A stretch of DNA of 64,000 nucleotides from Prevotella sp. (GTDB lineage: Bacteria; Bacteroidota; Bacteroidia; Bacteroidales; Bacteroidaceae). How positions within the stretch are numbered: position 1 is the first letter of the stretch; every line of letters starts with the position of its first letter. The notes beneath the pieces were generated by a model. That model was not told the DNA's origin. It worked only from the letters and a program-made list of their open reading frames with translations, and made no database searches. This document shows, in pieces, positions 1 through 64,000 of this stretch. The translations under genes and the position numbers were made by a program. The DNA is taken from assembly GCA_017847725.1 (NCBI GenBank), contig JAGAXW010000019.1:90350-154349 (forward strand), read 5' to 3'.

Positions 1-1
1 C

Positions 2-259
2 GGCGGCTACGTGACACTGACTAACCAGCAGGGTCACTCCGTCTACCGCAACGTCGACCAGGAGGCCACCGAGGCACTCGCCGAGAACGAGGGCAAGCTG
101 GTGTACAACTACTCGCTGGGCGTCGGCGAGTCGACAGACCCCAGCGGCATCAATGCCGAGGCCTCTATCAAGAACGGAGCCCACATTATCTATAAGGACA
201 CCAACAACTCGACTAACGATTTCCACGAGCGTCAGAAGTGCTCGCTGCGTGGCGAATAA
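2..259 (+). CDS. DUF4876 family protein, C-terminal fragment
   Basis: The reading frame is already open at the left edge, so only the last 85 or so residues are seen and the true start lies outside. The visible end, with the motif TNNSTNDFHERQKCSLRGE just before the stop, resembles the conserved C-terminus of DUF4876 proteins. These are Bacteroidota exported proteins of unknown function that I recall being encoded beside TonB-dependent receptors and DUF6850 barrels. The next gene starts 4 bases after this stop and encodes a DUF6850-like barrel, which fits that grouping and suggests one transcript. The family name rests on recalled sequence similarity. The partial nature is certain. Confidence 0.6.
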   Translation, partial: GGYVTLTNQQGHSVYRNVDQEATEALAENEGKLVYNYSLGVGESTDPSGINAEASIKNGAHIIYKDTNNSTNDFHERQKCSLRGE

Positions 260-263
260 CCTT

Positions 264-1907
264 ATGATGAAGCGCATATTATCATATCTCATGATGAGCG
301 GAGCCGTGTTATGGGCGGCTCCGTCTCATCTTTCTGCCCAAGACTCGCTGCTGCTGCGCGACTACCGGTATATCAAACAGGCCGACCCCTGGCTCACATC
401 GGGCAACGCTTCGGCACTGACGCGCTACCAGCGGCAGAGCGTGGCCGAAGCCTCAGTCTACCTACGACACCAGAACGGCGGCCTCGTAGACTTCTGCGAA
501 TCGCCGCGCGTGCTGCAGGCAGGAGCCAACGTGGAGTCGTTCTACCGCATCGGCCGCCGCACCGTTGTCTTTGGCAACATGAGCTATGATAACTTCACGG
601 GCCGCGACATGGGCGGCTCAGCCTTCATGCACCTCGGTGCCGACCACTCGCTGCTGGCATCGCACTATCCCTTCGACATCGTAGAAGACTCGCTGACCAA
701 TACGGGCAAGAAGCACCGCGACCTGTTCCATCTGGCAGGCGGCGTCGGCGTCGACATCTGGAAAGGCTACGCACTGGGCGCCCGCATAGACTATACGGCA
801 GCCAACTATGCCAAGTACAAAGACCTGCGCCACCGCAACAAACTGATGGACCTGCAGGTCACCGTCGGAGGCTATGTCCCCCTGCTGCCGTGGCTCAACA
901 TCGGCGCCGACTACGTCTACCACCGCAACACGGAGAGCGTCGCCTTCTCTACCTACGGCAGCAACGACAAGGTATTCAAGTCGCTGATCGACTATGCTGC
1001 CTTCACGGGACGTGTGGAACAGTTTGGCGAGGAGGGATATACCGAATCCAACACCGAGATACCGCTCTTCAGCGACAGCCACGGCGCCAACATACAGATA
1101 GAGGCCATCCTGCCCGCCGGACTGACGTTCTACAACGAGCTGAGCCTGTCGACGGTCAACGGCTACTACGGCCGCAAATCGCCCAACACCATCACCTTCA
1201 CCAACCACCACTCCAGCCGCTTCGGCTACCGCGGCCAGCTGGCGCTCCACCAGGCGCAGCACCTGCACCAGCTCACCGTAACCGTCAGCACGGAGAAGAT
1301 GGAGAACAACCGTACCACCTACAAGAGCGAGAAGACGGACAACAACGCCAGCTACTACCAGTATTTCGACGATGTTAGAACGGGCGACAAGAAGTGGACC
1401 GACGTCAGCATCGGCTACACCGGCCACCTGAACATCCGCCACGAACTGCCCCAGTGGACTGTCAAGGCAATGCTGGAGCTGAACCACCGCAAACTGACGG
1501 CCAACCTGCACCCCTATTTCCGCACGCAGAAGCTGAACGTCAGCAAGTGGCTTTGCAGTGCCACGCGCCATCTGCCGCTGGCCAAGGGCATGCTGGCCGC
1601 CACCCTTCAGCTCACTTTCCAGAAAGGCAGCGGCGACGCCTTTGCCGACGGTGTCTACGAGACACCCTCCGACAAGCAGTCCACACCGCCCTCGATGGAC
1701 GCCTACCTGTATCGCGAATACCAGTACCTGACTGCCGCACAATACGGCATGGGCGCCAGTGTCAAATACTCATTCGTATTTCCGCAGACGCGCCTCAACA
1801 CCTTCGTACAAGCCGACGTCAACTACAAAAGAGCCAACAGCAACTACGATTCTCTCACGGGTCGTAACCGCGTGGCGCTCGCAATTGCTGTTGGCTGCTT
1901 ATTCTAA
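264..1907 (+). CDS. DUF6850 family outer membrane beta-barrel protein
   Basis: A 547-residue protein with an N-terminal signal peptide (MMKRILSYLMMSGAVLWAA, cleavage near HLSAQ-D), so it is exported. The body alternates short polar turns with aromatic-rich strands and ends in a hydrophobic strand finishing with Phe (AVGCLF), typical of an outer-membrane beta-barrel. It matches the DUF6850 family, whose function is not known. I chose the ATG at 264 because the signal peptide begins there; an ATG at 267 is equally possible, and an in-frame extension back to 153 would overlap the upstream gene and bury the signal. It lies 4 bases after the DUF4876 gene, so the two are probably co-transcribed. 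Confidence 0.75.
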   Translation: MMKRILSYLMMSGAVLWAAPSHLSAQDSLLLRDYRYIKQADPWLTSGNASALTRYQRQSVAEASVYLRHQNGGLVDFCESPRVLQAGANVESFYRIGRRTVVFGNMSYDNFTGRDMGGSAFMHLGADHSLLASHYPFDIVEDSLTNTGKKHRDLFHLAGGVGVDIWKGYALGARIDYTAANYAKYKDLRHRNKLMDLQVTVGGYVPLLPWLNIGADYVYHRNTESVAFSTYGSNDKVFKSLIDYAAFTGRVEQFGEEGYTESNTEIPLFSDSHGANIQIEAILPAGLTFYNELSLSTVNGYYGRKSPNTITFTNHHSSRFGYRGQLALHQAQHLHQLTVTVSTEKMENNRTTYKSEKTDNNASYYQYFDDVRTGDKKWTDVSIGYTGHLNIRHELPQWTVKAMLELNHRKLTANLHPYFRTQKLNVSKWLCSATRHLPLAKGMLAATLQLTFQKGSGDAFADGVYETPSDKQSTPPSMDAYLYREYQYLTAAQYGMGASVKYSFVFPQTRLNTFVQADVNYKRANSNYDSLTGRNRVALAIAVGCLF

Positions 1908-1937
1908 AGTAATATCGCTCGATGCCTGAACCTTGCT

Positions 1938-2960
1938 TTACTTGAAGCAGGGCAGGTCTTTCTCTTTCACCAGATACTCCCCTATCTGCACGGCGTTGAG
2001 GGCGGCACCCTTGCGAATCTGGTCGCCAGAGAGCCAGAAGGTGAGGCCGTTCTCGTCGGAGAGGTCTTTGCGCACACGACCGACGAAGACATCGTCCTTG
2101 CCGGCGGTCTCGAGAGGCATGGGGTAGACGAGGTTGGCAGGGTCGTCGACCAGCGTACAGCCGGGAGCCTGGGCGATGGCCTGCTGGGCCTCCTCTACGC
2201 TGATGGGGCGCTCGGTCTCAATCCACACGCTCTCCGAGTGGCTGCGGAGCGAGCTGACGCGCACGCACATGGCCGAGCACTTGGCGTCGGTGTGCATTAT
2301 CTTCTGCGTCTCGTTATACATCTTCATCTCTTCCTTGGTATAGCCGTTGGGCTGGAAGACGTCAATCTGCGGAATGACGTTGTAGGCCAGCTGGTGGGGG
2401 AACTTCTTGATGGTCTTCACCTCGCCCGTCTCCACCATCTCCTTATACTGCTGCTGCAGTTCGGCCATGGCGGCGGCTCCGGCACCCGAGGCGCTCTGGT
2501 AGCTGCTGACGTGGATGCGCTTGATATGCGAGATGTTCTCCAGCGGCTGCAGCACCACTACCATCATGATGGTGGTGCAGTTGGGGTTGGCGATGATGCC
2601 GCGCGGACGGTCCTTGGCGTCCTGGGCGTTACACTCGGGCACGACGAGGGGCACGTCGCTGTCCATACGGAATGCCGACGAGTTGTCGATCATGACGGCA
2701 CCATACTTGGTGATAGTGTCGGCAAACTCCTTCGACGTGCCGGCCCCTGCCGAGGTGAAGGCGATATCGATGTCCTTGAAGTCGTCGTTGTGCTGCAGCA
2801 GTTTGACGGTCAGTTCCTTGCCGCGGAAGGTGTATTTGGTTCCTGCCGAGCGTTCCGAGCCAAACAGCACAAGCTCGTCCATGGGGAAATTTCTCTCATC
2901 GAGGAGTCTGAGGAACTCCTGGCCTACGGCACCCGAGGCGCCAACAATTGCTACTTTCAT
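1938..2960 (-). CDS. asd: Aspartate-semialdehyde dehydrogenase
   Basis: A 340-residue cytoplasmic enzyme that reduces aspartyl phosphate to aspartate semialdehyde with NADPH, the branch point to lysine/diaminopimelate, threonine and methionine. The N-terminus carries the nucleotide-binding glycine motif GASGAVG at residues 7-13. The catalytic cysteine is Cys128 in NPNCTT and the probable catalytic histidine is His241 in SLRSHSE. The length is normal for the family. It is convergent with the DUF6850 gene (30 bases between stops) and divergent from the antiporter gene. A TAACTTTG -7 box lies 36 bases upstream of its ATG, so it probably has its own promoter. Confidence 0.96.
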
Positions 2961-2996
2961 AAGTCTAATCCTTTTCCTGTTATACTATTTTGGGTG

Positions 2997-3004
2997 CAAA
3001 GTTA
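2997..3004 (-). promoter_or_regulatory. -7 promoter box for asd
   Basis: On the minus strand these bases read TAACTTTG, a match to the Bacteroidota -7 consensus TAnnTTTG. I see no clear TTTG at the expected -33 distance. The asd ATG lies 36 bases downstream. Confidence 0.6.
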
Positions 3005-3026
3005 GTAATTTATTTCAGAAAATTGC

Positions 3027-3034
3027 TAACTTTG
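3027..3034 (+). promoter_or_regulatory. -7 promoter box for the antiporter operon
   Basis: The plus strand reads TAACTTTG here, the same word as the divergent asd box 22 bases away. The ATG of the antiporter follows only 8 bases after the box, so the transcript would have almost no leader. No clear -33 TTTG is visible. Confidence 0.55.
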
Positions 3035-3042
3035 CAGTCGAA

Positions 3043-5166
3043 ATGCTGATTTTAACGTCATATTTCCCGATTGAGAGCCCGACGCTGATATTCTTCGTCG
3101 TGTTGCTCATCATTCTCCTTGCCCCCATCATCATGGGCAAGCTGCGCATTCCGCACATCATCGGCATGGTGCTGGCGGGCATGGTCGTCGGCGAGCACGG
3201 CTTCAACATACTGACGCGCGACTCGTCGTTCGAGCTGTTCGGCAAGGTGGGACTGCTCTACATCATGTTTCTGGCCGGACTGGAGATGGACCTGGAGAGC
3301 GTGAAGAAGAACTCGCGGCGCTTCCTCGTCTTCGGCATACTGACGTGCATGATACCGCTGGTGCTCACCTACTTCATGTCGATGTGGCTGCTGGGCTACT
3401 CGCACACGGCCTCGTTCCTCTTAGGATGCATCATGGCGTCGAACACGCTCATCGCCTACCCCATCATATCGCGCTACGGACTGCAGCGCAACTCGAGCGT
3501 CATGCTGAGCGTAGGGTCCTCGATGCTGTCGCTCTTCATGGCCCTGATGATGCTGGCGGCGCTGTCGGCGTCGTATGGCGAGCAGACGGGCGTCGGCTTC
3601 TGGCTGCTCTTCCTACTCAAGTTTGCCGTGTTTTGTGCGGCCACGGCGTGGGCCATCCCCAGGATGGCGCGCTACTTCCTGCGCCGCTACTCCGATGCCG
3701 TCATGCAGTTTATCTTCGTGCTGGCCGTGATGTTCCTGTCGGCCGCCCTGTCCGAAGCCATCGGCGTAGAGGGCATCGTGGGCGCCTTCATGGCCGGTCT
3801 GATACTCAACCGCTACATTCCCCACGTCTCGTCGCTGATGAACCGCATCGAGTTTACGGGCAACGCCATCTTCATCCCCTACTTCCTGATAGGTGTGGGC
3901 ATGCTCATCAACATCGGCTCCCTCTTCGAAGGGCCCCGCATGTGGGGCGTCGTACTGCTCATCGCCTTCTTCGGCACCTTCGGCAAGGCGCTGGCGGCCT
4001 ACGTCTCCAGCCTGCTGTTCCGGCTGCCCAAGTCGGCCGGCCACATGATGTTCGGCCTCACCTGCGCCCACGCTGCCGGCGCCAGCGCCATGGTGATGGT
4101 AGGTATGCGCCTGGAGGTCAGCCCCGGCGTCTACCTGGTCAACGACGAGATACTGAACGGCGTCGTCATCATGATACTCATCACCTGCATCATCAGCTCC
4201 ATGATGGCCGAGCGCGCCGCCCAACAGATAGTCATTGCCAACAGCCAACAGCCAACAGCCAACAGCCAGCCCAACGACGAGAAGATACTGCTCTGCGTGA
4301 AGTATCCCGAGATAGCCCCGCAGTTGCTCGAACTCTCCATCATGATGCGCAACGAGAAGCTCAACCGCGGACTGGTGGCCCTCAACGTAGTGTACGACGA
4401 CAACAAGGCCGCCGTCCACCGGACCGAAGGGCTTCGCCTGCTGGAGCGCCTGCAGCAGCGGGCCAGCGCCGCCGACATCCAGATGCAGACGCAGGTGCGG
4501 CTGGCGTCGAACATCGCCAACGGCATCAAGCATGCCTTCCGCGAGTTCGGCTGCTCAGAGATTATCATGGGCATGCACGTGCACACAGACGTCAACCCCA
4601 AGTTCTGGGGCGAGTTCATACAGAGCCTCTACAACGGCCTCAACCGCCAGATCGTGCTCACGCGCTTCGTGCAGCCGCTCAACACGCTGCGCCGCATCCA
4701 GGTGGCCGTACCCTCGCGCGCCGAGTTCGAGCCGGGCTTCCATCGCTGGCTGCAGCGCCTGGCACGCATGGCCTCCAACCTCGACTGCCGCATCCAGTTC
4801 CACGGCCGCAACGAGTCGCTCGAGCTCATCCGCGAATACATCAACAACCGCTACCCCAACGTGCGCGGCGAATACACCTATATGGCCCACTGGAACGAGC
4901 TGCCCCGACTGGCCGAGAACATACAGGAAGACCACATGTTCGTGGTCGTCACGGCGCGCAAGGGCACCATCTCCTACAAGAACGCACTGGAGCGCCTGCC
5001 CAAGGAGCTGCAGCAGCACTTCTCGGGCAAAAACCTCATGATACTCTTCCCCGACCAGTACGGCACGCAGAAGGAGGAGAGCATGACCTTCACCACTGCC
5101 CAGCACCAGGAGGAGAACAGCATCTACGACGCCATCCTGCGCTGGATTAACAACCGAAAGAAATGA
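3043..5166 (+). CDS. Kef/CPA2-type cation:proton antiporter with cytoplasmic stress-protein-like domain
   Basis: A 707-residue protein. Residues 1 to about 390 form roughly a dozen hydrophobic segments of the Na+/H+ exchanger fold ([20 protein letters not shown] near the start; [20 protein letters not shown] later), placing it in the inner membrane as a monovalent cation:proton exchanger. Residues from about 410 to the end are soluble and resemble tandem universal-stress-protein domains, a common cytoplasmic regulatory part in Bacteroidota. The linker is encoded by a heptanucleotide tandem repeat (4237-4264). I start at 3043 because the promoter lies at 3027-3034 and the membrane domain begins here; the frame is open further upstream only as a shadow of asd. 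The stop overlaps the next ATG by 4 bases. The transported ion cannot be read from sequence. Confidence 0.88.
4237..4264 (+). repeat. Heptanucleotide tandem repeat (GCCAACA)x4 inside the antiporter gene
   Basis: Four perfect GCCAACA units run from 4237 to 4264, followed by a degenerate fifth. They encode the linker [11 protein letters not shown] between the membrane and soluble domains. Because 7 is not a multiple of 3, gain or loss of one unit would shift the frame. Confidence 0.9.
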
Positions 5167-5837
5167 TAGACATCCACGACATCAAGAAGAGCTTTGGCCC
5201 GCTACAGGTGCTCAAGGGCATCGACCTCAGCATCGGACGCGGCGAGGTGGTGAGCATCGTAGGCCCCAGCGGAGCCGGCAAGACCACCCTGCTGCAAATC
5301 ATAGGCACACTCGACCGTCCCGATAGCGGCACCGTACTCGTCGACTCGGTCGACGTGACACAGCTGTCGCAGAAGAAACTGGCTGACTTTCGCAACCGCC
5401 ACATCGGCTTCGTGTTCCAGTTCCACCAGCTGCTGCCTGAGTTCACGGCCGTCGAGAACATCATGATACCGGCCTACATCGCCGGCACGTCGCACAAGGC
5501 GGCACGCCAGCGTGCCGACGAGCTACTGCAGTTCATGGGCCTCACCGACCGCGCCCGCCACAAGCCCAACGAACTATCGGGCGGCGAGAAGCAGCGCGTG
5601 GCCGTGGCCCGCGCACTGGTCAACAGTCCGGCCGTCATCCTGGCCGACGAGCCCAGCGGGTCGCTCGACTCCAAGAACAAGGCCGAGCTGCACCAGCTCT
5701 TCTTCGACCTCAGAGACCGCTTCGGCCAGACCTTCGTCATCGTCACCCACGACGAGCAGCTGGCCAGCCTCACCGACCGCACCATTCACCTAAAAGACGG
5801 ACAAATATGCTCAGACTCGGAGACTACAACACCCTAA
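5163..5837 (+). CDS. ABC transporter ATP-binding protein, LolD/MacB-like
   Basis: A 224-residue ATPase with every ABC hallmark: Walker [10 protein letters not shown] at residues 34-42, a Q-loop ([14 protein letters not shown]), signature LSGGEKQR, Walker [10 protein letters not shown], a D-loop (SLD) and the switch histidine in VTHD. It is a stand-alone ATPase of the LolD/FtsE/MacB type, which energises lipoprotein release or peptide export from the inner membrane. No permease partner lies next to it, so the substrate is uncertain; LolD is the likeliest guess. The start overlaps the antiporter stop by 4 bases (ATGA), which indicates translational coupling, and the next gene starts 31 bases before its stop. 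Confidence 0.88.
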
Positions 5838-6430
5838 AGGTCGTCAAGCGCGTCGACTTCGGTCTCTACCTCGACGGCGGCGACGAGGGCGAGATACTGC
5901 TGCCCACGCGATACGTGCCAGACGGCACCAAGATAGGCCAGGAGCTCGAGGTGTTCCTCTACCTCGACCAAGACGAGCGCATCATCGCCACCACCGAGCA
6001 CCCGCTGGCCAAGGTCGGCGAGTTCGCATGGCTGGAGTGCGCCTGGACCAACGAGTATGGCGCCTTCCTCAGCTGGGGGCTCATGAAAGACCTGTTCTGC
6101 CCCTTCCGCGAGCAGAAGCAGCGCATGCAGCGCGGCCATCGCTACTATGTCTACGTCATGGAAGACCCGAAGACCCACCGTCTCATGGCCACCGCCAAGG
6201 TGGAGCGCTACCAGCAGAAGACGGGCTACGAGATCAGCCACGACTTTGCCGAGGAGCTGCTGCGCTACCTACAGCAGCACGACGGCCGCTGCGACCTGGG
6301 CGACAAGAGCCCTGCCGAGGAGATAGCCGCCCGCTTCGGCGTCTCCAAGAAGATCTACAAGAAAGCCGTCGGCGACCTCTACCGCCGCCGCCTCATCACC
6401 ATTAGCGACAAGGGCATCACCCTGGTCTGA
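5807..6430 (+). CDS. CvfB-like S1 RNA-binding protein, apparently short of one S1 domain
   Basis: A 207-residue protein. Residues 1-60 ([20 protein letters not shown]) form one S1-like unit and residues 66-133 a second ([20 protein letters not shown]). A C-terminal winged helix follows ([20 protein letters not shown], then RRRLITI). This is the CvfB layout, an RNA-binding regulator. CvfB proteins usually have three S1 domains plus the winged helix and about 280-300 residues. Here the second S1 runs straight into the text that normally ends the third (QQKTGYEI), so about 70-75 residues appear to be missing in frame. The gene overlaps the ABC ATPase by 31 bases and ends the operon at the terminator at 6461. 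Confidence 0.8.
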
Positions 6431-6460
6431 CGACATTCCCCCGAAAAAACTATTCGATTT

Positions 6461-6498
6461 AACGGTGAGCGTTTGCACAAAAACGCTCACCGTTTTTC
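6461..6498 (+). terminator. Rho-independent terminator after the antiporter/ABC/CvfB operon
   Basis: A perfect 14-bp inverted repeat (6461-6474 with 6481-6494) and a 6-base loop are followed by a short T run. It lies 30 bases after the CvfB-like stop. An A run just upstream means it could also work on the minus strand. Confidence 0.85.
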
Positions 6499-6572
6499 GC
6501 CCCGATAAGGTTAAAATCCCTGAAGTTTTGTTGGAACTGTCACGGAATAGCCTATTTAACTTTCGCAAAGTC

Positions 6573-6603
6573 GCTCCCCTCCCTTCAAGGGGAGGGGAGG
6601 GGC
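6573..6603. repeat. G-rich palindromic repeat, copy 1
   Basis: CTCCCCTCCCTT at 6574-6585 pairs with the G-rich arm after a one- or two-base loop, leaving one bulge. It belongs to the same family as the elements at 41466, 61570 and 63685. The remaining sequence to 6700 shows no gene. Confidence 0.75.
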
Positions 6604-6702
6604 TACGCCTTGCCCGTCGCAGGATAAATGCAAGATGCCCCGACTCTCACGAGCCGGAGCACCGAGGGCCTCGCGACTGCACGATGGCACTAACTTCGAT
6701 AC

Positions 6703-6735
6703 AAAATAAAAACTGAACCGCCAAGCGATTCAGTC
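6703..6735 (-). terminator. Rho-independent terminator of the 6767-7549 gene
   Basis: On the minus strand ACTGAATCGC pairs with GCGGTTCAGT (one U-G pair) around a 3-base loop. A T-rich tail follows (TTTTTATTTTG). It lies about 33 bases after the stop of the minus-strand barrel gene. Confidence 0.85.
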
Positions 6736-6766
6736 TTTATTTCTATGATTGCCTCTGTAAAACGGC

Positions 6767-7549
6767 TTACAGGATGCGGGTGGTCAGCATGAACTTCAGC
6801 ACGGGATAGACGGTCCACTTGTCGATAATCTTCGACAGGTCGTCGTTGCCGCCCGTTGCTTCCTTGATGTCCAGCTCGGTGTCATCCTGATAGACCTTCA
6901 TGTGGCCCATGAACTGCACACCGGCCTCAACACGGAAACCGACACGGCCGCGGGGCACCAGACGGCCATAACCCAGACCCAGGTAGGGACGGAAGCCATT
7001 GACGCGGACGTCGCCCTCGACATTACCCTGACGGTCGACACGGATGTTGTACTTGTCGATAACGGCATCGATGGTACCTTTCCAGTTGGGGTTCTCCTCA
7101 TAGACACGGGCTACGTCGTCGCTATGGCCGTCGAGCTTGGCTATCTTCTTGCCTCCAAGAGAGAAACCAGCCGTGAGGAAGAGGTCGTTGCGCATGCCAA
7201 AGGGATAGAAGCTGAACTTCAGGTCGAGCGTGGTACGGGCAAGGCTTCCCTTGATCTTCAGCTTGTCCAGATAGTAAGGCTTCATGGTGCCGTCAGCCTG
7301 GGGAACTTCAACACCGCTGCCCTTCATGTTGACGTCGCCGCTGGGCTTGAAGCCTAACATGAAGTTGAGGTCCATACCTACTTCAAGATAGTTGGTGACA
7401 GGAGTAGCCACACCAATGCTGATACCCTGGGTACCGACACCCAGATTGGCACCGAGGTGCTTGAAGACACCATAGTCTTCGAGTTTCTGTGCAGAAGCGC
7501 TCTGCATACCAAGCAGCATGAGGCCGCATACAAACAGTAATTTCTTCAT
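6767..7549 (-). CDS. Exported outer-membrane beta-barrel protein of unknown function
   Basis: A 260-residue protein with a clear signal peptide (MKKLLFVCGLMLLGMQSASA-Q). The mature part alternates hydrophobic and polar residues in strand-like runs (YLEVGMDLNFMLGF, TTLDLKFSFYPFGM, RVGFRVEAGVQFMG) and ends in KFMLTTRIL, consistent with a small outer-membrane barrel. I do not recognise a specific family. It stands alone: a consensus promoter (-33 TTTG, 20 bases, -7 TATCTTTG) lies upstream and a terminator lies directly downstream. A function cannot be assigned. Confidence 0.8.
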   Translation of the reverse strand: MKKLLFVCGLMLLGMQSASAQKLEDYGVFKHLGANLGVGTQGISIGVATPVTNYLEVGMDLNFMLGFKPSGDVNMKGSGVEVPQADGTMKPYYLDKLKIKGSLARTTLDLKFSFYPFGMRNDLFLTAGFSLGGKKIAKLDGHSDDVARVYEENPNWKGTIDAVIDKYNIRVDRQGNVEGDVRVNGFRPYLGLGYGRLVPRGRVGFRVEAGVQFMGHMKVYQDDTELDIKEATGGNDDLSKIIDKWTVYPVLKFMLTTRIL

Positions 7550-7588
7550 AACGGTAAGAAAAATTAGTTAATAAAGTTAATCTATGTG

Positions 7589-7620
7589 CAAAGATAAGTA
7601 AAAAAAGAATATGTTCCAAA
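7589..7620 (-). promoter_or_regulatory. Full consensus promoter for the 6767-7549 gene
   Basis: The minus strand carries TTTG at 7617-7620, a 20-base spacer and TATCTTTG at 7589-7596. This matches the Bacteroidota -33/-7 pattern. The ATG lies about 40 bases downstream. Confidence 0.8.
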
Positions 7621-7671
7621 CTTTTGTCGAGAAATTTGGAACATATTATAAGAAATGCGGAATAATTCGCC

Positions 7672-9111
7672 TTAGAACTCGGCCGATTTGGGAGTGCGGG
7701 GGAACGGAATGACGTCGCGGATGTTCTGCATGCCGGTGACGAAAAGGATGAGGCGCTCGAAGCCGAGACCGAAGCCGGCATGGGGGCAGGAGCCCCAGCG
7801 GCGGGTGTCGATGTACCACCACAGGTGGGTCTTGTCCATCTGGCGGCGCTCTATCTCGCTCATCAGCTTGTCGTAGCTCTCCTCACGCACACTGCCGCCG
7901 ATAATCTCGCCTATCTGCGGGAACAGCACGTCGGTGCCCTGCATGGTGGGACCAGGAGCGACAGCTCCCTTGTAGCCCACGCTGCCGCCATCGGCCGTGT
8001 CGACATTCTGCTTCATATAGAACGACTTGAAGGCACGGGGATAGTCGGTCATGATGACGGGCTTCTTGAAGTGCTCCTCCACGAGGTAGCGCTCGTGCTC
8101 CGAGGCCAGGTCGTCGCCCCACTGGCAGGGGAACTCAAACTTCTTGCCGTTCTTGATGGCCTCCTGCAGGATGTTGATGCCCTCGGTATAGGGCAGGCGC
8201 ACGAAGGTCTCCTTGAGCACGCCCTCCAGGCGCTGGATGAGCGTCTTGTCAATCATCTGGTTGAGGAACTGCAGGTCGTCCTTGCAGTTGTCGAGGGCCC
8301 AGCGCACGCAATACTTGATGAAGTCCTCCTCGAGGTCCATCAGCTCCTCCTGGTCGAGGAAGGCCACCTCGGGCTCTACCATCCAGAACTCGGCCAGGTG
8401 GCGCGGCGTGTTCGAGTTCTCGGCGCGGAACGTAGGACCGAAGGTGTAGATGGCACCCAGGGCCGTGGCGCCCAGCTCGCCCTCCAACTGACCGCTGACG
8501 GTCAGCGAGGTCTGCTCGCCGAAGAAGTCGTCGTCGTAGATAATCTTGCCCTGCTCGTCCTTCTTCAGGTCATAGAGGTTCTTGGTGGTCACCTGGAACA
8601 TGTTGCCAGCACCCTCACAGTCGGAGGCGGTGATGAGCGGCGTGTGGAAATAGAAGAAGCCGTGCTCGTGGAAATAGGTGTGGATGGCCATCGCCATGTT
8701 GTGGCGGATGCGCATCACGGCACCAAAGGTATTGGTGCGCAGACGCATGTGGGCGTTCTTGCGCATCACCTCGAACGACTGGCCCTTCTTCTGCATGGGA
8801 TAGGTGTTGTCGCAGAGGCCGTAGACCTCCAGCGAGGCAGCCTGTATCTCGCATGCCTGTCCAGCGCCCTGGCTCTCCACCAGCGTACCGACGGCACAGA
8901 TGCAGGCACCGGTGGTAATCTGCTTCAGCAGTTCCTCGTCAAACTTGGCCGGGTCGACAACTATCTGCACATTCTTGATGGTCGAGCCGTCGTTCAGTGC
9001 AATGAAGTCGACGGCCTTGGAGCTGCGGTGCGTACGCACCCAGCCCTTCACACAGACCTCTTTTCCAAAATCCGTGCTTTGCAGCACGTCGATTATCTTT
9101 GTTCTTTTCAT
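7672..9111 (-). CDS. asnS: Asparagine--tRNA ligase
   Basis: A 479-residue class II aminoacyl-tRNA synthetase that charges tRNA-Asn. The N-terminal OB fold binds the anticodon ([21 protein letters not shown], residues about 18-38). The catalytic domain contains motif 2 ([15 protein letters not shown]) and motif 3 ([10 protein letters not shown] near the C-terminus). The insertion and the conserved NTPRHLAEF text identify AsnRS rather than AspRS. It starts 21 bases after the stop of the pseudouridine synthase gene with no promoter between, so it is probably the last gene of a purB / RluB-like / asnS transcript. Confidence 0.96.
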
Positions 9112-9132
9112 TGATCTATAGTCCGTTAGATA

Positions 9133-10593
9133 TTATTCGTAAGCACCCATGCGCAGGCGGTCGACCTCCTCCTCGGTGAGGTAGCGCCAGTCGCCGCGGC
9201 GAACGTTCTTCTTGGTGAGACCGGCAAACTGTACACGGTCGAGCTTGGTCACCTTGTAGCCCAGGCTCTCGAAGATGCGGCGCACGATGCGGTTCTTGCC
9301 CGAGTGTATCTCGATGCCCACCTGCTTCTTGTCGACGGGGTCGGCATACTCGATGGCGTCGGCCTTGATGTCGCCGTCCTCCAGGGTGATGCCCTCAAGT
9401 ATCTGCTGCATGTCGTGGGCCGTGACGTTCTTGTCGAGGTAGACATGGTATATCTTCTTCTTCAGGAACTTGGGATGCGTCAGCTTCGAGGCCATGTCAC
9501 CGTCGTTGGTGAGCAGGAGCACGCCCGTCGTGTTGCGGTCGAGGCGACCTACAGGATAGATGCGCTCGGTGCATGCGTTCTTCACCAGGTCCATGACGGT
9601 CTTGCGCTGCTGCGGGTCGTCGCTGGTGGTGACGTAGTCCTTCGGCTTGTTGAGCAGCACATAAACTTTCTTCTCCATGTTGACGGGCTGGTCGTGGAAC
9701 TTCACCACGTCGGTGCGCAGCACCTTGGTGCCCAGTTCGGTGACGACCTCGCCATTGACGGTCACCACACCGGCCTGGATGAACTCGTCGGCCTCGCGAC
9801 GGCTGCATACACCGGCATTGGCCAGGAACTTGTTCAGACGGATGGGCTCGTTGGGGTCGAAGTGCTCTTCCTTATACTCGATGCGCTTCTTCAGGCTGTA
9901 CTTGGCATTGGGGTCGTAGCCCGGCGTGTGCGGACGATAGCCGCCACGCTGCTGACCGTAACCGCCGCGATGCTGGCCGTAGCCACCACCCTGCTGACCG
10001 TAACGGGGCTGATAGCCGCCACGCTGCTGGCCATAGCCGCCCTGACGGGGCTGACCGTACTGGGGGCGCTGCTGACCATAGCTGCCGCGCTGCTGGCCAT
10101 AGCCACCCTGCTGACCGTAACGGGGCTGATAGCCACCCTGACGGGGCTGGCCATACTGGGGGCGAGGCTGGTAGCCACCCTCTTCGCCTTCGTTCTGCTG
10201 ATTGTAACGGGGACGATAGCCACCACCCTGTCCGTACTGGGGACGGGGGCGATAGCCACCCTCGTTGTTGTTATAGTTCTTTGACCCATGGTCAAAGTGT
10301 GGCGTTGCATTGTTGCGGGGGCGATAGCCGCCCTGACGGGGCTGACCGTACTCCCTGGACTGGGGGGCACTGCTCTGCAGGCCGGCGCCAAAGCCCTCGG
10401 GACGGAAGCCGCCCTCGTCTTGTCTTTGACTACGATTGGTGTAGCTGCCCTGCGTGCTGTAGGGGCGAGGCTGATGGATGCGCGGACGCGGCGAACGGCC
10501 CGGACGGTATCCCTGATAGCCACCCTCGTGGCTCGATGTGTTCTGCTGCTCAGCAGACTGCTCTTCGTTTTTCTTCTCGTTTTCGAATTCCAT
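9133..10593 (-). CDS. RsuA/RluB-type pseudouridine synthase with a long Gly/Arg/Tyr/Gln repeat N-terminus
   Basis: A 486-residue protein. Residues 1 to about 225 are low complexity and built from repeated QPRQGGY, QPRYGQQ and YGQQRGGY units, so this part is probably disordered and RNA-binding. An S4 domain follows (IRLNKFLANAGVCSRREADE, about residues 243-265) and then the pseudouridine synthase core, with catalytic Asp352 in GRLDRNTTG. Enzymes of this family modify 23S or 16S rRNA; the RluB type modifies 23S helix 89. Plain homologues are about 240-290 residues, so the tail nearly doubles the protein. It lies between purB (95-base gap) and asnS (21-base gap). Confidence 0.9.
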   Translation of the reverse strand: MEFENEKKNEEQSAEQQNTSSHEGGYQGYRPGRSPRPRIHQPRPYSTQGSYTNRSQRQDEGGFRPEGFGAGLQSSAPQSREYGQPRQGGYRPRNNATPHFDHGSKNYNNNEGGYRPRPQYGQGGGYRPRYNQQNEGEEGGYQPRPQYGQPRQGGYQPRYGQQGGYGQQRGSYGQQRPQYGQPRQGGYGQQRGGYQPRYGQQGGGYGQHRGGYGQQRGGYRPHTPGYDPNAKYSLKKRIEYKEEHFDPNEPIRLNKFLANAGVCSRREADEFIQAGVVTVNGEVVTELGTKVLRTDVVKFHDQPVNMEKKVYVLLNKPKDYVTTSDDPQQRKTVMDLVKNACTERIYPVGRLDRNTTGVLLLTNDGDMASKLTHPKFLKKKIYHVYLDKNVTAHDMQQILEGITLEDGDIKADAIEYADPVDKKQVGIEIHSGKNRIVRRIFESLGYKVTKLDRVQFAGLTKKNVRRGDWRYLTEEEVDRLRMGAYE

Positions 10594-10688
10594 AATTTTT
10601 CTTTTTTTTTAATTCGGAGAACCTCACGGTGCTCTTTTGTGTTGATTACTCGTTGTGTTTTTTCTCGATATGTTGACGGTGTGTCTTC

Positions 10689-12038
10689 TTACATTCCGGT
10701 GTAGTTCATGGGCGTAATTGCCATCAGTTCCTCTTTCACCTCGTCGCTGACGTTCAGTCCCTGGATGAAGGCGTGAATCGTGTCTTCTGTCATTTTCTGG
10801 TTGGTGCGCGTCAGGGCCTTCAGCGCCTCATAGGGGTGCGGATAGGCCTCGCGGCGCAGGATGGTCTGGATGGCCTCGGCCACCACGGCCCAGGTGTTGT
10901 CAAGGTCTTCCTGCAGTTTCTCCTCGTTGAGGATGAGCTTGCGCAGTCCCTTCAGCGTGCTCTGGACGGCAATCAGGGCGTGGCCCATGGGGACACCCAC
11001 ATTGCGCAGCACGGTAGAGTCGGTCAGGTCGCGCTGCAGACGGCTGACAGGCAATTTCTGTGCCAAAAACTGCAGCACGGCATTGGCCATGCCCATGTTA
11101 CCCTCCGAATTCTCGAAGTCGATGGGGTTCACCTTGTGCGGCATGGCACTGCTGCCCACCTCGCCGGCCTTGATCTTTTGCTTGAAATACTCCATGGAGA
11201 TATACATCCAGAAGTCGCGGTCGAGGTCGATGACGATGGTATTGATGCGGCGCATGCCATCAAAGATGGCGCCCAGCCAGTCGTAGTTGGAAATCTGGGT
11301 GGTCCACTGCTCGCGCTCCAGGCCCAGCTTCTCGCTGACAAAGCGGTTGCCAAACTCGCGCCAGTCGTACTGCGGATAGGCCACATGATGGGCATTGTAG
11401 TTGCCCGTGGCACCGCCGAACTTGGCCGTGATGGGGGTATCCTTCAGGCCGCGCAACTGCTCTTCCAGGCGGTAGACGTAGACCATAATCTCCTTGCCCA
11501 GGCGGGTGGGCGAGGCGGGCTGGCCGTGCGTCTTGGCCAGCATCGGCACGTTCTTCCACTGCTCGGCATAGTCGTTGAGCTGCTCGATGAGCTCTTCCAC
11601 CATGGGGTAGTAGACCTCGTCGAGTGCCTCCTTGATGCTGAGGGGGACACTGGTGTTGTTGATGTCCTGTGAGGTCAGTCCGAAGTGGATGAACTCCATG
11701 TAGGCGGACAGCGGTGCGCTGAAGGCCGAGAGCTTCTCCTTGATGAAATACTCTACGGCTTTCACGTCGTGGTTGGTGGTCTTCTCAATCTCCTTGACAC
11801 GGGCGGCATCCTGCTCCGTAAAGTTGCGATAGATGTCGCGCAAGGGCTCGAAAAGGCTGTGGTCGAAGTCTTCCAACTGCGGAAGGGGCAGTTCACAAAG
11901 TGTAATGAAATACTCAATCTCTACGCGTACACGATAACGGATGAGGGCGTATTCTGAAAAGTACCCTGCCAGTTGCTCGGTCTTTCCTCTGTAACGGCCA
12001 TCAATAGGCGAGATGGCGGTCAGCACGTCTAAGTTCAT
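10689..12038 (-). CDS. purB: Adenylosuccinate lyase
   Basis: A 449-residue cytoplasmic enzyme of the fumarase/aspartase superfamily. It acts twice in purine synthesis, releasing fumarate from SAICAR and from adenylosuccinate. The catalytic histidine is His171 in AKTHGQPASPT and the superfamily signature is SSAMPHKVNP at about residues 296-305, which carries the catalytic serine. Length is normal for the longer, E. coli-like PurB group. A TAACTTTG -7 box lies 48 bases upstream, and a terminator separates it from the gene at 12147. Confidence 0.96.
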   Translation of the reverse strand: MNLDVLTAISPIDGRYRGKTEQLAGYFSEYALIRYRVRVEIEYFITLCELPLPQLEDFDHSLFEPLRDIYRNFTEQDAARVKEIEKTTNHDVKAVEYFIKEKLSAFSAPLSAYMEFIHFGLTSQDINNTSVPLSIKEALDEVYYPMVEELIEQLNDYAEQWKNVPMLAKTHGQPASPTRLGKEIMVYVYRLEEQLRGLKDTPITAKFGGATGNYNAHHVAYPQYDWREFGNRFVSEKLGLEREQWTTQISNYDWLGAIFDGMRRINTIVIDLDRDFWMYISMEYFKQKIKAGEVGSSAMPHKVNPIDFENSEGNMGMANAVLQFLAQKLPVSRLQRDLTDSTVLRNVGVPMGHALIAVQSTLKGLRKLILNEEKLQEDLDNTWAVVAEAIQTILRREAYPHPYEALKALTRTNQKMTEDTIHAFIQGLNVSDEVKEELMAITPMNYTGM

Positions 12039-12085
12039 GTCTCTAATACCTTATTAATATAGCTATATATCTCACGATTAGGTTG

Positions 12086-12093
12086 CAAAGTTA
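12086..12093 (-). promoter_or_regulatory. -7 promoter box for purB
   Basis: The minus strand reads TAACTTTG, 48 bases before the purB ATG. No clear -33 element is visible. Confidence 0.6.
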
Positions 12094-12111
12094 CAAAAAA
12101 GATTATAGACG

Positions 12112-12143
12112 GAGCGGCGAAAAAAGAAGTTTTTCCGCCGCTC
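12112..12143 (-). terminator. Hairpin terminator between the M6 protease gene and purB
   Basis: GAGCGGCG (12112-12119) pairs with CGCCGCTC (12136-12143). The stem is extended by facing A and T runs, and the minus strand has a T-rich stretch further on. It lies 4 bases after the stop of the M6 protease gene. Confidence 0.7.
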
Positions 12144-12146
12144 ATC

Positions 12147-13688
12147 TTATTTTTTGTGATATTTAACAGTCTCTCCATTGGCAAGTCTGACGATGTAGAG
12201 CCGACCGGCCACAGGAGTCTGGACGCGGCGGCCCGCCAAGTCGTAGACGGCCTCCACCCGCCGGTCGGCGGCTGTGCGGACAGCCTCGACGGCCGAGGAA
12301 GTGCCTCCCATGAAGTCGAACGAGACGGTACCGTCGGTATGCTGCTGGATATTGGTGACCGACTTGCCGGTTATGAGCTCGCACTTTGCATTGGTGTTGT
12401 ATGGGAATGGCGATGTGCTCAGCATATAGCTGTTCATGCGCAGACTGTTCTGGTAGTTAGACAGGTTGTCCGCTTCCTTTTTGTCGACCCAGCCGTCATA
12501 CGTCAGACCGTCGGCATGGACCATCTTATAGCGGAAGCTGGCCTCACTGGAAAAACTGTTCACGCTGTTATTGCTCCACGCTGCGACGTCATAATTGACA
12601 GAAAAGACGGCCAGGCCCTTTCCCGGAAGACCCGCATCCCAGCCCGTCCACTGTCGGTTCTCCAGCAGCAGGTACTCGGTGTCGCTCTTCTTAATCTGGT
12701 AGACGACTCCGCCCTCCGACACCGGCTTCATATCGGTTATCGTGGCGGCCTCGGTCAGTTCGGTCGGCGTCAGCCAGCCCATCAGCATTTTCTCCAGCGA
12801 AGAATAGTTAGGCGGGCACCAGCCGTAGTTGGTGAAGTTGCCACCATCCATCAGGTCCCACTCGTCGACAGCAGAAATAATCGAGAATTTGCCCACCGGA
12901 TAGATGTCGGGCAGGCCCAGGCTGTGGCTGAACTCATGGCACACCGTACCCAGGCCGCACGGTCTGTAGGTATTCGTCGGCCACTTCTCGCCACTGGCCG
13001 TATAGTTGGAGATTTTCTTGCCGTCGGGTGTCGTCAGCGTGGGGAAGCTGGACGTGACGGGCCAGATGTGGCCGTAGCACTCGCCGCTCGACGTCTTCAG
13101 GTTGCCCGGCAGACCGGCATAGATATAGACTACCTGCTCGATGGTGCCATCGCCATTCCAGTCATACTGGGAGTAGTCGACGGCGGGATTGGCTTCGAGC
13201 ACCTTCTGGGTGGCCTCACGCATCAGGCTGGCGCCATAGAACTTCGTGTCCTCTGTCGGGTTCTCGACGCCTACAGCCTTGCTGTTCACCTGCACGGGAC
13301 CGTAGACGTCGAACACGAAATTGGCCAGTCCGCCCGACTGCTCACGGAAGTAGTCGGCCACACAGCCTTTTCCGCTGTACAGGTTGTAGCCTGCCTCGTT
13401 GAACATCTTATTGTAGAACTCGTTGGCCTTCGAATTACCACCTTCCATCGAAAAGTCGGTGTCGGTGAACGTGAAGAGGATGACCATCTGCTTATAGGTC
13501 TTGGCGGCATCCCAGTCGGTCCGGCGAGAGGGCAGATAGCGGTGTGCACGCTTGGCACCGCCCGCCGCGGCATCACCCGTGACATCGGGCATACAGCCGC
13601 CCTTGAGGGCGACAAAATCGTCCTCCTGAGCCCAGAGGCCCAGGGGGAGGAAGAGCGTTATGAAGAGTCCTGCAATGATAGTTTTCAT
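12147..13688 (-). CDS. Secreted M6-family zinc metalloprotease with T9SS-like C-terminus
   Basis: A 513-residue protein with a signal peptide (MKTIIAGLFITLFLPLGLWA-Q). The zinc-binding motif HEFSHSLGLPD begins at His251; His251, Glu252 and His255 are the expected ligands and catalytic base, and the downstream Asp completes the M6-type HExxHxxGxxD motif. The last 35 or so residues (VYDLAGRRV, then GRLYIVRLANGETVKYHKK) resemble the type IX secretion sorting tail. That fits porU and porV in this same window, so it is probably carried through the outer membrane and attached or released there. It starts 12 bases after the fumarase stop and is probably co-transcribed. Its substrate is unknown. Confidence 0.88.
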   Translation of the reverse strand: MKTIIAGLFITLFLPLGLWAQEDDFVALKGGCMPDVTGDAAAGGAKRAHRYLPSRRTDWDAAKTYKQMVILFTFTDTDFSMEGGNSKANEFYNKMFNEAGYNLYSGKGCVADYFREQSGGLANFVFDVYGPVQVNSKAVGVENPTEDTKFYGASLMREATQKVLEANPAVDYSQYDWNGDGTIEQVVYIYAGLPGNLKTSSGECYGHIWPVTSSFPTLTTPDGKKISNYTASGEKWPTNTYRPCGLGTVCHEFSHSLGLPDIYPVGKFSIISAVDEWDLMDGGNFTNYGWCPPNYSSLEKMLMGWLTPTELTEAATITDMKPVSEGGVVYQIKKSDTEYLLLENRQWTGWDAGLPGKGLAVFSVNYDVAAWSNNSVNSFSSEASFRYKMVHADGLTYDGWVDKKEADNLSNYQNSLRMNSYMLSTSPFPYNTNAKCELITGKSVTNIQQHTDGTVSFDFMGGTSSAVEAVRTAADRRVEAVYDLAGRRVQTPVAGRLYIVRLANGETVKYHKK

Positions 13689-13700
13689 GTTGTTTTTGTC

Positions 13701-15350
13701 TTATTTAGCGTTAGGGCACCAGGGCTTCAGCTGCTTGAAGAAGTCGTTGCCCTTGTCGTCGACCAGGATGAAGGCGGGGAAGTTCTCTACCTCAATCTTC
13801 CAGATGGCCTCCATGCCCAGTTCTGGATACTCTACACACTCGATGGACTTGATGCTCGACTGGCTGAGCACGGCTGCCACGCCACCGATGGTGCCCAGGT
13901 AGAAGCCGCCATGCTTCTGACAGGCATCGGTGACCACCTGTGAGCGGTTGCCCTTGGCTATCATCACCAGCGAGGCGCCATGGTCCTGGAACTCGTCGAC
14001 ATAGGGGTCCATACGGTTGGCCGTGGTCGGGCCCATCGAACCACAGGGATAGCCCTCGGGGGTCTTGGCGGGACCGGCGTAGAGCACGGGGTATTTCTTG
14101 AAGTAGTCGGGCATGCCTTCGCCAGCGTCCAGACGAGCCTTCAGCTTGGCATGGGCGATGTCGCGGGCCACGATGATGGTGCCCTTCAGATTGACACGGG
14201 TGGAGACAGGATACTTCGACAGTTCTTTGCGCACGGCGTCGATGCCCTCGTTGAGGTCTATCTCGATGCCCTTGGTGCCCTCACCCGGCTTTCTGAGTTC
14301 CTCGGGAATAAGCTCCGTGGGGTTGGCATCCATCTGCTCCAACCAGATGCCGTCGCGATTGATCTTGGCCTTGATATTACGGTCGGCCGAACAGCTGACA
14401 CCCATACCGATAGGACAGCTGGCACCGTGGCGCGGCAGGCGGATGACACGGATATCATGGGCCAGGGCCTTACCGCCAAACTGGGCTCCGAGACCAATCT
14501 TATGGGCTTCGGCGAGCAGTTTCTGCTCCAGGTCGACATCGCGGAAGGCGCGACCTGTCTCGTCGCCCGTCGTGGGCAGCGAGTCATAATACTTGATGCT
14601 GGCCAGCTTGACGGTCAGCAGGTTCTTCTCGGCCGACGTGCCGCCGATGACGAAGGCGATATGATAGGGCGGGCACGCTGCGGTGCCCAGCGACTTCATC
14701 TTCTCCACCAGGAAAGGCAGCAGGGTGCCCTCATTCTGGATGGTGGCCTTGGTCATGGGGTAGAAATAGGTCTTGTTGGCAGAGCCGCCGCCCTTGGCCA
14801 CCATGACAAAACGGTATTCGGCACCCTCGGTGGCCTCGATGTCAATCTGTGCGGGCAGGTTGCAGCGGGTGTTCACCTCGTCGTACATATTCAGCGGAGC
14901 ATTCTGCGAATAGCGCAGGTTGTCCTGCGTGAAGGTGTTGTATACGCCACGGCTCAGCGCCTCCTCGTCCTCAAAACCGGTCCATATCTGCTGGCCCTTC
15001 TCACCGTGGATGATGGCCGTACCCGTATCCTGGCAGAAAGGCAGGATGCCCTTGGCGGCCACCTCCGCATTGCGCAGGAACTGGAGTGCCACATACTTAT
15101 CGTTCTCCGAAGCCTCGGGGTCTTTCAGGATCTGAGCCACCTGCTCGTTGTGCTCGCGGCGCAGCATGAACTCCACGTCGTGGAAGGCCTGCTGTGCCAA
15201 CAGCGTCAGCGCCTCCTTGGACACCTTGACGATTTCCTTGCCGTCAAACTCGGCCGTTGTCACGCCTTCTTTGCTTAGCAGCCTATACGCTGTCGTGTCT
15301 TCGCCCATCTGAAACATCGGGGCATACTTGAATTCTACTGGTTTTGCCAT
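13701..15350 (-). CDS. Class I (iron-sulfur) fumarate hydratase
   Basis: A 549-residue cytoplasmic enzyme converting fumarate to malate, here probably in the reductive (fumarate-respiration) branch used by anaerobic Bacteroidota. The N-terminal domain has conserved [11 protein letters not shown] and AACPPYH, and [17 protein letters not shown] follows; these cysteines are candidates for the [4Fe-4S] cluster of class I enzymes. The C-terminal domain is the beta part, fused in one chain as in FumA/FumB. I start at the ATG at 15350 ([11 protein letters not shown]), because the longer reading frame would run through the TACTTTTG promoter box. The M6 protease gene follows after 12 bases. Confidence 0.93.
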
Positions 15351-15370
15351 TGTTGTTGTATTTGTTTGTT

Positions 15371-15390
15371 TACTTTTGCCTGCAAAAGTA
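15371..15390 (-). promoter_or_regulatory. -7 box for the fumarase operon within a 20-bp palindrome
   Basis: The minus strand has TACTTTTG at 15383-15390 (TAnnTTTG). The plus strand has the same word at 15371-15378, making an inverted repeat with a 4-base centre. The fumarase ATG is about 32 bases downstream. Nothing is encoded on the plus side. Confidence 0.55.
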
Positions 15391-15455
15391 CGAAAAAAAG
15401 AGAGAAATGCAAAAGGAAAGTTCACTTTTCTTCTCATTTCTCTCGTCCCCCAATT

Positions 15456-16094
15456 TTAATATCCTAAATCTTCACCGACAAGCACCACGACATGCCGTCC
15501 CTTGTTCCTACTGTTTCTCAGGAAGTGGACGTAGCTGCAAATGCTCTCCGGAGAGTTGCAGTTATGGCAGGTGCCGTCGATTCTGCAAGGCGTATGGATG
15601 TCGAAACGCTGGGCATTGATGGGTGATGCCGTGCTGCGGGCCCTGGCCAGTGCTGCCTCTACCGTTTGAGCCACCTTGTTGAGACCGATGACGAAGATGA
15701 CCTTCTTCGGTCCCCACGTGATGGCAGCCACACGGTTGCCGTTGCCGTCGATATTCACGATGACGCCATCTTCAGATATGGCGTTGGCACTCGTCAGATA
15801 GACATCGGCCGTGAAAGCCTTGAGGTGGATGGCCTCCTTTTCTTCCTGAGTCTCTGCCAGGTCACGGTCGAGGACATTCAGTGTTCCCCTGCCTTTCAAG
15901 ACCTCCGGGATGCCCAGGTCGCGGACGGTAGTGGTTCCGCCCCATGTCACGGTGCTGCCGTCGGCAATGAGTTCCGAGACCTTCTTCACTGCCTCTTTGC
16001 CTGTAGGACAGTAGAAGGCCTCCATGTTGCGGCGCCCGAGGTTCTTAATCATCCGCTCTGCCAGTTTCTGTTTTCTCTCTTCCTGTGGTGTCAT
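15456..16094 (-). CDS. LUD-domain lactate-utilisation-type protein
   Basis: A 212-residue cytoplasmic protein of the LUD (LutB/LutC, YkgG) superfamily, shown by the spacing of ADGSTVTWGGTTTVRDLGIPE and LTSANAISEDGVIVNIDGNG. A cysteine cluster, CRIDGTCHNCNSPESIC, lies near the C-terminus and is typical of the stand-alone LUD proteins of anaerobes; it may bind an iron-sulfur cluster. LutC-type proteins act with LutA and LutB in lactate oxidation, but neither partner lies here, so the role is open. It begins 42 bases after the flavodoxin-like gene and is probably in the same transcript. Confidence 0.85.
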   Translation of the reverse strand: MTPQEERKQKLAERMIKNLGRRNMEAFYCPTGKEAVKKVSELIADGSTVTWGGTTTVRDLGIPEVLKGRGTLNVLDRDLAETQEEKEAIHLKAFTADVYLTSANAISEDGVIVNIDGNGNRVAAITWGPKKVIFVIGLNKVAQTVEAALARARSTASPINAQRFDIHTPCRIDGTCHNCNSPESICSYVHFLRNSRNKGRHVVVLVGEDLGY

Positions 16095-16136
16095 GTTATA
16101 ATAGGTGTATTATATGGCGGTGATGCGTATCTTCAT

Positions 16137-16652
16137 CTACAGATTGCCGACAATAGCCTGAATCTTAGCCTTCGTCTCGTCGGTCTTCTGCTCGTCAAAC
16201 TTGGCGGTCACGATACCGCTGTCTTCAGCATGCCAGTAATTGCAGATGTCGTGGTATTCAGCCGTTGCGCCGGAATATACGCCAGGCGAATAGGAGGACA
16301 TCAGCAGGGCCATTTTCTTCACCTTGGCAGGAGCGTTGACGCAGTACATGCGCTGGATGGGAGCCTGAATCTGGGCATTGAGCGTAAAGTAATAGATAGG
16401 AGCTGCCAGTACCAGCACCTCGGCCTCGGCCATCAGCGGGTAGAGTTCCTGCATGTCGTCCTTCTGGATGCAGGCCCCATTGCCTTTATTGTGGCAGTAT
16501 TCGCAAGCCAGACAACCTGCAATCTTCTTGCGCGACACGTTGACCAGCGTCACCTGATGACCTGCTGCCTCGGCAGCGTTCTTGTACTCTTCCGCCATCC
16601 ATGCGGTGTTACCATTGGCTCTCGGAGAAGCCTGTAAAATCAGAATGTTCAT
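16137..16652 (-). CDS. Flavodoxin-fold NAD(P)H-dependent FMN reductase-like protein
   Basis: A 171-residue protein with the N-terminal FMN-phosphate loop ASPRANGNT and the flavin-stacking APIYYFTLNAQIQAPIQR segment. Three cysteines (CLACEYC) and a fourth a few residues later (GACIQKDDM) match the NADPH-dependent reductases related to iron-sulfur flavoproteins. It probably shuttles electrons in the cytoplasm of an anaerobe. It is the first gene of a two-gene unit with the LUD protein. A TAATTTTG -7 box lies about 45 bases upstream. Confidence 0.85.
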   Translation of the reverse strand: MNILILQASPRANGNTAWMAEEYKNAAEAAGHQVTLVNVSRKKIAGCLACEYCHNKGNGACIQKDDMQELYPLMAEAEVLVLAAPIYYFTLNAQIQAPIQRMYCVNAPAKVKKMALLMSSYSPGVYSGATAEYHDICNYWHAEDSGIVTAKFDEQKTDETKAKIQAIVGNL

Positions 16653-16697
16653 AATCGTATTTGTTTAGTAGTTCTCTAATATGTTTAAATGTATTTG

Positions 16698-16705
16698 CAA
16701 AATTA
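16698..16705 (-). promoter_or_regulatory. -7 promoter box for the flavodoxin/LUD unit
   Basis: The minus strand reads TAATTTTG, a TAnnTTTG match, 45 bases upstream of the ATG. No clear -33 box. Confidence 0.5.
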
Positions 16706-16727
16706 ACGATAATCGCTGAATTACGAC

Positions 16728-16735
16728 TAACTTTG
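16728..16735 (+). promoter_or_regulatory. -7 promoter box for the GH2 gene
   Basis: The plus strand reads TAACTTTG. The gene start is about 220 bases downstream (16955), so the leader would be long; the bases between show no other gene. Confidence 0.5.
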
Positions 16736-16840
16736 CCCTGATTATTAGGAAAGTTTATGAAGAAGGCACTATTCCCTGGAGAATCTTCGTCCTACCTTGA
16801 CATTTTCCTTGCAGGAAATCTCAATCGGATTAAAACATGA

Positions 16841-20436
<3,596 letters not shown>

Positions 20437-20440
<4 letters not shown>

Positions 20441-21708
20441 GACTGTTGGGACTGTAGGGTCAGTGCTTCTTCATAAATTTCAATATACCGTTTGGCCACA
20501 CTCTGCTGCGAATAGGTGTGCAGCACCTTTTGCAGACAGGCATACGCCAAGTCGTGCCCGTCGGCCTCGTCCAGTACGTAGCGGATGCCCGCTGCCAAAT
20601 CGTCGGCGTCGCAGAAACGCGCCACATAGCCGTTCTGTCGGTGGTCAATCATCTCGGGGATGCCGCCTACGCGGAACCCCACACAGGGCACGCCGCAGGC
20701 CATGGCCTCCATCAGCGTGTTTGGCAGGTTGTCCTCCAGAGAAGGCAGCACAAAGACGTCGGCCGTATTGTAAACCTCTACGATTCGGTGGGGGTCGCTC
20801 ACATATCCCAGGGAATAGGCCGGCAGGGCAAGTTGACTGACCACCTCCTCACTGTGACCGCCAAGGATGGCGATAACGGTATCCTCGCGCATGGCGGGAT
20901 AACGCGCTGCCAGCAGACTGACGGCCTTTACGAAATAGGACATGCCCTTGCGCTCGTCCGTCACGCGCTGCGAGACGAACAATATCACGCGCTTTCCGGT
21001 AGGGAGCTCCCACTGCTGTCTGGCGCATTGCTTATCCTGAGGACTGAAAAGCCGGGTGTCGATGGCATTCGGGATAGCCGCTATCTTCTGTCCGGCCAGC
21101 AGCGCGCTCTGCCGGGCCTCATCGGCCAGCCAGCGGCTACATGCCACATAATGAATACGGTGCCCATCCAGCATCGCCACCTTCTGCCGCCACACATGGG
21201 CAGCCAGATCGGCCCAACTCTTTTCGGGCAGGAGCGGGCAACAGGCGCAGGCCGTATGGAAGCGCTCACAGCCCCGTGCGTAATGGCAGACAGACGTGGC
21301 AGGCCAGATGTCGTGCATGGTCCACACCACGGGTTTACCCGAATCCAGGATACGACGGATGCCCTTCAGCGACAACATCCCCTGATTGACCCAGTGCAGA
21401 TGGATGACGTCGGCTTCCCGAAACTCACGGAGGCTCGTGATATCATAACCGCTGTTGGCTATGTCTATCTCAAACAGATGCTGTCGACGGAAATGGAGAT
21501 GAAGCCAGATGACAAAGCGCTCCCAAAGAAAATGCCAGTTGACATGTCCGCTGCGCGGCACCGCCGACACGGTCAGCTGCTCCGTCTCCTTGTCGCGTAC
21601 CAGCATCGTAGCCTTGACACCATTATTATTAAGTGCCTCCATCAGTCGGTTGGCAGCCACGGCAGCACCGCCGGTGCGCTCACTCGTATTGACAATCAGG
21701 ACCCTCAT
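20437..21708 (-). CDS. Glycosyltransferase family 4 (GT-B fold)
   Basis: A 423-residue GT-B enzyme. The N-terminal acceptor domain begins MRVLIVNTSERTGGAAVAAN, with the glycine-rich turn of retaining GT4 enzymes. The C-terminal nucleotide-sugar domain has FVLPSLEDNLPNTLMEAMACG, containing the EX7E-type motif, and VGFRVGGIPEMI. It resembles the WcaL/WcaC-like transferases and probably works with the coupled GT2 on a surface glycan. It is the first gene of the pair, with a TACCTTTG -7 box 25 bases upstream. The rest of a polysaccharide locus is not here, so these two may form an isolated pair. Confidence 0.9.
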
Positions 21709-21732
21709 ACCTTATATAATACTATGATGATG

Positions 21733-21740
21733 CAAAGGTA
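21733..21740 (-). promoter_or_regulatory. -7 promoter box for the two glycosyltransferase genes
   Basis: The minus strand reads TACCTTTG, 25 bases before the GT4 ATG. No -33 TTTG at the usual distance. Confidence 0.55.
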
Positions 21741-21865
21741 GTCAAAATAATCGGAACGCAATACCCAAAAACGCCAAAAAGCGAGCATTATGGCGTTGTG
21801 TACGGACACAAACCATTGATTTAGGTCAAGAATCGTTGCTTTTTCCGAATTAAAAGCCGAAAAAA

Positions 21866-21896
21866 CTTTGTGCAACGCATATTCCGTTGTACCTTT
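21866..21896 (+). promoter_or_regulatory. Full consensus promoter facing a region without a coding sequence
   Basis: TTTG at 21866-21869, a 19-base spacer and TACCTTTG at 21889-21896 make a near-perfect Bacteroidota promoter on the plus strand. No reading frame follows before ispF, which is on the opposite strand. It therefore points to an RNA gene. Confidence 0.8.
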
Positions 21897-21901
21897 GCAT
21901 T

Positions 21902-22225
21902 GTCAAACAAGACAAACAGGGATTTTGAATCCCCTTTGACTAAGTGAAGTCAGAGTTTTGGTTAATAGATTGTTTTAGGTTAGTAGTAATATTTATAGTT
22001 TTAGGTTTTTAGTTATTGGTAAAAAGAAAGTTTTAAATGTGTTCAAAAACAGTGGTCGTTGTGAAACGCTCATAACTTTCTTTTCTTAAGCGACGTTAGT
22101 ATTTAATTAGATATTCCTGTCGAAAGACAGGCCTCCGGCCTAAAAACCGGATTTCATTTGAAAAGGATTTTTAGTTAAACATAGGCTTTTGGATGCCGCT
22201 GCTCGATGATGAGTGGCGGTATTTT
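21902..22225 (+). ncRNA. Candidate structured non-coding RNA of about 320 nt
   Basis: The RNA would begin just after the promoter at 21866-21896. Its 5' end folds into nested stems: GTCAAA (21902-21907) with TTTGAC (21935-21940), and inside it GGGATT (21919-21924) with AATCCC (21928-21933). Further on are CCTGTC-GAAA-GACAGG (a GAAA tetraloop hairpin near 22115-22130) and a CCGG/CCGG pair just after. The 3' end has GCCGCT (22195-22200) pairing with AGTGGC (22212-22217), followed by a T-rich tail that overlaps the ispF stop. No long reading frame lies on this strand. It does not look like tmRNA, RNase P RNA or SRP RNA from their conserved core words. Its identity is unknown. Confidence 0.55.
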
Positions 22226-22230
22226 TATTT
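22195..22230 (+). terminator. Putative terminator of the candidate RNA
   Basis: A 6-bp stem with one G-U pair and an 11-base loop is followed by a T-rich tail (22221-22230). The tail overlaps the end of the convergent ispF gene. Confidence 0.5.
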
Positions 22231-22695
22231 CTCTATCAGTGCCACCGCATAGGCGGAGATGCCCTCCTGCCGTCCCGTAAAGCCAAGCCTCTCGGTAGTG
22301 GTGGCCTTGATGGATATCTGGTCGGTGTCGCACCCGATGATATCGGCCATCACCTGCTGCATGTGCGGGATATGAGGATTCATCTTAGGCCGCTCGGCAC
22401 AGATGGTGGCGTCGATATTCACCAAGTGGTAGCCCTTGGTGGCTATCAGCTCGATGGTCTTCTTCAGTATCACCTTACTGTCCATCCCCTCCGTCTCGTC
22501 CGACGTGTCAGGGAAGTGGAAACCGATGTCGCGCATATTGGCAGCGCCCAGGATGGCATCGCAGATGGCGTGTATCAGCACGTCGGCATCGCTGTGCCCC
22601 AGCAGGCCCGTCTCATGCTCTATGCGTATGCCTCCTATCCATAGTTGACGTCCCTCCACCAGACGGTGGACGTCGTAGCCCATTCCTACTCTCAT
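22225..22695 (-). CDS. ispF: 2-C-methyl-D-erythritol 2,4-cyclodiphosphate synthase
   Basis: A 156-residue cytoplasmic enzyme of the MEP isoprenoid pathway that cyclises CDP-methylerythritol phosphate with loss of CMP. The metal-binding start GYDVHRL (Asp8, His10), the GHSDADVLIHAICDAILGAA segment and the C-terminal KATTTERLGFTGRQEGI all match IspF. Length is exactly that of the family. Its start overlaps the porV stop by 4 bases, making it the last gene of the FAH/porU/porV/ispF transcript. The same porU-porV-ispF order is known in Porphyromonas gingivalis. Confidence 0.96.
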   Translation of the reverse strand: MRVGMGYDVHRLVEGRQLWIGGIRIEHETGLLGHSDADVLIHAICDAILGAANMRDIGFHFPDTSDETEGMDSKVILKKTIELIATKGYHLVNIDATICAERPKMNPHIPHMQQVMADIIGCDTDQISIKATTTERLGFTGRQEGISAYAVALIEK

Positions 22696-23861
22696 CGTCT
22701 CTTAAACAAATCTTTAATACCGTCCATATCGAAGGCCAGCGTGAAGCGCAGCGTCTGGTCGAGCGGGTTCGTCTTGGCCGTGGCGATGACATAACCGACG
22801 TCGAGCGAGAAAACGCTCATGCGGAAACCGCCACCCACGGTGAAATACTTGCGGTTGCCCTTGTTCTCCGACTCATGGTGATAACCGGCACGCAGCGAGA
22901 ACTGGTCGTGGTAGATATACTCAGCACCCAGGCTCCACTGGATTTCCTGCAGCTCCTCCTTGAATCCGCCGGGGGCATCGTGGAAGCTCTTGAAGATACC
23001 CGATATAGAGCTCACGTCGTTGTACTCCTCGAGCACGCGGCGCTCGTAATCCTCTGTCGACTCGCCATCCTCCTGCTTGGGTACGGTAGGAACCATCAGC
23101 TTATTGGCGTCGGCAGCTATCGTGATGCGGTTATACTCGTCGATGGGCACCATCAGCGAGGCGCCCAGTCGCATGTTGGCAGGCAGGAAGTTGGAACGGT
23201 CGTCGCCATAGAACTTGATCTTACTACCGATATTCGACAGGTTCAGACCGATGCCCAGCTGACATTCACGCTGTCCGATGGTGATATAGTTGTTGTAGTA
23301 GCACGCCAGGTCGGCAGCGAAGGCAGAAGCAGGCTGGGCATCCTCCGTATAGTCGAAACGGAGGTCGCTGTGTATCCAGCGTAGCACGGCGGCAATCGAG
23401 AACTTCTCGCTGAGCATCAGCGAGGCACCCACGTCGATTGCCATCTCGTAGGGCTTGACCGTCATTGCATTCTCTTCGAACGACGTCATCACCTCGCCCA
23501 GTGAGAAGTAACGCAACGAACCACTGACCGATGCATAGTCGCCGATGCGATAGTAGCCTGCCACGTAGGCCAGGTCGATATCGTTGACCAACTTACGCAG
23601 CCAAGGCGTATAGTTCAGCGAGATTCCCGCCCTGCTGATGCAGAAGGGATACTTGGCAGGGTTCCAATACTGCGAGTTCACATCCGGGTCGGTAGCGACA
23701 CCCACGTCACCCATACCTGCACTGCGTGCGTCAGGGGCTATGGTCTGGGAGATGACAGCATGCTCCACAGGGTTGAACTGGCTCTTCGTGTCCTGTGCCT
23801 TCACACACAGGGCGAACAGCAGTCCACATACCATTGTGATTATCTTTGTTGTTGTCTTCAT
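22692..23861 (-). CDS. porV: Type IX secretion system outer-membrane protein PorV (LptO)
   Basis: A 389-residue outer-membrane barrel with a signal peptide (MKTTTKIITMVCGLLFALCVKA-Q). The mature start ISQTIAPDARSAGMGDVGVATDPDVNSQYWNPAKYP is the conserved PorV/FadL-like region. PorV binds the C-terminal signal of T9SS cargo and hands it to the sortase PorU. Its gene lies 6 bases after porU and overlaps ispF, matching the known operon. Length is normal. It serves the T9SS-type cargo seen here, the M6 protease and the 3,853-residue surface protein. Confidence 0.95.
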   Translation of the reverse strand: MKTTTKIITMVCGLLFALCVKAQDTKSQFNPVEHAVISQTIAPDARSAGMGDVGVATDPDVNSQYWNPAKYPFCISRAGISLNYTPWLRKLVNDIDLAYVAGYYRIGDYASVSGSLRYFSLGEVMTSFEENAMTVKPYEMAIDVGASLMLSEKFSIAAVLRWIHSDLRFDYTEDAQPASAFAADLACYYNNYITIGQRECQLGIGLNLSNIGSKIKFYGDDRSNFLPANMRLGASLMVPIDEYNRITIAADANKLMVPTVPKQEDGESTEDYERRVLEEYNDVSSISGIFKSFHDAPGGFKEELQEIQWSLGAEYIYHDQFSLRAGYHHESENKGNRKYFTVGGGFRMSVFSLDVGYVIATAKTNPLDQTLRFTLAFDMDGIKDLFKRR

Positions 23862-23867
23862 ATGCTC

Positions 23868-26800
23868 TTATTTGTAAGTTAGAACGATTAGCTTCTTGGC
23901 TTTGGATGCATAGGTGCTGCCATCGGTGCTGATGCTGAGGCGGTAGAGGTACAAGCCCGTCATCAGGCGCCGACCGCCGTCGACCGTCAGGTCCCAGTCC
24001 ACGGTATAGGTATTATCTGTCGACACGCCATTCTCTGAATACGTCCACAGATGGCGGCCCGAGGTGTCGTAGACATCGAGCTTGACATCCATCTCGCTGC
24101 CTATACGGTCGTGGATGATGCGGAACTGCGTGTGTGTCCTGGCAGGATTGGGCGAGCACTCTACGTCGATGAACAGCGGCTCCAGTCCCTTGACCACCTC
24201 GAAGTCCAGTTCAGCGGTCGACGAGTTGTTCAGCACATCCCACGCCCTGAACACCAGCTTATGCTGTCCGTAGCTCAGTTCGGGTATGCTGAAGCCCAGC
24301 TTGCCACTGGTATAGCTGCCGAAATCATACTCGAAGTAGTTGTTCAGCGAATAGGTCTTGGCCATGTCACCGTCGATTACCAGCTGCAAGTCATGTCCGA
24401 TGCCGCCGCCCGACGCATTGATGCCGTCCTCATCGTTGAGTTCGGCCACGAAATAGGGAGTAGTATTCACCTTACCGCCATTGGTAAAGTTGGCACTGTT
24501 CAGGTAGCAGTAGATATTAGGCCCGGTCTCCGAGCTGAGACCGTCGGCAGTCCCGTTCATGCTCATGCCATTCGTGAAGCCGCTGCCCTCCTGCGTCTTG
24601 TCAGTGTTCACCGCATAGAGGTTGATCATGGCGTCCAGGTCGGAATACTTGATATCCTTGGGCACGGCAAAAGTAAAGGTAAACTGCCCGTTCGTCACAT
24701 CGTTGGAACCGCTGTACACCGTGTTCAGGCGATCGTAGTACACGAAGGGCGTCTGGGCACCATCGCTCGACGTATTGTTCAGTCGGCAGGTAACCTTCTC
24801 CTTCACGTCGCGGACAGTAGCCGTCAGTACGCCGTTGAAGGCCGTATTGGTCTGGCCGTCGGCCGTCAGCACGCGCCCCGTCACCTTGGCCGTCGAACCG
24901 GCCTTGATGTTCGTCAGCGTGCCGTCGGCAAGCGGCTGGTCGTTGATGGCGTCCACCACCATGGGCAGTGTCGGTATGGCCAGTCGCAGGGCCGGGTCGC
25001 CCAGCAGGGTGTACTGCAGTTTGTTGGCGGTACGGTCGGTAGAGCGAATCGGCCCGGACGTATTATACCCCACGAGCACGCCGGCCGTTATCAGGTCGCT
25101 CTTGGCCCTTCTCACCGCCTCGCCGATGGGCATGGGTCGTCCGTCGCTATACTTTGAGAACAGGTTTCGCGTGAAGGCGATATTCATCAGTCGGTTATAG
25201 GTTTGATACACGGTGCGGGTCGTACCGTAGAAGGCGATGGCACCGCCCTTCTTGTTAAAGAATGCCGTCTCGCCGATATTTTCTACCTGTCCGTCAAACG
25301 GCATGATATCGCACGACGCCGTCATCCACAGCGGCAGGTGTTGCGAGGTGGCCGTCTTGAAATCCGTCAGTCGCAGCACATACTCATGTGATATGGCATC
25401 GGCTCTTCCATGGCCCGAATAGTTCATGACCAGTGCCCCCTGCTGCATCTGCTGCTTGATGAGGCGCTCCACATCGGGATAGGAGTCGCCGGTGGCTGAG
25501 CTGACACGCTCGTAGGCATCCCACATGATGCGCTTCACGACCATGTCGGGCCGGAGCTGCTCGACCACCTTGGCCACCGAGTCGGCATCAGCCATGTGCT
25601 GATTCTGGTTGCCGTCGTCACCCATAAAACAGATCAGGTTCTGCCACGAGCCGGCCTGCTGATTGTTCATATAAGCCTCTATCTTGTCGACGGCCACGGC
25701 AGCCTCTTCGGCCGTGCGTGCCGAGATACGTCCCACGGCCACGTCGGCCTTGTCACTGGTCAGCATGTTGCCGCCCTCGTTGTCGTCGAGCAGACAGAAG
25801 TAGTCGTCGGTGACGTAGCAATCCGTCTCGCTGTACGAGTTCTCGCTCTCATAGCACAGCAGGAAGTCGTCGGGCGACTCATTGCTCCAGTCGGAGAGCA
25901 GCATACGGTTGTCCCAGGCACCATCGCCTAACAGCAGGAGGAATCGCGGCATGTCAGCCTCCGTGGTAGCACGGTCGTAGAGCATCTTCAGATACCTGCG
26001 GTAGGCGTTGGCATCGGGCGTACCGCTGGAATATTCGTTGAACAGTTCGTCGGCAGGCACTATCCTGACGCGCAGGCCGTCACGCTCCGTGTGGAGCGCC
26101 TGCAGGCGCTGGGCCTGCGCCAGCAGTTTGCACGAGGTCGGGATGATGATAATCATGTCGGCCGCCGTATCGGCGTGGTGGTTCTGGTTGGTCACCTCCC
26201 CGACTATTTCCGGCTGCGGATAGTCTTGCGACAAGTCGGGAGCACCCTTGGGCTGGTCTGCATGGATGGATATATAGTCCAGGCGCACCGTTCCGCTATT
26301 GACATTGGGAACGAGCGTCACCTGGTTGTTACCCTGGAGGTTGCTTACGGTGAAGGTGGCCTCGCTGGTGTGCATCTTCTCGTAGGAGCCGGTGGCCGTT
26401 AGGGCCACAGAGCCCACCGTGGTACCGTTCAGCATCACGGCGACGGCGCCCTTGGGCGATGCGGTGCTGCCGGTGGCTGCACCCGCTGCCGACAGCACCA
26501 CCGTCATGGTGCCCTGGCTGGTCGTGCCGGCATCGCTGATGGTGAAAGTGCCGGCTGCTCCCGCCCCCATCTGCTGGGCGTTATACAGGTTGCGGCCGCC
26601 ATGATACCACGCATAGTCGTCGACCTCATAGAGGCTGGCATAGTCGTCGGCCATCGGATAGCAGGTATTCAGGAAGTCCGTCGTATTCAAGATATTCGGG
26701 TCGCCGCCATCCTCCGTGAGGAAGTAGTAGCCATAGTTGGAGTACGGATTGCGGACACGCCGGTGGTTGTCATTCCACGACACGGGCCCCACGGCGTAGA

Positions 26801-27485
26801 ACAGTCGGTTGCCATTGACAGCACACGTAGGCACCTCCTTCAGGTCGTCAGTAGCCGTCAGGTAGTCGGGCGTCAGCTTCTCGGGCTGCATGGCACCGCC
26901 ATAGCCGTACACCTTGACGCGGTTGACGTCGGAGAATCCGGCCAGCCTGGCCATCTCGCCAGTCAACTTATACAATCCCGTCGACGGCACACGTATCTTC
27001 ACCCATCGGCCCGACGCCAGCACCGAGTTGTCGGCATAGCGGCCGGTCACGGCGTTGGCCCTGCGCTGTGCGGCCACCTTCAGCAGCCGCTTCGACAGGC
27101 TCTTGCCCTTCACCTTCAGCATAAAGCTCACCAACTTCTGATAGCGGCCGTCGCGATAGACGATAGGGATGAACGAGACGTGCAGCGTGCCTTTCTTGCG
27201 GTCTACGCTGACCATCTGCTGAATCTCGGGCAGTGCACCGGGCCGTCGGTCGACGAGCGCCTTGTAGCGTGCGATGTCGGTATCGCCCATCGGCACACAC
27301 TCCGGGTACACAATCGACACCTGATAGGTAGAGTCGGCGTAGTGCTCGCCCAGTGCCATGCGGTAGTCGAATACAGGCAATACAGAATCTATCCTGACCT
27401 CTTCGGCGGTCAGGTTGAAGAACTTCTGTGCAGCGGCTGTCATGCTCACCATCAGAAGTGCCATTGCCCATATATATCTTTTCAT
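23868..27485 (-). CDS. porU: Type IX secretion system sortase PorU
   Basis: A 1205-residue exported protein with signal peptide MKRYIWAMALLMVSMTAAAQ. The middle holds a gingipain-like C25 peptidase domain with catalytic His692 (NYSGHGRAD) and Cys725 (MTASCDIMPFDG). The C-terminal part ends with a FlgD-like beta domain (VKLDVYDTSGRHLWTYSENG and GLYLYRLSI). PorU cuts the C-terminal signal of cargo at the cell surface and attaches the protein to lipopolysaccharide. I use the ATG at 27485, which overlaps the upstream stop by one base (TGATG); a TTG 9 bases earlier is less likely. The next gene is porV. Confidence 0.95.
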   Translation of the reverse strand: MKRYIWAMALLMVSMTAAAQKFFNLTAEEVRIDSVLPVFDYRMALGEHYADSTYQVSIVYPECVPMGDTDIARYKALVDRRPGALPEIQQMVSVDRKKGTLHVSFIPIVYRDGRYQKLVSFMLKVKGKSLSKRLLKVAAQRRANAVTGRYADNSVLASGRWVKIRVPSTGLYKLTGEMARLAGFSDVNRVKVYGYGGAMQPEKLTPDYLTATDDLKEVPTCAVNGNRLFYAVGPVSWNDNHRRVRNPYSNYGYYFLTEDGGDPNILNTTDFLNTCYPMADDYASLYEVDDYAWYHGGRNLYNAQQMGAGAAGTFTISDAGTTSQGTMTVVLSAAGAATGSTASPKGAVAVMLNGTTVGSVALTATGSYEKMHTSEATFTVSNLQGNNQVTLVPNVNSGTVRLDYISIHADQPKGAPDLSQDYPQPEIVGEVTNQNHHADTAADMIIIIPTSCKLLAQAQRLQALHTERDGLRVRIVPADELFNEYSSGTPDANAYRRYLKMLYDRATTEADMPRFLLLLGDGAWDNRMLLSDWSNESPDDFLLCYESENSYSETDCYVTDDYFCLLDDNEGGNMLTSDKADVAVGRISARTAEEAAVAVDKIEAYMNNQQAGSWQNLICFMGDDGNQNQHMADADSVAKVVEQLRPDMVVKRIMWDAYERVSSATGDSYPDVERLIKQQMQQGALVMNYSGHGRADAISHEYVLRLTDFKTATSQHLPLWMTASCDIMPFDGQVENIGETAFFNKKGGAIAFYGTTRTVYQTYNRLMNIAFTRNLFSKYSDGRPMPIGEAVRRAKSDLITAGVLVGYNTSGPIRSTDRTANKLQYTLLGDPALRLAIPTLPMVVDAINDQPLADGTLTNIKAGSTAKVTGRVLTADGQTNTAFNGVLTATVRDVKEKVTCRLNNTSSDGAQTPFVYYDRLNTVYSGSNDVTNGQFTFTFAVPKDIKYSDLDAMINLYAVNTDKTQEGSGFTNGMSMNGTADGLSSETGPNIYCYLNSANFTNGGKVNTTPYFVAELNDEDGINASGGGIGHDLQLVIDGDMAKTYSLNNYFEYDFGSYTSGKLGFSIPELSYGQHKLVFRAWDVLNNSSTAELDFEVVKGLEPLFIDVECSPNPARTHTQFRIIHDRIGSEMDVKLDVYDTSGRHLWTYSENGVSTDNTYTVDWDLTVDGGRRLMTGLYLYRLSISTDGSTYASKAKKLIVLTYK

Positions 27486-28102
27486 CACTTGCAATTAAAA
27501 TCCAATACCTTACGCTCTTCCAGCCACCCTTCCAGGTGGTCGTCGACGTGTACCGGCCCTACGCCGACCGGTGTCCCCGTATAGAGCAGGTCGCCCGTCT
27601 TGAGCGTGAAGAACTGGGAGATGTAGGCTATCAGTTCGTCCACCTTGTAGAGCATATCGCTCGAACAGCCTTCCTGCACGGTAGCACCATTGATATTCAG
27701 GTGAAAGTGCAAAGCCTGTATGTCGCGAATCTTCTCCATCTCCACCCAGTCGCCGATGACTGCCGAGCCGTCGAATCCCTTGCAGATTTCCCATGGCTGT
27801 CCCTGCTGTCGGGCCTGCCGCTGCCAGTCGCGCGCCGTAAAGTCGATGCCCACGGTCACCGCGTCGTAGTAGCGATGGGCAAAGCGCTGAGGTATCGACT
27901 TTCCCAGTCGGCTGATGCGCACCACCAGTTCCGTCTCGTAGTCCACCTGTTCCGACCAGTCTGGTATGAAGAAGGGCTTGTGGTCCTTCAGCAGCGCCGA
28001 GTCTGCCTTGGTGAACACGACGGGTTTCTCCGGTTTATATAACGCACCATCCAACTCTTTATTGTGCTGGATATAATTCATTCCGATTGCAAATATCTTC
28101 AT
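27485..28102 (-). CDS. Fumarylacetoacetate hydrolase-fold protein
   Basis: A 205-residue cytoplasmic protein of the FAH superfamily. The metal-binding residues fall in VDYETELVVRISRLGKSIP and YDAVTVGIDFTARDWQ, and the closing TGTPVGVGPV loop is conserved. Members hydrolyse or decarboxylate acylpyruvates and oxaloacetate; in bacteria of this size, acylpyruvase or oxaloacetate decarboxylase/tautomerase activity is most likely. It is the first gene of the transcript containing porU, porV and ispF, with which it has no obvious functional link. A TATCTTTG -7 box lies 20 bases upstream of the ATG. Confidence 0.88.
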   Translation of the reverse strand: MKIFAIGMNYIQHNKELDGALYKPEKPVVFTKADSALLKDHKPFFIPDWSEQVDYETELVVRISRLGKSIPQRFAHRYYDAVTVGIDFTARDWQRQARQQGQPWEICKGFDGSAVIGDWVEMEKIRDIQALHFHLNINGATVQEGCSSDMLYKVDELIAYISQFFTLKTGDLLYTGTPVGVGPVHVDDHLEGWLEERKVLDFNCK

Positions 28103-28122
28103 GGCTATGCTGATTTTGGGCG

Positions 28123-28130
28123 CAAAGATA
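28123..28130 (-). promoter_or_regulatory. -7 promoter box for the FAH/porU/porV/ispF operon
   Basis: The minus strand reads TATCTTTG, 20 bases before the first ATG. No -33 TTTG at the usual distance. Confidence 0.6.
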
Positions 28131-28189
28131 ACAATAAAATGGTGATAAAGCAGAAAAAAGGCGGATTATTTTGCGGTCGGGCTACCAAT

Positions 28190-28245
28190 AAAAACACCTC
28201 GCCACTCACGAGACGAGCCATATAGGCTTTCTGTAGGTGGCGAGG
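28190..28245 (-). terminator. Rho-independent terminator of the giant protein/lipoprotein unit
   Basis: CCTCGCCAC (28197-28205) pairs with GTGGCGAGG (28237-28245). A smaller hairpin sits in the loop, and a minus-strand T run (TGTTTTTATT) follows. It is about 36 bases after the lipoprotein stop. Confidence 0.85.
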
Positions 28246-28280
28246 CTTCCGGCTGAAAAAGTATCTGCTTGTTATCCTTC

Positions 28281-29084
28281 CTACATCTTCATCGCGTCCG
28301 CGATGGTATACAGAATCTTTTTACCCGAATCATAGTATTTCAGCGTCACCGACTCGCCTGCGCTGCGGCCGAAGACGACGAGTTGCGTCATACCGGAGGC
28401 CGAGAGTGTCGTCACACCTCGGCACTCGTCGCCCACGAAGGCCCCCACCACATTGTCGCTGACGGCCGTGATGCCGACCCTTGCCATCATGCTCTCCACG
28501 TTTGCCGTCTTCACCACGGGATACTTGGCCGACCCCTTGGTGAACTCAGGGATATAGTCCTCGTCGATGCCCGTCGTCGCATCCGAGCTCAGGCTGATAC
28601 GGTCTGTCAGCGTGAAGATATGGTTCAGTTTCTGGCAGTAGTAGACCAGCGAGATGTTCACCCGCTCCGAGCCCGACTCATTGCCATAGGCCGTCATCAT
28701 GAAGTCGCTGTTGCTCATTTCCCCGCTCATCGCGTCGACGGCGGGATGAGGTGCCAGGCCACGCAGCTCGTTGTTCACGAACACTGCCATCATGTCGCCC
28801 GCTGAGACGTAGGGCATCAGCTCCTCCTCCACCGTCACCATCAGCGTGGTTCCCGGATTGTCATATCTCGACGGGTCGGGCTCCGTCCAGTTGGGGCGCT
28901 CCTGGTTGTAGCTCCAGTCCACCTGCCACACCGGCGCCTTGCTCATGGCGGTCTCCGTGTAGAGGGTGTTGTTACCATTGTAACCATTTCCTATTCCGTC
29001 TTCGTTGCTGCTACTGTCACTGCCGCCGCAAGCCCCGAGCACGAGCCCTGCCAGCACGACGACCATTAAATATATCTTCTTCAT
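28281..29084 (-). CDS. Lipoprotein with two repeats shared with the neighbouring giant protein
   Basis: A 267-residue protein with a lipoprotein signal peptide (MKKIYLMVVVLAGLVLGAC, lipobox LGAC), so it is membrane anchored. The mature part has two related units: AGDMMAVFVNNELRGLAPH and, later, DNVVGAFVGDECRGVTTL, each followed by a strand-rich segment with an aromatic pair (LVYYCQKLNHIFTL; LKYYDSGKKILYTI). The same pattern occurs three times near the C-terminus of the giant protein just upstream. I start at 29084 because the signal begins there, although the frame is open to 29111. It lies 72 bases after the giant gene, with a terminator downstream, so they form one unit. Function unknown. 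Confidence 0.8.
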   Translation of the reverse strand: MKKIYLMVVVLAGLVLGACGGSDSSSNEDGIGNGYNGNNTLYTETAMSKAPVWQVDWSYNQERPNWTEPDPSRYDNPGTTLMVTVEEELMPYVSAGDMMAVFVNNELRGLAPHPAVDAMSGEMSNSDFMMTAYGNESGSERVNISLVYYCQKLNHIFTLTDRISLSSDATTGIDEDYIPEFTKGSAKYPVVKTANVESMMARVGITAVSDNVVGAFVGDECRGVTTLSASGMTQLVVFGRSAGESVTLKYYDSGKKILYTIADAMKM

Positions 29085-29156
29085 ATCACTTGTACTGCTT
29101 TGAATTCTCATTTAAGGCCCGCTCCCCTTTCCGGACGAGAGCGGGCCGTTCTCCTC

Positions 29157-32100
29157 TCATCTTACTACAATCTTCTTACCATTATATATATACACTCCCT
29201 TGCGCACCGGTTTCTCCTGCAGCATCAGGCCGTCGACAGTGTACCACTTGCCTACCTCGGCGTCGGCGCGCACGAAGTTGATGGCCGTCGGCTCGTCGGG
29301 AGAACCTATCACGGCATCTGCCTTGAAGGTCATCACCTCGCCGGTGGAAGCCACTATCTCGCCCTCACGCTCGACGGCAAACCAGATGGGCTGCTGCGTG
29401 TCGCCGGCAATGCTCATGTAGGCAGGCTCGCCAGTGGTCGTGAGCACACCCTCGCCGACCAGTTCCCCATTGGAGTAGGCCATCAGCATGTCGCCGTCCT
29501 CGACGTCGACACCGACGACATGGGCCGAGACAGACATCGTGCTGCGCTTCAGCGCGGCCTTGCCGACAGTGCCCTGTGACCATGCCTCACGGTAGCTGCT
29601 CAGGTCGTAGTACGGATAGACGAACGACACCTCCGAAGTGCCCTTGCGCAGCATCATGTAGCCTTCGCCCGGCTTCATGTACTGCAGGCTGCCGCGCCAC
29701 TGTCCGGTATTGCCCGACTTGGTGAAGTAGGCAAACTCCGTGTGGCTCTTGATGACGTCGCCCTGTTCGGCCTCGTCGAAGTAGTCGGTCAGCGCCGCAT
29801 CCACGCTCAGGCTCACCGTCGGCGTGTAGCCGATGCCGTTCCAGCCCTTCTTCACCGTGATGGTGCGCTCGCTCACGTCCGTGATGACGGTACCCTCGAC
29901 CGGCAGGACGCAGTCCTCCTGTACCTTGATGGCATACGCGTTCTTCGACGAGATGGGCACATCCTGCGCACGGCCTGATGCCATCCACTTGCCATCCTTA
30001 TACGACATCGTCAGGTTGCTGCCCAGTATGGACAGGACGTCGCCCTCCTTCCACGGCATGCTGCTCAGCAGCGAGGTCAGCTTGTTCTGCTGACTGCTGG
30101 TGACGTTGAACGACACCCAGTTCCAGCCCTGCTTCAGTCGGAAGTTCTGCACGCAGTTGTCACCGCCCTCGAAGCGTACCGGCGTATCGGTGCCCAGCAC
30201 AGCCGACTCACTGAACTTGACGGCCGGCGTGGCGGTCAGCACGATTTCGCGTCCGGTGCTGTACTGCCACAGTCTGAACTTCAGGTCGCGCCCATTCGGA
30301 ATACTGTCGTAGACGGTCAGGTAGACGGCCGACTCGTTCGTCTCGGGCGAGTAGCTGATGTTGGCATAGCCGTGGCACACGTTCTGGCTGTCGAAGGCAC
30401 CCACGATGTCGCGCGCATCCGTGTCGAGCTGGTTGTACAGGTACACCTGTCCGGAGATGCTCATCGAGTAGTCCAGGAGCGCCTTGTCGATACCGTTCGC
30501 CCAGCTGGGCTTGTCGCCCTCCACCGTCAGGTTCAGGTAGAGCGGCTCGGTGATGCCCTCCTCGTCCGTGAGATAGATGATTTCGCTGTACGAGCCGATG
30601 CTCAGGTCCTTGTTCACCGTGGCCACGATGGCGCCAAGGCTCTGCGGTGCCACCACGTCGCTGTAGCTGTTCAGCGTGAGCCACTTCGGGCAGTTCTCTA
30701 TCTTGTAGGTGTGGTTGACGGCACTGTTGTTGTAGAACGGCATCTCTATCTGCTCGCCAGAGCCATACTTGACGGTGTGGTCCACCTTGTTCACCAGCCA
30801 CTCCAGACTGCTGTTGTACACCAGATAGCAGGCCGTCTTCGGCGATGCCATGCGGTTGCCGTTCTTGTCCTCCACGTCGCGCACCGTCACGTAGACGTGG
30901 CGGCGGTTCAGCCTTGCCCCCGGCTCGTCGAGGTCTACCAGCAGCTGGTTGCCCCTGCCGATGTACGAGAACTTCAGGTTCTTCACCTCCTCGTAGGGCA
31001 CCACCGGAGCAGCCTGCGTGTTGTCGACATAGCGCTCGACGACGCTGGTGCCGTCCACGAAGACATAGTCGCGCACGGGGATGCCCGTCGGCTGCCTGCT
31101 GATCGAGTCGACCTGATAGCGCACCTCGCGTTTGTCGTCCAGGTAGATTTTCTTGCTGTACAGGTAGGGCACCGTCTCGATGTCGTTGTTCTTCTGGCGC
31201 TCCTGGCGCTCAAAGCCCAGGAAGGTCATCAGACCATACTCGTCGCCCTGCGGGCTCTTTGTCGAGTAGGTGTTGATCAGTGTCGGCGGCAGTGCCTGCT
31301 CGAAGAAGAGCAGTTCGTCGATGTTACCCTTCAGCGGCGTCGTGCCGTCGTGGGTCTCCAGACTGTCTTTCTCGTTGAGCATGTCGTAGCGGCTTCCGCC
31401 AATCATCGGGTAGCCGCCGCTGATGCCGCCAAGGCTGTCGGCCGCAAAGGTGGCGCGCTGTTCCTTGTCCACGTAGATGTTCACCTCGTTGCGCCCGCGA
31501 TTGACGGTCATGGCGTAGTGGTGCCACTGGTTGTCGCTCCACTTGCCCTCCACCTCGGCAGCGAATCCGTTGGAGCGGTACATCAGCTTCTCGTCCTCGA
31601 ATCCGATGTGGAACTGGTGCTCGGCACCGTTGTCCTGCTTCAGTCCGCGACCGTTGGAGAGCAGCGTACCGCGACCGTCGGCATCGGTCTTGAACCAGAA
31701 CATCAGCGTGTAGTCTTGATTGTTGGTGCGGTTCAGTGCGTCCTGCGTCAGGCGCACGCCCTTGGTCTCCTTCTCCAGGCGCAGCGAGTAGCCGTGCGGT
31801 ATGGCCCAGTTGGCCTCTATCAGCTGGGCGTCGGCGCCCTGGGTGCGGTCGACGACATATTTGCCCGAGCCCTCGTTCATCGGGTAGTAGTCCACGAGGT
31901 CCTTCTCGTAGCCCGACAGGCGGCGGTAGCCGTAGGTCGTGCCGATGAGTCCGCCGCTCATGGCGCTGTACCACAGGCGGCACTCCATCATGCGTCCCTG
32001 GTAGAACTGGCTCGCGTTGCGGTCGATGTCGTTGGTACGTCCGTAGATGAGCGGTCCGGTACCTGTATAGGATGCCGTCAGGTGGTGCACCTTGCCCAGC

Positions 32101-35100
32101 TGTACGCCACCGTTGTAGAAGGTCACCGTGTTGTCTGTCTGGTTCAAGACCATAGCCACCTGCGTAAACGAGCTCTTGGCGATGGTAGAGTCAGAGACGA
32201 ATTCCTGCTTGTTGACCACGGCCTTCAGCTTGAAGTCCTTGGTCACCCACAGCTGCAGCGTCTGTCCGTTGGTGCCGTGCGAGAACAGCGGCATGTCGCG
32301 GCGTGCCGTCGTGTCGGGTCTCACCATCAGGTCGATGGTCACGTCCTTGCCGCTGAAGTTGCGCTTGGCCTCGGTCTCCACGCTCGACTTGCCCGTAAAC
32401 TGCACGCTCACGTTCGTCGACAGGTCGCTGTTGTTCACCTCGCCCCTCACCTCGAAGTTGGTGATGGCGCTCAGGTTGTTGTATTCGATATCCTCCGAGA
32501 AGTTGAACACGATATCGTCGGCCGGGGTCAGGATGCCGCTCTTCGGTTCGGGCGTGCCGAACAGCTGCGGGCGGCGCGTATCCTTGATGCCGCTGACTAT
32601 CTTCGACGACGTGGTGAGGAACTCGCTGCCGTTGCGGCAGAAGACGACGGCACGCAGGTCGTACGACTTCTCCGTCTCCCAGCCCTCGCCGTAGAACTCG
32701 GTCACGATGTTCTCGTTCTCCTTCATCAGCTTGCGCACGCCGTTGGCTTTGGCCATCAGCGTCGAGTCGGCATAGAACGAGCAGGCGTTGGTCCACGCGT
32801 CGTCGCCGCGCTGCGACTCCTTATACTGGAACTCGATGTGGTCGAAGTTGTGCTGATGGCGGTCGAATCCGTTGATGGTCACCGGTATGTACCAGCCGCG
32901 CTTGCTGTCCTTCTGCGCCTCGGTGTTCAGCACCCACTTGTCGCCCGGGGCGGAGATGGTGGCGCCGCCGGCCTCACGCAGGAAGTGTACGTCGAACGAC
33001 GTCCTGTCTACGGCGTTCGCCGCATCGGTGGGCGACATGACGCCGATGGTCAGGCCCTCGTAGTCGAAGCCCTGTCCGGCGCGCACCTCCAGCTGCAGCT
33101 GGGTGGTCACGCCCGGCATGATGGTCACGCTCATGCCACCGGTGGTCAGCGGTTGCCCGTCGACCGTCAGCTTGGCACCGTGCGGGTTGGCCTGGTCTAC
33201 CGCAAACAGGGTGAAGGCACCCGGCTTGTCGGCCATGTCGGGCTTCTCGCTCTCGTTGGCCAGGTAGATGGTGAAGCGGGCAGCATCGCTGATGGACACA
33301 CCGCTCACGCTCTGCTTGTCGAGGCGAATCGTCGGGTTGTTAATCTTCAGCGTACGGGCATCCAGGACGGTTCCCGGGTCGTAGAAGTGGGTCTTGCGCT
33401 CGTCCTCCCACGGGTTCTGCGTAGCACCGCCTCGCGTGCGGAACACGAAGCCGCGCGGACCCATTATCTGGTCGGCCTTCACCTCCTTGCCCACTTGCTT
33501 GATGACCTCGTCATACAGGTTGTTGAAGTTGTCGTTCGTAAAGACGTTGTCTGCCCTCACGGTAGCGGTGGCGTCGCCGGTCGATGCCGACACGCGATAG
33601 ACATCCACGTTCAGTCGGCTGCTCGGGTCGGCAGCAATGGTGAACGACGTCGTGCGGTTATAGGCCTTCGTGTTTGCGTTGTTGCCGATGGTCGAGTAGG
33701 CGACCACCGGTGCCAGCGTCCACTGGAACATCTTGCCGGCAAAGGTCACGCTCGACTTGTATCCGTATCCGGGATCAGCGTTATACGACATGCCGCTCAC
33801 GCTGGGCGTGGTATAGGTCTTCATCTCGGCCAGCGAGAGCAGGATGCCGCTGGCAATGGTCAGGCCAATCGAGCCGGCCGCGGCCACATGGCTGGAACCG
33901 GGACCGAAGTAGTCTGCCTCGTCAGCGATGGGGAAGTGGTGTCCCCACGTATTGGTAAAGTTGGTATCGAAGGTCTCGCTATAGTTCACGCCCTGGGCCC
34001 CTGCGATGTCGTAGTTGGCCAGCAGGTTGTTGGCGTTCAGCTTCTCGCCCTCGTTCTGGGATATCATCTCCATCCAGGCCTTGATGGTCTGGTACTTCTC
34101 CAGCACCTCGTCGCTGAAGTCCTGCTCGGTCTTGCCCGTAGGCAGCACCACCAGGTAGTTGATGCGCTTCTCAGCCTTGTCGATGGTGGTGTTATAGGCA
34201 TGGTCCTCCACCATTCTGTTGGCCACGGCAAACGCAGAGTCGGTGGGCTGGCGCAGCGACAGATAGACCGGCTGCTGCGTCTTGTCGGCTATGGCCTGTG
34301 CCTGCTCCTTGGTGCCCAGGTACATCATGTCGACTATCTCCCTGGCCTTGTCGGGGATAATCTGCTCCAGCAGCTGCTTCTGCGAGTAGACGAACTGCGA
34401 CTGCACCTTCGGACCGTAGCCCAGGGCCACGTCGCGAATCAGGTGGAGCGTGTCGCCCTTCTCGTTCTTGCCGCCGGCAATATATACCACCGAGCCACTG
34501 CTCAGCTCCTTGCCCACCTCAGAGACCATCTTGTCCTGAACGGCGCGGGCCTTGATCTCGTTCCACATGCTGTCGGTGACGGCACGGATGGTCGACATCG
34601 GGGTGACTACGGCATTCTGCACCGTACCGATGTACAGGTCGGCATCGGCACCCACCATCGACGGGTCGCCGCTGGTGCTGATATTATGGCTCACGTTCAT
34701 GCTGTACGAGAAGGCCTTGGTGCCATTGGCGTCATACTTGAACTCGCCCAGCTCGCCGTCGGAGGTGTCGGCAGCACTGATAGGTCCTACTGCCGTACCG
34801 ATGCCGTTCGGGGCTACCACGCTGGCCGACACGGTCTGCATCTTCTCACCATATTTATAGGTGAACAGCGGACCGGCCGAAATCGTGAGGCTCATCGTGT
34901 ACGTGTGGTTGAGGGTAGCACCCTTGGCCAGCGTCGACGAGCTGGCGGCACCCGGCGGGTCGCGCAGGATGTCGAACAGGATGGGCTTGCCCTCGGCCAT
35001 GATGTCCTGGCTCTTGCCGATGGGGAACATGTTGAGCACGTAGCCCCTCAGCGGCTTGGCCTCGAAGGTGGTGCCGTCGCGCTCCACGGTGAAGGTCACC

Positions 35101-38100
35101 GTCTTCAGGGCGTCCTCGCCCGTCAGCAGCTTCGTGGTCTGGTCGGCCTGCAGGGTGAAGATGGCCTGTCCGAGGCTGTCGAGCTGCAGCGGCTCCTTGG
35201 CGGCACCGGCCTTCATGCCGTTTTGCATGTAGGCATAGCCGCCGCCCAGGCGCACCATGTCCACCTTCTCATACCTCGTACTGTTGTTATAGGGATAGCG
35301 CTCGGCCACCTGCACCTGGATGCGGTACTTGCGCTCCATGCTGAACACGGGGTATCCGAAGCTGTAGAGCGCCTTCGTCGTGTCCTTAGGGTTCCTGTAG
35401 GCCAGCGGCACCTGGCGCCCGTCGCCCTTCAGGTCGGTAGCCATATAGAACTTGTCGCCCAGGTAGTCGAACGTGTCGTATGTCAGCTGCTTGTAGATTA
35501 CCTCCACCGGACTGTGGTAGATGCGGTTATAGACGGCGTTGTAGCTGGCTTTTGGATTCTCCACCATCTTGCTGTCCACGTCCTTGTAGTTGCCCGCGTA
35601 GGTGGTGTCCCTCCGCGTCAGGCAGTCGGTCAGGTCGACCACCTCGCTCACCTGCCCCTCCTGGAACAGCGTGGGATAGCCCTTGCAGTACACCTGCTGC
35701 ACCTTCCAGCGCACGGGCGGCAGCATCAGCATGTACTCGCCCGTCTTCGGGTCGGGCTGCACCACCATGCGCTTGCGCTCCGTCGTCACCTCGGTCTTGT
35801 GGCCGTTGCCGCGCGGATGTACGTAGGTGGTGTCGCGCCGTGTGCGGTTGGGGTTCAGGTTGTCGAACACCAGCCACGACGTGTTGTCGCCCTCCAGGGT
35901 GAGCACCATCGTCAGCGAGTCACCCAGGTTGTTGGTCGACAGGTTGTTGTCCAGCGGCATGCGGCCCTGGTCGTTGCCGCCCACCACGCGTCCGGCCAGC
36001 TTCACCTTCGTGGCGTCGTAGAAGTAGGTGCCGGCAATGTCGTCGTTGATGTTCTGCATGTTCTTGTTCTTGTAGTAGCCGTCACCCGTGAAGGTGTGCC
36101 CGGGCATCGCCACCTGGATGGTGTGCTCGCCGGGCAGCATGCGGAACGAGAAGCTGCCGTCGTGGTCGCTCTCATATATATCGCCTGTGTTGGTATGTAT
36201 GGTCTGGCCGTCCACCTTGAAGTTGGCCCCCTTCACGGGGATGCTCGTGCCGTCGTACATCACGTAGCCCGAGAAGCGCTTGCCGTTCTGGATGGTGAAC
36301 TCGCGCAGCGTCACGTTGTTGCTGTGGGCATCGAAGGTGGCTGATGCGCTGGTGGGCATCACCTCAATGCCGCCTCTGACTACGGTGCTCACGTTGTACG
36401 TGATGTCCGTCTTGTTGTGGTACGACAGTTCGTCGGCCTCGAAGAATCCGCTCTCGTCGGTATGCACCTTCACCGTGTCGCCATTGGCTATAATCTCCAC
36501 CTGGATGTTGGGAGCGCCCGTGCCGTCGTTGAAGCGCACATAGCCCTCCACGCGGCCCGTATGCTTACACTCGCCCAGCCTGACGTCGGTCTCGGTGGTG
36601 CTGATGCCCTCGCAGTCGTTCACGGCCAGCACCTTATACTCATACTTGAGCAGGGGCGACACCGTCGCGTCCTCGTAGCTCAGCTGGTCCAGGTTGGTGG
36701 CTATCTCCTTCCAGTCGTTGTCGCTGCCGCCTTCGTTGCGGCGCATCACCTTGAAGTAGTCGATGGGGTTGCCGTCGGTGTTCCACGACAGCAGCACGCT
36801 GCTCTGCCGTGTCGTCGTCATCAGCTGCTTCTCTATCGTACCCGTGTTCTCATGGTAGAAGTCGGGCAGCGTAGGCTTGGTGATGGTGGCATAGTTAGGC
36901 TCTGCCATCCTTGTGGTGGCGGGCACGATGTTGTAGCCCTCCTTCTTCCACGTGTCGCCCAGCTTGTTGTAGAAGTTATCAGCGGTTTCCTGCACTGTGG
37001 TGCGCATCACGGGAACCACCTTGCCGTCGACGACCTGCCATACGTCCTTACCGCCCAGCGTATCTACCAGCTCGGCTGCAGTCAGGGCTTTGGTAGAGTT
37101 CATCACCGGTACGGCCTTGTTGTCGACAAGGTGCCACGTACCGGCTTGTCTGCCGTTCATCAGATTGACGACTTCGCTCTGATCGCTCTTGTTGTGCTGG
37201 TCTACATTACTCCAACCGTGACGGGTAACGGTGTAACTGCCGTTATTGGTACCCCAACTCGAACCATTGTCAAGGCAGAAAAACATCCAATGAGCTTTCG
37301 GCCAGCCATTGTCATAAACGCGCTTTAAGAACCAGCTGCCGCCATTACTCCAGCCGATGATTTCACCTGCATAAGAATTGTCCGCATTATTTGTGTTAGC
37401 CTTGCCGTCAAAAAGACAGTCGTTCATGTTCACTAACGCATTATTAGAATATCCTATTATACCGCCGGCATGGGTTCTATTCGATGTAGTCTCTACTGAG
37501 ACCCACACACGGTTAAGAGTTATGGTGGGCGTTCCGTAAGCACCGCCTATAAGTCCGGCAGAGTACATACCGCCATTGACTTTTCCCGTTACATGCAGGT
37601 CGTTGATTGTGGCATGCCAAACCACGGGGAAGAGAGCTGCATAAGCGTTGTCGCCACTATCGATATCGATATTGATGGTGTGGCCGTTACCATTTAAGGT
37701 ACCCCACCAGGGCGCATCCATGAAGCCAACAGATTTTTTGACGCTAATGTCGGCTCTGAGGATGGCATCCACATAGTATTTGTTCTTGGCGTCTTTCACC
37801 AGCTGAACGAACTTGTCCCAGTCGCTGTCGCTGCGGATGATAATGCCCGATGGTGAATAGTAGGACATAGCGTGGCTGTTCTTTACTGTTACAACAGCCG
37901 ATTCCGATTTACGAGCCCACGTTTCACAGTTGTCGAACTTGGTATCAAGATGGTCAGGTTCGAAGAGACAGTTCTCGATGGTGGCCGTGCTATTATCTTG
38001 GCAATAGCCTATGAATCCGCCATTATGGTGGCTCTCTGCACCTTCAAAACTGCCGTCGAACTTAGAGTTACGTATAGTGGCGGTTGACCTTTCGCCCAAA

Positions 38101-40718
38101 CGGGATATGAAACCACCGTTGGTGAACTTTGTGCTGTTGATAGTCACCGATGAGCGGCAGTTCTCAATATTGACTTGATAACCATCAAAAGCATTGCCTA
38201 TCAGACCACCTGTATATTGCCCTGTGGTTTTGATGGTTCCTCTCACATGCAGATTCTTAATGGTAGCATTACCTGTATAGCGGAAGAGACCAAGGTAATT
38301 ATCCGTGAAGCCCGACTTATTGAAGGTTATGGTATGGCCGTTGCCGTCGAAGATGCCACGATAGAAAGCCGCCTCGCCGCCTCCCACGTAGTCGCTGACG
38401 GTGATGTCGGCATCGAGGACTGCATCCACATCGTACTGGTTCTTGGCTTCTTCCACCATGGTTCGGAACTTACTCCAGTCATCGCTGTTGCGGATGACGA
38501 TATATGACGAATACTGGCGGGTGGCATGGCAGTTGACGAACGAGGATTTCACGTTGCCCTCAGCCATGCGTGCCCAGGTCTGGCAACCTCCGGACTTGGT
38601 GGTGATGTGTTCGGGCGCAAAGACAGAGTTCTCGATAATCAGGTTACTACCGCCGTTTACCCAGCCTACAAAGCCGCCGTTGTGGCTGCTACTGGTACCC
38701 TCGAAGCTGCCGTCGAACTTACTGTTGCGGATGACGACATTGCCATTCATGCTTGCTATAAAGCCGCCGTTGGTGGCTTCGCCATTCACGCTGCTGTTGA
38801 TGGTCACTGACGAACGGCAGTTCTCGATGTTGACGGTGCTGCCTGCGAGCATCTCTACAATGAGTCCGGCCGCAAACTTCCCGTCGGTGGTGATGGTGCC
38901 TGCCGTATGCAGGTTGCGGATGGTGGCATTGCCCACATACCGGAAGGGAGCCAGATGACCAGGGCTGTTTCTATAGTTGACGGTCAGCGTATGCCCATTA
39001 CCATCAAAAACACCACGATAAGGGGCGTTCTCTCTGCCTACCGCATCGCTTGCAAGTGTGCTGGTGGAGATGTCGGCATAGAGACGGGCATTCACGTCCT
39101 TGCCATTGGCATTCTCCACCAGTGAGATGAACGTTCTCCAGTCGGATGCAGAGCGGATGGGGTAGTAGTAGGAACTCACCTGGTCGACAAAGTTGATGGG
39201 CGACTCGCCGCGCTCCACATACATGTCTATATCGTAGGTGACGCACGAACGCGTCAGGTTCACTATCTTGTAGCGCTGGTTGCGCTCGTTCTGGTCGAGC
39301 ACGTAGGTGAGGCTGTCCACCACGTGGCCGGCCTTGTTCTTTGAGACGACGCGCAGCACCATCTGGGCACGCTCGTCCCAGATGGCATTATACTCGTCGG
39401 CATACTGCCATGCCACACGCACGCTGTAGGCACGCTCGTCCTCCCACTTGGCCGTGTAGCTGGCTATGCGCAGCAGGTGCAGGTTGTCGACGATGCAGCG
39501 TGTGCTGGTGGCACAGTTGTTGTCTTTCCATCCCCAGTCCTGGGTGATGGTGCGGCGCACGCGGTAGGTCAGGCTGTCCAGCGTGCCGCCATTCTTGAGC
39601 ATGCTCGAGGTGAGCGCCTCTATCAGCGTGCTGTCGACGAAGGTGTACGAGCTCTTCTTGGTGGTCTTGCTGAAGAACTCCTGGTGGATGGTGACAAAGT
39701 CTTTCTCCTTGCCGGTTATCGAGCGCTGTATCTCGAAGAAGTCGGTGGGCGTGATGTCCTCGTCGTCCACGTAGGGCACGCTCCACTTCAGTTCCACCTT
39801 GCCCTTGCGGTCGCCAAGCGGGGTGGCCGTCAGTCCGATGGGGGCGTGGATGACGGATACGTTCTGTTTCGTGGAGCCTTGGTTCTCTATCAGGTAGGAG
39901 CCCTTGTCGCCGCGCTCCTTGTAGCTGGCCACGAGGCGGAAGTTGCGGTGGGGCTGGTTGGCATCGAGCATGATGACACCGCTGTTCGTGTTACTGATGA
40001 TTTCCTTCTGGTATTTATTGGAGGCATCGTAGTATTCGTAGTAGGCACTGGTGATGCTGTCGGAAGCCAAATACCAGGGCAGCTCCAGCTTGCTCGGGTT
40101 CTTGGGGTTGATCATGGCTGCCGACACGACGGGCTGCAGCTTGGCCGAGGGTGCCGGCATGTTGATGGTCTTCGGGTTCAGTCCGCTCACCTTCTCCTTG
40201 GTGCGGCTGTTACCGTTGCGGGTGACATCCCAGCTGAACACGAGTTTCTTGCCCAGCAGGTTGTAGGGCACCACCCACTCGGCACTGAAGCTGAAGGTCT
40301 TGTTGTCGCTGTTGCGCACCAGCGAGCGGTTGCCGCCGTTGTGCTTGGTGAGCCTGTAGGTGTTGCGCGTGTTGCCCAGCGTGATGTCGAAGAAGCCCTC
40401 GGTGGTGGTGTTGAACTCGCAGGCCAGCTCCGTGTGGTCGTTGTCTATATTCGTTTCCGACTTCCAGGTGAAGACGGTATAGGCTGATCCTCCGTCGACG
40501 GAGACCAGAAGCTTGCCCTCTTCAATCCACGTGTCGGCACCGTCGGTGTCGTAGACGGGTGCTTCGAAGTAGACGATGTTGGAGCCACCCAGCGAGACGG
40601 AGTAGTTGCTCTTGTCGTCTACATAAGTAGCTGACGCCCGTTGAGGCGCCAGCCAGATGAGGAGCGCCAGCAGCATGAGCCACGAGCGTCCTCGCAGAAT
40701 GTCAGAAATCTGTTGCAT
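29157..40718 (-). CDS. Giant (3,853-residue) T9SS-type multidomain surface protein
   Basis: Approximate residue positions follow. 1-30 signal peptide (LMLLALLIWLAPQRASA). 300-420 fibronectin-like region. 520-1190 three long repeats of about 220 residues, each with a SDW start, a DGNGHTI-type turn and GLUG-like text (NATIKNLHVRGTI). About 1285 fibronectin type III (VLLSWNTDGNPIDYFKVMRR). 1385-1600 three carboxypeptidase-regulatory-like beta units (GYVRFNDGTGAPN; GYVMYDGTSIPVKGANF). 1919 a RDPPGAASSSTLAKGA motif opening a region of about 700 residues I cannot assign. About 2793 and 3006 two LamG-like sandwiches. 3440-3800 modules shared with the lipoprotein downstream. The end (GVYIYNGKKIVVR) is a T9SS sorting tail. 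It is probably exported through PorV/PorU as a cell-surface adhesin or glycan-binding protein. Confidence 0.88.
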   Translation of the reverse strand: MQQISDILRGRSWLMLLALLIWLAPQRASATYVDDKSNYSVSLGGSNIVYFEAPVYDTDGADTWIEEGKLLVSVDGGSAYTVFTWKSETNIDNDHTELACEFNTTTEGFFDITLGNTRNTYRLTKHNGGNRSLVRNSDNKTFSFSAEWVVPYNLLGKKLVFSWDVTRNGNSRTKEKVSGLNPKTINMPAPSAKLQPVVSAAMINPKNPSKLELPWYLASDSITSAYYEYYDASNKYQKEIISNTNSGVIMLDANQPHRNFRLVASYKERGDKGSYLIENQGSTKQNVSVIHAPIGLTATPLGDRKGKVELKWSVPYVDDEDITPTDFFEIQRSITGKEKDFVTIHQEFFSKTTKKSSYTFVDSTLIEALTSSMLKNGGTLDSLTYRVRRTITQDWGWKDNNCATSTRCIVDNLHLLRIASYTAKWEDERAYSVRVAWQYADEYNAIWDERAQMVLRVVSKNKAGHVVDSLTYVLDQNERNQRYKIVNLTRSCVTYDIDMYVERGESPINFVDQVSSYYYPIRSASDWRTFISLVENANGKDVNARLYADISTSTLASDAVGRENAPYRGVFDGNGHTLTVNYRNSPGHLAPFRYVGNATIRNLHTAGTITTDGKFAAGLIVEMLAGSTVNIENCRSSVTINSSVNGEATNGGFIASMNGNVVIRNSKFDGSFEGTSSSHNGGFVGWVNGGSNLIIENSVFAPEHITTKSGGCQTWARMAEGNVKSSFVNCHATRQYSSYIVIRNSDDWSKFRTMVEEAKNQYDVDAVLDADITVSDYVGGGEAAFYRGIFDGNGHTITFNKSGFTDNYLGLFRYTGNATIKNLHVRGTIKTTGQYTGGLIGNAFDGYQVNIENCRSSVTINSTKFTNGGFISRLGERSTATIRNSKFDGSFEGAESHHNGGFIGYCQDNSTATIENCLFEPDHLDTKFDNCETWARKSESAVVTVKNSHAMSYYSPSGIIIRSDSDWDKFVQLVKDAKNKYYVDAILRADISVKKSVGFMDAPWWGTLNGNGHTINIDIDSGDNAYAALFPVVWHATINDLHVTGKVNGGMYSAGLIGGAYGTPTITLNRVWVSVETTSNRTHAGGIIGYSNNALVNMNDCLFDGKANTNNADNSYAGEIIGWSNGGSWFLKRVYDNGWPKAHWMFFCLDNGSSWGTNNGSYTVTRHGWSNVDQHNKSDQSEVVNLMNGRQAGTWHLVDNKAVPVMNSTKALTAAELVDTLGGKDVWQVVDGKVVPVMRTTVQETADNFYNKLGDTWKKEGYNIVPATTRMAEPNYATITKPTLPDFYHENTGTIEKQLMTTTRQSSVLLSWNTDGNPIDYFKVMRRNEGGSDNDWKEIATNLDQLSYEDATVSPLLKYEYKVLAVNDCEGISTTETDVRLGECKHTGRVEGYVRFNDGTGAPNIQVEIIANGDTVKVHTDESGFFEADELSYHNKTDITYNVSTVVRGGIEVMPTSASATFDAHSNNVTLREFTIQNGKRFSGYVMYDGTSIPVKGANFKVDGQTIHTNTGDIYESDHDGSFSFRMLPGEHTIQVAMPGHTFTGDGYYKNKNMQNINDDIAGTYFYDATKVKLAGRVVGGNDQGRMPLDNNLSTNNLGDSLTMVLTLEGDNTSWLVFDNLNPNRTRRDTTYVHPRGNGHKTEVTTERKRMVVQPDPKTGEYMLMLPPVRWKVQQVYCKGYPTLFQEGQVSEVVDLTDCLTRRDTTYAGNYKDVDSKMVENPKASYNAVYNRIYHSPVEVIYKQLTYDTFDYLGDKFYMATDLKGDGRQVPLAYRNPKDTTKALYSFGYPVFSMERKYRIQVQVAERYPYNNSTRYEKVDMVRLGGGYAYMQNGMKAGAAKEPLQLDSLGQAIFTLQADQTTKLLTGEDALKTVTFTVERDGTTFEAKPLRGYVLNMFPIGKSQDIMAEGKPILFDILRDPPGAASSSTLAKGATLNHTYTMSLTISAGPLFTYKYGEKMQTVSASVVAPNGIGTAVGPISAADTSDGELGEFKYDANGTKAFSYSMNVSHNISTSGDPSMVGADADLYIGTVQNAVVTPMSTIRAVTDSMWNEIKARAVQDKMVSEVGKELSSGSVVYIAGGKNEKGDTLHLIRDVALGYGPKVQSQFVYSQKQLLEQIIPDKAREIVDMMYLGTKEQAQAIADKTQQPVYLSLRQPTDSAFAVANRMVEDHAYNTTIDKAEKRINYLVVLPTGKTEQDFSDEVLEKYQTIKAWMEMISQNEGEKLNANNLLANYDIAGAQGVNYSETFDTNFTNTWGHHFPIADEADYFGPGSSHVAAAGSIGLTIASGILLSLAEMKTYTTPSVSGMSYNADPGYGYKSSVTFAGKMFQWTLAPVVAYSTIGNNANTKAYNRTTSFTIAADPSSRLNVDVYRVSASTGDATATVRADNVFTNDNFNNLYDEVIKQVGKEVKADQIMGPRGFVFRTRGGATQNPWEDERKTHFYDPGTVLDARTLKINNPTIRLDKQSVSGVSISDAARFTIYLANESEKPDMADKPGAFTLFAVDQANPHGAKLTVDGQPLTTGGMSVTIMPGVTTQLQLEVRAGQGFDYEGLTIGVMSPTDAANAVDRTSFDVHFLREAGGATISAPGDKWVLNTEAQKDSKRGWYIPVTINGFDRHQHNFDHIEFQYKESQRGDDAWTNACSFYADSTLMAKANGVRKLMKENENIVTEFYGEGWETEKSYDLRAVVFCRNGSEFLTTSSKIVSGIKDTRRPQLFGTPEPKSGILTPADDIVFNFSEDIEYNNLSAITNFEVRGEVNNSDLSTNVSVQFTGKSSVETEAKRNFSGKDVTIDLMVRPDTTARRDMPLFSHGTNGQTLQLWVTKDFKLKAVVNKQEFVSDSTIAKSSFTQVAMVLNQTDNTVTFYNGGVQLGKVHHLTASYTGTGPLIYGRTNDIDRNASQFYQGRMMECRLWYSAMSGGLIGTTYGYRRLSGYEKDLVDYYPMNEGSGKYVVDRTQGADAQLIEANWAIPHGYSLRLEKETKGVRLTQDALNRTNNQDYTLMFWFKTDADGRGTLLSNGRGLKQDNGAEHQFHIGFEDEKLMYRSNGFAAEVEGKWSDNQWHHYAMTVNRGRNEVNIYVDKEQRATFAADSLGGISGGYPMIGGSRYDMLNEKDSLETHDGTTPLKGNIDELLFFEQALPPTLINTYSTKSPQGDEYGLMTFLGFERQERQKNNDIETVPYLYSKKIYLDDKREVRYQVDSISRQPTGIPVRDYVFVDGTSVVERYVDNTQAAPVVPYEEVKNLKFSYIGRGNQLLVDLDEPGARLNRRHVYVTVRDVEDKNGNRMASPKTACYLVYNSSLEWLVNKVDHTVKYGSGEQIEMPFYNNSAVNHTYKIENCPKWLTLNSYSDVVAPQSLGAIVATVNKDLSIGSYSEIIYLTDEEGITEPLYLNLTVEGDKPSWANGIDKALLDYSMSISGQVYLYNQLDTDARDIVGAFDSQNVCHGYANISYSPETNESAVYLTVYDSIPNGRDLKFRLWQYSTGREIVLTATPAVKFSESAVLGTDTPVRFEGGDNCVQNFRLKQGWNWVSFNVTSSQQNKLTSLLSSMPWKEGDVLSILGSNLTMSYKDGKWMASGRAQDVPISSKNAYAIKVQEDCVLPVEGTVITDVSERTITVKKGWNGIGYTPTVSLSVDAALTDYFDEAEQGDVIKSHTEFAYFTKSGNTGQWRGSLQYMKPGEGYMMLRKGTSEVSFVYPYYDLSSYREAWSQGTVGKAALKRSTMSVSAHVVGVDVEDGDMLMAYSNGELVGEGVLTTTGEPAYMSIAGDTQQPIWFAVEREGEIVASTGEVMTFKADAVIGSPDEPTAINFVRADAEVGKWYTVDGLMLQEKPVRKGVYIYNGKKIVVR

Positions 40719-40749
40719 ATCGTATGTTTTTTATTTTTCTAAGAGGATG

Positions 40750-40757
40750 CAAATTTA
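40750..40757 (-). promoter_or_regulatory. -7 promoter box for the giant gene
   Basis: The minus strand reads TAAATTTG, a TAnnTTTG match, 32 bases before the ATG. A TTG lies 23 bases further upstream, slightly too far for a standard -33. Confidence 0.5.
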
Positions 40758-40804
40758 GTCATTTTCGCTCAGATAAACGACAACAAATATTCTATAACGC
40801 ATGT

Positions 40805-40844
40805 TTTTGCAAATTTTGAAACTGATTTTGCAAATTTTGAAACT
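40805..40844. repeat. Two 19-bp direct repeats, period 21, upstream of the giant gene
   Basis: TTTTGCAAATTTTGAAACT occurs at 40805-40823 and again at 40826-40844. The pair lies about 50-90 bases upstream of the -7 box of the giant gene, on one face of the helix (21-bp period), so it could be an operator. Confidence 0.75.
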
Positions 40845-40928
40845 TTTTGCTGATTTTGTATTCCACTCTTCGCCTATCCAGCACCCGACGTCTCTATCCG
40901 TGAGATTTACCGGTTCTGCGTCAATTTG

Positions 40929-41241
40929 GGTGGTGAAATATCGCTCATGGCACACTTCACCATAGTGTATAGGTAGCTCTCATTCTTTCGAGGTACAGAT
41001 TCGAGATGAAATTGAGCATCTAATAACGTGAGTTCGACGAATTCGCGTAGTTCCGCATAAAGTTTATTGATGTAAACACCAAACTTTATAAAGAAAACAG
41101 GATTCACAACAACCCGTATCTCTTTGTGTGACTGAACTTTAGATGTGAAACTAAGTTTTGGAGTACACAGACATGCAGTCCACGTGGGCGCTATCTATTA
41201 AATTAGGCTGCACCATCATCTACACCGGATATTTCACCACC
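40929..41241. repeat. Widely spaced 14-bp inverted repeat in a non-coding stretch
   Basis: GGTGGTGAAATATC at 40929-40942 is repeated in reverse complement at 41228-41241. The 285 bases between contain no convincing gene; short minus-strand frames there match nothing I know. The pair could be the ends of a small defunct mobile element or part of a repeat-rich relic. Confidence 0.5.
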
Positions 41242-41259
41242 TGAAGAGCCTGAGTTTGT

Positions 41260-41305
41260 ATCGTGCGACGGCCGTGGTAAATATGTGCGACGGCCGTCGC
41301 ACGAT
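41260..41305. repeat. Overlapping palindromes GTGCGACGGCCGTCGCAC
   Basis: The 16-base word ATCGTGCGACGGCCGT at 41260-41275 recurs in reverse complement at 41290-41305. Its second arm overlaps a perfect 18-bp palindrome at 41285-41302. Two alternative hairpins are therefore possible. Confidence 0.8.
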
Positions 41306-41377
41306 ATAACGCCATTGTTACAAAATATGAAATAGCCTATAATGGGAGATGATACAGACGTGACAATCCGAAAACAT

Positions 41378-41430
41378 AGTTTCACACATATCTCGTTAAG
41401 TATCAATGATATAAATCTACGTGTGAAACT
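41378..41430. repeat. 10-bp inverted repeat AGTTTCACAC / GTGTGAAACT
   Basis: The arms are 41378-41387 and 41421-41430. A third, degenerate copy of the GTGAAACT word lies near 41140. No gene is seen from 40740 to 41457. Confidence 0.65.
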
Positions 41431-41457
41431 GTATTTTTTCATCGTACTCACCCACAT

Positions 41458-41487
41458 AAAAAAATCCCCTCCCTTGTAGGGGAGGGG
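41458..41487 (-). terminator. Terminator of the seven-gene hydrolase operon
   Basis: On the minus strand CCCCTCCC and GGGAGGGG form a hairpin around a 6-base loop, followed by A and seven Ts. It lies 23 bases after the last stop of the operon. The hairpin is made by a copy of the G-rich palindromic repeat. Confidence 0.8.
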
Positions 41488-41500
41488 TTAGGGGTGGGGT
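41466..41500. repeat. G-rich palindromic repeat, copy 2
   Basis: CCCCTCCC (41466-41473) pairs with the G-rich arm at 41479-41487. A GGGGTGGGGT tail follows. It is the same family as the copies at 6573, 61570 and 63685, and here it serves as a terminator. Confidence 0.75.
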
Positions 41501-41509
41501 CAGTAATTC

Positions 41510-43150
41510 CTACTCCGCCCTATAGACCTCTTCGCCATCGACGATGGTGGCGACGACGTTGGCCTGGGCCACCTTGTCGATGTCGTCGTGCAGGAAGTCG
41601 CAGTCGAAGACGGCCATGTTGGCTATCTTGCCAAACTCGATGGAGCCCATGCGGTGCTCCTGACGGAACTGGCGGGCGACATTGATGGTCATGGCGCGTA
41701 GCGACTGCTCGCGGGTGACGGCCTCCTCGATGTTGCGCTGCGTATTGTCCGGCAGGCCGAGGAAGCCCGCGGGAGCCGCACGCTTCTCGGCCATGTAGAA
41801 GCTGTACTTGACATTCATCATCGGCGAGACGGGATAGTCGGAGTGGAACACCACATTGGCACCTGCATCGCAGAACGACTTGACGGGATAGCCCTGATGT
41901 GCCAGCTCCTGGCCGACGTAGGCAACTTCCTGATCGTAGACGCCGGGGACTGCCGGCGACCACAGGGGTGCCACGGCGGGTATGGAACGGGTGGCGGCCA
42001 TGCGGCGGATGTCCTCGTCGGTCACGAAGTGCAGGTGGGCCAGGACGTTGCGCTGGTCCATGTCGCCCGTTATCTTCTCGGCGTCCTCGATGCAGCCCAG
42101 CATGAAGTGGGTGGCACCGCCGCCCTCGGAATGGACGTGGACAGACAGGCCTTCCTTGTCGGCCTCGACGAGCAGCTGCACCATCTTGTCGTGGTCGTTG
42201 AAGCGCTCCACGCCGTGATAGCCCGGCTGGTCGAGGTAGTCCTGGTTCTGCCAGCCCGTATGGGCCTCGGTAACACCGTCGAGGAAGGCCTTGATACCGA
42301 CATACTGGAAATACTCGCCGTTGTACCGGACGCGGTCGGCGGCGACACGGGCCACCTCGGCCTTCGGGTCGGCGACATTGTCGGTGGTCAGCGCATAGGC
42401 GTAGGTGCGCAGCCTCAGCCGGCCCTCTTGCTCCAGCTCGTAGTAGGCCTGGGGCGACTGCTTGTAGAATAGCTCGGTGCCGGCATCGCCGACGGCCGTA
42501 TAGCCGTTGCTGAGGGCGAAGTCCTGCCAGACGAGCAGGTAGTTCTTGGCGTCTGCCAGTGTGACGGGTATCTTGGGCAGAATCTCCACAACGGGATTTT
42601 CACAGATATAGCCGTCCGGCTCGCCGTTGCTGTCGACGTGCACCTGGTCGTAGCCGTACTGCCTGGCGTAGGCGGCATCGATGCCGGCCCACTGCAGGGC
42701 CTTGGTGTTGAGCAGCATGGAATGGCCGCCTCCGGTCTGCATGATGAGCGGCTTGTCTGAGCAAATCTCGTCGAGATAGGCCTTGGTGACGTATTCGTCG
42801 TTTTCGACCCATCCTGCCGCCACATAGAACGGACGCTGCGGGTTGTTCGCTATGAAGTCCTTGATGATTTCGCGATATTTGGCATAGTCGGTCAGTCCGA
42901 CCTGCATCAGGTTTGCCTGACCGACGGCGCGGTCGCCGGCAAAATGGCCGTGGCAGTGGGCCTCGATGAAACCGGGATAGACGTAGCAGTCGCCATAGTC
43001 CAGCACCTGCGCATCTGCTGCGGCGAGCCTTCTCGCCTCCTCCGCACTGCCGATATAGGCAAACACGCCGTCCTTCACTAATGCAGCCTTGGCAAAGGGC
43101 CGCTTGTCGTCCACCGTGATGATGTTGCCGAGAATCAATGTTTGTTTCAT
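41510..43150 (-). CDS. YtcJ-like amidohydrolase (paralogue B)
   Basis: A 546-residue metal-dependent hydrolase of the amidohydrolase_3 (YtcJ) family, without a signal peptide and so cytoplasmic. Metal ligands are visible in GFIEAHCHGH, SVHVHSEGG, LAHLHFVTDED and VVFHSDYPVS. YtcJ-like enzymes are mostly uncharacterised hydrolases of amide or cyclic-imide bonds. It is the last gene of the seven-gene operon, and its sequence is very close to the first gene (50231-51868), with long near-identical DNA tracts. The most different stretch is near the C-terminus (AAPAGFLGLPDNTQ against NYPQEVFGGLTAPRN). The substrate is unknown. Confidence 0.88.
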   Translation of the reverse strand: MKQTLILGNIITVDDKRPFAKAALVKDGVFAYIGSAEEARRLAAADAQVLDYGDCYVYPGFIEAHCHGHFAGDRAVGQANLMQVGLTDYAKYREIIKDFIANNPQRPFYVAAGWVENDEYVTKAYLDEICSDKPLIMQTGGGHSMLLNTKALQWAGIDAAYARQYGYDQVHVDSNGEPDGYICENPVVEILPKIPVTLADAKNYLLVWQDFALSNGYTAVGDAGTELFYKQSPQAYYELEQEGRLRLRTYAYALTTDNVADPKAEVARVAADRVRYNGEYFQYVGIKAFLDGVTEAHTGWQNQDYLDQPGYHGVERFNDHDKMVQLLVEADKEGLSVHVHSEGGGATHFMLGCIEDAEKITGDMDQRNVLAHLHFVTDEDIRRMAATRSIPAVAPLWSPAVPGVYDQEVAYVGQELAHQGYPVKSFCDAGANVVFHSDYPVSPMMNVKYSFYMAEKRAAPAGFLGLPDNTQRNIEEAVTREQSLRAMTINVARQFRQEHRMGSIEFGKIANMAVFDCDFLHDDIDKVAQANVVATIVDGEEVYRAE

Positions 43151-43178
43151 ATCTTATGCTTTCTTTTTGTAAATACAG

Positions 43179-44303
43179 TCACTGGGCTACTGGGGCCTTG
43201 TCGCGCATCCATACCGTCACGGCCTGGCCCATGCGCTGCTTGAAGGCGAGGGCGAAGGTGCTGTAGCTGCGGTAACCGCTCTCGTGGGACAACTGCTGGG
43301 CTGTGAAGGGGCGCCGTCCGGCGACGGCCTCGCGGTAGAGGCGCACAAAGTGCTGGATGCGCAGGTCGTTGATGTAAGCATTGTAGGTGATGCCTTCCTG
43401 CACGAAGTAGCTGCTCAGATAGGTGCGGTTGGTGCCGATGGTCTTGGCCAGCTGGAGCAGGGTCAGGTCGTGCTGCAGGTAGAGCTGCGCGTCTACGCAG
43501 TGGCGCTGTAGCAGAACGCCAATCTTGTCGCGAACGGTTTGCGGAAGGCTGTTGTCGCCCATGTCGTCAGGGGCGGCGCTCTCTGCCGGGCACGGCCCCT
43601 GGGCAACGGACCTGTCGACCTGATGACTCAGGTCGCTCAACGTTTCCACCCGCCACAGCAGGTAGCAGACCAGCAGGATGACATTCACCTGCGTGATGTA
43701 CATACAGATCTGCGACCCGGCCTCAATCGTGTAGATGGCAAACATCAGCAGGATGGCGGTCAGGATGATGAAGCTCTGCCACACCTCCTTGTGCTCCAGG
43801 TCGGCATAGTTGTCGCGCAGCCACCGGCCGTACTGGCGGGTGGCGCGTATCATGTAGACCAGAAAGACGACGGCTAACGACACGTAGTAGACATAGAATA
43901 CAGGTACGATCGTATAGTCACGGAGGACAATGCACACCGTGAGTCCTACGGCCAACGGGGACAGCAGCGCGAAGGGGGGCCACAGCGGACGGCAGCGGTC
44001 TTGCAGCATCGTGAGCAACACGACGGCTGAAAGGGGGATGACCGTCAGGAAATCGAACACGGCACCTACATAATTGCTCATCAAGTCGTCCTCGGCCGTG
44101 GTGGCATAGAAGGTTGGGATATACCACACGTGGCTCAGCGTTACGGAGGCCAAGAAGGCTGCTGTCCATCGGCGCAAGCGTATCGGCGACGCCACCTCCG
44201 GGGCGATGGCATTGGCCCGACGGAACAGCAGATAGCAGCAGGCCACCAACGACAGCATGGCCGCAGCGCCATAGAGCATTATATAGGGATAAGTCTCAGT
44301 CAT
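43179..44303 (-). CDS. Membrane-anchored AraC-family transcriptional regulator
   Basis: A 374-residue protein. Residues 1 to about 220 contain six or seven hydrophobic segments (YIMLYGAAAMLSLVACCYLLF at the start; FIILTAILLMFAIYTIEAG later), so it sits in the inner membrane. Residues about 265-370 are an AraC DNA-binding domain with two helix-turn-helix motifs (LTLLQLAKTIGTNRTYLSSYF and TAQQLSHESGYRSYSTFALAF). Such proteins in Bacteroidota often sense a membrane or periplasmic cue and regulate the neighbouring genes. It lies inside the operon between the antiporter and the last amidohydrolase (gaps 16 and 28 bases), so it probably regulates this transcript. Confidence 0.88.
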   Translation of the reverse strand: MTETYPYIMLYGAAAMLSLVACCYLLFRRANAIAPEVASPIRLRRWTAAFLASVTLSHVWYIPTFYATTAEDDLMSNYVGAVFDFLTVIPLSAVVLLTMLQDRCRPLWPPFALLSPLAVGLTVCIVLRDYTIVPVFYVYYVSLAVVFLVYMIRATRQYGRWLRDNYADLEHKEVWQSFIILTAILLMFAIYTIEAGSQICMYITQVNVILLVCYLLWRVETLSDLSHQVDRSVAQGPCPAESAAPDDMGDNSLPQTVRDKIGVLLQRHCVDAQLYLQHDLTLLQLAKTIGTNRTYLSSYFVQEGITYNAYINDLRIQHFVRLYREAVAGRRPFTAQQLSHESGYRSYSTFALAFKQRMGQAVTVWMRDKAPVAQ

Positions 44304-44319
44304 TTAGCAGTGGGGTGTT

Positions 44320-45666
44320 TTATTCTGCTTTTTCATCGTGAGCACTCATGTTCTTGATAAACAGATTGACAAGATGTTTCGTGATGAAGGTATGACGGAC
44401 GGCATGGCGCACCTTGTCGGCAAATGAGCTCTCGCCACCGGATGGATTGGCCGTCTCTGCCTCTGCCACTTGCTGCTCGCGACGGTCAATCTTGGCACGC
44501 AGACCCTCTGAAGCGTGATTATAAAGGAACGTGTAGCAGGGCACGGCAGCCTTCATAATATAGGGTGTGAGGAAGGTGGTCGCCACACTGGATGCCACGA
44601 TGATAGGATAGATGATTGGATTGAGAACACCCAGGCTGGTACCCAGCGAAGCGATGATGAACGAGAACTCGCCAATCTGGACAAAGGAGAAACTGGTAAG
44701 CATGGAGTCGCGCAACGTCTGACCACCCCACCAGCAACCCAAGGTGCCAAAGAGAATCATGCCGACGATAATAACCAGGCTGACCCAGAGGATGCTGTAC
44801 CAATATTCGGCCAATGAAGACGGATTGATCAGCATACCCACGGAGATGAAGAAGATGGCGGCAAAGACATTCTTCAGCGGTGTCATCAGCTTCTCGATAC
44901 GGTGCGACTCGACTGTCTCGGCAAGGATAGAACCCATCACGAAGGCACCGAGCGCACTGCTGAAGCCTGCTTCCTCTGCCGTCAGCACCATGCCGAGGCA
45001 CAGACCCAAGGAGAGGATGATGAGCGTCTCGTCATTCAAGTGGTTTTTAAGTTTGCGTATCAGTGTCGGGATAATCAGTATTCCGCAGACGAACCATGCC
45101 GCGAGGGTAATGGCCAAATCGACAACCTTGCTGGCCAACTCGGCTCCCTCGAACTGATGGCGGATGGCTATGCTGGAGAGCAGTACCATCAGTACCACAG
45201 CTACGACATCCTCTACGATAAGGATGCTGGTTGCTCCCTTGACGAAACGCTCCTTACGCAAGCCGGCCTCGTCGATGGCCTTCATCACAATCGTGGTGCT
45301 CGACATGCAAAGCATGCCCGCCAGGAACAGCGAGTTGACCATGTCAAAATTGGCATCCATGCCCACGAGATAGCCAAAGAACATCATGCCCACAATGATG
45401 GTCAATGCACCTATTGCAGCCACCTTGCCGCTACTGATGAGGTTCTTCAGGCGGAACTCCAGACCGATGCAGAACAAGACGAACAGCACACCGATGTCGC
45501 CCCAGGCCTTTACGTTGTCCGCATTCACAAGGGTCTCGCCAAACAGATGCGGGCCTACCAAGACACCTGCAACGATATAGCCCAGCACTACCGGCTGCTT
45601 TAACAACTTAAAAAGGATACTGACTACAGCCGCTGTAATCATCAAAATATATAAATCTTGTACCAT
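44320..45666 (-). CDS. Kef-type cation:proton antiporter
   Basis: A 448-residue inner-membrane protein with about 12 hydrophobic segments and the CPA2 hallmarks LKQPVVLGYIVAGVLVGPHLFG, GLEFRLKNL and GFSSALGAFVMGSILAETVE. The C-terminal 60 residues are a short charged tail; the TrkA-N nucleotide-binding domain of KefB/KefC is absent. It exchanges a monovalent cation (K+ or Na+) for protons, or in this setting possibly an organic substrate, which I cannot tell from sequence. It lies in the hydrolase operon between the lipoprotein amidohydrolase (20-base gap) and the AraC regulator (16-base gap). Confidence 0.88.
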   Translation of the reverse strand: MVQDLYILMITAAVVSILFKLLKQPVVLGYIVAGVLVGPHLFGETLVNADNVKAWGDIGVLFVLFCIGLEFRLKNLISSGKVAAIGALTIIVGMMFFGYLVGMDANFDMVNSLFLAGMLCMSSTTIVMKAIDEAGLRKERFVKGATSILIVEDVVAVVLMVLLSSIAIRHQFEGAELASKVVDLAITLAAWFVCGILIIPTLIRKLKNHLNDETLIILSLGLCLGMVLTAEEAGFSSALGAFVMGSILAETVESHRIEKLMTPLKNVFAAIFFISVGMLINPSSLAEYWYSILWVSLVIIVGMILFGTLGCWWGGQTLRDSMLTSFSFVQIGEFSFIIASLGTSLGVLNPIIYPIIVASSVATTFLTPYIMKAAVPCYTFLYNHASEGLRAKIDRREQQVAEAETANPSGGESSFADKVRHAVRHTFITKHLVNLFIKNMSAHDEKAE

Positions 45667-45686
45667 ACTAATTTGTATTTTAAACT

Positions 45687-47447
45687 TTAATTTTTCGACG
45701 AAGCACTATAGACTTTCTTACCCTCGAAGTAGGTGGCAGCGGGCTTGGCCTCGTGAATCTCGGTCACCGGACAAGTCAGCACGTCCTTGGTGACGAGCAG
45801 GAAGTCGGCATACTTGCCTACGCTGACGCTGCCGCGCTCGTTCTCAAGGAACATCTGTCGGGCCACATTGATGGTCAGGGCGGTGAGCGCCTGCTCGCGG
45901 GTCAGCAGCTCTTCCGTCCAGAAAGGTGTCCCGTTTTCGGCGTGATAGAGGCCCGTCACTACAATCTCCATGATGCTGAACGGGTCGTCGGGACTGCCGC
46001 TCAGGGCGGGGAAGTCGGAGTGGGAGGAGAAGTTGATGCCGTGGTCGAAGAACGACTTCATCGGATAGCCCTTGTCCTTCATGCCTTCGGGCAGTATGCG
46101 CTCGAGCTCGACTCGTATCTCCTGGTCGGCATGATGCCACAGCATGCCCGAGGTGACATAGATATTGTTGTCGGCCATGCGCTTATAGTCGGGCTCGCTG
46201 ACGCCATACACGTGTACCAGCGTGTTGCGCATCTCCTTCTTGCCACCCTTGATATAGGCGTTGACAATGCGTGTGACACCCTTGTTGCCCATCACGTGTA
46301 CGTGCATGGTGATGCCCTTGCCATTGGCCTTGCGCGTGATGTCGGTCAGTTCCTCTTCCGACCAGTTGGGGATGCCCTGGTGTCCGTCCACATAGAGCGG
46401 CTCTATAAAGCCTGTACCGCTTTCTACGGTGCCGTCCATGAAGAGCTTGAGCCAGAAGGGCTTGAAATGGGTGGTTTCGTATTTCTTGGCATCAGCGGCC
46501 TTGGTCAAGACATTGTCTACATCCATCCAGCTGTCCAGCTCCCACGCCGTACCCAATACGAAGTGCATGTCGCCGGCCTGGTCCATCTGCTGGGCGGCCT
46601 TATAGAAACTGTCGTTGAAGAAGTAGGAGGAATAGCCGTCGAGATACATGGTGTAGCCCTCGGACAGCAACTGCTGCTGGATGCTTGTCATGTTTCTTTT
46701 TGCAATGTCAACGGAGAAGAGATTCTCATTGTCCATGAAGGAACGCACATAAGTGCCGGCCTGCTCAGACAGATAACCGGTGGGAATGCCCTGGGCATCC
46801 ACCAGAATCTCGCCGCCACGCAGCTCGGTCTTGCCTGCGGTGCCGTCTTCCTTGATGAGTCCGGCCTTCTTCAGCAGGATGGTGTTGGCCAGTCCCTTAT
46901 GGCCTTCCTCGTCGGCAAAATAGATGGGGATATCACTGCAGATAGCGTCCAACTGCTGACGATAATTAATGTTTCGCGGGAAGGTTATCATGTTCCATCC
47001 CTGTCCAAAGACCGACGTGGCCTTGGTGTCCCTGGCCTTCTTGACCGCTGCGGGAACGATTTCCTTGAAGAACTTGTCCACATCGTCCGAGCGCTCCATA
47101 ATCGTTCCGACGGACTGGATGGCATAACCCATCGAATAGTGGGCGTGACCATTGCCACAACCTGGCATCACAAGTCCCTTGTCGGTATAGTCCACTACCT
47201 CGGTCTTGCCCTCCTCCACGTAGGCTTCGGCTCCTGCCTTGTCGCCTACGTAGATATACTTGCCGTCCTTCACGGCAAAGGCTTCTACGGTCTTGTTGCC
47301 TTCAGCAGTGAAAATCTTACCATAGACTACCAAGTCGGCGCTGTCCTTACTGTTGCAACCGGTAAGCATGGCCACACCGGCAATCGCACAGACTACAGCC
47401 ATGAACGAGAGCATCTTCTTAACTCTCAAAAAAATTGCTCGTTTCAT
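45687..47447 (-). CDS. Lipoprotein amidohydrolase (YtcJ-like)
   Basis: A 586-residue amidohydrolase_3-family enzyme carried as a lipoprotein: signal peptide MKRAIFLRVKKMLSFMAVVC... with lipobox LTGC at residues 28-31. Metal-binding motifs are GNGHAHYSMG, TMHVHVMGNKG and FSSHSDFPALSG. It is only distantly related to the two cytoplasmic amidohydrolases in the same operon. Its location would let it act in the periplasm or at the surface before uptake. It starts 31 bases after the carboxylesterase stop. The substrate is unknown. Confidence 0.85.
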   Translation of the reverse strand: MKRAIFLRVKKMLSFMAVVCAIAGVAMLTGCNSKDSADLVVYGKIFTAEGNKTVEAFAVKDGKYIYVGDKAGAEAYVEEGKTEVVDYTDKGLVMPGCGNGHAHYSMGYAIQSVGTIMERSDDVDKFFKEIVPAAVKKARDTKATSVFGQGWNMITFPRNINYRQQLDAICSDIPIYFADEEGHKGLANTILLKKAGLIKEDGTAGKTELRGGEILVDAQGIPTGYLSEQAGTYVRSFMDNENLFSVDIAKRNMTSIQQQLLSEGYTMYLDGYSSYFFNDSFYKAAQQMDQAGDMHFVLGTAWELDSWMDVDNVLTKAADAKKYETTHFKPFWLKLFMDGTVESGTGFIEPLYVDGHQGIPNWSEEELTDITRKANGKGITMHVHVMGNKGVTRIVNAYIKGGKKEMRNTLVHVYGVSEPDYKRMADNNIYVTSGMLWHHADQEIRVELERILPEGMKDKGYPMKSFFDHGINFSSHSDFPALSGSPDDPFSIMEIVVTGLYHAENGTPFWTEELLTREQALTALTINVARQMFLENERGSVSVGKYADFLLVTKDVLTCPVTEIHEAKPAATYFEGKKVYSASSKN

Positions 47448-47478
47448 ACTTTATTAATTTTATGTTTCGGGATTTGAT

Positions 47479-49161
47479 TCAGAAGCTGTAATAGTTGGTC
47501 AGGAAATAGGTTCTGTCCCAGTCGACAATCTTTCGCTGCGACTCCTTCTCAGGATGGATGTTGAACTCGTCGAAGACCATCACCTGCTTGTCCTTCAGGT
47601 CGTAGAGGGGCCACTCCTTGGCCTTGCCGTCGGGGGAGAGGTCGGCAGTGAGCGACGGATTGCCGGTCTTGGCGAACTGTACCCACATCCGGCGCATGGT
47701 CTTCGAGAAGGTCTCGTCGAAGGCGCGGCCCGTATCGCCATCCATATCCGCATGGTTGAACAGGGGGGCCAGCGACACGCCGTGGGCACTCTTCATCAGC
47801 GGCAGGGCCGACTCTACGGTGAAGTAGTAGGTGTACGAACGGCCACCAGCCTTGGTCTGCTCCTCGGACAGGCGGATGCACGGGGCGTTGAACATGAGCT
47901 GGCTGAACAGCTTGCAGTATGGTTCGTAGCTGTCGCCCTTCACGTCCTTGCAGAAGCTATCGACCAGGGCTTTCTCCTCGTCGGACAGGCCGGCAAGCTT
48001 CCACTCCTTGCGGGCTGCGGCCCACTCGGTGAAAGGCTCCGGGCCGCCCATCCCGACCAGGAAGAAGTTCATTTCGTCCTTGTTGACACCGTGCAGGTAC
48101 GTGATGTCCTTCACGGCACCACTGGCCACGGCCTCCCACGGATTCAGGGGCAGCAGCTTGCCGTCTCGCTCAGGAGCCAGGCGCATGGGGAGCAGCTCGG
48201 AGGCTACGGCCACGAGCTTCTGGGCGTCGACCTTCTGCAGGTCGGCAACGGTCTTGCAGCCCAAGCCCTTCATCAGCTCGTTGGTACAGGCAATGGCGCC
48301 CTCGGTAGATACCGACAGGCCGGGGTTGCCGCTGATGGCGATGACCTTCTGGAAATACGGATGGGCTTCCTTGACGAGCGAGAGACTGGTGACGCTGCCG
48401 CCGCCGGCCGACTCACCCATGAGGGTCACGTTGGCGGGGTCGCCGCCGAAGCCGGCGATGTTCTCATGCACCCACTTCAGGGCCATCAGCTGGTCCATGA
48501 GTCCCAGGTTCTGGGCGTCGGGATAGTCCTTGCCGTCGGGCAGGTGCGACAGGTGGAGGAAACCGAGGACGCCGAGTCGGTAGGCAACGCTGACGACGAC
48601 GACATCGGGGTTCTCCTCGACGAACTGCTGGAAGTCGTAGAGCGGGTCTACCGTACCGCCAAAGGCGTAGGCGCCGCCATGTATCCATACGAAGACGGGC
48701 TTCTTCGCGTCAGTCGTATCGGCCGGCTGCCACACGTTCAGGTACAGGCACTGCTCGTCCTGGGGATAGTAGGACGACAGTTCTTCCTCCGGCTGGGGAG
48801 CCACCTTGCCATTGTAGTAGGCCTCATAGACACTGTCGCAGGGCACGACGTCGACGGGTGCCTTCCAGCGCAGGTCGCCTACGGGCTGCTGGCCCACATA
48901 GGGGATGCCCCTGAAGACGATGGTGCTGTCGGACTTCTTGCCGACGAAGGTTCCGTTCGTACACTTGACGGCCAGCGAACGGTCGTAGTTGCCGTCGGTA
49001 ATCGTCTTGTTCTCTCCGTACCAGGATCTGATAATCTCCTTATACTGGGCCTCCTCGTCGGTAGCCTCGCTTGCTGACTTGCCGCCCTTGCAGGCTGTCA
49101 TCACAACACATGTGCCGCAAACCAGGATGGCGGCAAGCATCCATATTCTACTTTTTCTCAT
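47479..49161 (-). CDS. Lipoprotein carboxylesterase (type B)
   Basis: A 560-residue alpha/beta hydrolase of the carboxylesterase type-B family, exported as a lipoprotein (MRKSRIWMLAAILVCGTCVVMTAC). The nucleophile elbow GESAGGGS, the oxyanion region FVWIHGGAYAFGG and the catalytic-His region KSAHGVSLAPLFNH are all present. It probably hydrolyses esters of a carbohydrate, sterol or aromatic compound outside the cytoplasm. I start at 49161, where the signal begins; this overlaps the upstream DUF3089 gene by 14 bases, which indicates coupling. An in-frame upstream start at 49188 is less likely. Confidence 0.88.
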   Translation of the reverse strand: MRKSRIWMLAAILVCGTCVVMTACKGGKSASEATDEEAQYKEIIRSWYGENKTITDGNYDRSLAVKCTNGTFVGKKSDSTIVFRGIPYVGQQPVGDLRWKAPVDVVPCDSVYEAYYNGKVAPQPEEELSSYYPQDEQCLYLNVWQPADTTDAKKPVFVWIHGGAYAFGGTVDPLYDFQQFVEENPDVVVVSVAYRLGVLGFLHLSHLPDGKDYPDAQNLGLMDQLMALKWVHENIAGFGGDPANVTLMGESAGGGSVTSLSLVKEAHPYFQKVIAISGNPGLSVSTEGAIACTNELMKGLGCKTVADLQKVDAQKLVAVASELLPMRLAPERDGKLLPLNPWEAVASGAVKDITYLHGVNKDEMNFFLVGMGGPEPFTEWAAARKEWKLAGLSDEEKALVDSFCKDVKGDSYEPYCKLFSQLMFNAPCIRLSEEQTKAGGRSYTYYFTVESALPLMKSAHGVSLAPLFNHADMDGDTGRAFDETFSKTMRRMWVQFAKTGNPSLTADLSPDGKAKEWPLYDLKDKQVMVFDEFNIHPEKESQRKIVDWDRTYFLTNYYSF

Positions 49162-50185
49162 GATATGCTGCAATTCTTGCGGCCACATTGGCCTTGATGT
49201 TATTGTAATAAAGGGAATAGTCGGATTCGTGATAGCTGGCTGGGCCGAAGACGGTGGTGTAGGACACGGGGGCTACGGCCTTGGTCGTGGTGACGACGAC
49301 GCCACGCTTCAGGTTCAGCTGTGCGTCGGCAGCGTGGGGGACGACCTCCAGCTGCTCCGTCTTCTCGTTGTAGATATAGCCGCCCAGATTCTCCTCCGCA
49401 GAGGCATAGGTGGCGTCACGCTTCCAGTTCAGGGGGTTGATGCTGATGGCTCCGGGCAGCACGACGAGGTTGTCCTTGCCCTCGTTGGCGGCTCCCTCGG
49501 TGTTCCACGACACGATGACGCCGGTATCGTCGGCACGCTCGGCGAATTTCAGGTGCGGATTGGCCTTGAGATAGTCCTCGGTGATGGAAAAGCCTATCAC
49601 ATAGGCGGCTATCATGCGCTTCAGGTAGTCGGGATGGGCCTTCATGTACTCTGCAAGCACCAAGCTCTGCATCGCCGAGCCCTGCGAGTGACCGGCGAGG
49701 ATGAAGGGCCTGCCGCCGTTGAGGTGTTCGAAATAGTAGTCGAGGGCCGCAAAGACATCGCGCTTCGGGATGCTGTCGAAAGCGGCGGTGAGCTCCTTGA
49801 GCGACATCCTGCTCGCTACGGCCATGTTGACCTGCCTGTAGTATGGCGCGAAGACATTGGCGGACTCCTCGTATGCCGTGGCCTGCATCTGGTAGGTCTC
49901 CTGGGCCGGTTCTCTCATGGTCTTCTCGTTGATGTCGGCATAGGTCGGCGCACCCTCTGTGTCGTCGACATATTCGGTAGGATAGACATAGAAGACATCG
50001 ACGTCCTTCGTTATCTCTGGCTGCCTCATCCAGTTGTTCTTGTCGCTGTAATCGGGTGTCTCCACCTTCTCGCTCTCAACATCAGCGACAGCCTGCTGCT
50101 TCTTTCCACTGCATGAAAAGAGCACCGTTGCCGCTCCGCAAACCAGGAGGGCGGCAAGCATCCACTTATTCTGCTGTTTCATCAT
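49148..50185 (-). CDS. DUF3089 alpha/beta-hydrolase-like lipoprotein
   Basis: A 345-residue lipoprotein with signal peptide MMKQQNKWMLAALLVCGAATVLFSC (lipobox LFSC). DUF3089 is shown by VDVFYVYPTEYVDD near the start and the serine-hydrolase elbow ILAGHSQGSAMQ; the family is thought to consist of uncharacterised esterase/lipase-like enzymes. The start could be the ATG at 50185 or 50182; the longer reading from 50212 lacks a normal signal. It lies 45 bases after the first amidohydrolase and overlaps the carboxylesterase, so three lipoprotein hydrolases are made from one message. Confidence 0.85.
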   Translation of the reverse strand: MMKQQNKWMLAALLVCGAATVLFSCSGKKQQAVADVESEKVETPDYSDKNNWMRQPEITKDVDVFYVYPTEYVDDTEGAPTYADINEKTMREPAQETYQMQATAYEESANVFAPYYRQVNMAVASRMSLKELTAAFDSIPKRDVFAALDYYFEHLNGGRPFILAGHSQGSAMQSLVLAEYMKAHPDYLKRMIAAYVIGFSITEDYLKANPHLKFAERADDTGVIVSWNTEGAANEGKDNLVVLPGAISINPLNWKRDATYASAEENLGGYIYNEKTEQLEVVPHAADAQLNLKRGVVVTTTKAVAPVSYTTVFGPASYHESDYSLYYNNIKANVAARIAAYHEKK

Positions 50186-50230
50186 ATATGTTTTTTTTAC
50201 AATTTGTACCAAGTTCTTTTCATTACAAAA

Positions 50231-51868
50231 TTATGCCTTAAAGACCTCCTCGCCGTCAACGATGGTGGCTACGACGTTGGCCTGGGCCACCTTGTCGATG
50301 TCGTCGTGCAGGAAGTCGCAGTCGAAGACGGTCATATTGGCTATCTTGCCAAACTCGATGGAACCCATGCGGTGCTCCTGACGGAACTGGCGGGCGACAT
50401 TGATGGTCATGGCGCGTAGCGACTGCTCGCGGGTGATGACCTCCTTCATATTGCGAGGGGCGGTGAGGCCGCCAAAGACTTCCTGCGGATAGTTGTGCGT
50501 CTCTGCCATATAGATACTGAGCTTGACATCCATCAGAGGCGAGACGGGATAGTCGGAGTGGAACACCACATTGGCACCTACGTCGTAGAACGACTTGATG
50601 GGGTAAGACTGGTCGGCCAGCTCCTGACCCATATAGGCGACCTCCTGGTCATACATGCCAGGCACCTTGGGCGTCCACAAGGGTGCCACGGCGGGTACGG
50701 AGCCTGTCGCAGCCATGCGGCGGATGTCCTCGTCGGTCACGAAGTGCAGGTGGGCCAGGACGTTGCGCTGGTCCATATCGCCCGTTATCTTCTCGGCATC
50801 CTCGATGCAGTCGAGCATGAAGTGGGTGGCACCGCCGCCCTCGGAGTGGACGTGGACAGACATGCCTTCCTTGTCGGCCTCGACGAGCAGCTGCACCATC
50901 TTGTCGTGGTCGTTGAAGCGCTCCACGCCGTGATAGCCCGGCTGGTCGAGATAGTTCTGGTTCTGCCAGCCCGTATGTGCCTCGGTAACACCGTCGAGGA
51001 ACGTCTTGATGCCGATGATATTAAAGTATTCGCCACCGTACTGGACACGGGCGGCAGCAATGCGGGCCACCTCGGCCTTCGGGTCGGCGACATTGTCGGG
51101 AGTCAGCATATAACCGTAGGTGCGCAGCTTCAGCTTGCCCTCCTCTTCCAACTCATGGTATGCCTGGGGGCAATATTGGCAGAAGAGTTCCACGCCGGCG
51201 TCGGCCACGGCAGTATAGCCTTTCTGCAGGACGAAATCCTGCCATGCCAGCAGATACTCCTTTGCATAGTCTACAGAGGTGGGGAGTATGGCGATGATGT
51301 CCAGCAGGGGATTCTCGCAGATGTAGCCGTCGGGGTCGCCGTTCTTGTCTACGTGTACCATGTCATAGCCATACTTCTTGGCGTAGGCGGCATCGATGCC
51401 GGCCCACTGCAGGGCCTTGGTGTTGAGCAGCATGGAGTGACCGCCACCGGTCTGCATGATGAGCGGCTTGTCTGAGCAGATCTCGTCGAGATAAGCCTTG
51501 GTGACGTATTCCTCGTTCTCAATCCATCCTGCAGCCATATAGACCTGGCGCTGAGGGTTCTTGGCAATGAACTCCTTGATAATCTCGCGGTATAGCGGAT
51601 AGTTGGTCTTCACACCTGCCTGAGCGAGGTTCGCCTGACCGATGGCGCGGTCGCCGGCCAAATAGCCGTGACTGTGCGACTCGATGAAACCAGGATAGAT
51701 GTAGTTGTCGCCGTAGTCCAGCACCTGTGCGTCCTCACCGGCGAGCCGCCTCGCCTCCTCCGAGTTGCCGATATAGGCAAATACGCCGTTCTTCACTACT
51801 GCGGCCTTGGCAAAAGGCTTCTTTTCGTCCATCGTGATGATGTTGCCTAAGATAAGTGTCTGTTTCAT
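50231..51868 (-). CDS. YtcJ-like amidohydrolase (paralogue A)
   Basis: A 545-residue amidohydrolase_3 enzyme without a signal peptide, the first gene of the seven-gene operon. Metal ligands are in GFIESHSHGY, SVHVHSEGG, LAHLHFVTDED and VVFHSDYPVS. It is the close paralogue of 41510-43150; the two share the N-terminus MKQTLILGNIIT and long identical stretches such as EQSLRAMTINVARQFRQEH. A consensus promoter (TTTG, 19 bases, TATCTTTG) lies about 90 bases upstream. Two cytoplasmic copies bracketing the lipoprotein hydrolases and the antiporter suggest the imported product is finished inside the cell. Substrate unknown. Confidence 0.88.
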   Translation of the reverse strand: MKQTLILGNIITMDEKKPFAKAAVVKNGVFAYIGNSEEARRLAGEDAQVLDYGDNYIYPGFIESHSHGYLAGDRAIGQANLAQAGVKTNYPLYREIIKEFIAKNPQRQVYMAAGWIENEEYVTKAYLDEICSDKPLIMQTGGGHSMLLNTKALQWAGIDAAYAKKYGYDMVHVDKNGDPDGYICENPLLDIIAILPTSVDYAKEYLLAWQDFVLQKGYTAVADAGVELFCQYCPQAYHELEEEGKLKLRTYGYMLTPDNVADPKAEVARIAAARVQYGGEYFNIIGIKTFLDGVTEAHTGWQNQNYLDQPGYHGVERFNDHDKMVQLLVEADKEGMSVHVHSEGGGATHFMLDCIEDAEKITGDMDQRNVLAHLHFVTDEDIRRMAATGSVPAVAPLWTPKVPGMYDQEVAYMGQELADQSYPIKSFYDVGANVVFHSDYPVSPLMDVKLSIYMAETHNYPQEVFGGLTAPRNMKEVITREQSLRAMTINVARQFRQEHRMGSIEFGKIANMTVFDCDFLHDDIDKVAQANVVATIVDGEEVFKA

Positions 51869-51955
51869 AATGGAACTTTACTTTGAAATATATCTAATGC
51901 TATATACTTGTTTATGGAACGGCGTAAAAAAAACGCATGTGGCGAATACACTTCG

Positions 51956-51986
51956 CAAAGATACAAAAAATCGAGAGCAAAACAAA
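51956..51986 (-). promoter_or_regulatory. Full consensus promoter of the seven-gene operon
   Basis: On the minus strand TTTG at 51983-51986, a 19-base spacer and TATCTTTG at 51956-51963 match the Bacteroidota consensus. The first ATG is 87 bases downstream. Confidence 0.8.
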
Positions 51987-51989
51987 AAA

Positions 51990-52024
51990 AACTTGTTCCT
52001 TTTTTTGCCAAGATGGAACAAGTT
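51990..52024. promoter_or_regulatory. 10-bp inverted repeat abutting the operon promoter
   Basis: AACTTGTTCC (51990-51999) and GGAACAAGTT (52015-52024) flank a 15-base T-rich centre. A second hairpin, GCCATC/GATGGC, follows near 52026-52040. Lying immediately upstream of the -33 box, the repeat could be an operator of the operon, or a terminator for plus-strand transcripts. Confidence 0.55.
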
Positions 52025-52057
52025 CGCCATCTTTGATGGCAAAATTATGCTCTAAAA

Positions 52058-52110
52058 GCGGACGATAATGACAAGGCGGACGATAAAAGCGGACGATAAG
52101 CGGACGATAA
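52058..52110 (+). repeat. Four copies of an 11-bp repeat, GCGGACGATAA
   Basis: Perfect copies are at 52058-52068, 52076-52086, 52089-52099 and 52100-52110, with spacers of 7, 2 and 0 bases. They span the ATG of the small winged-helix gene. The unit length is not a multiple of 3. Confidence 0.9.
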
Positions 52111-52286
52111 TTATTGATTATATTCGTAAAAATGGTGAAGCAAAAACAGAAGATCTTGTGAAACTTTTAAGTTCCAGCACAACAAGAATAAAGGTGCTTC
52201 TTTATCAACTGGTGGACGAGGGAATACTTGTCTCATGTGGCGGGAATAGAAATCGCACTTACAAGCTGAAAGAAGAAGAATCGTAG
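52068..52286 (+). CDS. Small winged-helix DNA-binding protein or C-terminal remnant
   Basis: A 72-residue frame. After a repeat-encoded start (MTRRTIKADDKRTIIIDYIR), residues 17-70 form a winged helix-turn-helix (RKNGEAKTEDLVKLLSSSTT, then VLLYQLVDEGILVSCGGNRN). It strongly resembles the C-terminal domain of AlbA_2-type ATP-binding proteins of Bacteroidota, which carry DDK-rich repeats just before the winged helix. It may be the surviving end of such a gene, whose larger part is gone, or a small repressor in its own right. No TAnnTTTG box is seen nearby. It diverges from the hydrolase operon, so regulation of that operon is possible but unproven. Confidence 0.55.
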   Translation: MTRRTIKADDKRTIIIDYIRKNGEAKTEDLVKLLSSSTTRIKVLLYQLVDEGILVSCGGNRNRTYKLKEEES

Positions 52287-52359
52287 CCCAATTCCTTATT
52301 TGGGTTCAAACACAAAGAAAAAAAAGGGCGACGTACTTTTTTATTTCAGCATTATTTCG

Positions 52360-52367
52360 TACTTTTG
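52360..52367 (+). promoter_or_regulatory. -7 promoter box for the exported protein/HAD pair
   Basis: The plus strand reads TACTTTTG, ending 8 bases before the ATG at 52376, so the transcript would be nearly leaderless. Confidence 0.5.
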
Positions 52368-52375
52368 CCTCCCAA

Positions 52376-53356
52376 ATGACACGCATCGGAATAACCATAA
52401 TGCTGCTATGGCTGGCGCTGACCACTGCACATCCGCAGTCGGACCCGCGCAGCCTCAGGTTGATGGGCATCTCACTCGAAGGGCCCGTCGACAGCGTGCG
52501 ACAACGCCTGCAAGATGCCAAGTTCACACCATGGGGACAATCCGACGACGGCGAAGACTACTATTATCGCGGACTGTTCTACGGCATACGCGCCAAACTG
52601 CTGCTCACCATGTCACCCAAGACCGGGATGGTGGCGTCGGCCTACGTGACGATAGGCCCATACACGACCGACAAGATGCTGTCGCAGAACAGGCAATACT
52701 TCCTCTACAAGCTGCAAAAGGAGTTGGGCACCTTTGCGCAGCGCGACAACGCCTGGATATACATGGACGACTACGGCAGCGTCAAGCTCTCTACCGTCGA
52801 CAACGGCAACGGCTCGCGCGACATCCGCATCCTCTACATGCCGGAGGGGACTTTCTACAAGGATGCGATATCCATCGGGCTGCACGGACCCGTGCAGGAA
52901 ATCATAACAGAGAATGCCGTGGCTGAAGAGCAGTTTATGCACTTCACGCAGCAGGGACAGCTCGACCGCCCCGAACTGGCCAACCGACAATATGACGCCT
53001 ATGGCTACCTGCGCCACGCCACGATGACAGAACAGCAGGGCATCAGCAATGTCGAATATACCTACGACAAGGAGTTCCGCCTCGTCAGGCGCACGGTGAA
53101 CAACGCCACGGCGGGCATCCGCCTCGTCCAGGAATATATCTACAACGAGCAGGGAGACATCGCCACTGTGAACCAAAAGGTGTATCAGGGCGACGAGGAA
53201 TGTGTCATGAGCATCAACCTGCACAACAAATACTTGACACGCGACAACTACGGCAACTGGACCAGCAACTCTGCAACGCTCAACTACTGGGAGAAAGGCG
53301 GGCAGAGCCAGCAGGCCACAGTATTGCAGAAACGAACGATAGCCTACTGGGAATGA
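52376..53356 (+). CDS. Exported protein of unknown function
   Basis: A 326-residue protein with a signal peptide (MTRIGITIMLLWLALTTAHP-Q). The mature part begins DPRSLRLMGISLEGPVDSVRQRL, a small helix-strand unit that recurs loosely further on (ISIGLHGPVQEIITENAV), so two related domains may be present. Later comes VEYTYDKEFRLVRRTV and IYNEQGDIATVNQKVY, which look like RHS-type beta-hairpin strands. I do not recognise a named family. It overlaps the HAD phosphatase gene by 4 bases (ATGA), so the two are co-translated. Confidence 0.75.
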   Translation: MTRIGITIMLLWLALTTAHPQSDPRSLRLMGISLEGPVDSVRQRLQDAKFTPWGQSDDGEDYYYRGLFYGIRAKLLLTMSPKTGMVASAYVTIGPYTTDKMLSQNRQYFLYKLQKELGTFAQRDNAWIYMDDYGSVKLSTVDNGNGSRDIRILYMPEGTFYKDAISIGLHGPVQEIITENAVAEEQFMHFTQQGQLDRPELANRQYDAYGYLRHATMTEQQGISNVEYTYDKEFRLVRRTVNNATAGIRLVQEYIYNEQGDIATVNQKVYQGDEECVMSINLHNKYLTRDNYGNWTSNSATLNYWEKGGQSQQATVLQKRTIAYWE

Positions 53357-54051
53357 ACAGGAATGACATCAAACTGATAGCTTTTGACGCCGACGACACG
53401 CTGTGGGACTGCCAGTCATGGTTCGACGACGTGGAACGGCGCTGCTGCGAACTGCTGGCGCCGTGGGCCACAGCCCATGAAGTGAGCGAGGGGCTCTTCG
53501 CCACGGAACGCCGCAACCTGCCGCTGACGGGCTACGGCACCAAGGCCTTCACCCTGTCGCTTATCGAGAATGCCGTTCGCGTCAGTCATGAGCAACTGAC
53601 GGGCGACATCGTGATGCGACTCATAGAACTGGGACGCGAACTGCTCAACTTCCCCACCACCCCGCTGCCGGAGGTAAGGCAGACGCTGGAGGCGCTGGCC
53701 GACATGCGCCGATACCAGCTGGTGGTATTCACCAAGGGAGAACTCATGGACCAGGAAGCCAAACTACACCGCTCTGGGCTGGAGACCTTCTTCTCGCACA
53801 TGGAAACGGTATCGAACAAGACCGAACATGAATACCGCCAACTGTGCCAAAACCTGGGGGTGGCACCGGAACAGACCGTCATGGTGGGCAACTCGTTCCG
53901 CTCGGATATCGCCCCGGCACTTGCAGCAGGGGCATGGGCCATCCACATTCCCTACCACGTGGTATGGGAACTGGAGAAGTCGGAAGAGTTCGACCACGAA
54001 CGCCTGCACAGAATCACCCACTTCGCCGAAATACTGGACGTGCTAACCTGA
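53353..54051 (+). CDS. HAD-superfamily phosphatase
   Basis: A 232-residue HAD hydrolase with motif I FDADDTLWD (nucleophile Asp at residues 11-13), motif II VVFTKG and motif III/IV VGNSFRSDIAPALAAG. Its C1 cap resembles the YjjG/phosphoglycolate-phosphatase-like group. It probably removes phosphate from a small metabolite in the cytoplasm; the substrate is unknown. I start at 53353, where ATG overlaps the previous stop; an upstream extension would run through the previous gene in another frame. Its end overlaps the convergent comEC gene by 38 bases. Confidence 0.88.
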   Translation: MNRNDIKLIAFDADDTLWDCQSWFDDVERRCCELLAPWATAHEVSEGLFATERRNLPLTGYGTKAFTLSLIENAVRVSHEQLTGDIVMRLIELGRELLNFPTTPLPEVRQTLEALADMRRYQLVVFTKGELMDQEAKLHRSGLETFFSHMETVSNKTEHEYRQLCQNLGVAPEQTVMVGNSFRSDIAPALAAGAWAIHIPYHVVWELEKSEEFDHERLHRITHFAEILDVLT

Positions 54052-55501
54052 CTATCGCCCAACAGACCACCATTATTATATATAATAGGTATAGGCGCGT
54101 CAGCGACAGGTTGATGCCCTCGATACTGCTGCCCGGCAAACGGCCGATGGCTGTCAACAGGGTATTCATCGCAGTGACGGTCAGCGACAGGGCACCGACC
54201 AGTAGCTGCTGCAGCGCAGAAGACCAAAACACGACAACGACGGACAACGACAAATACAGAACGACGTATGCCATCGGGACTACCACCATGTTGCTCAACA
54301 GGAAATAGGTGGAGAAACGGCCGAAATAGTAGGCAACCAACGGCGCTGTGCCTACCTGTGCCGACACGGACACGGCCACCATCCCACAGAGTGAGCGCCA
54401 CCACCTATGGCGCTGCCACACATGCAGCGGCAACCAGCCCATGAGCCGAGGGGTGAGGAGCAGGATGGACAGCACGGACATGAACGACAACTGGAATCCC
54501 ATATCGTAAATGGCATAAGGACGGACGGCAACCATCACGACGGCAGCGAACGACAGCGTGTTGACCGACATCCGTTCGCGATGGCCCAACGACAACAGGG
54601 CATAAAGCGATATCATCCATGCCGAGCGGGTGACACTGGGCGACATGCCCGTCAGCAGGGCAAAGGCCCAGATGGACAGCACCGTCAACAACTGGGTCGC
54701 CAGGCGCCAGCGCCCCCAACCGAAGAAGAACGACACGACGCCATAGAGTATCATCAGGTGCAGGCCACTCAGCGCCAACACGTGCGACGCCCCTACACGG
54801 GCATAGGTATCCTTCAGAGAACGGCTCATCTGCGAACGCTCGCCCAGCGTCATCGCAGCAACGACATGATAGACATCGCCATCCAGTCCCCACTGTCTGT
54901 AAGACTCCAGCAGGTGATGGCGCCAGCGCATCAGCCGCAGTCTAAGACGCTCTACACCGCTTAGCATCTGAAGACTAACAGTGCGCCACCGCCACTGATA
55001 CGGACGGACGAATGACTCGCCGACAAAATCGTGACACTGCATATAGCGCCGATAGTCGAAATGGCCGCTATGCCACTCCCCGGCGGGCCTGACACGAGAC
55101 TGAAGGACCAGTCCGTCGCCAATACGGATACGCCGGCTGCGCCCGTCGCGCACGATTCTGCACCGCAGTCTATGGTGCTGCGTCGTCACTACGTCGCATA
55201 CCACCCAACGGTCCTTGAGCACCGGCTCTTCCACCACGACAGCCTCCAACAGCAATGCCCTGTCAGGCCAGCTGACGCCCAACCGGTCACGCTCCTTGCT
55301 CCCCAACGCCACGCCCACCAAAAATGTGCAGCACCAGATGGCCACCGTCTGCCAACGGGGCCAACGCCCCAAAAGCACGGCCAGCCCGACAGATACGGCC
55401 AGCGCAACCAATGCCGGGCGGAACTCGCCCACAGCATCGCCAACAGCGACGCCCGCCAACAGGCTCATGGCTATCATCAACAGGGGAGCATGCATCTTCA
55501 T
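54014..55501 (-). CDS. comEC: ComEC/Rec2 family DNA-uptake channel
   Basis: A 495-residue inner-membrane protein. The N-terminus has three hydrophobic segments, then an OB-like DUF4131 region (RCRIVRDGRSRRIRIGDGLV), then the competence domain with several membrane helices. The conserved GASHVLALSGLHLMILYGVV and TGMSPSVTRSAWM motifs identify ComEC. The C-terminal metallo-beta-lactamase domain found in many ComEC proteins is absent. ComEC carries transforming single-stranded DNA into the cytoplasm. It is transcribed alone from a TATTTTTG -7 box just upstream, and comM, another competence gene, lies 5 kb away. Confidence 0.9.
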   Translation of the reverse strand: MKMHAPLLMIAMSLLAGVAVGDAVGEFRPALVALAVSVGLAVLLGRWPRWQTVAIWCCTFLVGVALGSKERDRLGVSWPDRALLLEAVVVEEPVLKDRWVVCDVVTTQHHRLRCRIVRDGRSRRIRIGDGLVLQSRVRPAGEWHSGHFDYRRYMQCHDFVGESFVRPYQWRWRTVSLQMLSGVERLRLRLMRWRHHLLESYRQWGLDGDVYHVVAAMTLGERSQMSRSLKDTYARVGASHVLALSGLHLMILYGVVSFFFGWGRWRLATQLLTVLSIWAFALLTGMSPSVTRSAWMISLYALLSLGHRERMSVNTLSFAAVVMVAVRPYAIYDMGFQLSFMSVLSILLLTPRLMGWLPLHVWQRHRWWRSLCGMVAVSVSAQVGTAPLVAYYFGRFSTYFLLSNMVVVPMAYVVLYLSLSVVVVFWSSALQQLLVGALSLTVTAMNTLLTAIGRLPGSSIEGINLSLTRLYLLYIIMVVCWAIVRLARPVFRRSG

Positions 55502-55506
55502 GACAA

Positions 55507-55514
55507 CAAAAATA
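55507..55514 (-). promoter_or_regulatory. -7 promoter box for comEC
   Basis: The minus strand reads TATTTTTG, 5 bases before the comEC ATG, so a nearly leaderless transcript is implied. Confidence 0.4.
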
Positions 55515-55622
55515 GCAAAATTTTACCAGCAACAGATGAACATGGCAACCGTTTTTGTGTTAAATAAATATAAATCTTAATCCTGGCTCACTTGTTACGC
55601 ATCAGAATCAGAAGAAAAGCCG

Positions 55623-55630
55623 TACCTTTG
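55623..55630 (+). promoter_or_regulatory. -7 promoter box of the rplM-rpsI operon
   Basis: TACCTTTG sits about 200 bases before the rplM ATG. The wider word GTACCTTTGCA is shared with the promoter at 21889. No TTTG at the usual -33 position. Confidence 0.65.
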
Positions 55631-55635
55631 CAGTC

Positions 55636-55829
55636 CGATTATTGGGGAGAGACTTAGAATCCCCGTGAACCATGTGTAAATAGTGGTGTCTTTGGCCGGG
55701 CACCGCGGTTTGTGAATCAGGGTTCAGTGCACAAAGTTAGACTACTTGCGGAGAGTTAGACCTCTGCTGGTGGTTATCGTGCGCATAATAGTGAAAAAAA
55801 ATGTTTTTTAGTAGTAAAATTAAAAAGAA
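55636..55829 (+). promoter_or_regulatory. Structured leader of the rplM-rpsI transcript (candidate r-protein leader)
   Basis: The leader of about 195 nt has GGGGA (55644-55648) pairing with TCCCC (55660-55664). It then shows GGTGTC...GGGCACC and a GCGGAG/CTCTGC hairpin, and it carries two AGTTAGAC words close together. A run of A and T precedes the ATG. Autogenous control by L13 through a leader RNA is known in other bacteria; that this leader does so is inference. Confidence 0.5.
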
Positions 55830-56297
55830 ATGAACACTTTAAGTTACAAGACTGTTTCCGTCAGCAAGGAAGCTGCTCGCGAGCAAAAAGAATGGGTGGT
55901 TATCGACGCTACCGACCAGGTAGTAGGCCGCCTCGCTTCGAAAGTAGCTAAGATTATCCGCGGAAAGTACAAGCCCACCTTCACTCCTAACCAGGACTGT
56001 GGCGACAACGTTATCATCATCAACGCCAAGAAGGTGGTATTCACTGGTAAGAAAGAGACCGACAAGGTTTACACCCGCTACACTGGCTATCCCGGTGGAC
56101 AGCGCTTCAACACTCCCGCCGAACTCCGCAAGAAGCCGTTTGGCGTTGAGCGCATCCTGAAGCACGCCGTAAAGGGCATGCTGCCCAAAGGTCCCCTTGG
56201 CCGCGCCCTGCTCAACAACCTCTTCGTCTACGAGGGAACCGAGCATCCCCATGAGGCTCAGAAGCCCAAGGCTATCGATATCAACCAGTATAAATAA
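55830..56297 (+). CDS. rplM: 50S ribosomal protein L13 (uL13)
   Basis: A 155-residue ribosomal protein. Conserved text includes WVVIDATDQVVGRLASKVAK near the start, GDNVIIINAKKVVFTGKK in the middle and KPFGVERILKHAVKGMLPKG near the end, all typical of L13. It binds 23S rRNA early in assembly. It is followed after 18 bases by rpsI, the standard L13-S9 pair, and preceded by a long structured leader. Confidence 0.97.
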   Translation: MNTLSYKTVSVSKEAAREQKEWVVIDATDQVVGRLASKVAKIIRGKYKPTFTPNQDCGDNVIIINAKKVVFTGKKETDKVYTRYTGYPGGQRFNTPAELRKKPFGVERILKHAVKGMLPKGPLGRALLNNLFVYEGTEHPHEAQKPKAIDINQYK

Positions 56298-56315
56298 TTA
56301 AAATAAGAATACAAG

Positions 56316-56702
56316 ATGGAATACATCAATGCAATAGGTCGTCGCAAGAGCTCTGTAGCTCGCGTTTATCTGTCAGAAGGTACTGGCAAGATTACGATCA
56401 ACAAGAAAGACTTGGAAGTATACTTCCCCTCTGCCATCCTGCAGTACGTGGTAAAGCAGCCGCTCCAGCTGCTGGAGGTGGCTGAGAAATACGACATCAA
56501 GGCCAACCTCGACGGCGGCGGCTTCACCGGACAGAGCCAGGCTCTGCGTCTGGCCATCGCCCGCGCACTGGTAAAAATCAATGCCGAGGACAAGAAGAAC
56601 CTGAAGGACCACGGTTTCCTGACTCGCGATGCCCGTGAGGTTGAGCGTAAGAAGCCGGGACGTCCCAAGGCACGTCGTCGCTTCCAGTTCAGTAAGCGTT
56701 AA
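56316..56702 (+). CDS. rpsI: 30S ribosomal protein S9 (uS9)
   Basis: A 128-residue protein. The start MEYINAIGRRKSSVARVYLS and the C-terminus RPKARRRFQFSKR, whose tail reaches the decoding site and contacts tRNA, are diagnostic of S9. It is co-transcribed with rplM. A 200-base spacer then separates it from rpsB. Confidence 0.97.
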   Translation: MEYINAIGRRKSSVARVYLSEGTGKITINKKDLEVYFPSAILQYVVKQPLQLLEVAEKYDIKANLDGGGFTGQSQALRLAIARALVKINAEDKKNLKDHGFLTRDAREVERKKPGRPKARRRFQFSKR

Positions 56703-56904
56703 TATTGGCTGTTGGCTTTTAGCCTATGGCTATCGGCCAATACCAATACTGAACAGTTTAGTATCTAAACCACTACGACCCGTCAGCTAACGGCCAAAGG
56801 CCCATCGCTAACAGCTACGAAGTGGCTGATTCTGGACAAGGAGACCGCAAGTTCGAGTCTTCAGAATTAAAAAGAAAGTAAACAACAAAAAAAAGAAAAT
56901 CAAA
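56703..56904 (+). promoter_or_regulatory. rpsI-rpsB spacer: inverted repeats and possible rpsB leader
   Basis: TATTGGC (56703-56709) pairs with GCCAATA (56736-56742) directly after the rpsI stop. Between and after lie CTGTTGGC- and GCTAACAG-like words of the same kind as the heptamers at 4237. Closer to rpsB, ATTCTG (56829-56834) pairs with CAGAAT (56862-56867). A purine-rich tract precedes the rpsB ATG. I see no separate TAnnTTTG promoter, so read-through from rplM is likely. Confidence 0.4.
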
Positions 56905-57738
56905 ATGGCAAGAACAAATTTTGACCAATTGCTGCAGGCTGGCTGCCACTTCGGCCACCTGAAGCGTAAGTGGAACCCTGCAATGGCTCCCTACATCTAT
57001 ACCGAGCGTAACGGTATTCACATCATCGACCTGCATAAGACGGTAGCTAAGATTGACGAGGCTGCCGACGCCCTCAAGCAGATTGCCAAGAGCGGCAAGA
57101 AAGTGCTGTTCGTCGCTACTAAAAAACAGACTAAGGAAATCATCGCCGAGAAGGCTCAGAGCGTTGGTATGCCTTACGTCATTGAGCGCTGGCCGGGTGG
57201 CATGCTGACCAACTTCCCGACTATCCGCAAGGCCGTCAAGAAAATGGCGAACATCGACAAACTGATGCAGGATGGTACCTATAGCAACCTGTCAAAGCGC
57301 GAACTGCTGCAGGTGACTCGCCAGCGCGCCAAGCTGGAGAAGAACCTTGGCTCTATCGCCGACCTGACCCGTCTGCCCAGCGCCCTGTTCGTGGTCGACG
57401 TGCTGAAGGAGCAGATTGCCGTTCGCGAGGCTAACCGCCTGGGTATCCCCGTATTCGGTATCGTTGACACCAACTCTGACCCCAAGAACATCGACTTCAT
57501 CATCCCCGCCAACGACGACGCCAAGGACAGCGTAGAGGTCATCCTCTCTGCTTGCTGCGCCGCCATCAACGAGGGTATCGAGGAGCGCAAGGTAGAGAAG
57601 GCCGACGAGAAGGCTGCCGACGCTCAGGCCGAGGCTGAAGCTGAAGAGGGCAAGGCTAAGCGCGCCGCACGCAAGCCCCGCAAGGCTGCTGCCGAGGAGG
57701 CTCCCGTAGCTGAAGAGGCTGCTCCCGCTGCTGAGTAA
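56905..57738 (+). CDS. rpsB: 30S ribosomal protein S2 (uS2)
   Basis: A 277-residue protein. Residues 1 to about 225 are a standard S2: LLQAGCHFGHLKRKWNPAMA near the start, IERWPGGMLTNFPTIRKAVK in the middle and GIPVFGIVDTNSDP later. Residues from about 225 form a Lys/Ala/Glu-rich tail ending VAEEAAPAAE, an extension common in Bacteroidota S2 and probably flexible. It is followed after 39 bases by tsf, the usual arrangement. Confidence 0.97.
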   Translation: MARTNFDQLLQAGCHFGHLKRKWNPAMAPYIYTERNGIHIIDLHKTVAKIDEAADALKQIAKSGKKVLFVATKKQTKEIIAEKAQSVGMPYVIERWPGGMLTNFPTIRKAVKKMANIDKLMQDGTYSNLSKRELLQVTRQRAKLEKNLGSIADLTRLPSALFVVDVLKEQIAVREANRLGIPVFGIVDTNSDPKNIDFIIPANDDAKDSVEVILSACCAAINEGIEERKVEKADEKAADAQAEAEAEEGKAKRAARKPRKAAAEEAPVAEEAAPAAE

Positions 57739-57777
57739 TAAAAAGTAAATAGTAAAAGGTAAAATAACGAAAAGATT

Positions 57778-58773
57778 ATGGCTATTTCAATAGACGATAT
57801 CAAGAAGCTCCGCGCCATGACCGGTGCCGGTCTCGCCGACGTAAAGAAGGCACTGACCGAGGCCGAGGGCGACTTCGACAAGGCCAAGGAACTGCTGCGT
57901 GAGCGCGGACTGGCTATCGCTGCCAAGCGTAGCGATCGTGAGACATCCAATGGTTGCGTACTCGTAAAGGCTGTCGACGGCTTTGCCGCAATGATTGCCC
58001 TGAAGTGCGAGACCGACTTCGTAGCAAACGGTGCCGACTTCATTGCACTCACCCAGAGCATCCTTGACGCTGCCATCGCTAACAAGTGCAAGGACATCGA
58101 GGCTGTCAAGGCACTGCTCATCAACGGCCAGACTGCCCAGGAGGCTGTCACACAGCGTTCTGGTATCACCGGCGAGAAGATGGAGCTCGACGGCTACCTC
58201 GTGCTCGAGGGTGATAACATCGAGGTCTACAACCACATGGGTAAGAACACCCTGTGCACCATGGTACAGCTCAACAAGAATGCTGCCGAAGTAGGTCACA
58301 AGCTGGCCATGCAGGTGGCTGCCATGAAGCCCGTAGCCCTGAACGCAGAGAGCGTCGACCAGAAAATCCTCGACGAGGAGTACAAGACGGCTGTCGAGAA
58401 GACCAAGCTCGAGCAGGTTGAGAAGTACGTGGAGATGAAGCTCAAGAAGGCTGGCATCAACCCCAACCTCGTAGACTCTGAAGACCACATCGAGTCGAAC
58501 ATGGCCAAGGGCTGGCTCACCAAGGAGCAGGCCGACGAGGCTCGCCAACTCATCGAGACCGCCAAGGCCGAGGGTGAGGCTCAGCTGAAGATGCCTATGA
58601 TCGAGAACATCGCCAAGGGTCGTGTCAACAAGTTCCTGAAGGAGAACTGCCTGGTAGACCAGGAGTTCCAGTTCGGCGACGGCGACAAGGCTACTGTCAG
58701 CCAGTGGCTCGCCCAGCAGGACAAGGAGCTGAAGATTGTTGACTTCAAGCGCTTCACGCTGGTTGCTGAGTAA
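57778..58773 (+). CDS. tsf: Elongation factor Ts
   Basis: A 331-residue guanine-nucleotide exchange factor for EF-Tu. The N-terminal UBA-like domain (DDIKKLRAMTGAGLADVKKA) is conserved, and the exchange core has ALKCETDFVANGADF. The length fits the longer EF-Ts of Bacteroidota. It is the last gene of the ribosomal cluster; a strong terminator follows 25 bases after the stop. Confidence 0.96.
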   Translation: MAISIDDIKKLRAMTGAGLADVKKALTEAEGDFDKAKELLRERGLAIAAKRSDRETSNGCVLVKAVDGFAAMIALKCETDFVANGADFIALTQSILDAAIANKCKDIEAVKALLINGQTAQEAVTQRSGITGEKMELDGYLVLEGDNIEVYNHMGKNTLCTMVQLNKNAAEVGHKLAMQVAAMKPVALNAESVDQKILDEEYKTAVEKTKLEQVEKYVEMKLKKAGINPNLVDSEDHIESNMAKGWLTKEQADEARQLIETAKAEGEAQLKMPMIENIAKGRVNKFLKENCLVDQEFQFGDGDKATVSQWLAQQDKELKIVDFKRFTLVAE

Positions 58774-58797
58774 TCAGACACACATACCTATAAATAA

Positions 58798-58829
58798 AAA
58801 TGCCCGCACATCAGCTGCGGGCATTTTTT
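58798..58829 (+). terminator. Bidirectional terminator after tsf
   Basis: TGCCCGC (58801-58807) pairs with GCGGGCA (58817-58823), flanked by five As and seven Ts. It can stop tsf transcription and also the convergent esterase transcript. Confidence 0.92.
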
Positions 58830-58835
58830 TCTACC

Positions 58836-60143
58836 TTATTTCAGGCGTTTCCTTACCCACTCCATCTGACCGCGGTCTGTAGCGTCGCTGGTCCAATGCT
58901 CGTTGATGGGCGTAAGCAGGCTCTCTTTCTCACACTTCAGCACATTCCATACGGCATACGATGTGGTGGGCGAACAGGTGTTGTCGTTATAGCCCCAGGT
59001 CATATATACCGGTGTATCAATGTGGCGTGCAAAATTCACCACATCATAGTACGGCAGCGTCTGCATGCATGCGGCCGAATAGGCGCCACTCTCTTTCGTA
59101 AAGTGCGGATAGCCGCTTGTCAGGCCCGCAGAGCCTGCCGCCATATCGCTCAGTGCGGGATGGTTGGCGACACAATGGGTGATGCGCTTGTCGAGTGCCG
59201 TGGCAATAAGCGCCAAGGCACCGCCCTGGCTGCCGCCAGCTACAATGACATTACGCCCGTCCCACTCGGGCATAGCCGTCAGTACATCGATGCAGCGTAC
59301 CAGTCCGAGATATACATGCTTCATATAATACTGTTTGCGGTCTTCCAGATTCTGGCGAAGGTATCCATTGTCGCGGTTGTTGAAGGCGGCATTAATCTCG
59401 GCCCACTGCTGGTCGGTCATCGTAGGATTCAGACCGTGAATGTCTATCGCCATCCTGATAAAGCCATTCTCGGGCCAGAAACGACGCGCCATTCCGTCCT
59501 TGATAGTCTTGACGCCGGCTCCCGGCGGTGTCAGCACGACTGGACAACTGCCTTTCTTGGCTCCATGGGGCACCAGCAGATAAGCATAGAACGAATGTTT
59601 CTGACGGTCAAGATCTATCTTCATGCGATAGCAGTCGACACGCTCGTTGGACATCTCGGCGACGTACTCCTTTGTATAGTGTACGGGCATCTTCGCAGCC
59701 TCCTTCAGTTCTTGCTGCCAGAAGGTCCAGAAGTCTTTCGGCTCCTGGGTAAACGGCTGGATGCGGTCTGCCGAGAAGCCCACCTTTACATGGTGCTCAT
59801 ACGTCTTCCCATCCAGCTGCATCTTTAGGCGCAGGTCACGGAAGCATGGCTTCTTGGCCGTACCCATCTGTATCTTGGCACGACCGCCCTTCAGCGTCAC
59901 CTTACCTTTTGTGTCTGAGGCCAGCAGGTCGGTGCCCACCTCCCACTCTACCACACCGTCGCGTGGAATACCATACTTGTAGAACTGCACCTCTACCGTT
60001 GCCTTCTCACCAACCTCATAAAGCCAGTCGGCATGGTCAGGAACGGCCACCCACAGGTAGTCACTGCGGTAAGGATAATTCTCCACAGCCACCGCTGCCA
60101 ACATCGTCGGCAACAGCAGCATCAACATCACTAATCGTTTCAT
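58836..60143 (-). CDS. Exported CE7-type acetyl esterase (acetylxylan esterase family)
   Basis: A 435-residue protein with signal peptide MKRLVMLMLLLPTMLAAVA. An N-terminal beta-sandwich (VWVAVPDHADWLYEVG-like text up to about residue 125) precedes the alpha/beta-hydrolase domain of the AXE1/CE7 family. The nucleophile is in AGGSQGGALAL, the acid in TWGYNDNTCS and the catalytic His in INEHWTSD. These enzymes remove acetyl groups from xylooligosaccharides and antibiotics; in this location it probably deacetylates plant glycans in the periplasm. I start at 60143; 60149 is an alternative. A TATCTTTG -7 box lies 65 bases upstream. Confidence 0.88.
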   Translation of the reverse strand: MKRLVMLMLLLPTMLAAVAVENYPYRSDYLWVAVPDHADWLYEVGEKATVEVQFYKYGIPRDGVVEWEVGTDLLASDTKGKVTLKGGRAKIQMGTAKKPCFRDLRLKMQLDGKTYEHHVKVGFSADRIQPFTQEPKDFWTFWQQELKEAAKMPVHYTKEYVAEMSNERVDCYRMKIDLDRQKHSFYAYLLVPHGAKKGSCPVVLTPPGAGVKTIKDGMARRFWPENGFIRMAIDIHGLNPTMTDQQWAEINAAFNNRDNGYLRQNLEDRKQYYMKHVYLGLVRCIDVLTAMPEWDGRNVIVAGGSQGGALALIATALDKRITHCVANHPALSDMAAGSAGLTSGYPHFTKESGAYSAACMQTLPYYDVVNFARHIDTPVYMTWGYNDNTCSPTTSYAVWNVLKCEKESLLTPINEHWTSDATDRGQMEWVRKRLK

Positions 60144-60207
60144 ATACATCGTTTTAGTAGTTTATTCCACCTTTACTGGAGTCTGGCATAAATTGTACCA
60201 ACGATTG

Positions 60208-60215
60208 CAAAGATA
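60208..60215 (-). promoter_or_regulatory. -7 promoter box for the CE7 esterase
   Basis: The minus strand reads TATCTTTG, about 65 bases before the ATG. No clear -33 TTTG. Confidence 0.6.
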
Positions 60216-60258
60216 CAAATATTTCCCAAATAATAATCCTTAATTCTCATTTTATTCG

Positions 60259-60266
60259 TATCTTTG
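60259..60266 (+). promoter_or_regulatory. -7 promoter box for comM
   Basis: The plus strand reads TATCTTTG, 20 bases before the comM ATG. It diverges from the esterase promoter 43 bases away. Confidence 0.6.
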
Positions 60267-60286
60267 TACAAAATCTAATATTATAT

Positions 60287-61858
60287 ATGCTGGTAAAAAC
60301 CTATTGTGCCGCAGTCAACGGGCTCGAAGTCACCACAGTCACCGCCGAAGTCAGCATGACCCGTGGTGTACAGTTTCACCTGACTGGTCTGGCAGACACT
60401 GCTGTCAAGGAAAGCTACGACCGCATTCGCGCCGCCTTGCAGAACAACGGATTCAAGATGCCCACCATGGACACCACCGTCAACCTCTCGCCTGCCGACC
60501 TCAAGAAAGAAGGTTCCGGCTACGACCTTCCGGTAGCCATCGGCATACTGGCCGCCAACGGCAAGGTGGAGAGTGAGCGACTGGCCGACTACATGATGGT
60601 AGGTGAACTGAGCCTCGACGGACACCTACAACCCATACGTGGCGCACTCCCCATCGCCATACGTGCTCGAAAGGAGAAGTTCAAAGGGCTCATCGTACCC
60701 CAGCAGAACATCCGCGAAGCTGCCGTCGTCAACCAGTTGGAAGTCTATGGCATGGACTCTCTGATGGATGTCATCAAATTTATAAATGGCAGTACCGACT
60801 ATGAGCCTACCCACATCGACACCCGCAAGGAGTTCTACGAACAGCAGAACCACTTCGAACTGGACTTCAGCGACGTCCGCGGACAGGAGAGCGTCAAGCG
60901 CGCATTAGAGGTTGCTGCCGCTGGCGGACATAACCTCATCATGATAGGGCCGCCGGGTAGTGGTAAGTCGATGCTGGCCAAGCGCCTGCCCAGCATTCTG
61001 CCCCCACTGTCGTTGGCAGAAAGCCTTGAGACAACGCAGATTCACAGCGTGGCCGGCAAGCTGAGCCGTGACACCAGCCTCATCAGTCAGCGTCCATTCC
61101 GCGCTCCCCACCACACCATCTCTCAGGTAGCCCTTGTAGGTGGTGGTCAAAACCCACAGCCAGGCGAGATCTCGCTGGCGCACAACGGTGTTCTCTTCCT
61201 CGACGAAATGCCGGAGCTGTCGCGTAGCGTCCTCGAGGTACTACGCCAACCACTGGAAGACCGCCACATCACCATCAGTCGTGCCAAGTACAACGTGGAG
61301 TATCCCTGTTCCTTCATGCTTGTGGCTTCAATGAACCCCTGCCCTTGCGGCTACTATGGCGACCCCACCCACCACTGCGTCTGCACCCCCGGACAGATTC
61401 AGCGCTATATGAACAAAATCAGCGGTCCCCTACTCGACCGCATCGACATCCACTGCGAAATCCAGGCCGTCCCCTTCGCCCAGCTCTCGCAAATGAAGCC
61501 CGGCGAGCCCTCGGCCGCCATCCGCGAGCGAGTCATCAAGGCCCGCAACATCCAGACCGAGCGCTTCAGCTCCCTCCCTACAGGGGAGGGCGGGGGGAGG
61601 GGCCGCATCCACTGCAACGCCCAAATGACCGAGCGCATGCTTCACGAATACGCCGAGCCCGACGCCCAAAGCCTCGATATGCTCCGCATGGCCATGGAGC
61701 GTCTCAAGCTCTCCGCCCGTGCCTACAGCCGCATCTTGAAGGTCGCCCGCACCATCGCCGACCTTTCCGGCTCAGAAAAAGTCCAGTCCATGCACATCGC
61801 CGAAGCCATCGGCTATCGTAACCTCGACCGTGGCGACTGGGCAGAGCGGGGAATATAA
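60287..61858 (+). CDS. comM: ComM/YifB-family AAA+ ATPase carrying an expressed repeat insertion
   Basis: A 523-residue AAA+ ATPase of the Mg-chelatase-like YifB/ComM family, a helicase that promotes branch migration during natural transformation. Domains in order: N-terminal Lon-like fold (residues 1-170), Walker A GPPGSGKSMLAKRLP near residue 223, Walker B VLFLDEMPEL, a Cys-rich ASMNPCPCGYYGD zinc segment, and the C-terminal Mg-chelatase domain. Between RNIQTERF and IHCNAQM, where homologues have a few residues, lies SSLPTGEGGGRGR, encoded by a G-rich palindromic repeat read in frame. A truncated second copy of the 3' end lies at 63554. With comEC nearby, natural competence is likely. Confidence 0.93.
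   Translation: MLVKTYCAAVNGLEVTTVTAEVSMTRGVQFHLTGLADTAVKESYDRIRAALQNNGFKMPTMDTTVNLSPADLKKEGSGYDLPVAIGILAANGKVESERLADYMMVGELSLDGHLQPIRGALPIAIRARKEKFKGLIVPQQNIREAAVVNQLEVYGMDSLMDVIKFINGSTDYEPTHIDTRKEFYEQQNHFELDFSDVRGQESVKRALEVAAAGGHNLIMIGPPGSGKSMLAKRLPSILPPLSLAESLETTQIHSVAGKLSRDTSLISQRPFRAPHHTISQVALVGGGQNPQPGEISLAHNGVLFLDEMPELSRSVLEVLRQPLEDRHITISRAKYNVEYPCSFMLVASMNPCPCGYYGDPTHHCVCTPGQIQRYMNKISGPLLDRIDIHCEIQAVPFAQLSQMKPGEPSAAIRERVIKARNIQTERFSSLPTGEGGGRGRIHCNAQMTERMLHEYAEPDAQSLDMLRMAMERLKLSARAYSRILKVARTIADLSGSEKVQSMHIAEAIGYRNLDRGDWAERGI
61570..61602 (+). repeat. G-rich palindromic repeat, copy 3, in frame inside comM
   Basis: CTCCCTCCC (61570-61578) and the G-rich arm after TACAG form the same hairpin type as copies 1 and 2. 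Here it is translated into Gly- and Ser-rich residues of ComM. Confidence 0.85.
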
Positions 61859-61869
61859 TAATTAACTTA

Positions 61870-62451
61870 ATGATAATAATTATGAAGAAAGATGAACAGC
61901 CAGATGCTTCTAACCAAGTAAAGAGAGAGAAGATTACTACTTCTATCGCTTTTCTCCTTTTGCTCATAGTCGGTTCTATTGCTATCGTATATATCTATAC
62001 CAAAGACACAATGGGTGAAAACCTCAATGAAACCATTTCGACAGAACAAAAGGAATCTTCTATTGAGGTAAATGCAGATTGGATTGAAAAAGAAACGATA
62101 ACAACCGATTTTATAAATTATAATACCATATATAACTTTAGCGGTCATAGAATCTATGTAGGAGATAATAATTACACACCCAAGAAATGGTATCATTACA
62201 AGTACAGCGAAACAAGGTTCTCAAAAACAAAAGTTACAATATCTGTTGGTGGGAGTACATATACAAGTAGAATAGTCTCGGCAAGCTTTACAATGAATCG
62301 AGCCATGTTTGGAGATAAAAAAGCTATGATTAAAACAAAAGATGGTTTTGTCGAATTTTGGGAAATGAGAGACGGAAGTTTCTCTTTATATGGGAAACAT
62401 AAAAATCTAACCTTCATATTTAATGACTATTTCAGCCGCAATGAAGATTGA
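61870..62451 (+). CDS. Single-pass membrane protein of unknown function in an AT-rich cassette
   Basis: A 193-residue protein with one hydrophobic helix at about residues 26-46 (ITTSIAFLLLLIVGSIAIVY) and a soluble C-terminal domain of about 145 residues (strand-rich; VTISVGGSTYTSRIVSASF). Its DNA is clearly AT-rich and its codon use differs from the flanking GC-rich genes, a sign of recent acquisition. The start could be 61870 or 61882. It lies 11 bases after comM and 60 bases before the RhuM-family gene. I recognise no family. Confidence 0.65.
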   Translation: MIIIMKKDEQPDASNQVKREKITTSIAFLLLLIVGSIAIVYIYTKDTMGENLNETISTEQKESSIEVNADWIEKETITTDFINYNTIYNFSGHRIYVGDNNYTPKKWYHYKYSETRFSKTKVTISVGGSTYTSRIVSASFTMNRAMFGDKKAMIKTKDGFVEFWEMRDGSFSLYGKHKNLTFIFNDYFSRNED

Positions 62452-62511
62452 GAATTATGGGACGGATACCTGATATTTTTATAAGTTTTAAGGGGATTAT
62501 ATAACTAAACT

Positions 62512-63516
62512 ATGGACGAGAACAAAGGAAATATTATTATCTATCAGTCGGAGGACGGTGTCGTTCGACTAGATGTGCGATTGGAAGATAAGACTGTTTG
62601 GCTGACCATTGACCAAATGTCGGAACTGTTTGGAAAATCGCGCTCAACAATCAATGAGCACATCCTTAATATATATGAGGAAGGAGAGTTGGAAGAAGAT
62701 GTGACGAAGAGAAAAATCGGAATTTCCGATTTTTCTACCAAGCCAACCAACTTCTATAATTTGGACGTGATTATTTCTGTTGGCTATCGGGTAAAATCAA
62801 TACAAGGTACTCGCTTCCGTCAATGGGCTACAGAACGGCTGCATGAATATATTGTGAAAGGCTTTGCATTGGACGATGAGCGATTGAAGAACCTCGGCGG
62901 TGGCAGTTACTGGAAAGAACTCCTTGACCGTATCCGCGACATTCGTTCCTCAGAGAAAGTGCTGTATCGGCAGGTGCTTGACCTCTATGCCACAGCCGTT
63001 GACTACGACCCACGCTCAGACACCTCACGGCTATTCTTCAAGATTGTGCAGAACAAGCTCCACTATGCTGCCCACGGACATACAGCGGCAGAAGTCATCT
63101 ATGAGCGGGCTGATGCCGACAAGCCTTTTATGGGATTGACCACATTCAAGGGAGAACTACCTTGTCTCAACGATGTGAAGATTGCCAAGAACTACCTGTC
63201 GGCTGACGAGTTAAAGATTTTGAATAACCTCGTATCCGGATATTTCGACTTTGCAGAAATCCAGGCATTAAAGCACCGACCTATGTATATGGAAGACTAT
63301 GTTCGCCAACTTGACAATAATATCGTGTCTATAGGTGAAGAACTACTAACCGATGGCGGTACTATCAGTCACGAAGAGGCAATGGAGAAGGCTGTAGCTG
63401 AATACCGCAAGTTTCAAGTTAAGACACTCTCGTCTGTTGAGCAAGCCTATCTGGAGAGCATTAAGGGTATTGAAAAGAAAGTAAAGCGCAAGGGGAAAAA
63501 CGATGCTAACAAGTAG
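62512..63516 (+). CDS. rhuM: RhuM family protein
   Basis: A 334-residue protein of the RhuM family, named after the Salmonella pathogenicity-island protein. The N-terminal third holds the DNA-binding-like segment WLTIDQMSELFGKSRSTINE, then TNFYNLDVIISVGYRVKSIQ and GTRFRQWATERLHEYIVKGF, which are the most conserved RhuM motifs and resemble the KilA/Bro-type phage antirepressor region. The biochemical function is unknown; homologues often lie on genomic islands and near restriction or toxin systems. Here it sits in an AT-rich insert next to comM, bounded downstream by a duplicated comM end. It is complete. Confidence 0.88.
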   Translation: MDENKGNIIIYQSEDGVVRLDVRLEDKTVWLTIDQMSELFGKSRSTINEHILNIYEEGELEEDVTKRKIGISDFSTKPTNFYNLDVIISVGYRVKSIQGTRFRQWATERLHEYIVKGFALDDERLKNLGGGSYWKELLDRIRDIRSSEKVLYRQVLDLYATAVDYDPRSDTSRLFFKIVQNKLHYAAHGHTAAEVIYERADADKPFMGLTTFKGELPCLNDVKIAKNYLSADELKILNNLVSGYFDFAEIQALKHRPMYMEDYVRQLDNNIVSIGEELLTDGGTISHEEAMEKAVAEYRKFQVKTLSSVEQAYLESIKGIEKKVKRKGKNDANK

Positions 63517-63553
63517 TACCTGTATAGGATCTTCGGCGTACAAAACCGCCGCA

Positions 63554-63832
63554 CGGATAGACATCCACTGCGAAATCCAGGCCGTGCCCTTCGCCCAGCT
63601 CTCGCAAATGAAGCCCGGCGAGCCGTCGGCCGTCATCCGCGAGCGAGTCATCAAGGCCCGCAACATCCAGACCGAGCGCTTCAGCTCCCTCCCTACAGGG
63701 GAGGGCGGGGGGAGGGGCCACATCCTCAAAGTAGCCCACACCATCGCCGAGGCCATCGGATATCGCAACCTGGATAGAGGCGACTGGGCTGAGCGAGCAT
63801 CTTCCGGAATAGCCGTGGGGACAGATACCTGA
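63554..63832 (+). pseudogene. Degenerate duplicate of the comM 3' end
   Basis: Bases 63554-63719 match comM 61439-61604 with only five differences over 166 bases, including the G-rich repeat (copy 4, about 63685-63717). Two internal jumps then skip 126 and 42 bases of comM, each at short direct repeats (GCCGCATC and CATCGCCGA), and the comM end resumes through GYRNLDRGDWAER. The frame stays open but the AAA+ core is absent and the end has diverged, so it cannot be a working ATPase. The open frame is continuous with bases after the RhuM gene only by chance. Confidence 0.88.
63685..63717 (+). repeat. G-rich palindromic repeat, copy 4, inside the comM fragment
   Basis: The same bases as copy 3 (CTCCCTCCC then TACAG then the G-rich arm), inherited with the duplicated comM segment. 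Confidence 0.85.
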
Positions 63833-64000
63833 GTCATAGCAGCCGTCATACCCAAGTACCTCTTACCTTTGCACCAGATTATAGATAATGTTCTAAATGT
63901 AAGATGTTAATCATCGTATAAATTTAGTACATACGGCTATGATTTTGTAGCTTTGCTAGAGATTATGGCCGTGGGGAGTGAGGAGGCAAGTGCCTAGGTA
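63833..64000 (+). other. Right-edge non-coding stretch with a possible outward promoter
   Basis: No gene is visible. TAGCTTTG at 63948-63955 matches TAnnTTTG on the plus strand and may serve a gene beyond the window. A short ATG frame at 63965 ends after ten codons. Confidence 0.35.

What the first reader, a model, noticed from the sequence alone, without database searches (positions are those of the whole stretch)
61439..63832. AT-rich RhuM cassette inserted at comM with duplication of the comM 3' end
Seen: an intact comM, then an AT-rich stretch with two genes, then a second comM 3' segment 97 percent identical over 166 bases to 61439-61604. Known: comM is a recognised insertion hotspot (AbaR-type islands of Acinetobacter lie in it). 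Inferred: the cassette arrived by an event that restored the comM end upstream and left the old end downstream, where it decayed. No integrase is visible in the cassette, so it may use a partner in trans or be the residue of a larger island.
Basis: partly seen in the sequence, partly recalled or inferred. Interest (0 to 1): 0.7.

Follow-up and report, generated by a model that had tools for sequence, protein, structure and literature searches.

The report
Gene cassettes riding on comM's end
In a number of Prevotella-like bacteria, exchangeable genes, often candidate phage-defence genes, sit just behind the DNA-recombination gene comM, each followed by a partial copy of comM's own end, and no complete integrase was found beside the arrays checked, so the copied gene end may be what lets them move.

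Summary
Window 61439-61604 recurs at 63554-63719 (161 of 166 bases) behind a 40% G+C cassette with an orphan gene and a RhuM gene (PADLOC candidate PDC-S05). It is one case of a recurrent structure. By hand count, 56 of 398 sampled genomes of the genus carry extra partial copies of comM, up to three behind one comM; in 37 they lie on the comM contig, same strand, downstream. A control gene (tsf) gave two rows in 9 of 398 genomes, never more. Besides the window's, 37 copies start at ComM codons 370-385. Cargo differs (RhuM, Bro-N, ATPases and others) and mostly lies on the comM strand, starting shortly after the comM stop. Among 126 array proteins scanned one integrase remnant was seen, in G318. 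Near-identical cargo sits in different species, its similarity mostly ending at the comM-derived flanks, and intact comM genes exchange about their last 140 codons between species. My best reading is a cassette array spread by homologous recombination in the comM 3' segment; a site-specific recombinase, now lost or acting in trans, is the main rival.

The parts
60287..61858 (+). comM, intact, 523 aa
   Evidence: Pfam Mg_chelatase, ChlI, Mg_chelatase_C
61439..61858 (+). last ~140 codons of comM: the segment that is copied
   Evidence: 37 partial copies in other genomes start at codons 370-385 (hand count); repeat
61870..62451 (+). orphan cargo gene, 193 aa, membrane segment near the N-terminus (read by eye)
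   Evidence: ORF; no Pfam family over its cut-off; in 1 of 299 genus genomes, its own
62512..63516 (+). RhuM-family cargo gene, 334 aa, PADLOC phage-defence candidate PDC-S05
   Evidence: PF13310 E 1.2e-102; PDC-S05 E 2.5e-156
63503..63553 (+). short start peptide (junction family D) whose ATG overlaps the RhuM stop and reads in frame into the comM copy
   Evidence: like ends in L071, L078 and, in another genus, L174 (by eye)
63554..63795 (+). partial comM copy (codons 385-441, ~483-491, ~506-522) with two in-frame deletions
61572..61604 (+). G-rich palindromic insert inside comM, in frame; repeated in the copy at 63687-63719
   Evidence: a 29-base pattern of it is found at only these two places in the genome

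Best explanation
It is one unit of a comM-anchored cassette array. A unit is a gene without a promoter of its own (inferred), usually on the comM strand and starting a few tens of bases after the comM stop, often followed by a short start peptide and a copy of up to ~140 codons of the comM end. Shown: units recur in tandem, cargo differs, near-identical cargo occurs in different species, no complete integrase was seen among the array proteins scanned, and about the last 140 codons of intact comM genes are exchanged between species. Inferred: the comM 3' segment serves as the homology arm. A unit (as a circle, or as incoming linear DNA) recombines with the resident comM end by homologous recombination; this gives the resident a hybrid but working comM, puts the cargo behind it under the comM promoter, and leaves a second comM end that is the arm for the next exchange or for excision. 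The RhuM unit here most likely adds a phage-defence gene (a candidate only).
For: Genus survey: 364 of 398 genomes match the comM 3' part; 64 give two or more rows. Re-search of 63 of these 64 (all but G000): 55 have a true extra partial copy (hand count); control tsf: two rows in 9 of 398. Start codons 370-385 in 37 copies. Three extra copies behind one comM in G369 (complete), G310, G023 and G704 of another genus. First cargo gene on the comM strand in 34 of 34 loci counted, 7-60 nt after the stop in 26; 112 + against 20 - ORFs, some in loci where comM itself was not held. Cargo: RhuM 20, Bro-N 6, AAA_14 4 of 109 proteins. Shared cargo: L071/L073 95% over 10.6 kb, 98-100% in most end windows, falling to 58% within ~60 bases of the junction; L105/L123 98-100% but for a differing stretch of ~300 bases, ends sharp; L065/L066 95-100% and L065/L077 85-100%, both beginning in the last ~25 nt of comM. 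PF00589: six matches in G000, none on the comM contig; nearest in complete G369 about 89 kb from comM; none on the comM contig of G403; PF00239 none near in five genomes. Intact comM: excess of locally similar pairs in 40-codon windows only from codon 381 on; left tract edges concentrate at codons 360-400.
Against: An integrase remnant (102 aa, C-terminal part of PF00589) lies in the G318 array, so an integrase may once have acted there. The window's contig ends just after the copy. Some tract ends are sharper than scattered crossovers in a 420-base arm would give. Of 16 copies whose own intact comM was in the set, only 6 are most like it; 10 are not. The left-edge estimate depends on how the tract is defined: with definitions from codon 320 or 260 a third to a half of the mass lies at 200-280. 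Junction peptides fall into several families. No circular intermediate was seen. Transformation of these bacteria is not shown.
Confidence: 0.47

Rival explanations
1. Site-specific insertion: a recombinase, lost from most arrays or acting in trans, inserts cassettes at comM codon ~382; the cassette carries its own comM 3' end, which repairs comM, and the old end is left downstream.
For: 37 copies start at codons 370-385; junction families recur with different cargo; several tract ends coincide with the junction; left edges of exchange in intact comM concentrate at codons 360-400; the family A pattern has 16 exact hits in 84,980 genomes, 15 of them at comM codon 382 (ten of the 15 contigs have the length of contigs already in my panel); an integrase remnant lies in the G318 array.
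Against: No integrase on the comM contig of G000 and G403, nearest ~89 kb off in G369, none but the remnant among 126 array proteins scanned (five weak families not shown); no common core across junction families A-E beyond the comM-like part (by eye); other copies start at codons 469-506 or 265-322; in W both copies carry the same insert and are 97% alike, and in L105 the two comM tails agree at 65 of 66 bases, which one conservative crossover with foreign DNA does not give without later conversion.
Confidence: 0.3
2. Old duplication plus cargo exchange: the comM end was duplicated once in an ancestor, perhaps through the short repeat LDRID/LDRGD at codons 382 and 513; since then only the cargo between the two comM ends is swapped by homologous recombination in the flanks, as in a minimal mobile element.
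For: Junction peptides A, B and E look distantly alike (by eye); shared cargo sits between differing comM flanks; 10 of 16 copies are not most like the own comM; copies are often decayed.
Against: L120, L131 and L136 have no second copy although the gene after comM is the one behind the array in L073, and 300 of the 364 genomes with a match give one row only, so many losses are needed; copies 96-98% like the own comM (L087, L089) look young, unless converted.
Confidence: 0.13
3. The comM-derived open frame is itself functional: a membrane-anchored or otherwise tagged ComM C-terminal domain, translationally coupled to RhuM or Bro-N, acts with it (for example as a partner or regulator).
For: In 27 of 34 tested copies an in-frame ATG lies upstream, and 27 of 34 stay open to the comM tail; the large deletions in W, L066, L068, L069, L075, L077, L078 and L101 are multiples of three; all eight family B junctions follow RhuM.
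Against: Over all 49 indels, 28 are multiples of three and 21 are not; L065, L071, L086 and L096 have frame-breaking ones; some copies are reduced to 16-30 codons; the deletions are partly shared by descent; open frames are expected in young copies of a coding segment.
Confidence: 0.08
4. Assembly artefact or mixed strains in a metagenome bin.
For: The window's contig ends about 200 bases after the copy and several other contigs end at such copies.
Against: The same structure is in complete or near-complete genomes (G369 one contig, G209 two contigs) and in assemblies from several named sources.
Confidence: 0.02

Closest known systems
Tn6022/AbaR-type and Tsy elements in comM (TnsF targeting)
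   Same: Insertion at comM
   Different: They target the Walker B region of comM with their own transposition proteins (passages of PMC10293859); here comM stays intact, the window's cassette has no such gene, and the last ~140 codons are copied
Tandem islands at the ssrA 3' end of Dehalococcoides, and accretion of IMEs/CIMEs
   Same: Tandem units behind one gene, bounded by a copy of its 3' end; not all units carry an integrase (passages of PMC3146451)
   Different: There the repeat is 20 bp and sixteen islands carry a serine-recombinase module; here the repeat is up to ~420 bp and one integrase remnant is all that was seen
Integron cassette arrays (recalled)
   Same: Same-strand cassettes, often of one gene, in tandem behind one gene
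   Different: No integron integrase was found near; attC-like folding was not tested; units carry part of a core gene
Minimal mobile elements (recalled)
   Same: Variable cargo between core-gene flanks, exchange by homologous recombination
   Different: Here one flank is a copy of the other, so units can stack

Membership tests
AbaR/Tn6022-type comM island | Insertion interrupts comM at the Walker B region | tested here: not met
   comM is complete, the copy starts at codon 385
AbaR/Tn6022-type comM island | Own transposition genes | tested here: not met
   The cassette holds only the orphan ORF, RhuM and the comM copy
IME/CIME accretion island | Direct repeats of a gene end at both sides | tested here: met
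   61439-61610/63554-63725 and 61795-61848/63742-63795
IME/CIME accretion island | Related element with an integrase at the same site | tested here: inconclusive
   One 102-aa integrase remnant in the G318 array, no other among 126 array proteins scanned; ORFs under 80 aa or mostly comM-derived were not scanned
Integron | Integron integrase next to the array | tested here: not met
   No PF00589 match on the comM contig of G000 or G403, nearest ~89 kb from comM in G369; the G000 contig ends just after the copy
Integron | attC-type folded recombination site | not tested
   Junctions were only aligned; no folding was run
Minimal mobile element | Cargo exchange between core flanks by homologous recombination | tested here: inconclusive
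   Tract ends fit exchange, but several lie very near the junctions
RhuM / PDC-S05 | Profile match over most of the protein | tested here: met
   PF13310 residues 76-305; PDC-S05 residues 1-326
RhuM / PDC-S05 | Anti-phage activity | not testable with these tools
   PDC read as phage-defence candidate; function was not tested

The most novel reading that the evidence does not exclude
An integron-like gene-capture array that needs no integrase: the C-terminal part of ComM, a recombination helicase, is carried by cassettes as a mobile homology arm, so that comM-bearing relatives can take up, stack, express and lose single defence genes through their own homologous recombination (perhaps natural transformation, in which ComM itself acts), with comM's own end being swapped between species as a by-product.
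Probability: 0.38. Interest if true: 0.78.

Novelty: new variant of a known kind. Interest (0 to 1): 0.6.

Why it matters
If right, it shows how a stock of exchangeable, promoter-fed defence genes can exist without integrase, transposase or att site, using only a piece of a core gene. It would explain one way in which RhuM and Bro-N candidates spread in Prevotella, and it gives a testable link between the recombination helicase ComM and the genes that hitch-hike on its end. It also gives PDC-S05 and PDC-S13 a recurrent genomic address that can be mined for further candidates.

Tried and rejected
A phage or plasmid vehicle: the cassette DNA matches 15 plasmid and 11 phage records at 60-80% identity; no place covers 80% of it, the longest I saw covers 43%, and the rows shown lie over the RhuM part. 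The family A junction pattern has no hit in IMG/VR. A known RNA element or tRNA at the site: only the L13 leader at 55644-55718 (54000-64000 searched) and no tRNA in the window. A dif-like Xer site in the junctions: weighed by eye on the alignments, no consistent match, not computed. A single fixed crossover at codon 382: changepoints without site weighting were scattered; with site weighting they concentrate at 360-400, but two alternative tract definitions move the mass, so I do not claim a fixed point. Reading the 64 multi-row genomes as 64 arrays: eight were dropped after re-search (G073 and G390 diverged full-length second copies, G290 two full copies, G095, G119, G233, G297 no second copy, G189 contig break), leaving 56 with the window. 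In one search three intact genes lacked the motif used for splitting and were left out; at most four pairs per genome were used. Of 130 distinct array ORFs (80 aa or more), 107 plus two window proteins went into; searches then rescanned 101 of the 130, so that 126 of 130 were scanned in all (left out: three ORFs of L064 and one near-duplicate). One search showed 25 of 71 families and 25 of 30. Literature: nine searches ran; among the titles and abstract openings shown (capped lists) I saw none on comM 3' copies with cassettes. Of three papers I saw passages only (PMC13356809, PMC10293859, PMC3146451), of the rest the listing only. Subscription papers are mostly not held and preprints not at all, so absence from print is not claimed.
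Full report
What is there. comM (60287-61858) is intact. After 11 bases follows an orphan gene (61870-62451), then a RhuM gene (62512-63516), then a partial copy of the comM end (63554-63795). The copy of 61439-61604 matches at 161 of 166 bases; the only other repeat of comM in the window at E 1e-3 is the last block, 61795-61848 copied at 63742-63795 at 85%. The cassette has 40% G+C against 59% for comM. The copy lacks 42 and 14 inner codons, both in frame. It reads from an ATG at 63503 that overlaps the RhuM stop, through a short peptide, into ComM codon 385. The window ends at the end of its contig, about 200 bases after the copy.

It is one of many. The last 142 codons of comM match in 364 of 398 sampled genomes of the genus, and 64 genomes give two or more rows. 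I searched 63 of those 64 again with the whole protein, all but the window's own. By hand count 55 have a true extra partial copy; with the window's genome that is 56 of 398. In 36 of the 55 a copy is on the comM contig, same strand, downstream (37 with the window); in others it is on another contig, often at its end. G369, a complete genome, has three copies behind comM and a short one 1.1 Mb away. As a control, the last 142 codons of tsf match in 352 of 398 genomes, with two rows in nine and never more (hand count). In other genera of the family 14 of 279 genomes give two or more raw rows; only one of them, G704, was looked at, and it has three copies and a RhuM cassette. Of 24 genomes from other families of the order, none showed an extra copy of the 3' part (read by eye).

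Where the copies begin. Thirty-seven copies begin at codons 370-385 (hand count, the window's not counted). Upstream of them the DNA falls into a few families that recur: A in 14, B in 8, C in 9, D in 3 and E in 2 of 39 junctions, 3 unassigned (sorted by eye). Family A mostly encodes a hydrophobic start peptide ending in RGYII-x-DRIDIH and occurs with Bro-N, RhuM and other cargo. A degenerate pattern for it has 16 exact hits in the collection of 84,980 genomes; 15 lie at comM codon 382 and one (Desulfoluna) has no comM nearby. Six of the 15 titles name sheep, goat or roe deer gut; ten of the 15 contigs have the length of contigs already in my panel and are not independent. The pattern has no hit in IMG/VR. 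Other copies start at codons 469-506, and a few at 265-322.

Cargo. In 34 of 34 loci counted with an intact comM and cargo, the first cargo gene of 80 aa or more is on the comM strand; in 26 it starts 7-60 bases after the comM stop. Over all such ORFs before the last copy the count is 112 on the comM strand, 20 on the other, some of them in loci where comM itself was not held. Of 109 array proteins scanned (107 of the 130 listed, plus two of the window), 20 match RhuM, 6 Bro-N and 4 AAA_14. A finer rescan brought out Fic, DUF3791/DUF3990, glycosidases, kinases, a WYL protein and others. RhuM matches PADLOC PDC-S05 and the Bro-N protein PDC-S13. PDC-S05 is named among the highly abundant systems in rumen genomes (passage of PMC13356809). 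RhuM genes also occur away from comM in these genomes, so the array is one of several homes. The orphan gene of the window was found in none of the other 298 genus genomes searched.

Integrase. PF00589 matches: six in G000, none on the comM contig; five in complete G369, the nearest about 89 kb from comM; six in G403, none on the comM contig. PF00239: none in G000, G403 and G310; one each in G369 and G162, about 1 Mb off or on another contig. Among 126 of the 130 array ORFs scanned for Pfam families, one has an integrase match: L072 10115-10420 in G318, 102 aa, covering only profile positions 111-169 of 172, between comM and its first copy. So at least one array holds the remnant of an integrase. 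ORFs under 80 aa were not scanned, and the G000 contig ends just after the copy.

How units move. Shared cargo gives the edges. L071 (G382) and L073 (G162) share 10.6 kb at 95%, with 98-100% in most end windows; on the right the similarity falls from 90% to 58% within about 60 bases of the junction. L105/L123 share cargo at 98-100%, but for a differing stretch of about 300 bases, with sharp ends at the last ~10 bases of comM and at the end of the gene. L065/L066 agree at 95-100% from the last ~25 bases of comM, sinking to 88% before the junction and 71-83% after it; L065/L077 agree at 85-100% from the last ~15 bases of comM to the junction, then at 36-56%. L042/L073 agree at 100% from codon ~477 to past the stop and at 75-100% further on. 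So cargo moves between species, and the comM-derived flanks mostly do not go along, or are changed afterwards. In 6 of 16 copies whose own intact comM was in the set, the own comM end is the best match (W, L079, L081, L084, L087, L089); in 10 it is not; L107 matches its own genome's comM on another contig at 92%.

Exchange in intact comM. Among 83 intact genes (3403 pairs), local excess similarity appears in 40-codon windows from codon 381 onwards: skew +0.20 to +0.39 there, -0.21 to +0.12 before. With site-specific conservation taken into account, 68% of the left-edge mass of 50 pairs lies at codons 360-399. When the tract is defined as 440-523, 50% still lies there; when defined from 320 or 260, a third to a half lies at 200-280; N-terminal control tracts are diffuse. 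I take this as support for exchange of about the copied segment, not as proof of a fixed point.

Empty site. In L073 the array lies between comM and a gene that in L120, L131 and L136 is next to a single-ended comM. L133 keeps a short comM remnant 24 bases after the comM stop and no cassette (by eye).

Reading. The account I prefer is that the copied comM segment is the homology arm by which units enter, stack and leave, with comM kept whole and the cargo fed by its promoter. The promoter, the intermediate and the route of DNA entry are inferred. ComM as a helicase of natural transformation is known (abstract opening of PMC11612176); that it acts here is a guess. A recombinase, lost or in trans, is the main rival, and the G318 remnant keeps it alive.

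Noticed in passing
61572-61604 and 63687-63719; comM of L073, L105, L119, L124, L136: A G-rich palindromic insert lies in frame in comM, adding about eight codons in some species and absent in others (L118, L120); shorter forms of the palindrome occur at 6577 and 41467 of the window.
   Followed up: partly
L072 10115-10420 (G318): A 102-aa remnant of a tyrosine recombinase lies between comM and its first copy.
   Followed up: partly
window end; contigs of G163, G270, G276, G291, G216: Contigs often end at or just behind a comM copy, as expected if arrays vary between strains in the sample.
   Followed up: no
L064 4191-4289 (G369 at 2.44 Mb): A copy of the last ~33 codons of comM lies more than 1 Mb from comM in a complete genome.
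   Followed up: no
L067 near 6982 and 9015, in the orientation of comM: The comM tails of two copies in G181 are broken by the same short palindrome-like insert.
   Followed up: no
L097 1978-2958 and L098 2027-3007: A DUF3791-DUF3990 gene pair, perhaps a toxin-antitoxin pair (recalled), sits as cargo behind comM in two related species with only 18 codons of comM copied.
   Followed up: no
54014-55501: A ComEC-like gene (named by eye, no family search) lies about 5 kb from comM.
   Followed up: no
G000 contig C6 4486-4704 (L002): A second RhuM-family gene lies elsewhere in the genome and matches only the first 72 profile positions.
   Followed up: no
comM codons 382 and 513: The gene holds a short repeated coding pattern (LDRID and LDRGD) near the two places where copies begin and cassettes start.
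   Followed up: no
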